DNA of 29,538 nt, taken from IMG/VR virus record IMGVR_UViG_3300030103_000123, positions 1-29,538 of that record, one strand, 5' to 3'. This stretch comes from a virus. Position numbers and translations under genes: made by a program. Shown piece by piece: positions 1-29,538 of this stretch (the first letter of the stretch is position 1; each line of letters begins with the position of its first letter). The notes below the pieces were generated by a model. It searched no databases. It saw only the letters and a program-made list of their open reading frames with translations, and was not told the origin of the DNA.

Positions 1-372
1 AAGTGTGCCTTCTTTCTTTGTCGGTAAGTCGTGTCTTATTGCACATGCCTCAAGTGATAATGGTTCTTTCTCACCTCGTTGAAGAATGTACTCAGCTAAC
101 ATTGTATCAAAAACCGGGCCATCATATTTGTATCCTGTTTCCCACAACCACATAAGATCATAAGCAATGTTATGACCAATGAGGATAGTAGTTCGATCTA
201 ATAGCTCTTGTAAATATATACCTTCCTTAACATCCATGTTAAACAAATGTTCTTGTCCATTGTCTTCTAAACATCCAACCAATACAAGTTTATTGGTGGG
301 TTCAAATGGATCAAGGTGCATTTTACCGTCTCTTTTTATAACTGTGTTTTCTACATCTAAAACTAATTTCAT
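1..372 (-). CDS. DNA polymerase (family A type), N-terminal 3'-5' exonuclease part, truncated by window edge
   Basis: The 124 visible residues form the start of a DnaQ-like proofreading exonuclease domain. Near the N-terminus is the ExoI motif LDVENT (D6, E8), and further on the ExoII motif GHNIAYDL (N68, D72), which hold metal-binding acidic residues in this family. The polymerase domain would lie left of position 1 and is not seen, so 'family A' is inferred from the exonuclease N-terminus and the T7-like neighbours (nuclease, helicase, primase). The start ATG at 372 overlaps the stop of the nuclease gene as ATGA, which suggests translational coupling. It should act in replication of the phage genome. 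Whether a DnaJ-like insert is present, as in HMO-2011-type phages, cannot be judged. Confidence 0.85.
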   Translation of the reverse strand, partial: MKLVLDVENTVIKRDGKMHLDPFEPTNKLVLVGCLEDNGQEHLFNMDVKEGIYLQELLDRTTILIGHNIAYDLMWLWETGYKYDGPVFDTMLAEYILQRGEKEPLSLEACAIRHDLPTKKEGTL

Positions 373-845
373 GGTATCCTCTCTTCTAAATCTTCTATTG
401 CTAAATTGTAACAACTTGCCCTAACAGTATAATTGTTTGTTGGGTCAACGTCTCCCTTTTTTAAAAACTTAGCCTTTTGAAAGTATTGGTTCTTAGCCAT
501 GACACCAAGATACCAACCAACGCTAAAGTCTTTCTTAACTCTTGTGAATGCATAGTAATCACATTCTTGTGTTGAGTTTACTTGTGTAATACTACACTCA
601 TAGTGAGGTAGTGGTTTTACACTTGTTTGTTTTGTTTTAACATCAACTTTAAAACCATTAATAATTAAATCATATTGATATGTATTTACCCATTCTCCAC
701 CTAGAACATTTAAAACGACTTGCTCTCCAATAAATCCTGCTAAATTGCCACCACCATTTAAAATGGAATTGTTTAGTTTACCAACTTCAACTGCTTTTTC
801 TCTTGCTGTTAAAAACATATCATTGGTTACTTTGACTTCGATCAT
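369..845 (-). CDS. PD-(D/E)XK-fold nuclease, small phage endonuclease
   Basis: A 158-residue protein with the signature of a small PD-(D/E)XK nuclease. FIGEQ gives E41, YDLII gives D59, and FKVDVKTK gives D68-x-K70, in the expected order and spacing. This fold includes phage Holliday-junction and DNA-degrading nucleases. Position between polymerase and helicase matches where T7-like phages carry a recombination or host-DNA-degrading endonuclease, so that role is inferred. It overlaps both neighbours by four bases (ATGA), placing it in the same operon. The exact substrate is unknown. Confidence 0.7.
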   Translation of the reverse strand: MIEVKVTNDMFLTAREKAVEVGKLNNSILNGGGNLAGFIGEQVVLNVLGGEWVNTYQYDLIINGFKVDVKTKQTSVKPLPHYECSITQVNSTQECDYYAFTRVKKDFSVGWYLGVMAKNQYFQKAKFLKKGDVDPTNNYTVRASCYNLAIEDLEERIP

Positions 846-2068
846 GCTGTGTATCTTCCTAATACGTAGTTAAGTTCACACGTAATGATTCCATGCCACC
901 CAGTAAGTTTATTCTTAACTACATTCAAATGCCTTTGTAAATCTTCAACACCATCATTGTCTTGCGTAGGTGGATTCTTAGCAATTAAAAGCATTAAGTC
1001 AGCTTCTGCTGCTTTACCTGTTCTACTGCCTTCCATCATAGATTGATTTAATAAGACTTTGCCCTCTGCATCAGCAGAAAGCTGAGACATATAAAATACT
1101 GCACATTCATGTTGCTTGGCTATCTGTCTAGCATGGATTGCATTAGCTTTTAATGCTTCATCAGGTCTAGCGAACCCTTGAGATCGTGCAAATTTATCTC
1201 CCATATCTAAAAGTAGTACATCAGGTTTGTATGATTTGCAAACACTTTCAACCCATGACATATCTCTGCCCGTCGCATCTTTAATCTTTATTTTTGATTT
1301 TACAGGCTCATACAAATCTCTAGCTCTTGCTGGATTCTTTCTTATCTCTTTCATTGTCATGCCTGTTGCTGCAGTTAAATATCTTGCACCAACTCTGTGA
1401 TAACCTTCTTCATTACAGAGTATGACACAATTAGCTCCTTGATGTGCTAATCCATTTGGTGAGGCAATCATACTTGCATGAAAACTTGTTTTACCTGTAT
1501 TGGGTCTTGCACCTATCTCAATGAGATGACCAGCATTTACTCCACTTATCATCCTAGTTAAAGACGGTATGTTGAAATGCCACCTCGCTTCAAGATCATT
1601 CTTCGCAAGCAATGTGTCAATTTCAATGTCATCCCATTCAACATTTAAATCCGGGGTGAAGTCATCATTGTGTTGTTCTAATAGTAGTCGCAGTGGTTCT
1701 AAGCTAGTCTTTGTTCCATTCACATAGTCAAAGCCTAAGTTGGCAATATCTTCTCCAATGACTTGTTGAAACAATCTAGATAAAACTTCTTGTGCTACAT
1801 CTCCACCAAGAGGTTGTTCTCTTTTTACTTGTTGAAATAATAATGAGTACGCTTGTTTCTGTGCAGTTGTCATAGATGGATTGTTAGTCATAAACAATGC
1901 TTCAATCTCATCAGGTGTAACTGTTCTTTGATATCTGTCCATTGCAGAATCAATGGATTGTTTTATCTTTCTAGCGTCTTTGCTGAATAGTCGATCTGGA
2001 CATCTAGCTCCACGATGTTCTTCGTAGAAGTCTCTGTCCATAAGACTACGTAATAATGCTAATTCCAT
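842..2068 (-). CDS. DnaB/T7 gp4-like replicative DNA helicase
   Basis: A 408-residue RecA-fold hexameric helicase. A helical N-terminal part (about 1-165) precedes the ATPase domain. Walker A is GARPNTGKT (K193), a NEE triplet lies at 219-221 (motif H1a-like catalytic Glu), Walker B is VLLLD ending at D288, and the H3-like motif FYMSQLS holds Q329. The family unwinds DNA at the replication fork. Primase is encoded by a separate gene just upstream, so the two halves of a T7 gp4-type protein are split here. The start ATG lies 3 bases after the primase stop, and the end overlaps the nuclease gene as ATGA. Confidence 0.9.
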   Translation of the reverse strand: MELALLRSLMDRDFYEEHRGARCPDRLFSKDARKIKQSIDSAMDRYQRTVTPDEIEALFMTNNPSMTTAQKQAYSLLFQQVKREQPLGGDVAQEVLSRLFQQVIGEDIANLGFDYVNGTKTSLEPLRLLLEQHNDDFTPDLNVEWDDIEIDTLLAKNDLEARWHFNIPSLTRMISGVNAGHLIEIGARPNTGKTSFHASMIASPNGLAHQGANCVILCNEEGYHRVGARYLTAATGMTMKEIRKNPARARDLYEPVKSKIKIKDATGRDMSWVESVCKSYKPDVLLLDMGDKFARSQGFARPDEALKANAIHARQIAKQHECAVFYMSQLSADAEGKVLLNQSMMEGSRTGKAAEADLMLLIAKNPPTQDNDGVEDLQRHLNVVKNKLTGWHGIITCELNYVLGRYTA

Positions 2069-2071
2069 ATT

Positions 2072-2857
2072 TTACTCCTTCGGGGTTAGGTTATATAGGT
2101 TCATTATATCGTCTTCTTTAAAGTATTTTAGATCATCCTTTAATCTTAATACTTTGATGTTTTTTACGTATCCTCTCAGTTCTTTTGCAAATGCAAATAT
2201 TTTAGGCATAGCATCGGGGTCAAGTGCTATTATAGCTGTAGAGAATTGCGATATAAAATTCTTGTGTTCATCTGACAAAGAAGTACCAAGAATTGCAACC
2301 CCGACATATATGCTACCACCAATGACAGCAGCACTAACACAATCCTCTACAACAACTGCTGTTTTACCATAGCCAAAATGATAAGGCAAGTTATTATTAC
2401 CGTAGCGTTTCCATTTGGGGGATTGATTGGTTAATGCTCTACCTGTGGCATCAACAATTTGATTGTTATCTTTTATAGGAAATACAACCCTATCTTCTTT
2501 GACATCGTAGTAGAGATCAAGTTTGATAGGGTCGATATCCCATCTTGCACAAAAATCATGCACTTCTTTTCTGTTGTCGTAGGGAACAACATACTCAGGC
2601 AATTCAAATGATGAGGGAATAGGAGGAGAAACCTCATCTTTTATCTGCTTTATATCTTCTGCAGATAAATTTACTTTTAAATTACCACTTACATTGCATG
2701 ATGCTTTGTAGCAATTCCATACTAATAAACCCATATTGTTAGTCACTGTAAATGTTTTATAACCATTACAAGATGGACAATTAGTTCTTATTGTTTCACC
2801 ATTAGATATGTCTAGGTTATAGATGTACCGTTTGGCAATTTCAATTGCTTTTACCAT
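2072..2857 (-). CDS. DNA primase (zinc ribbon plus TOPRIM)
   Basis: A 261-residue primase. The N-terminus has a zinc ribbon with C27-x2-C30 and C49-x4-C54, used in this family to recognise the priming site. A TOPRIM domain follows with VVVEDCVSA (E171) and IIALDPDA (D213, D215), the metal-binding acidic residues of the catalytic centre. There is no helicase domain. The helicase is the next gene downstream, which is the split form of the T7 primase-helicase. The gap to the integrase gene upstream is 7 bases. Confidence 0.88.
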   Translation of the reverse strand: MVKAIEIAKRYIYNLDISNGETIRTNCPSCNGYKTFTVTNNMGLLVWNCYKASCNVSGNLKVNLSAEDIKQIKDEVSPPIPSSFELPEYVVPYDNRKEVHDFCARWDIDPIKLDLYYDVKEDRVVFPIKDNNQIVDATGRALTNQSPKWKRYGNNNLPYHFGYGKTAVVVEDCVSAAVIGGSIYVGVAILGTSLSDEHKNFISQFSTAIIALDPDAMPKIFAFAKELRGYVKNIKVLRLKDDLKYFKEDDIMNLYNLTPKE

Positions 2858-2864
2858 ATTAATT

Positions 2865-3755
2865 TTAATCCGTCAAATTTTTTCTCAAATTAAGTGCAAC
2901 GTTAGCTGATGCAAAGGTATTCTTCATGTACGGTTTAACACTCTGAGGATTAGAATGTCCAGTAACAGACATGATATTTCCCATCGAAACTCCAGCGTCT
3001 ACCATCTCAGTTGTACCTGTTCTTCTTAGATCAGATAATCGTAATTCTTTTGACAATCCTGCTCTATCCATTAACTCTCTGCCAATAAAAGGTAGTTTAG
3101 TGAGAGAATAAGGCTCGTACAAGCCTCTTCTTGGTCTCGGTCTAGGTGCAACATACTTTTGAAATCCGAAGTCTGTATGCTGAGATTTTAGCATGTCATT
3201 TAAGTCATCTGATATTGGTAAAAAAACTTCTGCTCTTCGTTTTGATTGTGTTATATGTGCTTTCTTTTTATCCAAGTCTATTGAATCCCAAGTTAGTGTC
3301 CTCATATCTCCTAATCTCTGACACCATTCGTAAGCCATCTGAACAATCAATCCTATGTTCCTAGATTTAAAATCAGAATAGGCTACATCTAAAAACTTTT
3401 TAACATCTTCTTTTGACCAAACTACTTTTCGTGGTTGTGGTGTTCTTCTTTTAATATTTGAAAATGCATTTACTTCACAATACTCCATATGTATTGCATG
3501 GTTAATTAAAATTCTTGTGACAGACATCACATGATTTGCCATGTGAATACCTTTCTCGCACCATTTCTCGTAGCATAACTTAGCAATCTTTGTAGTGATT
3601 TTTGAGAGGTCGATACTACCCAAAGTCTGAGTAGTACCAACATCTGTAGTCATCGCTACATCAAGAAAGTATTTATACTGTGCTTTAGTTTCATTGCGTA
3701 AGTTATTGAAATCAAAGGACAAATAGTACTCTTGTTGTAACTTATTTAGTTTCAT
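2865..3755 (-). CDS. int: Tyrosine recombinase (phage integrase)
   Basis: A 296-residue site-specific recombinase. The N-terminal 110 residues look like a SAM-like core-binding domain, followed by a catalytic domain with R147 (in WCQRLGD), a candidate Lys at 172 (TQSKRR), R244 (LSDLRRTG), H267 (VTGHSN) and the nucleophile Y276 (VKPYMKN). The usual first His of HxxR is Ser241. A longer reading frame from a TTG at 3770 exists. I chose ATG 3755 because GAGGAAG at 3768-3762 is a well-placed ribosome site. The gene overlaps the small upstream gene by 14 bases. It would integrate and excise the phage chromosome. No tRNA-like attP is evident next to it. Confidence 0.9.
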   Translation of the reverse strand: MKLNKLQQEYYLSFDFNNLRNETKAQYKYFLDVAMTTDVGTTQTLGSIDLSKITTKIAKLCYEKWCEKGIHMANHVMSVTRILINHAIHMEYCEVNAFSNIKRRTPQPRKVVWSKEDVKKFLDVAYSDFKSRNIGLIVQMAYEWCQRLGDMRTLTWDSIDLDKKKAHITQSKRRAEVFLPISDDLNDMLKSQHTDFGFQKYVAPRPRPRRGLYEPYSLTKLPFIGRELMDRAGLSKELRLSDLRRTGTTEMVDAGVSMGNIMSVTGHSNPQSVKPYMKNTFASANVALNLRKNLTD

Positions 3756-3900
3756 TTTGCACTTCCTCAAAATGTTTGACTAACATGTCTAAGCCTTTGC
3801 ATACACCTCTATGTTCTGCTTTCGTGTGGCTATCATTTACCCACTCGTCATCAGCTTTGATGTCTGCAATTGCATTTTTTAATCGTTCTAATGTAATCAT
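3742..3900 (-). CDS. Small acidic/helical protein upstream of integrase, unknown
   Basis: A 52-residue protein starting MITLERLKNA and ending with NETK. It begins at ATG 3900 after a clear GGGAG ribosome site that overlaps the end of the gene before it, and ends 14 bases inside the integrase gene. Charged and probably helical, with no metal-binding or DNA-binding motif. Its place directly before int would fit an excisionase or accessory factor, but nothing in the sequence shows this. Function unknown. Confidence 0.55.
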   Translation of the reverse strand: MITLERLKNAIADIKADDEWVNDSHTKAEHRGVCKGLDMLVKHFEEVQNETK

Positions 3901-3901
3901 T

Positions 3902-4078
3902 TTAACTCCCTAACTTCCAATTAGTGTTTGATCTGCCTAATCCAAAGTTGCTCAACACATCTCCTCTAGCATGATGAAAGCCTCTTTTCAGAGACTTTCT
4001 TTGCTTAGATTGAGATAAGTGCATATGCTTTTTCTTGTGTCTATTGATAGCATATTTTCTTTTGAAGATCGTCTTCAT
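3902..4078 (-). CDS. Small very basic protein, unknown
   Basis: A 58-residue protein rich in Lys, Arg and His (KRKYAINRHKKKHMHL near the start). The ATG at 4078 overlaps the stop of the DUF932 gene as TAATG. A frame-open extension upstream lies inside DUF932 and is not needed. The composition suggests nucleic-acid binding, but there is no recognisable fold. Tightly packed with both neighbours, so co-transcribed. Confidence 0.5.
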   Translation of the reverse strand: MKTIFKRKYAINRHKKKHMHLSQSKQRKSLKRGFHHARGDVLSNFGLGRSNTNWKLGS

Positions 4079-4932
4079 TAGGCTGCCAACAATGATTGAA
4101 ACTGAGGTGTAGATATCCACTTAGCAACTTGTTGCTCTCTCTTCCACATGGTCTCAGTTTGTGTATCAAAGCCAGTATCTCTGATCTTGAATCCATTTCT
4201 CTCATCAGCGTATGATGCGTAGTTGGTAAATGCTGAGTAAAGAGCAAACACATTCTTGCCACGTTTGGCTATCTCTTCGCAAGCTAGAGCATACATCTTC
4301 TTAGCCAATGTTTCTGACTTGATGATACTCGCTAAGAATGTCTTGCCATCTACATTGAGTGGTGTATCTGCCCACTTCTGTAGTCTGTTACAGCTAGAGT
4401 CAAAGGTAAGTCTAGCTTGTTTTACTTCATTGATATAAGACGCTAACACAAACCCACTTGTATTCTTACGTTTGATGGATTCGTATGAACCTGTGATCAT
4501 TCCATTGGTACAGAAGAAGTCAATACCTCCTGTGTACACTTGATTAGAACAAGATCCATCGACACCATGAAGAGCTACAAGACGCTCATTGATCTTGGTT
4601 TGATGCTTACTAGTTGTTATTGTATACTCAACATTAGGCAACTTGATATCCAAGAGAGCAAAGGCTTTGTTTCTAGCAGTTTGTACCTTGACTACTGCAC
4701 CTTCTAACTCGTGAGGAAGTCTGTTGTCTTGTGTTGCTTTTTTGATCCCATTGAAAAAGTCAATGTGATTTGCTGCCTTGAACTTGCTACCTACGATGCC
4801 GATGACATCTCCAGTAACAGAGTTGTGGACATATTTTTTACCTGACATTTTAGTTGGTGAATACCTAATCTTAAAGTCAAGGTCTGTTCCCTCTAAATCA
4901 AATAGAGGATTTGTTACAAAGTCTAATGGCAT
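4078..4932 (-). CDS. DUF932 (phage/plasmid-like) protein
   Basis: A 284-residue protein resembling the DUF932/TIGR03299 phage- and plasmid-borne family. Visible family features include the N-terminal KYVHNSVTGDVIGIVGSKF stretch, LHGVDGS, GGIDFFCTNGMI, and the C-terminal NVFALYSAFTNYAS region. The biochemical function of the family is not established; members often sit in replication or recombination modules, as here. I place the start at ATG 4932 rather than 4953 because AAAGGAGAT lies just upstream of the internal Met. Confidence 0.75.
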   Translation of the reverse strand: MPLDFVTNPLFDLEGTDLDFKIRYSPTKMSGKKYVHNSVTGDVIGIVGSKFKAANHIDFFNGIKKATQDNRLPHELEGAVVKVQTARNKAFALLDIKLPNVEYTITTSKHQTKINERLVALHGVDGSCSNQVYTGGIDFFCTNGMITGSYESIKRKNTSGFVLASYINEVKQARLTFDSSCNRLQKWADTPLNVDGKTFLASIIKSETLAKKMYALACEEIAKRGKNVFALYSAFTNYASYADERNGFKIRDTGFDTQTETMWKREQQVAKWISTPQFQSLLAA

Positions 4933-4968
4933 AATAATATCTCCTTTCTCCATTGTTGTTTGTAAGTA

Positions 4969-5049
4969 TTATCCCATGAAGTATCCTATGCTAAAACAAA
5001 ACGCAGATACTCCAAGTATAATTAGTAAAATATATTCGTTATAGTTCAC
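4969..5049 (-). CDS. Possible 26-residue single-span membrane peptide
   Basis: A GTG start at 5049 overlaps the TGA of the preceding gene as GTGA. The frame encodes 26 residues, of which roughly residues 6-24 (YILLIILGVSAFCFSIGYF) form one hydrophobic segment, and it ends at TAA 4969. Coupling geometry and the membrane-like sequence support it. The small size and GTG start make it uncertain. The gene before it also has a membrane span. Confidence 0.4.
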   Translation of the reverse strand: MNYNEYILLIILGVSAFCFSIGYFMG

Positions 5050-5453
5050 AATAATTTTTCTTGTAAAATAAAATTTAAATCAGTTCCATAGCTAACTACA
5101 CAATATATACTGTGTTCAGGATGAAACTCTACAATAGTATATGTTTTAGTTTTTATATTAACATATATTTGTAAAGGTATCGTGATTGGCTTATCTTGTA
5201 ATCCTTCTTTACTTCTCACTTTAGCTAATTGGATTGCATTAAATAATAATTTCTCATTTTTATCTTGTATTGTATACATCATTTCTTTTTCTTTTGCACA
5301 CATAACAGGTTTGTCATTCCAAGTTCCTGCCATAAGTTCATTGGCTACTGCTAATATGGCATAACAATATAAAATCAGTATTGCTAATTTTAATATTTTG
5401 TTAAATGAATCATCGGACATAATTTCCCAATGAGGTTTAATTTTTTTAGACAT
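5046..5453 (-). CDS. Small membrane-anchored protein, unknown
   Basis: A 135-residue protein with one predicted membrane span near residues 20-38 (ILKLAILILYCYAILAVAN), a short basic cytoplasmic N-terminus and a soluble C-terminal part containing three Cys. It starts after an AAGGAA ribosome site and lies 12 bases downstream of the methyltransferase gene. I do not recognise the family. It might modify the host envelope or inhibit host functions, but that is conjecture. Confidence 0.6.
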   Translation of the reverse strand: MSKKIKPHWEIMSDDSFNKILKLAILILYCYAILAVANELMAGTWNDKPVMCAKEKEMMYTIQDKNEKLLFNAIQLAKVRSKEGLQDKPITIPLQIYVNIKTKTYTIVEFHPEHSIYCVVSYGTDLNFILQEKLL

Positions 5454-5465
5454 GCTTTTCCTTTA

Positions 5466-6608
5466 TTATAAATATCGTCTAGGTAACAATATCTCTCCGA
5501 GTATATGCGAAATCACGTCAACTGTCCACCCATTTCCAATCATCTTGTATCTTTGAGTATTGGATACACCCTCTGTGTAATTATCGGGTAGAGTTTGTAA
5601 TCGCTCACACTCTAATGGTGTAAGCTTTCTGTATTTGTAGTCACTGACTAATACATTATCTTTTTGCACAGTGGTTAGGCAATTAGATTTCTCATGAGAG
5701 CCAACCTCTAGTTGTGTAGTTAGTGGTAACTCAAGCTGATTGTCTTTGCGTACACCATGCTCATCAAGTCTACGATTGACCAAGCGACCAATAGCAACCT
5801 TAGGTTGTCTGTGTCCACCTTGCATTGTAGTCAAGGTAGGTGACTTACCTTGTGGTGAATACACACGCTTGATGATATCATAACCCTTGATGTCATTAGC
5901 ATTGCCTACGTGTATAGGGTTTTTGCTTTTGACGAATGTAGGTATCTGACCTTTGTACATAGATGCAGTAAGACAGTGAGCTTTGTCATCATCTACAGAC
6001 TTGACCATATCTCCTCTGACTCTGCCACACCACGTACCCTTGAGATAATTAGGTGCGTCCTCAAAAGGTAAATCCTCTAGTATATCAGCCAAGACAATGT
6101 TCTTGTCTTCTAGTGGTGGTATGTCAATAGGATAATATTTACCGTTGATCAGTTCCCCAAACCAATATAATCGGTATCGCTTTTGTGCAGATACCCACTT
6201 GGAATCCAATGCTTGTGGCTCAAATCCCATGTAAGAAGATATAACATGTTCAGACTCTTTCTTCATTCTTACATTCTCAAGCAATACAAACTTAGGCTTT
6301 ACCTTGTCACGTATACGTATGAACTCAAAGAATAGTTTGCTACGTGGATCGTGAAAGTTGAGTTGTTTACCTGCAAATGAGAATCCTTGACATGGACTAC
6401 CACCCATAAGTAAATCTATTTTAGGTAAATCTTTAGTATTTACTTTAGTTACATCACCCAACTGTATTATATCTGGATGATTTTTGTTAGCTATCTTGAT
6501 AGCATAAGGGTCAATCTCTGCAGAAAAATATTTATCTACGGATATATTGGCTCTGTCCATAGCAAGTCTTCCTACTTCCATGCCACCAAATAAATTTAAT
6601 ACATTCAT
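5466..6608 (-). CDS. DNA (cytosine-5) methyltransferase
   Basis: A 380-residue C5 cytosine methyltransferase that transfers a methyl group from S-adenosylmethionine to cytosine in DNA. Motif I is NLFGGMEVG near the N-terminus. Motif IV is SPCQGFS with catalytic C73, motif VI is LLENVRM (E111), and motif VIII is the SAQKRYRLYW region. The C-terminal motifs are LTPLECERLQTLP and MIGNGWTVDV. Between motifs VI and VIII the spacing and wording recall Dnmt3-type enzymes. No restriction partner is visible nearby, so it is probably an orphan that protects or marks phage DNA. Its ATG overlaps the upstream gene as ATGA. Confidence 0.92.
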   Translation of the reverse strand: MNVLNLFGGMEVGRLAMDRANISVDKYFSAEIDPYAIKIANKNHPDIIQLGDVTKVNTKDLPKIDLLMGGSPCQGFSFAGKQLNFHDPRSKLFFEFIRIRDKVKPKFVLLENVRMKKESEHVISSYMGFEPQALDSKWVSAQKRYRLYWFGELINGKYYPIDIPPLEDKNIVLADILEDLPFEDAPNYLKGTWCGRVRGDMVKSVDDDKAHCLTASMYKGQIPTFVKSKNPIHVGNANDIKGYDIIKRVYSPQGKSPTLTTMQGGHRQPKVAIGRLVNRRLDEHGVRKDNQLELPLTTQLEVGSHEKSNCLTTVQKDNVLVSDYKYRKLTPLECERLQTLPDNYTEGVSNTQRYKMIGNGWTVDVISHILGEILLPRRYL

Positions 6609-6781
6609 GTCCTTAACTCCTCTAATGGTTTTAAATTAAATGCACCCACTTCCTCACATGCCACATCAGACTCCAATTGTCTTAGCAATATTCTGTACGC
6701 ATCTTTCTCTGAGGTTGCGTATATAACGTCACAATACGTGACAATATATGGCTTACCTTCTTTACTAGAATTTAGGCTCAT
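6605..6781 (-). CDS. Small protein before the methyltransferase, unknown
   Basis: A 58-residue protein starting MSLNSSKEGKPYIVTYCD and ending KPLEELRT. Its stop overlaps the methyltransferase start as ATGA, and its start lies 17 bases inside the preceding gene. The pattern (short beta-like start, then an amphipathic helix with SEKDAYRILLRQLES) looks like a real globular fold. Function unknown. Confidence 0.55.
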   Translation of the reverse strand: MSLNSSKEGKPYIVTYCDVIYATSEKDAYRILLRQLESDVACEEVGAFNLKPLEELRT

Positions 6782-6935
6782 ATAGTACTCCCTTCTTTAA
6801 TAGTTCTCTATAGTGTAAGGCTTGTTGTCTATACAAGTCTGCTTGTTTAGGTCTCCCATCCCACTCAGCATCGTACTGCAACTTCCTATACTTGTCATAT
6901 TCTTTTTTGCAATCAATGAAAAGATTATTATTCAT
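6765..6935 (-). CDS. Small charged helical protein, unknown
   Basis: A 56-residue protein beginning MNNNLFIDCKKEYDKYRK. The start at ATG 6935 is chosen because it forms an ATGA overlap with the preceding gene and follows GGAGATCAA. An upstream Met at 6968 lies inside that gene. Probably helical (KQADLYRQQALHYRELLKKG). No recognised family. Confidence 0.5.
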   Translation of the reverse strand: MNNNLFIDCKKEYDKYRKLQYDAEWDGRPKQADLYRQQALHYRELLKKGVLYEPKF

Positions 6936-7156
6936 TTGATCTCCATCTTTGCAGTTGTAGGCATACACCCCACGTGGAGTATATGTGACTTATTGATTCT
7001 AGGTCGTATGATAGTATATATGCTCTTATCAATACTCTCTCTGTTATTGTTATAATGTGCATAGCATGCTTGTTCTGTCTCAAAGAACTTCTTCTCTGCT
7101 ATGTGTTGCAGAGTACGATCTTCTGCCATGAACAATACATAAAGTACCCAAGTCAT
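6932..7156 (-). CDS. Small protein, unknown
   Basis: A 74-residue protein beginning MTWVLYVLFMAEDRTLQH. ATG 7156 is preferred over 7195 because GAGAGGAGG lies just before it and it touches the stop of the zinc-ribbon gene (TAATG). It contains the stretch FETEQACYAHYNNN, similar in style to small single-domain phage proteins. Function unknown. Confidence 0.5.
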   Translation of the reverse strand: MTWVLYVLFMAEDRTLQHIAEKKFFETEQACYAHYNNNRESIDKSIYTIIRPRINKSHILHVGCMPTTAKMEIK

Positions 7157-7302
7157 TAGAACCTCCTCTCTTCTTTTAATCTTTTGATTGAACATTTAAA
7201 GCAGTACAAAAACCTATGAAACATATACATCTCACTAGCTTTGCACTGCTTGCCACACTCTTTACACTTAACGTGTTCTGTGTTGTCTAAGATAATAGTC
7301 AT
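7156..7302 (-). CDS. Small zinc-ribbon protein
   Basis: A 48-residue protein with two Cys pairs: C13-x2-C16 (with C20 close by) and C34-x2-C37, separated by a short hairpin-like stretch. This is the layout of a zinc ribbon or treble-clef knuckle. Such small phage proteins often bind host transcription or replication machinery, which is inference. Start ATG 7302 overlaps the stop of the upstream gene as ATGA. Confidence 0.6.
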   Translation of the reverse strand: MTIILDNTEHVKCKECGKQCKASEMYMFHRFLYCFKCSIKRLKEERRF

Positions 7303-7790
7303 ACTTTGTCTATGTATACACGCAAGCATTTAGATTTACCAATAGGTTGACCATACTCATACTTCTTCCAACCTTCTGTTTTTTTGGTCTCGTCATCAAG
7401 GTATTGACCTTTGACACGTATCTTGTAGCTATCTTTGTTGAGATATTTCTTGAGCATTCTAACAAAGATTTTACCTATTGGTTTATTAGGTATATCACAG
7501 AAGAAGTAACGCCAACCTTTAGGCTCTCTATCTTCCAGTAACTGAGAGATAAATGTATCCTTCTCGTCAATGATAGCCTCAAGTCTAGCCACCTTGTCAT
7601 GATGCTCCTCTGTCTGTTTGACAATCTTACGTAGTAAATGCTCAATGTAATGATCGCCAAGTCTGATAAAATCTTCTTTACCTTTTGACCATAGCTTGTA
7701 ATTAAGAACATCGTTTATGTCGCATGGTCTTTTTCTTTCTGATAATGAGTCTACCATATCGTAAACTGCGTCTAAAGTTAAATTTCTCAT
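7299..7790 (-). CDS. Conserved-looking protein with central coiled coil, unknown
   Basis: A 163-residue protein. The middle (about 45-95) has heptad-like spacing (HYIEHLLRKIVKQTEEHHD), and the C-terminal third is basic with several aromatic residues and beta-like segments. It starts after AAAGGAATTATT, downstream of a hairpin at 7814-7841. I do not recognise the family. Confidence 0.6.
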   Translation of the reverse strand: MRNLTLDAVYDMVDSLSERKRPCDINDVLNYKLWSKGKEDFIRLGDHYIEHLLRKIVKQTEEHHDKVARLEAIIDEKDTFISQLLEDREPKGWRYFFCDIPNKPIGKIFVRMLKKYLNKDSYKIRVKGQYLDDETKKTEGWKKYEYGQPIGKSKCLRVYIDKV

Positions 7791-7813
7791 AATAATTCCT
7801 TTCTGTATATGAG

Positions 7814-7841
7814 AGGTAGGACACGTGATTGTATCCTACCT
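7814..7841 (-). other. Intergenic hairpin between two leftward genes
   Basis: The arms AGGTAGGA and TCCTACCT pair perfectly over 8 bp. After one mismatch, two more pairs (AC/GT) close a GTGATT loop. It lies in a 60-base gap, shortly before the ribosome site of the next leftward gene. There is no following T-run on the minus strand, so it is not a typical terminator. It could be a processing site, an mRNA stabiliser or a protein-binding element. Confidence 0.5.
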
Positions 7842-7850
7842 TGATTAATG

Positions 7851-8240
7851 TTAAGCACACGCTTTGGGAAACCATCTCTTTGCAGTAGATGTACCAATCT
7901 TGTAAGTCTGTGTGCCACTTGAATTAATATCCTTCATTAGATAAGGAAACTTTGGTGCTTTTGTGTTGTATCCACATAGCTTAAACTCCCTCGTTCCCTC
8001 TTTCCATGTCTTGTTGATATCAATATCATCCAAGTCAGCAAAAGAGTTCAGCTGCTTTTCTTCTCTAGTCTTAGCACCTTTTACTCTTACATTAAGTTTG
8101 AACGTGGCATTTGATCCATCTCTATCGTATGTGCAACTGCCTAATTCAAATACTAACTCCTCAAGAACAACACGATCTTTCAATGCGTTCTCAATTTGCT
8201 CTCTAAGTGTTTTTAGAGTCTGCTTGTTGTTTAATTCCAT
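7851..8240 (-). CDS. Conserved-type phage protein, unknown
   Basis: A 129-residue protein: a helical N-terminus (LKTLREQIENALKDR), a beta-rich middle with SNATFKLNVRVKGAK, and a compact end with AKRWFPKACA. It is preceded by AAAGGAGGTTATT. The start lies inside the end of the preceding gene (38-base overlap). It resembles small soluble proteins common in marine phage replication arms, but I cannot name the family. Confidence 0.65.
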   Translation of the reverse strand: MELNNKQTLKTLREQIENALKDRVVLEELVFELGSCTYDRDGSNATFKLNVRVKGAKTREEKQLNSFADLDDIDINKTWKEGTREFKLCGYNTKAPKFPYLMKDINSSGTQTYKIGTSTAKRWFPKACA

Positions 8241-8460
8241 AATAACCTCCTTTCATGTTATTGGTTGATGGAATATTTTTTACGTTACGTAAATCGTTTT
8301 CAAATGTTTTGATGCTTTCATTTAACTCAGTGGCTAAATCTAAACCGTCTAAAACACCTAAGTATCTTTCATTACTTAACCTACCAAACTTCTCACAATG
8401 CTTGATGTATAAACTTCTAAGTCTATCCATCTTTTGATAATGTGTTAACTTGTTAGTCAT
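8203..8460 (-). CDS. Small protein, unknown; C-terminus overlaps next gene
   Basis: An 85-residue protein. Its first 60 residues look like a helical fold (MDRLRSLYIKHCEKFGRL). The last part encodes the ribosome site and first codons of the next gene in another frame, so the C-terminal tail is constrained by that. It begins immediately downstream of a copy of the 15-bp repeat (8464-8478), with the repeat forming most of its leader. Confidence 0.5.
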   Translation of the reverse strand: MTNKLTHYQKMDRLRSLYIKHCEKFGRLSNERYLGVLDGLDLATELNESIKTFENDLRNVKNIPSTNNMKGGYYGIKQQADSKNT

Positions 8461-8629
8461 TTTTTACCAACTTGGTAAGTTTTTTAAATGCATTGGCTTG
8501 TACATTTGTGTAATTACTTTGTATAAATACTAAAGTAAAGTCCTCAAAGTCTAGCGATTTTCTGTTTGATACTTTGCATAGACGTTGATGCAAATCAAAC
8601 ATATTTAATAAATCATTTACTGTTGTCAT
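8453..8629 (-). CDS. Small protein, unknown
   Basis: A 58-residue protein beginning MTTVNDLLNMFDLHQRL. ATG 8629 is preferred because it overlaps the GP88-like gene stop as ATGA with GGAG upstream. Its C-terminal codons (KKLTKLVKN) contain a copy of the 15-bp repeat, so this DNA both codes and carries the site. No family recognised. Confidence 0.5.
   Translation of the reverse strand: MTTVNDLLNMFDLHQRLCKVSNRKSLDFEDFTLVFIQSNYTNVQANAFKKLTKLVKND
8464..8478. repeat. 15-bp semi-palindrome, copy 1 (TTACCAACTTGGTAA)
   Basis: The most symmetric copy: TTACCAA and TTGGTAA are exact inverted arms around one central base. It lies within the last codons of one leftward gene and 4 bases before the start codon of the next. 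Candidate operator. See the finding on the dispersed repeat family. Confidence 0.7.
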
Positions 8630-9330
8630 GCCACTCTCCAATTATTTAAATCTCGTACAACAAATCCACTTGTATCTTTTTTAGCTTTGCCTTTGGCAGA
8701 TAGCCAAACTGCAACACCTTTTGGATCAAGGAATCGTAAGTCATCTTTGTCTCCATCAATACAATCTAAACCTCTAAACTTCTTAGGCATAGGTAAGGTG
8801 GACACAACTGCCATGTTTGTACATGTATCAATAACTGCTCGATATATCTTGTTAGCATAGTCCATGTCAGCCTCACTATATGATAAGGTAAGATGGTAAT
8901 TAGGTGGTAACTTCTTATACACTCGCTTGTATGTCTTAGTGTAGTCATAGAACTGTATGTCATAGAAGTCATACATAAGGTTAGTTCGCTCAAACAGTAT
9001 GTCACTCGTACCATTAGGTCTAGCACATGGTTTTACTTTGTTTTTGTGCATTCTGCGTCTAAACATATGCATGTCATGATACATGTAGTCCATGAACTTA
9101 AACTTGTCTGTAAGATACAAGTCTGTCTTACGTTGCCTAGCCTTTTGTACATTATTAAATACACCTCTACCTGAAGTATTTAGGCAAGGCTCTTTACACT
9201 TTGCTATGTCTTGAAAAGGACATATCTTGGTGTTCTTGGGGAATAAATGCATGATGGCAGTCATAAATTCTGATCCATCGCCTTTTACAATCTTGGTGTT
9301 ACTCCCCACTCCAAATAATTTATAAGTCAT
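8626..9330 (-). CDS. GP88-family (mycobacteriophage gene product 88-like) protein
   Basis: A 234-residue protein that I recognise as GP88-like. Visible family features are the Cys cluster CPFQDIAKCKEPCLNTSGRG (C37, C45, C49), KARQRKTDLYL, KPCARPNGTSD, the FYDYTK motif, YHLTLSYSE, and the C-terminal run LDCIDGDKDDLRFLDPKG followed by KKDTSGFVV. The molecular function of the family is not known to me. The three-Cys cluster could bind metal or an Fe-S cluster. It sits mid-operon, with the next gene starting at its stop (ATGA). Confidence 0.75.
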   Translation of the reverse strand: MTYKLFGVGSNTKIVKGDGSEFMTAIMHLFPKNTKICPFQDIAKCKEPCLNTSGRGVFNNVQKARQRKTDLYLTDKFKFMDYMYHDMHMFRRRMHKNKVKPCARPNGTSDILFERTNLMYDFYDIQFYDYTKTYKRVYKKLPPNYHLTLSYSEADMDYANKIYRAVIDTCTNMAVVSTLPMPKKFRGLDCIDGDKDDLRFLDPKGVAVWLSAKGKAKKDTSGFVVRDLNNWRVA

Positions 9331-9339
9331 AAATACCTC

Positions 9340-9732
9340 CTATATATAAATTCTTGGTCTATTTTCGTGTATCTCTAGTCTTACTGCATACTTTGCATTT
9401 TTATCAACTTGCTTGTATTTATCTAAGTCAGTAAAACACTGTACCATAAAGAAGTCATCTCTATAAGGGTCATACCTCACTCTTCTCCATAGCATTTTTT
9501 TGGCATACTTTATGTGCCAATTGTCTGTATTTAAATGCCCACGAACAAAGGCATGGACATTCTTCTGACCACTTTCCCTTACACGTTTTTGTCCACTTGG
9601 TTGCACAACAAATTTTGCATTAGTCACTTGTGCATGTCGTATATGTCCAACTACTTTGTTTTTGTATTCTCCTTCCAAAGCTTTTACACTGAACTTTTCT
9701 AAATCGACATTCCAATATAATTCAACTCTCAT
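9340..9732 (-). CDS. Conserved marine-phage-type protein with KNVHAFVRG motif, unknown
   Basis: A 130-residue basic protein. The stretch PSGQKRVRESGQKNVHAFVR matches a pattern I recall from several marine phage hypothetical proteins, followed by aromatic and basic residues (KKMLWRRVRYDPYRDDFF). A role in binding nucleic acid is possible from composition only. It starts after GGGAGAATCAATA. Confidence 0.6.
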   Translation of the reverse strand: MRVELYWNVDLEKFSVKALEGEYKNKVVGHIRHAQVTNAKFVVQPSGQKRVRESGQKNVHAFVRGHLNTDNWHIKYAKKMLWRRVRYDPYRDDFFMVQCFTDLDKYKQVDKNAKYAVRLEIHENRPRIYI

Positions 9733-9849
9733 TATTGATTCTCCCTTATATAAATTATTGGTTTATAAATCTGATACTTTCTGCAGTTGCTCTTACATGG
9801 GGTTATTTTTTACCATCTTCTTCTACAGTTAAGTCATCAGATATTCCTT

Positions 9850-10032
9850 TTACGGAATTAGCATTGATTTTAATTCTTTTAGTCTTTCACAATTAAATCC
9901 AACATCTTCTGTATCCATTTCTTTTGGACCTATGATGTCTTCCCATTCTGTTATTAAATCTTGCAAGCAATGAATGAAGTGTTCCTCATTGTTAAAACTT
10001 GAATTTTTTTTTAAAGTTATTTTAATGTTCAT
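9850..10032 (-). CDS. Small acidic protein, unknown
   Basis: A 60-residue protein starting MNIKITLKKNSSFNNEEH, with a strong AAAAAAGGAGAGGG ribosome site. Its leader carries a 15-bp repeat copy at 10050-10064. After its stop, an alternative frame stays open for about 20 codons and looks coding (see findings). Function unknown. Confidence 0.55.
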   Translation of the reverse strand: MNIKITLKKNSSFNNEEHFIHCLQDLITEWEDIIGPKEMDTEDVGFNCERLKELKSMLIP

Positions 10033-10040
10033 TTATACCC

Positions 10041-10070
10041 TCTCCTTTTTTAACAAGTTGGTAAGAATTA
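10041..10070. repeat. 15-bp semi-palindrome, copy 2, within an exact 30-bp repeat
   Basis: TTAACAAGTTGGTAA at 10050-10064 is flanked so that 30 bases in a row (10041-10070) are identical to 10465-10494, including the polypurine ribosome site on the minus strand. It lies between the membrane-protein gene and the next leftward gene and covers the stop codon of the former. Confidence 0.75.
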
Positions 10071-10256
10071 TTTCCACGATGGGTCATACATCGCAATCCA
10101 AACAAAGCCAACACCTGATATAGCCAAACTGATAGTAAATAGCTCTCGCACATAAAAAGGATTAAAAAATTCCCTTGTTATATCCCAAAGTGTATAGCTT
10201 ATTAGTATACAACATAGTCCAAATATTGTAATTAAAGTTCTAGCGAATATTAGCAT
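10068..10256 (-). CDS. Small membrane protein with two predicted spans
   Basis: A 62-residue protein with two hydrophobic segments, about residues 4-24 (FARTLITIFGLCCILISYTL) and 39-56 (ELFTISLAISGVGFVWIA), joined by a short polar loop. Likely an inner-membrane protein. Its start overlaps the zinc-ribbon gene by 7 bases. Function unknown. Confidence 0.55.
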   Translation of the reverse strand: MLIFARTLITIFGLCCILISYTLWDITREFFNPFYVRELFTISLAISGVGFVWIAMYDPSWK

Positions 10257-10459
10257 TGTTCATACCTCCAATTTGGTTTACCTTCCTCATAATCGTCTGA
10301 AAAGTTTTTGCAAGTTATATTATAGCAATCATCACATAAAGGATAACCTATTCTAAACCTTCCGTATTCTGTTTCCCCACGACCATAATACCTTACTTTA
10401 CTGTTTCCCTTGTAATTGCCAAGACAACCACAATCAGCACATTTATTTCTCTTTTCCAT
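10250..10459 (-). CDS. Small Cys-rich zinc-binding protein
   Basis: A 69-residue protein with CADCGC near the start and LCDDCYNITC later, giving two CxxC pairs spaced about 35 residues apart, as in zinc ribbons or HNH-type treble clefs. No catalytic His pair is clear, so nuclease activity is not claimed. It has its own candidate sigma-54-like promoter at 10504-10520, a 15-bp repeat in the leader, and the ribosome site AAAAAAGGAGAAG. Confidence 0.6.
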   Translation of the reverse strand: MEKRNKCADCGCLGNYKGNSKVRYYGRGETEYGRFRIGYPLCDDCYNITCKNFSDDYEEGKPNWRYEQC

Positions 10460-10464
10460 TTACT

Positions 10465-10494
10465 TCTCCTTTTTTAACAAGTTGGTAAGAATTA
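10465..10494. repeat. 15-bp semi-palindrome, copy 3, within an exact 30-bp repeat
   Basis: TTAACAAGTTGGTAA at 10474-10488, in the second exact 30-bp copy. It sits between the -12 element of the P1 promoter candidate and the ATG at 10459, at about +6 to +20 of the predicted transcript. A bound protein there could block initiation or elongation. Confidence 0.75.
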
Positions 10495-10503
10495 ATAATA
10501 ATA

Positions 10504-10520
10504 TGCAATTTCCATGCCAA
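10504..10520 (-). promoter_or_regulatory. Candidate sigma-54 promoter P1
   Basis: On the minus strand: TTGGCATG-GAAA-TTGCA, with GG and GC separated by exactly 10 bases. This matches the known -24/-12 consensus YTGGCACG-N4-TTGCW with one usual variant (T for C). Predicted start is near 10494, about 35 nt upstream of the zinc-protein ATG at 10459. Confidence 0.65.
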
Positions 10521-10543
10521 AAATCACATATAACAAAAATAAA

Positions 10544-10762
10544 TCACTCCTTAATCAAGGCACGTAACTTAGCTATAGCATTACTAAGTTCGGTCTGCTC
10601 CTTGGTCTTACTGTTTACATAATCTGCTTTTTGGTCGATAGCATGCCAATCAAACTCATGCCTTGATGTATGCTTGGCAATATTTGCCATAGACGATTGC
10701 AGCTTTCCACGTGTAACATGCACACGCATTCCATTATCCCAATAGTATGTAGTTCTAGCCAT
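10544..10762 (-). CDS. Small basic protein, unknown
   Basis: A 72-residue protein starting MARTTYYWDNGMRVHVTRGK. The N-terminal half is beta-like with aromatic residues, and the C-terminal half is helical (ELSNAIAKLRALIKE). The ribosome site AGGAGTG is present in extra tandem copies further upstream (10792-10812). No family recognised. Confidence 0.55.
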   Translation of the reverse strand: MARTTYYWDNGMRVHVTRGKLQSSMANIAKHTSRHEFDWHAIDQKADYVNSKTKEQTELSNAIAKLRALIKE

Positions 10763-10791
10763 TGCTCACTCCTATAAAAAAATTCACTCGC

Positions 10792-10812
10792 CACTCCTCA
10801 CTCCTCACTCCT
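10792..10812. repeat. Three tandem copies of CACTCCT (AGGAGTG on the minus strand)
   Basis: Three perfect 7-bp units in a row. A further copy of the same unit at 10766-10772 forms the ribosome site of the gene starting at 10762. The leader therefore carries several Shine-Dalgarno-like sequences, downstream of the terminator at 10831-10865. Confidence 0.7.
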
Positions 10813-10830
10813 CAGTGATAGTAGTGGCAC

Positions 10831-10865
10831 AAAAAAAAATATAAGAGGGAAATAAATCCCTCTTA
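10831..10865 (-). terminator. Intrinsic terminator after the first left-arm gene
   Basis: A 9-bp perfect stem (TAAGAGGGA with TCCCTCTTA, 10842-10865) closes an AATAAA loop. On the minus strand it is followed by AT and nine T residues (complement of 10831-10839). This is the classic rho-independent layout for leftward transcription leaving the 10881-11480 gene. Genes further left then need read-through or promoters such as P1. Confidence 0.85.
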
Positions 10866-10869
10866 ATAT

Positions 10870-10884
10870 TTACCAAGTTGTTAA
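10870..10884. repeat. 15-bp semi-palindrome, copy 4 (inverted core)
   Basis: TTACCAAGTTGTTAA, the same element with its two arms swapped relative to the other copies, while the GAATTA flank stays on the right as in copies 2 and 3. It overlaps the stop codon of the 10881-11480 gene and adjoins the terminator. Confidence 0.65.
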
Positions 10885-11480
10885 GAATTACTTGCAACTA
10901 ATTGCATATCTTTTGCAACTTCTATGTCATGTAATTGCTTAGATTGTTGGTTGTCTAAATCTTTTTCAGCAATTTCTTTGGATTGATTTTTAATTATTGC
11001 ATCAATCAACTTAGCATCAGAAATATCAAATTTCTTAGTTGCTGACTTGAAAAAATCAGTAATGACTTCATCTAAAGTTTTTTCAGTTGGTGCAACATTT
11101 AAAAGACTACCTAAACCACGTATCGTGTCAGCTTTAAAAGGTTTTTTCTTATCTTTACAATCTTTAATTTTAGCCTCTACCACTTTAACAGATTGTTCAG
11201 CGTCTTTGCCTAGTTTACGCATTGCTGATTTATGGTTAGGCGTACATTTTTTAACAACTTGGTAAAAATCCTTACCTAAACTTTTTAATTCTTGGTCGAT
11301 TGCCTTAGCAACACCTTTATCAAGTTTCTTATCTTTTATCTTTTTTTCAGCAACATAAAACATATTAGAAAAATAAATAAAATCTTTATAAGTTTCTTTG
11401 ATTAAGTCGCCACTTGCCTTTAAGAAGTTATTCTCTTTTTTAACTAACTTAGCAACATTTTCATAATTAACATTTATCAT
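10881..11480 (-). CDS. First gene of the left arm, lysine-rich helical protein, unknown
   Basis: A 199-residue protein very rich in Lys, Asp and Glu, predicted mostly helical (KLVKKENNFLKASGDLIKET and similar). It has no membrane segment and no clear DNA-binding motif. As the gene nearest the control region, preceded by candidate promoter P3 and the ribosome site TAGGAG and followed by a terminator, it is likely the earliest and most strongly expressed left-arm product, perhaps a host-takeover or regulatory factor (inference). A 15-bp repeat copy is embedded in codons for FYQVVKK. Confidence 0.7.
   Translation of the reverse strand: MINVNYENVAKLVKKENNFLKASGDLIKETYKDFIYFSNMFYVAEKKIKDKKLDKGVAKAIDQELKSLGKDFYQVVKKCTPNHKSAMRKLGKDAEQSVKVVEAKIKDCKDKKKPFKADTIRGLGSLLNVAPTEKTLDEVITDFFKSATKKFDISDAKLIDAIIKNQSKEIAEKDLDNQQSKQLHDIEVAKDMQLVASNS
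11251..11265. repeat. 15-bp semi-palindrome, copy 5, inside a coding region
   Basis: TTAACAACTTGGTAA within the 10881-11480 gene, where the minus strand reads codons for Y-Q-V-V-K. Being coding, it may be constrained twice or may be chance. The exact match to copies 6-8 favours a real site. Confidence 0.5.
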
Positions 11481-11522
11481 TTTTTTTTCTCCTATAATTA
11501 AATTAAAATGTATTAATCACCT

Positions 11523-11539
11523 TGCAATTGTTATGCCAA
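11523..11539 (-). promoter_or_regulatory. Candidate sigma-54 promoter P3
   Basis: Minus strand TTGGCATA-ACAA-TTGCA with the invariant GG and GC 10 bases apart. Predicted start is near 11513, giving a roughly 32-nt leader with TATAGGAG before the ATG at 11480. It is the nearest promoter candidate to the first left-arm gene. Confidence 0.65.
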
Positions 11540-11542
11540 AAC

Positions 11543-11578
11543 TTAACAACTTGGTAAGAATTTTTAACAACTTGGTAA
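11543..11578. repeat. 15-bp semi-palindrome, copies 6 and 7 (tandem)
   Basis: Two identical TTAACAACTTGGTAA sites at 11543-11557 and 11564-11578, each followed by GAATT. Starts are 21 bp apart, two helical turns, so bound dimers would lie on the same DNA face. They sit between promoter candidates P2 and P3, just upstream of the P3 -24 element. Confidence 0.8.
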
Positions 11579-11605
11579 GAATTAAACATAAACATAGTGA
11601 TAATA

Positions 11606-11622
11606 TGCAATTTACGTGCCAA
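11606..11622 (-). promoter_or_regulatory. Candidate sigma-54 promoter P2
   Basis: Minus strand TTGGCACG-TAAA-TTGCA, a complete match to the -24/-12 consensus including CACG. Predicted start is near 11596. Downstream come repeat copies 7 and 6. Confidence 0.7.
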
Positions 11623-11632
11623 CTTTGATAAG

Positions 11633-11648
11633 TGTCAAATTATTGACA
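11633..11648. promoter_or_regulatory. Inverted repeat IR1 (TGTCAA-ATTA-TTGACA)
   Basis: Perfect 6-bp arms with a 4-bp spacer. It lies just upstream of the P2 -24 element. Its geometry is also TGT-N10-ACA, the pattern of upstream sites for NifA-type sigma-54 activators. Could equally be a repressor operator. Confidence 0.6.
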
Positions 11649-11670
11649 GTACGAAATATTGACGCTCCCA

Positions 11671-11690
11671 ACTGTCAAAATATTGACAGT
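11671..11690. promoter_or_regulatory. Inverted repeat IR2 (ACTGTCAA-AATA-TTGACAGT)
   Basis: Perfect 8-bp arms with a 4-bp spacer. Its centre is exactly 40 bp from that of IR1. It overlaps the predicted start site of P5. A lone TATTGAC half-site lies between the two at 11657-11663. Confidence 0.65.
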
Positions 11691-11696
11691 GATAGT

Positions 11697-11713
11697 AGCA
11701 AGAAGCGTGCCAA
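11697..11713 (-). promoter_or_regulatory. Candidate sigma-54 promoter P5
   Basis: Minus strand TTGGCACG-CTTC-TTGCT, a complete match to the -24/-12 consensus. Its spacer differs from all the other copies, as expected for the non-contacted N4. Confidence 0.7.
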
Positions 11714-11770
11714 AAATGACCATAAAAAAATATATGCTCCTATTCTGCAATTTGGCATGGAATTTGTGAA

Positions 11771-11787
11771 TGCAAGATTTATGCCAA
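11771..11787 (-). promoter_or_regulatory. Candidate sigma-54 promoter P4
   Basis: Minus strand TTGGCATA-AATC-TTGCA with GG and GC 10 bases apart. It is the most upstream of the leftward series. Repeat copy 8 lies about 100 bp upstream, where sigma-54 activators commonly bind. Confidence 0.6.
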
Positions 11788-11859
11788 GTTTCATAAGGAA
11801 AACTGATACAATATCAGTAACTTAACAATAAAAAATGTAATAAAATCAATAGGTTTTTC

Positions 11860-11874
11860 TTAACAACTTGGTAA
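11860..11874. repeat. 15-bp semi-palindrome, copy 8
   Basis: TTAACAACTTGGTAA, identical in core to copies 5-7, followed by AAATTG rather than GAATT. The most right-hand member of the family; none was seen in the right arm. Confidence 0.7.
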
Positions 11875-11918
11875 AAATTGGAATTTTGACAAGATTAAAG
11901 ATAAAAACTATCTTTTTT

Positions 11919-11957
11919 GAGTGTCGGCATGCCACAGCCACTCCCCCCGTACCACGT
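11919..11957. other. GC-rich island in the control region, possible attachment core
   Basis: A sudden GC-rich patch with TGTCGGCATGCCACAG followed by CACTCCCCCCGTACCACG in otherwise AT-rich DNA. The CTCCCCCCGTACCA part vaguely resembles a tRNA 3' end, which is a common att core for phage tyrosine integrases, but no T-loop is present and int is 8 kb away. Low confidence. Confidence 0.2.
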
Positions 11958-12037
11958 TATATGCATGTACAAATACACAGATTAGGAAAATCAAGTGTTA
12001 ACCACAAGAGAAAGTGATAAAGTTTATGAAATAAGTA

Positions 12038-12054
12038 TGCCTAATAATTAGGCA
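12038..12054. promoter_or_regulatory. Perfect palindrome TGCCTAAT-A-ATTAGGCA
   Basis: Arms of 8 bp around a single central base. It lies about 35 bp upstream of the rightward promoter candidate at 12088. Shape and place suit an operator for a dimeric regulator. Single copy. Confidence 0.55.
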
Positions 12055-12087
12055 ATTACATATGGTGGGTCATCATTTTAACTGTAT

Positions 12088-12116
12088 TTGACAAATGAAT
12101 GAATTTATGCTAAAAC
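12088..12116 (+). promoter_or_regulatory. Candidate sigma-70 promoter for the right arm
   Basis: TTGACA, a 17-bp spacer, then TAAAAC preceded by TGC (extended -10 form). The predicted start is near 12123, roughly 155 nt before the first right-arm ATG. Operator-like AACATT/AATGTT sites follow immediately. Confidence 0.45.
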
Positions 12117-12130
12117 TAGGTTACAATTAA

Positions 12131-12186
12131 AATGTTAACATTGAAAATGTTATATACAATATAATATAAATAACATTTATAATGTG
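12131..12186. promoter_or_regulatory. Cluster of AACATT-N3-AATGTT operator-like sites
   Basis: AATGTTAACATT (12131-12142, a perfect 12-bp palindrome) runs into AACATT-GAA-AATGTT (12137-12151). A second pair, AACATT-TAT-AATGTG, lies at 12172-12186, 35 bp on. A TATAAT hexamer at 12160-12165 sits between them, with TTAACA 19 bp upstream as a weak -35. This could be an operator-flanked promoter. Confidence 0.5.
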
Positions 12187-12193
12187 TTTTAAC

Positions 12194-12237
12194 AATTACC
12201 TATACTAAGAACAGTAATTTCCTATACTAGTAACGGT
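12194..12237. repeat. 22-bp imperfect tandem repeat
   Basis: Two adjacent 22-bp units, beginning AATTACCTATACTA and AATTTCCTATACTA, differ at a few positions. The 22-bp period is two helical turns. Each contains TATACT, a -10-like hexamer. They lie 43-86 bases upstream of the first right-arm start codon and may bind an activator or repressor. Confidence 0.55.
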
Positions 12238-12279
12238 TATTCTTATTGCAACCCTACGTAAATACATAAACCATTGACA

Positions 12280-12486
12280 ATGAGAAAAAAATCAGTAAAA
12301 CTATATACAGATAATGTGTTAAAAAACTTTTATCATGCTGTCCGTACTAATAAATTAGATAAATTACATATCCCCCACAGTGATGTCTACTACGTAAGAG
12401 CAGCAATTCATGCTCGTAGTGGCAAAAAGTTCCCTCTTCAGCATGTCGAAAGGATCATGAGAGAGATGGGGTGGAAGGATACGTAA
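12280..12486 (+). CDS. First gene of the right arm, small basic protein, unknown
   Basis: A 68-residue protein beginning MRKKSVKLYTDNVLKNFYHA. The middle (HSDVYYVRAAIHARSGKKF) and end (LQHVERIMREMGW) suggest a small helical, possibly DNA-binding protein. ATG 12280 is chosen over a TTG at 12274; no Shine-Dalgarno is seen before either. Its position at the head of the right arm would suit a regulator, but this is inference. Confidence 0.55.
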   Translation: MRKKSVKLYTDNVLKNFYHAVRTNKLDKLHIPHSDVYYVRAAIHARSGKKFPLQHVERIMREMGWKDT

Positions 12487-12732
12487 ATGTACGAGCTATT
12501 TGTGCTTGCGTGTTTAACAGCGAGTAACAATATGTGTGTAACACTAAAGGATTTGTATGGTCCTTACGATAGTCACGATAAATGTTTATCAAGAGCATAT
12601 GAAATAGCAGTAGGAATGCCTACACATATGCCAAATTACTACCCTAGAAGTTACAAGTGTGTAGATATGATATGGAATAAGGAAGAAAAGACCCCAACAA
12701 CATGGCAACCAAACGTAAAAAGGGTGGATTAA
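12487..12732 (+). CDS. Small Cys-containing protein with hydrophobic N-terminus
   Basis: An 81-residue protein that starts directly after the previous stop (TAAATG). The N-terminus (MYELFVLACLTA) is hydrophobic and may be a short export signal. The rest has a spaced Cys pattern (C17, C33, C58) with YGPYDSHDKCLSRAYEIA, a layout I recall from small marine-phage proteins of unknown role. The last 31 bases overlap the next gene. Confidence 0.55.
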   Translation: MYELFVLACLTASNNMCVTLKDLYGPYDSHDKCLSRAYEIAVGMPTHMPNYYPRSYKCVDMIWNKEEKTPTTWQPNVKRVD

Positions 12733-12995
12733 AAGGATTTTCTCAAAAAAGTGGAGATATGAGATCCACAAAATCGGGTGCAGGTATGACTGCCAAGGGT
12801 GTAGCCAAATATAGAAGGCAAAATCCGGGAAGTAAGTTAAAAACTGCAGTAACTGAGAAAAAACCTACAGGGAAAAGAGCTAAGAGACGTAAATCATTTT
12901 GTGCTAGAAGTGCAGGACAGATGAAAAAGTTTCCAAAGGCAGCTAAAGATCCTAATAGTAGGTTAAGACAAGCTAGAAGAAGATGGAGATGTTAA
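12702..12995 (+). CDS. DUF6321-like basic phage protein
   Basis: A 97-residue, very basic protein. GAGMTAKGVAKYRRQNPGSK, TEKKPTGKRAKRRKSFCARS and the DPNSRLRQARRRWRC ending match my memory of the DUF6321 family of phage proteins. Function unknown; charge suggests binding to DNA or a virion role. The ATG lies within the previous gene. Confidence 0.75.
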   Translation: MATKRKKGGLKGFSQKSGDMRSTKSGAGMTAKGVAKYRRQNPGSKLKTAVTEKKPTGKRAKRRKSFCARSAGQMKKFPKAAKDPNSRLRQARRRWRC

Positions 12996-12996
12996 C

Positions 12997-13341
12997 ATGG
13001 CTAAAGAAAATTTAAAAAAACCAACTGCTAAACAAGTCGGAGTAAAAAAATTACCAGAAAAAGTGCGTAATAAAATGGGTTATATGAATAAAGGTGGAAC
13101 AATGAAAAAATCTAAAATGATGAATAAGGGTGGGGCTGCTAAAAAGTCTAAAATGATGAATAAAGGTGGAGCTGCTAAAAAGTCTAAAATGATGTACAAA
13201 GGTGGTGCTTCAATGAAAAAATCTAAAATGATGAATAAAGGTGGTGCTTCAATGAAGAAGAAGACGAAGTACATGTCAAAAGGTGGTGCGACTAAAAAAA
13301 CAAAGTACATGTCAAAAGGTGGTGCTGCGAGACGTAAGTAA
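12997..13341 (+). CDS. Lys/Met/Gly tandem-repeat protein (KGG repeats)
   Basis: A 114-residue protein. Residues about 28-110 contain seven repeats of the form KMMNKGGAAKKS or KYMSKGGATKKT, with periods of 11-13 residues. The corresponding DNA (about 13078-13330) is a coding minisatellite with units of 33-39 bases. Extremely basic and without hydrophobic core. Similar KGG tracts occur in other marine phage proteins, but their role is unknown. Starts 1 base after the previous stop. Confidence 0.7.
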   Translation: MAKENLKKPTAKQVGVKKLPEKVRNKMGYMNKGGTMKKSKMMNKGGAAKKSKMMNKGGAAKKSKMMYKGGASMKKSKMMNKGGASMKKKTKYMSKGGATKKTKYMSKGGAARRK

Positions 13342-14018
13342 TGTCTTATCTTATTAGTAACGTACCTCACTTTAAATGTTGGGTACGTAAAGAGTTTACA
13401 GCCAATCATCAAAAATACCATGGTGAGTTTCTTCACGCTATAGCTTTTGCTGTTAACACTATACCTGATAGATCATTGAGCTTTCAAGTAGTCTTTACAG
13501 GTTGTGATGAAGATGAGAACATTCATGGTGGTGCTATGTGGGCAAGAATGCCAATACAAGCACTTGTAGCTGACATACCAGTTGATGAATGGGCAGAACC
13601 TATGGAAGATCACCTATGTCAACCGTGGGATTGTGAGGCTAGAAATCATAGCGTCATTGTTATGGATAGAGTCAGTTCATCTCCTTGGCTCTGTAAAATA
13701 GATAATAAATTCTATACTGCAAGATACATGTTCACTGTTGACTACACAGAGAGTGAAATAGCAGATGATCCAGCACAACACAAACAATCTCACGTGTTGT
13801 ATCTTTTAGATGCGGGTCAGTGGACTGGGAATATCGTTGCCTTACCTAACAATAGAGTTAGAGCAACAAGTCCAGCATTATGGGTTACTGGAGAAGGTGC
13901 TCCTGACTTTGCTCCATCACAATGGCTACATTCAGCAGAGTCACATGAATCTTATCTAGACCCCCATACAACTTTTAATAACTTGTACAATGACACAACC
14001 AAAAAAAAGAAATTATAA
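13341..14018 (+). CDS. Conserved marine-phage protein starting MSYLISNVPHFKCWVRKE, unknown
   Basis: A 225-residue soluble protein. Its opening, then the GAMWARMPIQALV stretch, SVIVMDRVSSSPWLCKI, YMFTVDYTESE and ALPNNRVRATSP closely follow a family I recall from cyanophages and other marine phages, always of unknown function. Start overlaps the repeat gene stop as TAATG. It is the only larger globular protein in this cluster of basic small genes, so a virion or assembly role is possible. Confidence 0.75.
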   Translation: MSYLISNVPHFKCWVRKEFTANHQKYHGEFLHAIAFAVNTIPDRSLSFQVVFTGCDEDENIHGGAMWARMPIQALVADIPVDEWAEPMEDHLCQPWDCEARNHSVIVMDRVSSSPWLCKIDNKFYTARYMFTVDYTESEIADDPAQHKQSHVLYLLDAGQWTGNIVALPNNRVRATSPALWVTGEGAPDFAPSQWLHSAESHESYLDPHTTFNNLYNDTTKKKKL

Positions 14019-14253
14019 AAAAGAATATAAGAACTACCACGGTAAACCTGAACAGATTAAAAGAAGAGATAGCAGAAATGCAGCTCGTAGAATTTTAAAA
14101 AATAAAGGGGTAAACGTTAAAGGTAGAGATGTTGCACATAAAAATGGCAATCCTAAAGATAATAGGGTTGCTAATTTAACAGTTAAGCGTGCATCACAAA
14201 ATAGGTCTTTTAAAAGGACTCGTAATGCGAAAAAGAAAAACAAGAGGGCATAA
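13990..14253 (+). CDS. HNH-like small basic protein
   Basis: An 87-residue basic protein. The part GRDVAHKNGNPKDNRVANLT followed by QNRSFKR has the His-Asn/Asp-Asn-Leu spacing of an HNH_3-type nuclease (D-x-x-H, N, D-N-x-x-N-L, then N-R). HNH proteins near terminase genes often take part in packaging. The domain is minimal, so activity is uncertain. It overlaps the previous gene by 29 bases. Confidence 0.7.
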   Translation: MTQPKKRNYKKEYKNYHGKPEQIKRRDSRNAARRILKNKGVNVKGRDVAHKNGNPKDNRVANLTVKRASQNRSFKRTRNAKKKNKRA

Positions 14254-14441
14254 TGGCAAAAAAGAAATCTAAGAGCACAGTAAATAAGGCAGGAAACTAT
14301 ACGAAGCCTTCAATGAGAAAAGCTTTATTTAATCGCATCAAAGCAGGAGGCAAAGGTGGTGCTCCCGGACAATGGTCAGCACGTAAAGCTCAGATGTTAG
14401 CTAAACAATATAAATCAAAAGGTGGAGGCTATAGAAGCTAA
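14253..14441 (+). CDS. DUF5872-like small basic protein
   Basis: A 62-residue protein whose second half (MRKALFNRIKAGGKGGAPGQ, then WSARKAQMLAKQYKSKGGGY) fits the DUF5872 pattern as I recall it. Function unknown. It joins both neighbours by single-base TAATG overlaps. Confidence 0.7.
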   Translation: MAKKKSKSTVNKAGNYTKPSMRKALFNRIKAGGKGGAPGQWSARKAQMLAKQYKSKGGGYRS

Positions 14442-14593
14442 TGCCACATTATACTAAACCATTAAAAAAAGTAATAAAAGGATTAAAAAAAGCGTCTAAG
14501 CTTCATGCTGGTCAAGCTAAGACTTTAAGTAAAGTAATGAAAGATCAAAAGAAGGGGTATAAGAAAGTTGTCAAGAAAAAAAAGAGATCCTAA
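14441..14593 (+). CDS. Small lysine-rich protein
   Basis: A 50-residue protein: MPHYTKPLKKVIKGLKKASK, then LHAGQAKTLSKVMKDQKKGY and a poly-Lys end. TAATG overlap with the gene before it; the last 26 bases overlap the next gene. Likely nucleic-acid binding from charge alone. Confidence 0.6.
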   Translation: MPHYTKPLKKVIKGLKKASKLHAGQAKTLSKVMKDQKKGYKKVVKKKKRS

Positions 14594-14873
14594 AGTTGGC
14601 ACTGGAAAAAAACCTAAAGGCAGTGATCGCAGATTATACACAGATGAAAACCCAAAAGATACCGTTAGTATAAAATTTGCTACACCAACAGACGCTAGGA
14701 AGACCGTAGCAAAAGTAAAAAAGGTTAATAAACCTTACGCAAGAAAAATACAGATTTTAACAGTTATGGAGCAACGTGCTAAAGTTATGGGAAAAACAGA
14801 AGTTGTGAGCATAGCAAAAAAAGCAAAGGAAAGTTTAAAGAAAGCCAATGAACGAAAAAAGAAAAAGGTGTAA
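14568..14873 (+). CDS. Conserved basic marine-phage protein (TTG start)
   Basis: A 101-residue protein starting at TTG 14568, with AAGGGG about 10 bases before. The N-terminal DPKVGTGKKPKGSDRRLYTD then ENPKDTVSIKFATP match a family I remember from marine phages. The C-terminus is a basic helix. No in-frame ATG lies upstream of the conserved part, so the TTG start is likely real. Confidence 0.7.
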   Translation: MSRKKRDPKVGTGKKPKGSDRRLYTDENPKDTVSIKFATPTDARKTVAKVKKVNKPYARKIQILTVMEQRAKVMGKTEVVSIAKKAKESLKKANERKKKKV

Positions 14874-14994
14874 GACTTGCGAATGTTACGATTGCGATTG
14901 CGAAGAATGCTCATGCGATTGCCATCATAATGATAGAGTTCTTACTGATCTTCATGATCGAGAATCAAATAGTCAATCAGACACAAAGATTTAA
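14848..14994 (+). CDS. Small cysteine-rich, metallothionein-like peptide
   Basis: A 48-residue protein with eight Cys (8, 11, 13, 16, 18, 21, 23, 25) followed by two His (26, 27) in CKTCECYDCDCEECSCDCHH. The CxxC/CxC pattern is typical of metal-cluster proteins. The first 26 bases overlap the previous gene, and the last 65 bases overlap the next gene in another frame. Could bind zinc or another soft metal. No matching family is recognised. Confidence 0.5.
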   Translation: MNEKRKRCKTCECYDCDCEECSCDCHHNDRVLTDLHDRESNSQSDTKI

Positions 14995-15106
14995 AAGCAT
15001 TGACAGATGCTTGTATTTCGCAGAAAAACTGCATAACCAACCCCAAATACCAACAGAGGATGGAAATAAAAGAATAACTGCATATTGTAAACCTGTAAGG
15101 AAGTAA
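14930..15106 (+). CDS. Small conserved marine-phage protein with RCLYFAEKLH motif
   Basis: A 58-residue protein starting MIEFLLIFMIENQIV. The middle (SIDRCLYFAEKLHNQPQIPT) and end (ITAYCKPVRK) match a short family I recall from marine phages, with two conserved Cys. The first 15 residues are hydrophobic and may be a signal or membrane anchor. Overlaps the Cys-rich gene by 65 bases. Function unknown. Confidence 0.6.
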   Translation: MIEFLLIFMIENQIVNQTQRFKSIDRCLYFAEKLHNQPQIPTEDGNKRITAYCKPVRK

Positions 15107-15107
15107 A

Positions 15108-15551
15108 ATGTTAGCAGAATTAGCAGCTGCAAATGCTGCCTTCGGTGTAATCAAAAGTTTCGTTTCCAACGGAAAGGAACTAGCTAGTTGTGGCAAACAA
15201 ATTTCTGATTTTGTTTTCGCTAAAGAAAAAATAGAAAAGGAGGTTAATAAACAAAAAGCTAAAGGAGTTGGAGGTGGAGATTTAGAAGAGTTCATGGCTC
15301 TAGAGGAGCTAAGACAAAAAGAAGAAGAACTCAAACAAATAATGATATATGTGGGTAGACCGGGATTATGGGCAGATTGGCAGAAGTTTCAAGCTCAAGC
15401 AAGAAAAGCTAGAAGAGAACAAGAAAGATTAGATCAGAAAAGAAAAGAAGAGATTATGACAGTGGTACAATGGGTTGTTGGAGTCTCTTTAGCCTTTACA
15501 GGATTCGTAGCTGTGATATACTATGCTGCAAAGTGGGCAGGTAAAATATGA
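15108..15551 (+). CDS. Conserved membrane-tailed coiled-coil protein
   Basis: A 147-residue protein. The N-terminal AELAAANAAFGVIKSFVSNG, the middle LEEFMALEELRQKEEELKQI followed by GRPGLWADWQKFQAQA, and a C-terminal membrane span (about 118-141) define a marine-phage family I recall, of unknown function. Long charged helices suggest a coiled coil. It lies one base after the previous gene, near the lysis genes. It could be a virion internal protein or part of the lysis module. Confidence 0.65.
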   Translation: MLAELAAANAAFGVIKSFVSNGKELASCGKQISDFVFAKEKIEKEVNKQKAKGVGGGDLEEFMALEELRQKEEELKQIMIYVGRPGLWADWQKFQAQARKARREQERLDQKRKEEIMTVVQWVVGVSLAFTGFVAVIYYAAKWAGKI

Positions 15552-15640
15552 TACAGTGGATATTAAAATTATTTCAAAAACAAGGTGATTTATCAAAGCA
15601 TAGACTTCATACAACTAAGTATGAAGATTTGTGTATGTAA
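15548..15640 (+). CDS. Possible 30-residue peptide
   Basis: Begins with an ATGA overlap at the end of the previous gene and encodes MIQWILKLFQKQ plus 18 more residues. Its short amphipathic start could interact with membrane. Supported only by coupling and by filling the gap to the next gene. Confidence 0.35.
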   Translation: MIQWILKLFQKQGDLSKHRLHTTKYEDLCM

Positions 15641-15649
15641 GAGGACATT

Positions 15650-15910
15650 ATGGCATTAGCAAAATCTCAAAGGAGTTTGAAAGCGTGGGGTAAACAGAAG
15701 TGGAGAACTAAATCAGGTAAACCTAGTACACAAGGACCAAAAGCAACTGGTGAACGTTATTTACCTTCAGCGGCAATTAAGGCTCTTTCTGCCAGTGAAT
15801 ATGCCGCCTCTTCGGCTGCTAAACGAAAAGCAAAACGAGCAGGTAAACAGGTGGCTAAACAACCCAAAAAGATTGCAAAGAAAACATCAAGATTTCGTAA
15901 ATTTAGTTAA
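15650..15910 (+). CDS. Conserved basic marine-phage protein
   Basis: An 86-residue protein: SLKAWGKQKWRTKSGKPSTQ, then GERYLPSAAIKALSASEYAA and a Lys/Arg-rich tail ending SRFRKFS. This pattern is very common in marine phage genomes, function unknown to me. Preceded by GAGGACATT. After its stop, another frame stays open with a coding look for 16 codons (see findings). Confidence 0.75.
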   Translation: MALAKSQRSLKAWGKQKWRTKSGKPSTQGPKATGERYLPSAAIKALSASEYAASSAAKRKAKRAGKQVAKQPKKIAKKTSRFRKFS

Positions 15911-15957
15911 AGCGAAAGAATTAGCAAAAGCACGAAGATTACAGGAAAATATAGATA

Positions 15958-16350
15958 ATGATACAAGCATTGATAGGACCAATAGCAAATCTCGCAGGAA
16001 CGTGGTTTCAAAACAAACTAGAAAAAACAAAGGCAGAAGGTAAGGCAAAAGTAGCAGAAGCAAAAGCTAGAGCAACTGTAGCTGAGAAAGTGGCTTCAGG
16101 TAAAATAGAGTGGGAAGGCAAAATGGCTGATGCTACAAATGATTCGTGGAAAGACGAATTTGCTTTAGTTGTGCTGTTAGCACCTGCGATACTTGTTTTT
16201 ATTCCGGGAATGAGAGAGTATGTTCAAAAAGGATTTGAAGTGTTGGCTACGTTACCTGATTGGTATCAATACCTATTGTATATAGCTATATCTGCATCAT
16301 TTGGTATCAAAGGTGTAGGTCAAGCAGCTAAAATGTTGAAACGCAAATGA
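15958..16350 (+). CDS. Holin-like membrane protein
   Basis: A 130-residue protein: an N-terminal amphipathic segment (MIQALIGPIANLAGTWFQNK), a charged Ala-rich helix, the WKDEF motif near 64-68, then two membrane spans (about 68-83 and 104-120) and a basic end. This matches the three-segment holin families of alphaproteobacterial phages and gene-transfer agents. Adjacent to lysozyme, so it probably permits endolysin release. Identification rests on shape and context. Confidence 0.6.
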   Translation: MIQALIGPIANLAGTWFQNKLEKTKAEGKAKVAEAKARATVAEKVASGKIEWEGKMADATNDSWKDEFALVVLLAPAILVFIPGMREYVQKGFEVLATLPDWYQYLLYIAISASFGIKGVGQAAKMLKRK

Positions 16351-16472
16351 ACCTCAAAACCTTGACATTTTTAAAGCTATCTGATATAACAAGTAGAATA
16401 TCTGTATATTTTTGGCATAAGCACGTAAAAGAAATACGTAAGCAACAGTACGAGCAAGGACTCAGACCATGA
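16347..16472 (+). CDS. Small lysis-cassette protein, unknown
   Basis: A 41-residue peptide joined to holin and lysozyme by ATGA overlaps at both ends. Sequence: MNLKTLTFLKLSDITSRISV followed by a basic helical stretch. No signal peptide or Cys-lipobox is present, so it is not a standard spanin. Context suggests an accessory to lysis. Confidence 0.5.
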   Translation: MNLKTLTFLKLSDITSRISVYFWHKHVKEIRKQQYEQGLRP

Positions 16473-16924
16473 ACATAGATAAATTAAGAGAAGAAGTCAC
16501 TTTTGACGAGGGCGTGAAATATGAAACATACCATTGCAGTGAAGGGCATTTGACCGGGGGCATCGGACATTTGATCACTGAATGGGATGAAGATTATTAT
16601 GACAAACCTATAGGAACTTCTATACCAAAAGAAAAAGTCAATGAGTGGTTTGCAAAAGATATAGAAGTATCTATTAACGATTGCAAAGATTTGTTTAATA
16701 ATTTTGAGGTCTTACCTGAAGATGTACAAAGAGTATTGGCAAATATGTCTTTTCAATTAGGTAGACCAAGATTAGGCAAATTTAAAAAAATGATTGCTGC
16801 AGTAGAGGTACAAGACTTTGCTGAAATGGCAAATCAAATGGAAGATTCAAGATGGTTTAGACAGACCCCTAAAAGGGCACAACGTTTAATTGAAAGAGTA
16901 ATTAGACATGGAGTACCTTCATGA
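16469..16924 (+). CDS. T4-type lysozyme (endolysin, GH24-like)
   Basis: A 151-residue muramidase. The region DEGVKYETYHCSEGHLTGGI aligns by eye with T4 lysozyme: E14 matches catalytic Glu11, T29 matches Thr26, and the following GIGH is conserved. The residue matching Asp20 is C23. The C-terminal part has QLGRPRLGKFKKM and SRWFRQTPKRAQRL, as in the family. No signal peptide, so release should need the holin. Overlaps the next gene by ATGA. Confidence 0.85.
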   Translation: MNIDKLREEVTFDEGVKYETYHCSEGHLTGGIGHLITEWDEDYYDKPIGTSIPKEKVNEWFAKDIEVSINDCKDLFNNFEVLPEDVQRVLANMSFQLGRPRLGKFKKMIAAVEVQDFAEMANQMEDSRWFRQTPKRAQRLIERVIRHGVPS

Positions 16925-17283
16925 AGAAAAGAGAATTAACAGATAGACAAAAAAAGTTTTTAGAAGTTTTATTTGAAGAAGCCAATGGCGATCCAGTAAA
17001 AGCAAAAATGATTGCAGGATACTCAGAGCATTCTTCTACATCTTCTATTGTGGCTACAATGAAAGATGAAATCATGGATGCTACACAACTTTACATGAGT
17101 AGAAATGCACCTAAGGCGGCAGTGGCTATGGTTAGTGGTATAGATGATCCAACACAGTTAGGTATTAGAGATAGATTGGGTGCAGCAAAAGAATTACTTG
17201 ATAGAGTAGGTTTAATTAAAACTGAGAAAGTACAAGTCGAAGCATCAGGTGGAGTGATGCTATTGCCACCAAAGAAGAAGTAA
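16921..17283 (+). CDS. terS: Terminase small subunit
   Basis: A 120-residue protein whose start (LTDRQKKFLEVLFEEANGDP followed by KAKMIAGYS) is the usual helix-turn-helix opening of phage small terminases. A central helical region for oligomerisation (RDRLGAAKELLDRVGLIK) follows, then a short C-terminal tail. It should recognise phage DNA and regulate the large subunit. ATGA overlap with lysozyme and TAATG overlap with the next gene. Confidence 0.75.
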   Translation: MKKRELTDRQKKFLEVLFEEANGDPVKAKMIAGYSEHSSTSSIVATMKDEIMDATQLYMSRNAPKAAVAMVSGIDDPTQLGIRDRLGAAKELLDRVGLIKTEKVQVEASGGVMLLPPKKK

Positions 17284-17684
17284 TGAACAGAAGTTTAGGA
17301 AAGTGGAAGTTACCACAACCAACAGATTTAAAAGACGAAGAAGAAAAAGAGTGGATACAGATACCACGAATAGCAAGAACAGTACCCTTTGGCTACGCAA
17401 TAAATGAAGAGGACTCTGAATTGCTTGATCCTGTGCCTTATGAGTTAGAGGCTTTAGAATTAGCTAGAAAACACGTAAAACAATTTTCTTATCGTGAAGT
17501 AGCTAATTGGCTAACAACTAAAACAGGAAGAGATATATCTCACGTAGGATTAAGAAAAAGATTAATGCATGAGCAACAACGTAAGAACAAGGCTAGAACT
17601 CTTAGAAAATGGTCCGAGTACGCCCAGAAAGCAATCGAAAAAGCGAAAACCATCGAAGAAAGTCGAGTCGGAGCAAAAGCCTAG
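17283..17684 (+). CDS. Conserved HTH-like protein between the terminase genes
   Basis: A 133-residue protein. RTVPFGYAINEEDSELLDPV, then FSYREVANWLTTKTGRDISH and VGLRKRL form a helix-turn-helix-like pattern, followed by a long basic helix. I recall the same protein beside terminases in many marine phages. It may assist DNA recognition for packaging. The last 116 bases overlap the terminase large-subunit frame. Confidence 0.7.
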   Translation: MNRSLGKWKLPQPTDLKDEEEKEWIQIPRIARTVPFGYAINEEDSELLDPVPYELEALELARKHVKQFSYREVANWLTTKTGRDISHVGLRKRLMHEQQRKNKARTLRKWSEYAQKAIEKAKTIEESRVGAKA

Positions 17685-19116
17685 AGTTATAGAAGATATT
17701 GAAAGCATGCCTGTTGAAGAACAGAATGTTGTTTTCAAACCAAACGAAGGACCTCAAACAGAGTTTCTTGCTTCTCCTGAAAGAGAAGTTCTCTATGGGG
17801 GTTCTGCAGGTGGTGGTAAGTCGTATGCTATGTTAGCAGACCCACTACGATATATGAGCCATCCACAATTTAGTGGATTGCTACTAAGACATACGACAGA
17901 AGAACTAAGGGAACTTGTTTGGAAGTCAAGAGAATTATACCCTTTAATATACAAAGGTATAAAGTGGTCAGAAAGAAAGATGCAATGGGTAGCTCCATCA
18001 GGTGCAAGACTATGGATGTCCTACCTAGACCGTGACGATGATGTATTAAGATATCAAGGTTTAGCTTTTAGTTGGATAGGCTTTGACGAATTAACTCAAT
18101 GGGCAACACCATTTGCGTGGAACTACATGAGATCAAGACTCCGTTCTACTGCTCCTGATTTACCAGTGTATATGAGGGCAACAACAAACCCCGGAGGTCC
18201 GGGTCATCAGTGGGTTAAGAAGATGTTTATTGACCCAGCACCATATGGGAGATCATTTGATGCCACAAACATTGAGACAGGAAAAGTTCTTAAATATCCT
18301 GACGGACACGAGAAGGCAGGTGAAGCATTATTTAAAAGAAGATTCATACCTGCTAGACTATCTGATAATCCATATTTATCAAGTCAAGGAGACTACGAAG
18401 CGATGCTTCTTTCCTTACCTGAACACCAACGTAAACAGTTGCTTGAAGGTGATTGGGATATTAAAGAAGGTGCTGCTTTCACTGAGTTTAATAGGGATGT
18501 GCATGTTGTTGAACCTTTTAACATTCCAAGAAATTGGGTTAAGTTTCGTGCATGTGATTATGGTTATGGGTCTTATAGTGCTGTGTTGTGGTTTGCTGTT
18601 TCTCCAGATGAGCAACTTATACTATATAGAGAGTTATACGTTTCTAAAGTCCTTGCCACAGATTTGGCAGAAATGGTACTAGACTTAGAGCAAGAAGATG
18701 GTAATATAAAGTATGGTGTACTTGACAGTTCTCTTTGGCATAAACGTGGCGATACTGGTCCTTCGCTTGCTGAACAAATGATTATGAGAGGATGTCGTTG
18801 GAGACCATCAGACAGAAGTAAAGGTAGTCGTGTGGCTGGTAAAAACGAAATACATAGAAGACTACAGATAGACGAGTTTACAGAAAAACCTAGAATGGTA
18901 TTTTTTAATAATTGCACTGAGACTATAGCTCAGATACCTGCAATACCTCTTGATAAAAAGAATCCTGAAGATGTGGATACAAGAGCAGAAGATCATATCT
19001 ATGATGCATTAAGATATGGTGTAATGACTAGACCTAGATTTAGTATATTTGATTATGATCCTATGGGTGTACCAAAACAAAATATGCCCGTAGCTGACGC
19101 AACGTTTGGATATTAA
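17569..19116 (+). CDS. terL: Terminase large subunit
   Basis: A 515-residue packaging motor. ATPase: Walker A GGSAGGGKS (77-85, K84), Walker B region FSWIGFDELTQW and coupling motif ATTNPGGPGH. Nuclease: RACDYGYGS gives the first Asp, YGVLDSS a second acidic site, and DHIYDALRYG the C-terminal one. It cuts concatemers and pumps DNA into the prohead through the portal. ATG 17569 lies 116 bases inside the preceding gene. The next in-frame ATG (17707) would still keep all motifs, so the true start is uncertain. Confidence 0.93.
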   Translation: MSNNVRTRLELLENGPSTPRKQSKKRKPSKKVESEQKPRVIEDIESMPVEEQNVVFKPNEGPQTEFLASPEREVLYGGSAGGGKSYAMLADPLRYMSHPQFSGLLLRHTTEELRELVWKSRELYPLIYKGIKWSERKMQWVAPSGARLWMSYLDRDDDVLRYQGLAFSWIGFDELTQWATPFAWNYMRSRLRSTAPDLPVYMRATTNPGGPGHQWVKKMFIDPAPYGRSFDATNIETGKVLKYPDGHEKAGEALFKRRFIPARLSDNPYLSSQGDYEAMLLSLPEHQRKQLLEGDWDIKEGAAFTEFNRDVHVVEPFNIPRNWVKFRACDYGYGSYSAVLWFAVSPDEQLILYRELYVSKVLATDLAEMVLDLEQEDGNIKYGVLDSSLWHKRGDTGPSLAEQMIMRGCRWRPSDRSKGSRVAGKNEIHRRLQIDEFTEKPRMVFFNNCTETIAQIPAIPLDKKNPEDVDTRAEDHIYDALRYGVMTRPRFSIFDYDPMGVPKQNMPVADATFGY

Positions 19117-19117
19117 T

Positions 19118-21253
19118 ATGGCAGAAGAAGACATTCCTATGGAGGCAGAATCAGTATCTTTAGAAGATAGTGAGGATACAACAAAAACTGATGAGGGAAC
19201 AAATAATATGATCCCATTCATCATGGGTAAGTATTATAAAGCTGATGACTACCGAGATCAAGATGAACAGAGATGGTTGAAAGCGTACCGAAACTATAGA
19301 GGGCTCTATGGTTCAGATATACAATTTACTGAGGCAGAAAAATCTAGAGTTTTTATAAAAGTAACAAAGACAAAAACATTAGCAGCCTATGGTCAGATTG
19401 TTGATGTTTTATTTGCAAATAATAAATTTCCGTTGAGTATAGAGCCAACGGAGTTACCAGAAGGAGTAGCAAAAGATGTTTCATTCGATCCTAAAGAACC
19501 TGAAGGAATGGGCAGTAATCTCATGGAATCGCCTTATGGATTTCGTGGCGATGGCATGGATTTACCTAAGGGAGCAACTGAGAAGAGTTTACAAGAAAGG
19601 CTTGGTCCTTTGCAAGAAAAGTTGTCAGAAGTTGACAATCTTAAAGAAGAAGTTGGTAAAACGCCTACAGCGATAACATTTAGTCCTGCCATGATCGCAG
19701 CTAAATCTATGGAAAAGAAGATCATGGATCAGCTTGAAGAATCAGGAGCTAACAAACATTTAAGAAGCACAGCATTTGAGATGTCTTTATTTGGAACTGG
19801 GGTCATGAAAGGACCTTTTGCAACAGACAAAGAATATCCTAATTGGGGTGAAGATGGTGAATACGATCCAGTATTTAAAACTATACCTCAAGTGTCTCAT
19901 GTATCTGTATGGAACTTTTATCCTGATCCTGATGCAACAAACATGGATGACGCTCAGTATGTAATTGAAAGACATAAGATGTCTAGATCACAATTAAGAG
20001 CGTTAAAAAAGAGACCTCATTTTAGAGAGCAAGTCATAGAAGAGGCTATAGCTGCTGGAGAGAACTACGTAAAGAAATCTTGGGAAGACGATCTCTCTGA
20101 TTACGTATCTGAACATGACATCGAAAGATATGAGGTACTAGAGTATTGGGGTAATTGTGATGTTGATATGTTAGTAGAACAAGACATCGAAATACCAAAA
20201 GAGTTTGAAGCTCTAGACGAAATACAAATAAATGCATGGGTATGTAACGGTAAACTTTTAAGAATGGTTATTAATCCATTTAAACCGGCAAGAATACCTT
20301 ATGTAGCTGCACCATATGAACTAAATCCATATTCATTCTTTGGTGTAGGTATAGCAGAAAACATGGATGATACACAGACATTGATGAATGGCTTTATGAG
20401 AATGGCTGTTGATAATGCTGTATTATCAGGTAATCTTCTTATAGAAGTCGATGAAACAAACTTAGTGCCGGGTCAAGACTTATCTGTGTATCCGGGAAAG
20501 GTATTCAGAAGACAAGGAGGTGCTCCGGGACAAGCTATTTTTGGAACAAAGTTTCCTAATGTAGCTGGAGAAAACTTACAGTTGTTTGATAAGGCTAGAC
20601 AATTAGCAGATGAAAGTACGGGTTTACCTTCTTTTGCTCATGGTCAAACAGGTATATCAGGGGTAGGCAGAACTGCTTCAGGTATATCTATGCTGATGAA
20701 CGCTGCAAGTGGAAGTATAAAAACTGTTATTAAGAATGTAGATGACTATTTACTAAAACCTTTAGGCGAAGGCTTATTTAAATTTAATATGCAGTTTGAT
20801 TATGATCCTCAAATAAAAGGTGACTTAGAAGTAAAAGCTAGAGGCACAGAAAGTCTTATGGCTAACGAAGTTAGATCACAGAGACTTATGCAATTCTTAC
20901 AAGTATCTTCTAATCAAGCACTTGCACCATTTGCAAAATTCCAATATGTTATCCGTGAGATAGCTAAAGCTATGGATTTAGACCCTGACAAGGTTACAAA
21001 CAATATGGATGAAGCTGCCTTACAAGCAGAGTTAATGAAAGGATTTCAAGGACCCCAACAAGCTCAAGGTGCTCCAGCAGGAACAGACCCTAGTGATCCA
21101 ACAGGAGCAGGTGGAGGAACAATAGGTACGGGAGTAGCACCGACACCACAAGAGCAAGGATTTACAGGAAGAGATCAAAGTGGAGAACAAGCAAATACTC
21201 AGCCAACTCAAGGCGTTGGTCAACAACCCCAAGGTAATCCAACCGTTCAATGA
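19118..21253 (+). CDS. Portal protein (P22-like size class)
   Basis: A 711-residue portal, similar in length to the P22 portal. Typical features are the N-terminal RWLKAYRNYRGLYG, the SVWNFYPDPDATNMDDAQYV block, RMAVDNAVLSGN, the GVGRTASGISMLM segment, and a Gln/Gly/Pro-rich C-terminus. It forms the dodecameric DNA channel at one head vertex. ATG 19118 is taken; a TTG at 19106 lies within terminase. The disordered C-terminal codons overlap the next gene by 74 bases. Confidence 0.88.
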   Translation: MAEEDIPMEAESVSLEDSEDTTKTDEGTNNMIPFIMGKYYKADDYRDQDEQRWLKAYRNYRGLYGSDIQFTEAEKSRVFIKVTKTKTLAAYGQIVDVLFANNKFPLSIEPTELPEGVAKDVSFDPKEPEGMGSNLMESPYGFRGDGMDLPKGATEKSLQERLGPLQEKLSEVDNLKEEVGKTPTAITFSPAMIAAKSMEKKIMDQLEESGANKHLRSTAFEMSLFGTGVMKGPFATDKEYPNWGEDGEYDPVFKTIPQVSHVSVWNFYPDPDATNMDDAQYVIERHKMSRSQLRALKKRPHFREQVIEEAIAAGENYVKKSWEDDLSDYVSEHDIERYEVLEYWGNCDVDMLVEQDIEIPKEFEALDEIQINAWVCNGKLLRMVINPFKPARIPYVAAPYELNPYSFFGVGIAENMDDTQTLMNGFMRMAVDNAVLSGNLLIEVDETNLVPGQDLSVYPGKVFRRQGGAPGQAIFGTKFPNVAGENLQLFDKARQLADESTGLPSFAHGQTGISGVGRTASGISMLMNAASGSIKTVIKNVDDYLLKPLGEGLFKFNMQFDYDPQIKGDLEVKARGTESLMANEVRSQRLMQFLQVSSNQALAPFAKFQYVIREIAKAMDLDPDKVTNNMDEAALQAELMKGFQGPQQAQGAPAGTDPSDPTGAGGGTIGTGVAPTPQEQGFTGRDQSGEQANTQPTQGVGQQPQGNPTVQ

Positions 21254-21392
21254 TTACTTGGATTATAAGATTAGTGAACAACATAAAATTATGGAACAAT
21301 CTGAAGACTTAATTACATTACATAGAGCACAAGGATATATAATGGCATTAAAAAGATTAAAGATGTTACGAGATGAGGTAAATGCAAAATAG
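21180..21392 (+). CDS. Small conserved protein after portal
   Basis: A 70-residue protein with a GTG start after AGGAAG. LKALVNNPKVIQPFNDYLDY and LHRAQGYIMALKRLKMLRDE are helical and match a short family that I recall directly behind portal genes in marine phages. A role in the connector or in head assembly is plausible. It overlaps the portal by 74 bases and the next gene by 11. Confidence 0.65.
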   Translation: MENKQILSQLKALVNNPKVIQPFNDYLDYKISEQHKIMEQSEDLITLHRAQGYIMALKRLKMLRDEVNAK

Positions 21393-23244
21393 TTTAAATG
21401 ATCAGATGGATACTTTGTTTAAGCCTAGTAATGTTCAAACTTTAGATGAAACAGTAGATGATTTTAAAGAAATAGGTACAGGTGTTCTAACAGGAACGAT
21501 AGCTATTCCTTCTGATATTGTAACAGGTGCAGAGATGGCTAATACTTTTTTAGCTGACTACACTAACAATCCTATGGCTATGTTATTAAAAGATAACTTA
21601 CAGACATTAGAAAAACAATATGGCAGAGGAGCATTTGATAAAGGGTTTGAAGAAATAACAGGAATAAAATCAGATGTAGCAAATCCAAATCAACTTGTAG
21701 GAGAAATACTTTCGCCAACAGGAGCTTTTCTAACGCCTTTAAAATTAACAAAAAAGTTATCTGATACTGCATCGGGTATATATGATACGATAAAAAATAC
21801 ATTATCTAAGAGTGACTTTGTAAAAAGTGATTTAGTTACAGAGGGTGGTTATGCTGATCCTATAATGAACATACCTAGAAAAGATGTAGACATAAATAAA
21901 CCAAAGATAGATTTTAATATAGTTGGAGAAAATACATTTATAGGAAGAGATAGAGCAGATAAGTATAGAGAGGCAGAATATAAAGCGTTAGTAGAATCTG
22001 GTACTGCTAAAAGAGAGCAAGTTCCTAGTGATCCTACAGGAATAAAAGATCGTAATACTAGAGAAGCTATATCTAAAAAAAATTATGATATGCTGACACT
22101 ACCTCAAAAACAAAAATTATACCAAGAGACAGGGGTATATAGAGGGGTTGACGGAAAACTTAGATACGCTTTAGACACAAAAGAAGCCACACTAAAAATT
22201 GAAAATTTTAAAAGAGACGGAGATACTTTGTTAGTTGAGAGTCTTCCAACAAATACTAAGTTAAAAGATATTTTAAATTATGAAGATTTATTTAATTCAT
22301 ATCAATTGCCAATAAAAATTGATGGTTTTGAATTTGGTTCTATGAGAGATATTAAAATAGAAGTAGTTCCTGCAAAAGAATTAAAAAATAAAACAGCGGC
22401 AAGTTATAATCCATACACAGATACAATTAGAATATCTTCAAATACTTCAGATAATATACTAACTGACGTAATGCACGAAGTTCAACACGCAGTTCAGTTT
22501 AGAGAGGGTTTTGATTCTGGATCAAGTGTAGCTGCTGAAATAAAAAAAATATCTCCTGATGTATTTAATAACAAAAATCAAATCGTAGGAGGCTATAGAC
22601 ATGACAGCGTATTACTAAAAAGAAAACAGAGAAACGAATTAAATGAATTATTTAATAATTTTAATGACACAACTAAAGATATTTTAAGTAATACTTATTT
22701 TTTAAATTTTAAAAATTTAACAGGTGAGGCTAAGACTCTATTAAAACAAAAGTATAAAAATTTAAATGAAGAAGAATTAGGTTTTCTTGCAGACGCAATA
22801 TCATCTGATCCAAAAGAAAAAATAAAACAATTAAAAACGGGTATAGAGGATATGACAACTACTCTAGCCAAAAGAGAAAAAGAAAGTTATTTAAAATATG
22901 GTGATTTATTTTTAAAAGTTGACCCTATGGAAGATATGGGTAAGTTTAGTTTTAGTGATGCTAACATAATAAATCTATTAGCTGATTTTAAACCTTTTAA
23001 AGAATACATGAAAAAAAGAATAGACAATTTAGTAGAAGAAGAAAAGTTAAATAAAATATATGATAAGGCTGAGACAGCATACTATGGAAAGGCTGGAGAG
23101 GTAGAAGCTAGATTTGCAGAGACTAGAAAGAACTTTGTTAATCTTATACCTGAAGAAGAACAATTTTACAAATCAGTAGGAACTAATATTCCTTTAGACA
23201 CAAGAGCTAGAAGAATAGATACTATGGCAAAAGAGGGTAAATAA
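21382..23244 (+). CDS. Large virion-type protein with HExxH LPD23-like metallopeptidase domain
   Basis: A 620-residue protein. The first 150 residues (LTGTIAIPSDIVTGAEMANT and following) look like a structural N-terminus. From about 245, GVYRGVDGKLRYALDTKEA starts a region resembling the large polyvalent protein domain LPD23. HEVQH at 365-369 is an HExxH zinc-peptidase motif, and AGEVEAR (572-577) supplies a candidate third ligand. Such domains are usually delivered with phage DNA or plasmids. Among head genes, it may be an ejected internal protein or a protease acting in assembly. Confidence 0.7.
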   Translation: MQNSLNDQMDTLFKPSNVQTLDETVDDFKEIGTGVLTGTIAIPSDIVTGAEMANTFLADYTNNPMAMLLKDNLQTLEKQYGRGAFDKGFEEITGIKSDVANPNQLVGEILSPTGAFLTPLKLTKKLSDTASGIYDTIKNTLSKSDFVKSDLVTEGGYADPIMNIPRKDVDINKPKIDFNIVGENTFIGRDRADKYREAEYKALVESGTAKREQVPSDPTGIKDRNTREAISKKNYDMLTLPQKQKLYQETGVYRGVDGKLRYALDTKEATLKIENFKRDGDTLLVESLPTNTKLKDILNYEDLFNSYQLPIKIDGFEFGSMRDIKIEVVPAKELKNKTAASYNPYTDTIRISSNTSDNILTDVMHEVQHAVQFREGFDSGSSVAAEIKKISPDVFNNKNQIVGGYRHDSVLLKRKQRNELNELFNNFNDTTKDILSNTYFLNFKNLTGEAKTLLKQKYKNLNEEELGFLADAISSDPKEKIKQLKTGIEDMTTTLAKREKESYLKYGDLFLKVDPMEDMGKFSFSDANIINLLADFKPFKEYMKKRIDNLVEEEKLNKIYDKAETAYYGKAGEVEARFAETRKNFVNLIPEEEQFYKSVGTNIPLDTRARRIDTMAKEGK

Positions 23245-23245
23245 T

Positions 23246-24784
23246 ATGACTGAAGTAATGGACATGTCAAAACTAATAGCTGCGGCTAAAGAAAAGGGTC
23301 TTAGCGAAGAAGAGTTTAGAGCTTTACTACCTTTGATGATTGAAGCTCAAGATTTAATAAATAAAGATAGAATGAAAAAAGCCAAAGGTGGAGATATAGG
23401 ACAACAAATGGAGATGTTCCAAGACGGTGGTCTAAAAGATGAAGGGGGAACAAAAGACCCTGTATCAGGCAATGATGTACCTCCGGGAGCTACGCAAGAA
23501 GAAGTAAGAGACGATATCCCAGCACAATTAAGTGAAGGGGAGTTTGTATTTCCAGCAGATGTTGTAAGATATATTGGTTTAGAGAAGTTAATGACCATGA
23601 GACAAGAAGCAAAGATGGGTCTCAAGATGATGGATAAGATGGGTCAGATGGGTAACTCAGAAGAAGCAACCATGCCGGATGATATGCCATTTAGTATAAT
23701 AGACATTGAAATAGCTGAAGATGATGACGAAGAAGAAGATAAAGATAAAACAATAAAAGCTAATACAGGAACTTATGTACCACCTGCAATAGCAGAACCT
23801 GCCCAATCATTTAGATATGCTCCAACAACAAATCAACCAAAAAAAGAAGGAAGAGCAACCTTTGCTAGTCTAATGGGAGATGTAGGAGGTCCTGACGAGT
23901 ATAGAACATTTATAAATGATCAAGGAGTAGAGATACAAGTTCCATATAAGAACGATGAGTTATTTACTGGATTTACTGTTCCTGAAGGATTTTACCCAAA
24001 GACAGAAGAAGTTAAATCTGAAAGAGTTACAAGTACAAAAGTAGATACAGCAAAAGTAGACCCCGAAGTTTCTGATGGTGATGATGGAGATGACTTTGCT
24101 ACATTGGGTGGAGCAAGGGTAGATGTAGGAGGCAGAGAGTTTGCTTTAGGCTATAATTTTGATGGTTCTATTACATTAACTGATCCAAAAACAAAAGAAT
24201 CTCAAACATATGCTAAAGACAATCCAATAACGCAAGATGTTAAAGCTGTAACAACTAATCAAATAGTTGAACTAGGTAGAGTGTTGCCTGCAGGAATGAC
24301 AACAACTGCAATAAACAAAGGATTACAAAAAATTGGAATTAATGTACCGGGAAATACTAAGCTAGATGATATTAAACAAAAGGCTATAGATGCTAAAAAC
24401 AGATTAGATAATACTTTTTCTTTAGTTGGCACAGACCCAAGTTCAATAGTAGGAAAAGATATGAAAGGTATACAAGAAGGATTACAACGTGATGTCAAAC
24501 CCACTACATCTGCAGGAATAGGTGCAAAAGGACAGCAGTTAACTATGCAAGATTTAGCAGATGCTGTTTCAGATGATACAGGAAAAGTTGGTTCTAGCGT
24601 TCCATCTGGAGATGACAGTTTTGGAACACAAACTGAAGGTGAGGGAATAGGTGGTTATGAAGAAGAAGATACACCTGCCTCTCTATCAGGAATTGGAGGA
24701 TTCAAACAAGGTGGACTTGCAAAGAAAAAGAAAAAGACTAAAGTTAAGAAAAAGAAGCGAAGTGGATTAGCTTCTAAAAAATAA
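23246..24784 (+). CDS. Conserved marine-phage virion-associated protein, unknown
   Basis: A 512-residue protein. The N-terminal third has a highly recognisable block: QMEMFQDGGLKDEGG, PVSGNDVPPGATQEEVRDDI and QLSEGEFVFPADVVRYIGLE, which recurs in many marine phages beside portal and scaffold genes. An acidic linker (EDDDEEEDKDK), a long variable region and a C-terminal poly-Lys tail with a KQGGLAKKKKK element follow. Probably a head or internal virion protein; the function is unknown. Confidence 0.75.
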   Translation: MTEVMDMSKLIAAAKEKGLSEEEFRALLPLMIEAQDLINKDRMKKAKGGDIGQQMEMFQDGGLKDEGGTKDPVSGNDVPPGATQEEVRDDIPAQLSEGEFVFPADVVRYIGLEKLMTMRQEAKMGLKMMDKMGQMGNSEEATMPDDMPFSIIDIEIAEDDDEEEDKDKTIKANTGTYVPPAIAEPAQSFRYAPTTNQPKKEGRATFASLMGDVGGPDEYRTFINDQGVEIQVPYKNDELFTGFTVPEGFYPKTEEVKSERVTSTKVDTAKVDPEVSDGDDGDDFATLGGARVDVGGREFALGYNFDGSITLTDPKTKESQTYAKDNPITQDVKAVTTNQIVELGRVLPAGMTTTAINKGLQKIGINVPGNTKLDDIKQKAIDAKNRLDNTFSLVGTDPSSIVGKDMKGIQEGLQRDVKPTTSAGIGAKGQQLTMQDLADAVSDDTGKVGSSVPSGDDSFGTQTEGEGIGGYEEEDTPASLSGIGGFKQGGLAKKKKKTKVKKKKRSGLASKK

Positions 24785-24845
24785 TCCACATATGTACTAG
24801 CTACTTATCCCCCGAGTGATGGCTACGATAACCCTAGGAGTAAAA

Positions 24846-25721
24846 ATGGCAGAGCAAGCTAAAGAAATGGTGAAAGAGGCTACACCAACAAAAAAAGCAT
24901 TTATGAGTAGACCTTATTCTCAAGACGAGAGATTAAAGAAAGATGAAGCAGAGTTAGAACAGCTTCTCAAAGAGCAAAAAGGTGAACAAGAAGCACCTAC
25001 TGAAGAGGTCAAGGAAGAAGAGCCTACAAGTGCCGAAGAGAAAACCTTTAAAAAACGTTATGGCGATTTAAGAAGGCACACTCAAGAAAAAGAAAAAGAC
25101 TTTCAAAAGCAAATAGACGAACTGAAAAGTCAGTTGTCTCAAGCTACCACGAAGGAAATGAAGTTACCCAAGTCTGATGAAGATATAGATGCATGGGCAA
25201 AAGAGTATCCTGATGTAGCCAAGATTGTTGAAACAATAGCTATGAAGAAAGCTAGAGAACAATCAGAAGATTTAGAAAAGAAACTTAAAGAAATAAATGA
25301 GTTCAATCAAACTACTAAAAAAGAAAAGGCAGAGGTTGAACTAATGAGAATACATCCTGACTTTGATCAAATCAGAGAAAGTGATGATTTCCATAATTGG
25401 GCAGAAGAACAGCCGAAATGGGTGCAAAACGCTTTGTATGAAAATCAAGAAGATGCAAAGTCAGCGGCAAGAGCAATAGACCTATATAAAGTAGATAGAG
25501 GTATAACTGCTAATAAAGCGTCTAATAATGATAAAGAGGCTGCAACTCAAGTAAAGACAAAAGCATCAAAAACTAATCCTACAGTTGATGGTACAAAGAA
25601 GATAAAAGAATCTGATGTACAAAAAATGTCAGCTAATGAGTATGAGAAAAAATCTGATGTAATTATGGAAGCAATACGGTCTGGCAACTTTATATATGAT
25701 GTATCGGGTTCAGCTAGATAA
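24846..25721 (+). CDS. Scaffold protein (head assembly)
   Basis: A 291-residue acidic, highly helical protein just before the coat gene. Long charged heptad-like stretches (KKRYGDLRRHTQEKEKDFQK and others) and the motif PDFDQIRESDDFHNWAEEQP are typical of phage scaffolds, which template the prohead and then leave. ATG 24846 is preferred over 24816 because TAGGAG precedes it. Assignment rests on position and composition. Confidence 0.75.
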   Translation: MAEQAKEMVKEATPTKKAFMSRPYSQDERLKKDEAELEQLLKEQKGEQEAPTEEVKEEEPTSAEEKTFKKRYGDLRRHTQEKEKDFQKQIDELKSQLSQATTKEMKLPKSDEDIDAWAKEYPDVAKIVETIAMKKAREQSEDLEKKLKEINEFNQTTKKEKAEVELMRIHPDFDQIRESDDFHNWAEEQPKWVQNALYENQEDAKSAARAIDLYKVDRGITANKASNNDKEAATQVKTKASKTNPTVDGTKKIKESDVQKMSANEYEKKSDVIMEAIRSGNFIYDVSGSAR

Positions 25722-25725
25722 GGTA

Positions 25726-25753
25726 TTGACAAAACAGTATTTATAGGTATAAC
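25726..25753 (+). promoter_or_regulatory. Sigma-70 promoter for the coat gene
   Basis: TTGACA, a 16-bp spacer and TATAAC, directly behind the scaffold stop. The predicted start near 25760 gives a leader of about 197 nt. A private promoter would raise coat expression over its neighbours. Confidence 0.65.
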
Positions 25754-25770
25754 TATATACATATCTATAA

Positions 25771-25927
25771 GTGTGACCCCTCGTTTGAGGATACTCACAC
25801 ATTTTACCGACTTTAAAGACCACCCACTTATGTGAGCCTACACATGGTTAGCTACCATACGTACAACCTCAAACATGAATGGTCCTTATAAAGTATATTT
25901 GACTAAAATAGTACACCTTCTGTGTGC
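25771..25927 (+). other. Structured 5' leader of the coat gene
   Basis: The leader holds several exact pairings. A local hairpin pairs GTGTGA with TCACAC (25771-25800). A long-range helix pairs GTTTGAGG (25783-25790) with CCTCAAAC (25867-25874). CTCACA (25794-25799) can pair with TGTGAG (25831-25836). ATGGT-TAGCT-ACCAT lies at 25844-25858, and GTACAC-CTTCT-GTGTGC at 25911-25927, just before the ribosome site. Some pairings exclude each other. Candidate RNA regulator. Confidence 0.45.
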
Positions 25928-25956
25928 ATTTGTGAAATGTTATAAAGGAGAATAAA

Positions 25957-27060
25957 ATGGCATTTTCAAAAGTAGCAGGTTATGGTAATCTACCTAACGG
26001 TAATTTTAGTCCTATTATTTACAGCAAACAGGTGCAACTTGCATTCCGTAAGTCATCTATTGTTGAAGCAATTACTAACTCCGATTATTTCGGTGAAATT
26101 GCTAATATGGGCGATTCTGTTAAGGTTATCAAAGAACCTGAAATTACCGTCAAGTCTTATGCTAGAGGTACAACTATTACACCTCAAGACCTTGACGATG
26201 AGGAGTTCTCATTAACCATTGATAAAGCTAACTACTTTGCTTTCAAGGTTGATGATATTGAAGAAGCTCACTCTCACGTAAACTTTTCTTCACTAGCAAG
26301 TGACAGAGCAGCTTACAGACTATCTGACCAATTTGACCAAGAAGTTCTTGGCTATATGTCAGGTTTTAAGCAATCAGCTATACATGGAGCAGCAGACACT
26401 GTAAATGATACCGTTAACGGTGTAAAAGCAGTATCAACTGCATCTAGTGGTGCTAACTTAGTAGGTGCTGAATTACTAGCATCTATGTCATTAGACGCAT
26501 CAGACTTTACAGCAGAGGATGGAAGTGCAGGTTCTGCCAATAATTCTATCGGTATTAAGCCAAGAGTTCCGGGTCAGACAACTGCAACCATGCATGCTAC
26601 TACTGGTGGTTTAGCAAGTCCACTGCAAATTATTGCACGTATGGCTAGACTATTGGATCAACAGAATGTTGACTCCCAAGGTCGTTGGTTAGTAATGGAC
26701 CCTGTAATGGTTGAAGTATTGAAGGATGAAGATTCAAGATTATTGAACTCAGACTTTGGTGGTTCAGGACTACAGAATGGTCTTGTGATAAATAACCTAC
26801 ATGGTTTTCAAATTTATCAATCCAACAATTTACCTTCATTAGGAACAGGTCCTTCTACAACAGGTGGTCCTAACACTTCTAACTTAGGTATCATTGTTGC
26901 TGGACACAGTTCAGCAGTAGCTACTGCAGAGCAGATCAACAAAACAGAGTCTTACAGAGACCCTGATTCATTTGCTGACATTGTTCGTGGTATGCATTTG
27001 TATGGCAGAAAGATTCTCAGACCTGAGGCAATCGTTACTGCTGCTTATAACTTAGCGTAA
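25957..27060 (+). CDS. Major capsid (coat) protein, P22-coat-like
   Basis: A 367-residue HK97-fold type coat protein. Its N-terminus (NFSPIIYSKQVQLAFRKSSI, then GEIANMGDSVKVIK), the block FAFKVDDIEEAHSHVNFSSL and the C-terminal YGRKILRPEAIVTA resemble P22-type coat proteins of marine podoviruses. It has its own promoter and a strong AAAGGAG site. It follows the scaffold, completing the head set with portal and terminase. Confidence 0.88.
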   Translation: MAFSKVAGYGNLPNGNFSPIIYSKQVQLAFRKSSIVEAITNSDYFGEIANMGDSVKVIKEPEITVKSYARGTTITPQDLDDEEFSLTIDKANYFAFKVDDIEEAHSHVNFSSLASDRAAYRLSDQFDQEVLGYMSGFKQSAIHGAADTVNDTVNGVKAVSTASSGANLVGAELLASMSLDASDFTAEDGSAGSANNSIGIKPRVPGQTTATMHATTGGLASPLQIIARMARLLDQQNVDSQGRWLVMDPVMVEVLKDEDSRLLNSDFGGSGLQNGLVINNLHGFQIYQSNNLPSLGTGPSTTGGPNTSNLGIIVAGHSSAVATAEQINKTESYRDPDSFADIVRGMHLYGRKILRPEAIVTAAYNLA

Positions 27061-27071
27061 GGGAGGTATAA

Positions 27072-27557
27072 ATGGCTACAATTACGAGTTTATTATTACC
27101 TGCTCACGGTAATAGTTCAAGAGGTAGAGTACCTTATCAGATACAGAAGACTATTGATCTAACTGCACAAGCAATTTCTTGTACAGCAGGTGATGTAGTT
27201 CAGTGCTTAACAATTCCTGCGAATACTAAAATAATTACGGCAGGTTTTCAAGTTGTTGAAAGTGCTACTATGAATACAGGTACTAATGCTACTGCAACTT
27301 TAGGAACAGCAGATGCAGATGAATATGTAACTGCATTTGACATTGATGGTGCTGCAGATGGAGCTTATGCTCCAAGTGTAACAGTATCAGCAGATGTTGT
27401 TCTAGCTACAGCAGATACGCTTGACCTTACTTTTGCAGGAGATGGTGCAACCTTTACTGCAGGTAAAATAAGAGTCTATGCGATATTAGCTGATGTCAGT
27501 GACATGGGTGGCGATGGTTTCAACGCCAACGAAGTTGACAGAGACACTTTAGCATAA
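27072..27557 (+). CDS. Capsid decoration / head fibre-type protein
   Basis: A 161-residue beta-rich, Ala/Thr/Asp-rich acidic protein with VPYQIQKTIDLTAQAISCTA and VVQCLTIPANTKIITAGFQV, a pattern I know from proteins encoded directly after marine phage coat genes. Likely decorates the head surface. It follows an AGGGAGG site 12 bases after coat and ends before the terminator. Confidence 0.65.
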   Translation: MATITSLLLPAHGNSSRGRVPYQIQKTIDLTAQAISCTAGDVVQCLTIPANTKIITAGFQVVESATMNTGTNATATLGTADADEYVTAFDIDGAADGAYAPSVTVSADVVLATADTLDLTFAGDGATFTAGKIRVYAILADVSDMGGDGFNANEVDRDTLA

Positions 27558-27587
27558 CTTATTTTTTATAAGTATATGTATGCGTTT

Positions 27588-27617
27588 AGAGGGGGTGGGG
27601 TAACTCATCCCCTTTTT
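27588..27617 (+). terminator. Strong intrinsic terminator after the coat operon
   Basis: AGGGGGTGGG and CTCATCCCCT form a 10-bp stem (two G-U pairs) closed by a GTAA loop, a GNRA tetraloop, then TTTTT. It closes the coat and decoration transcript. A smaller AT hairpin (ACTTAT/ATAAGT, 27557-27573) precedes it. Confidence 0.9.
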
Positions 27618-27634
27618 ACTATAAGGATTTAAAG

Positions 27635-28093
27635 ATGGCAATAACAACAGCTTTGTGTACAAGTTTTAAAACTGAATTGTTGGGAGGCATTCACGATTTA
27701 GATTCTCATACAATTAAACTAGCTTTAATAAAACCTTCTCCTTCAGGAACATATGATAAGACTACAACTAATTATTCAAACGTAACTGGAAATTCAGACG
27801 AAACCACAGGAACTAATTATTCTGCAGGTGGACAAACTTTGGATAATATATCTATTTCTAGTGATGCTTCTTCAGGTAGAGCCTTTGTTGACATAGACGA
27901 TGAAGTATTTTCTAACGTAACGTGTCAAGCTTCAGGTTGTATTATTTACAACGCAAGTGCTTCAAATAAAGCTATTGCAGTTATAGATTTTAATGGTACG
28001 GTGTCTGCAACAGCAGGTGACTTAACCGTTCAATTTCCCGCTATAGGTTCTGGTGGTGCAACTGCAATCATAAGACTAGACCCCCCATCTTAA
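27635..28093 (+). CDS. Conserved phage structural protein, unknown
   Basis: A 152-residue beta-rich protein: CTSFKTELLGGIHDLDSHTI, then LALIKPSPSGTYDKTTTNYS, a VTCQASGCIIYN block and an AIAVIDFNGTVSATAGDLTV ending. This matches a family often encoded between head and tail-fibre genes. Probably a virion component. It follows TAAGGATTTAAAG just after the terminator, so its promoter or read-through source is unclear. Confidence 0.65.
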   Translation: MAITTALCTSFKTELLGGIHDLDSHTIKLALIKPSPSGTYDKTTTNYSNVTGNSDETTGTNYSAGGQTLDNISISSDASSGRAFVDIDDEVFSNVTCQASGCIIYNASASNKAIAVIDFNGTVSATAGDLTVQFPAIGSGGATAIIRLDPPS

Positions 28094-28104
28094 TAGGTAC
28101 ATAA

Positions 28105-29538
28105 ATGGCATTAATTTTATCAGATAGAGTAAAAGAAACGACTACTACTACTGGCACAGGCACGTATACGCTTGGTGGTGCAGTTGTAGGTTTTGAGTCT
28201 TTTGCTTCTATAGGTAATTCAAATACAACTTATTATTGTTGTACAAATGGTACAGACTTTGAAGTAGGTATAGGTACTTACACATCAAGTGGTACAACTT
28301 TAGCTCGTACAACTATATTGCAATCAAGTAACAGTGACAGTGCAGTAAATTGGTCTGTAGGCACAAAAGAAATATTTTGTACTCTTCCTGCAGAAAAAGT
28401 AGTAGTTGAAGATGCAAGTAATAATATCAACGGAACTTTTGTTGGTAATATCACAGGTAACGTAACAGGTAACGCAAGTGGAACTGCTGCTACAGTTACA
28501 GGTGCAGCTCAAACAAACATTACATCTTTAGGTACACTTACAACATTAACAGTAGATGACATCACTATTAATAGTAGCACTATATCTGATAGTGGCGATA
28601 TGTTATTAGATGTAGGAGGGGATTTGTTACTTGATGCAGCAGGTAACGACATTAGGTTAAAAGCTGATGGAACTGAGTTTGGCAGGTTAAGTAACAGTAG
28701 TTCAGATTTTGTAATAAGAAGTTCTGTTGCAGATAAGGATATAATACTTAGGGGTGTTGACGGAAGTAGTGCTATTGATGCTTTAACTTTTGATATGTCT
28801 AATGCAGGAGCAGCAACATTTAACCATGATGTAACAGCAAATGGAAATATTCTTGCTGAAGATGGGTATGTAGGGTTTGGAGATCAAAGTGGTGATAACT
28901 GGGGTAAAGTAGAATATGTATCAGGTAACCCTACTGATTTTACATCAGAATTTGGTAATGCAGTTGCTTTAGATAATGAGCAAGGTAGCACTAATCAACA
29001 ATTATATGTGTTTGATACGAGACCTAATAATAGCACAAGTCACGATATAACACTTGCTTGCCCAACACCTTCTGCTGCTAGAACAGTTACATTACCTGAT
29101 GCTACAGGAACAGTATTAGTAGATGATGGTAGTGGTAATGTAACAATAAGTGGCAACTTAACTGTTAGTGGAACAACAACTACTGTTAATAGTTCTACAT
29201 TAAGTGTTCAAGACCCTCTTATAATTTTAGCAAATAATAATAATTCTTCAGATGTTGTAGACATAGGTTTTTATGGATTGTATGACACAAGTGGTAGCCA
29301 AGATTTATATGCAGGTTTATTTAGAGATGCAAGCGACAGTGGCAAGTTTAAGTTATTTAAAGATTTACAAGTAGAACCTACAACTACAGTTAACACTGGT
29401 GGCACTGGTTATGCAGTAGGAACATTAGTTGCTAATCTTGAAGGCAATGTTACTGGTACAATACAAACTGCTTCACAATCAAATATTACATCTTTAGGTA
29501 CGCTTACTGGATTAACAATAGATGGTGATGCAACATTT
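28105..29538 (+). CDS. Tail fibre / adhesin-type protein, truncated by window edge
   Basis: The frame is open for 478 codons and runs off the right edge. It starts MALILSDRVKETTTTTGTGT, an N-terminal attachment domain often seen in marine phage fibres. Repeats follow: GNITGNVTGNASGTAATVTG plus NITSLGTLTTLTVDD at about 114-155, again as GNVTG plus NITSLGTLTGLTIDG at about 447-475. Between them lie beta-helix-like stretches rich in Ser, Thr, Asn and Gly. Likely the host-recognition fibre. Confidence 0.8.
   Translation, partial: MALILSDRVKETTTTTGTGTYTLGGAVVGFESFASIGNSNTTYYCCTNGTDFEVGIGTYTSSGTTLARTTILQSSNSDSAVNWSVGTKEIFCTLPAEKVVVEDASNNINGTFVGNITGNVTGNASGTAATVTGAAQTNITSLGTLTTLTVDDITINSSTISDSGDMLLDVGGDLLLDAAGNDIRLKADGTEFGRLSNSSSDFVIRSSVADKDIILRGVDGSSAIDALTFDMSNAGAATFNHDVTANGNILAEDGYVGFGDQSGDNWGKVEYVSGNPTDFTSEFGNAVALDNEQGSTNQQLYVFDTRPNNSTSHDITLACPTPSAARTVTLPDATGTVLVDDGSGNVTISGNLTVSGTTTTVNSSTLSVQDPLIILANNNNSSDVVDIGFYGLYDTSGSQDLYAGLFRDASDSGKFKLFKDLQVEPTTTVNTGGTGYAVGTLVANLEGNVTGTIQTASQSNITSLGTLTGLTIDGDATF

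Follow-up and report, generated by a model that had tools for sequence, protein, structure and literature searches.

Why would a marine phage carry, at the point where its two gene arms meet, a cluster of sites that match the -24/-12 elements of sigma-54 (RpoN) promoters? Phage transcription programmes have mostly been described for sigma-70 or for phage-encoded polymerases and sigma factors. We addressed this question in a 29,538-base virus record, hereafter called the window, which represents part (29.5 kb) of the genome of a marine phage of the HMO-2011 type. Its leftward arm holds DNA polymerase, helicase, primase and integrase genes, its rightward arm lysozyme, terminase and portal genes, all of the HMO-2011 type, and the site cluster is positioned between the two. 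Replication and packaging genes and their layout are common to the window and this group, and the gene content and divergent arms are like those of published HMO-2011-type phages (PMC9038755). The window helicase is 79% identical to that of Roseobacter phage CRP-1, 74% to that of CRP-345 and 71% to that of HMO-2011, a phage of SAR116. Elsewhere in the right arm, positions 13341-14018 match a PHROG family of phage ferredoxins.

Our reading, to which we give a probability of roughly three in four, is that the cluster is a sigma-54 promoter region located at a divergent control region, and that its sites are directed towards the left (replication) arm.

RpoN-type sites in the window

Five exact matches to TTGGCAYR-N4-TTGCW are present in the window, all on the minus strand and all where the first-pass annotation had placed them (P1 to P5, Table 1). 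As that annotation had read, 10 bases separate GG from GC in each site and the N4 spacers all differ. The leftward orientation it gave to the five sites also stands; to its statement that there are no other matches we add one correction, a rightward near-match with two mismatches (P6) that is arranged head-to-head with P1. Neighbouring sites of the main cluster are 74-91 bp apart, and five of the six sites share one orientation. Transcription starts were predicted by taking the C of GC as -12.

A scan against shuffled controls, which had been proposed along with the sites, gave an expectation of 0.02 matches, and none of 100 dinucleotide shuffles of the window reached five. Duplication or chance might be suspected in low-GC intergenic DNA that contains other repeats. 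The shuffles, the differing spacers and flanks and the conservation of the sites in the clade described below rule out chance or a repeat artefact, which leaves this explanation with a negligible likelihood and upholds the earlier view that the sites follow the RpoN consensus and are not a simple duplication. Ordinary sigma-70 promoters were also considered at the cluster and rejected, as sigma-70-like sites show no excess there (14 found versus 21 expected).

Table 1. Coordinates of the sites, palindromes, dyads and genes discussed in the text (window positions).
Feature	Position	Strand	Sequence	Remarks
P1, RpoN-type -24/-12 site	11771-11787	-	TTGGCATAAATCTTGCA	exact; predicted start ~11760
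P2, RpoN-type site	11697-11713	-	TTGGCACGCTTCTTGCT	exact; predicted start ~11686
P3, RpoN-type site	11606-11622	-	TTGGCACGTAAATTGCA	exact; predicted start ~11595
P4, RpoN-type site	11523-11539	-	TTGGCATAACAATTGCA	exact; predicted start ~11512
P5, RpoN-type site	10504-10520	-	TTGGCATGGAAATTGCA	exact; predicted start ~10493
P6, decayed rightward site	11752-11768	+	TTGGCATGGAATTTGTG	2 mismatches, GC to GT
UAS1, candidate enhancer	11633-11648		TGTCAAATTATTGACA	TGT-N10-ACA; conserved in clade
UAS2, candidate enhancer	11673-11688		TGTCAAAATATTGACA	40 bp from UAS1
Operator-like dyad	11860-11874			right-arm side
Operator-like dyad	11564-11578		TTAACAACTTGGTAA	dyad scan
Operator-like dyad	11543-11557		TTAACAACTTGGTAA	dyad scan
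Dyad inside P4 gene	11251-11265			dyad scan
Dyad at end of P4 gene	10870-10884			dyad scan
Operator-like dyad	10474-10488			just downstream of P5 start
Dyad between left-arm ORFs	10050-10064			dyad scan
Dyad between left-arm ORFs	8464-8478			dyad scan
P4 gene	10881-11480	-		199 aa; no Pfam or PHROG match
Intrinsic terminator after P4 gene	10842-10865	-		stem kept by paired changes in relatives
P5 gene	10250-10459	-		69 aa
Right-arm promoter-like relic	12088-12116	+	TTGACA-N17-TAAAAC	read from sequence
First right-arm gene	12280-12486	+		68 aa; weak HTH match under Pfam cut-off

Conservation among related phages

Relatives were collected via the first right-arm gene and fetched with their flanks. 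All sites recur at matching positions in the contigs close to the window; P1 is conserved in L086-L090, L094, L016, L208, L361, L364 and L365, and a search for the P6/P1 pair returned 12 stretches, several of them new contigs. Because relatives carry an exact rightward site at the P6 position (TTGGCATGAAATTTGCT and variants), the ancestral cluster probably consisted of five leftward sites and one rightward site.

Over orthologous sites, the nine core bases gave 0/459 pairwise differences, a figure favoured by the fact that the sites were found through exact matches, versus 28/204 in the N4 spacer; the Y, R and W positions gave 27/204. The spacer of P3 differs in each of the four relatives compared. 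GG and GC are thus kept in related phages, as the first-pass annotation had expected of true RpoN sites.

All members that bear the sites group as a single clade in a tree built from the first right-arm protein; L091, which falls inside this clade, was not judged, as its contig ends before the sites. This clade is the only one among the HMO-2011-type phages examined with the combination of sites, UAS palindromes and dyads. None of the six Pelagibacter and Roseobacter isolates scanned (CRP-1, CRP-2, CRP-207, CRP-345, CRP-603 and HTVC033P), nor HMO-2011 itself, contains an exact site, a dyad or a UAS palindrome. Most of the examined relatives that lack sigma-54 sites have a perfect TTGACA-16/17-TATAAT promoter for the right arm, of which the window clade has weakened versions.

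Predicted promoter anatomy of P4 and P5

Two of the five exact sites lie just ahead of a gene start with a ribosome binding site. The predicted P4 leader runs 32 nt from ~11512 to AGGAG/ATG at 11480 and the predicted P5 leader 34 nt from ~10493 to AGGAG/ATG at 10459. P4, P5 and their orthologues are found 31-60 nt upstream of the SD-ATG, mostly at 31-35. In one relative, L088, the P5 module is kept but stands before an unrelated, non-homologous ORF. P1 to P3 lack a nearby downstream start codon in the window and could have a regulatory role.

In the window and in four relatives, a hairpin followed by a T-run lies 3' of the P4 gene; paired changes occur in its stem, and in these five sequences the next exact site comes 356-395 nt past the end of the gene. 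A gene with its terminator, followed by a further site, is what one would expect if transcription from P4 covered one gene only and began anew at P5.

The invariant GG and GC within the clade, the changing spacers, the placement of P4 and P5 before AGGAG-ATG and the conserved terminator of the gene behind P4 strongly support the recognition by sigma-54 that the first-pass annotation had proposed. Bacterial sigma-54 promoters (TGGCAYR-N4-TTGCW with enhancer-binding proteins) have the same -24/-12 elements, spacing and start-codon placement, and the window has candidate upstream palindromes. It differs from them in that its sites are clustered in a phage control region and accompanied by phage operator-like dyads.

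Palindromes and dyads beside the sites

Two palindromes, UAS1 and UAS2, read TGTCAA-N4-TTGACA and fit TGT-N10-ACA. Their spacing is 40-41 bp in every relative showing both. They lie at about -128 and -168 from the P4 start and at about -98 and -138 from the start of the ancestral P6, and therefore could serve both arms. These distances fit the range of about 80-200 bp at which sigma-54 promoters have their activator sites. The consensus of NifA-type enhancers (upstream activating sequences) is TGT-N10-ACA, and paired palindromes at about -130 and -170 from P4 are similar to these, the window version being extended; this likeness we take to be one of resemblance only. The TTGACA of UAS1, combined with a weak -10 inside P3, could also be a sigma-70 promoter.

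The dyad TTANCAANTTGNTAA occurs eight times in the window versus 0.01 expected, on the left-arm side and in the control region. The eight copies are near-identical, 15 bp long and spread over 8464-11874, mostly at gene junctions, a pattern that recalls the scattered operators of some phages. L086 carries a perfect 17-bp version at corresponding positions, with the palindrome TTAACCAASTTGGTTAA matching the dyad just downstream of the P5 start. Those dyads that lie close to starts probably serve a phage regulator as operators.

Such additional repeated dyads, common to the clade, raise the question of whether the -24/-12 sites might themselves belong to another DNA-binding protein, such as a phage repressor or a replication initiator, whose motif coincides with the RpoN consensus. 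The arrays found in other viruses (see below) often occupy a single central locus, which would also suit an origin. We nevertheless consider this very improbable: the preferences of RpoN are closely matched (N4 only, Y/R at positions 7-8, W last), GG and GC are almost never changed, and, of the ten cellular genomes that have triple arrays, nine contain rpoN, though rpoN is common generally.

Probable source of sigma-54 and proposed mechanism

Neither the sigma-54 N-terminal domain (PF00309) nor the activator domain (PF00158) was found in the window using Pfam, and the activator was absent from 21 further records of relatives, mostly fragments. No activator gene was detected in any window-clade record examined, none of which is a complete genome. 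Supply of both RpoN and its activator by the host appears a simpler reading than a phage-encoded activator. A sigma-54 DNA-binding domain is present in 216 of the 289 genomes sampled from the class of Devosia (Alphaproteobacteria).

Under the sigma-54 promoter reading, the host's RNA polymerase with RpoN would form closed complexes at the -24/-12 sites, and a host AAA+ enhancer-binding protein, possibly bound to the paired TGT-N10-ACA palindromes, would open them. Transcription from P4 would then cover the first left-arm gene alone, up to the terminator, and would begin again at P5 to reach the next left-arm genes. If sigma-54 promoters have replaced or supplemented the usual sigma-70 or phage-encoded factors in this clade, infection would depend on signals read by host enhancer-binding proteins, such as those of nitrogen, envelope stress and motility.

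Exact-site arrays in uncultured viruses

The first-pass annotation had considered such a link to RpoN rare in phages. This is probably wrong for uncultured ones, as closely spaced exact sites are abundant in IMG/VR: at least 120 stretches have two exact sites 50-80 bp apart, and at least 120 have three exact sites with gaps of 8-38 bp. These tandem and triple-site stretches (L121-L240, L255 and later loci) include many dense arrays with 26-bp spacing. A control triple with an N3 spacer, one base shorter, had no match in IMG/VR, and the presence of exact arrays in unrelated viruses adds to the case for recognition by sigma-54. Bacterial and archaeal genomes totalling 257 Gb contained the triple pattern in ten stretches; the size of IMG/VR in bases is not stated, so that at least 120 versus ten gives no per-base rate. 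The one cellular array in a genome without rpoN, from Gracilibacillus, is a near-identical 51-bp tandem repeat, and two of the ten adjoin phage-like terminase or replication genes.

Among the matches listed, the viral arrays form 84 sequence clusters. The 43 arrays with at least four sites, again among the matches listed, contain 237 exact cores, along with 25 one-mismatch cores versus 9 expected by chance; the mismatch is never at the first G of GG and never at GC. In scans of whole contigs, the sites of most array phages were all, or nearly all, in one place; a few phages (G011, G048 and G049) have dispersed sites, and the reversed-pattern control gave zero throughout. The 55.9-kb GC-rich phage contig L202 has ten exact sites within 290 bp (1962-2252) and none elsewhere. 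Its DNA has only short matches to a cultured-phage collection, mostly in tail genes; L134 and L184 have no DNA match there, and a tblastn search with the L134 portal found only distant cultured relatives.

We could not find any description of viral RpoN-site clusters or arrays in targeted searches of open-licence PMC text, and a word search of the main text of PMC9038755 returned neither promoter nor sigma. We tentatively propose, with a little less than even confidence, that such clusters and arrays are a widespread and previously undescribed feature of uncultured phages, mainly at the divergent control region, where they would tie the gene switch to host sigma-54 or soak it up, the window being a well-ordered, promoter-type member. 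This suggests that phages exploit host RpoN much more than was known. The virus-enriched arrays provide natural test cases in large number, and their DNA signature is a simple means of finding them.

Gene context of the arrays

Genes on the array contigs were called with a simple caller of our own, checked by eye against HMO-2011 only. In the longer contigs, the array usually has a leftward run of genes on one side and a rightward run on the other, and of 53 arrays clear of gene calls with both neighbours called (among the matches listed), 33 are flanked by divergent genes and 3 by convergent genes. The array of L134, which stands for 80 linked loci, has replication genes on one side and terminase and portal on the other, as is also seen in the window.

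Some arrays could fit another role, in which the sites hold RpoN or RpoN-polymerase on phage DNA and few or none are real promoters; the host regulon would be deprived of its sigma factor, or transcription blocked. Dense arrays of 3-10 copies occur in unrelated viruses, and their commonest same-strand spacing among the matches listed, 26 bp, would be too tight for side-by-side holoenzymes. Neither the sigma-54 DNA-binding domain (PF04552) nor the activator domain (PF00158) was found in 50 records, nearly all array-bearing. In tandem-gene contexts, site and gene orientation agreed in only about 5 of 14 cases, counted by eye with the rough caller. Decoys have been named as one possible function of non-canonical sigma-54 sites in E. 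coli, where non-promoter sites are not oriented to genes, as in some viral clusters; those sites are chromosomal, scattered and intragenic, unlike the viral arrays (PMC4591121). In many hosts, flagella, pili and nitrogen genes are under the control of RpoN, and the arrays raise the question of its titration by phages.

For the window, we regard such a sink or roadblock as unlikely. Tight, orientation-free sites away from gene starts, as a decoy array would have, are seen in some of the other viruses but not here, where the spacing is wider and five of six sites point one way. Two of the window sites have promoter geometry, a terminator precedes P5, and most arrays listed lie in divergent control regions. 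A sigma-54 promoter region therefore remains our preferred reading of the window.

The role may differ among phages, with RpoN-type sites being promoters in some and something else, such as a sigma-54 sink or roadblock, in others. Some clusters in other viruses face away from all adjacent genes, so that not all viral sites are promoters. In G014 (L342, 9482-9576), two leftward genes have three rightward sites between them, the last of which abuts a stop codon; the sites are antisense to both neighbours and therefore are not simple promoters of those genes. G011 (L320, L321), a 46-kb phage contig, has eight dispersed minus-strand RpoN-type sites, several of them 25-83 nt before a same-strand start codon (four at 25-75 nt), and is a candidate sigma-54-driven phage. 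A third contig, G049 (L318), combines intergenic RpoN-type sites with repeated CTGCCA-TGGCAG palindromes.
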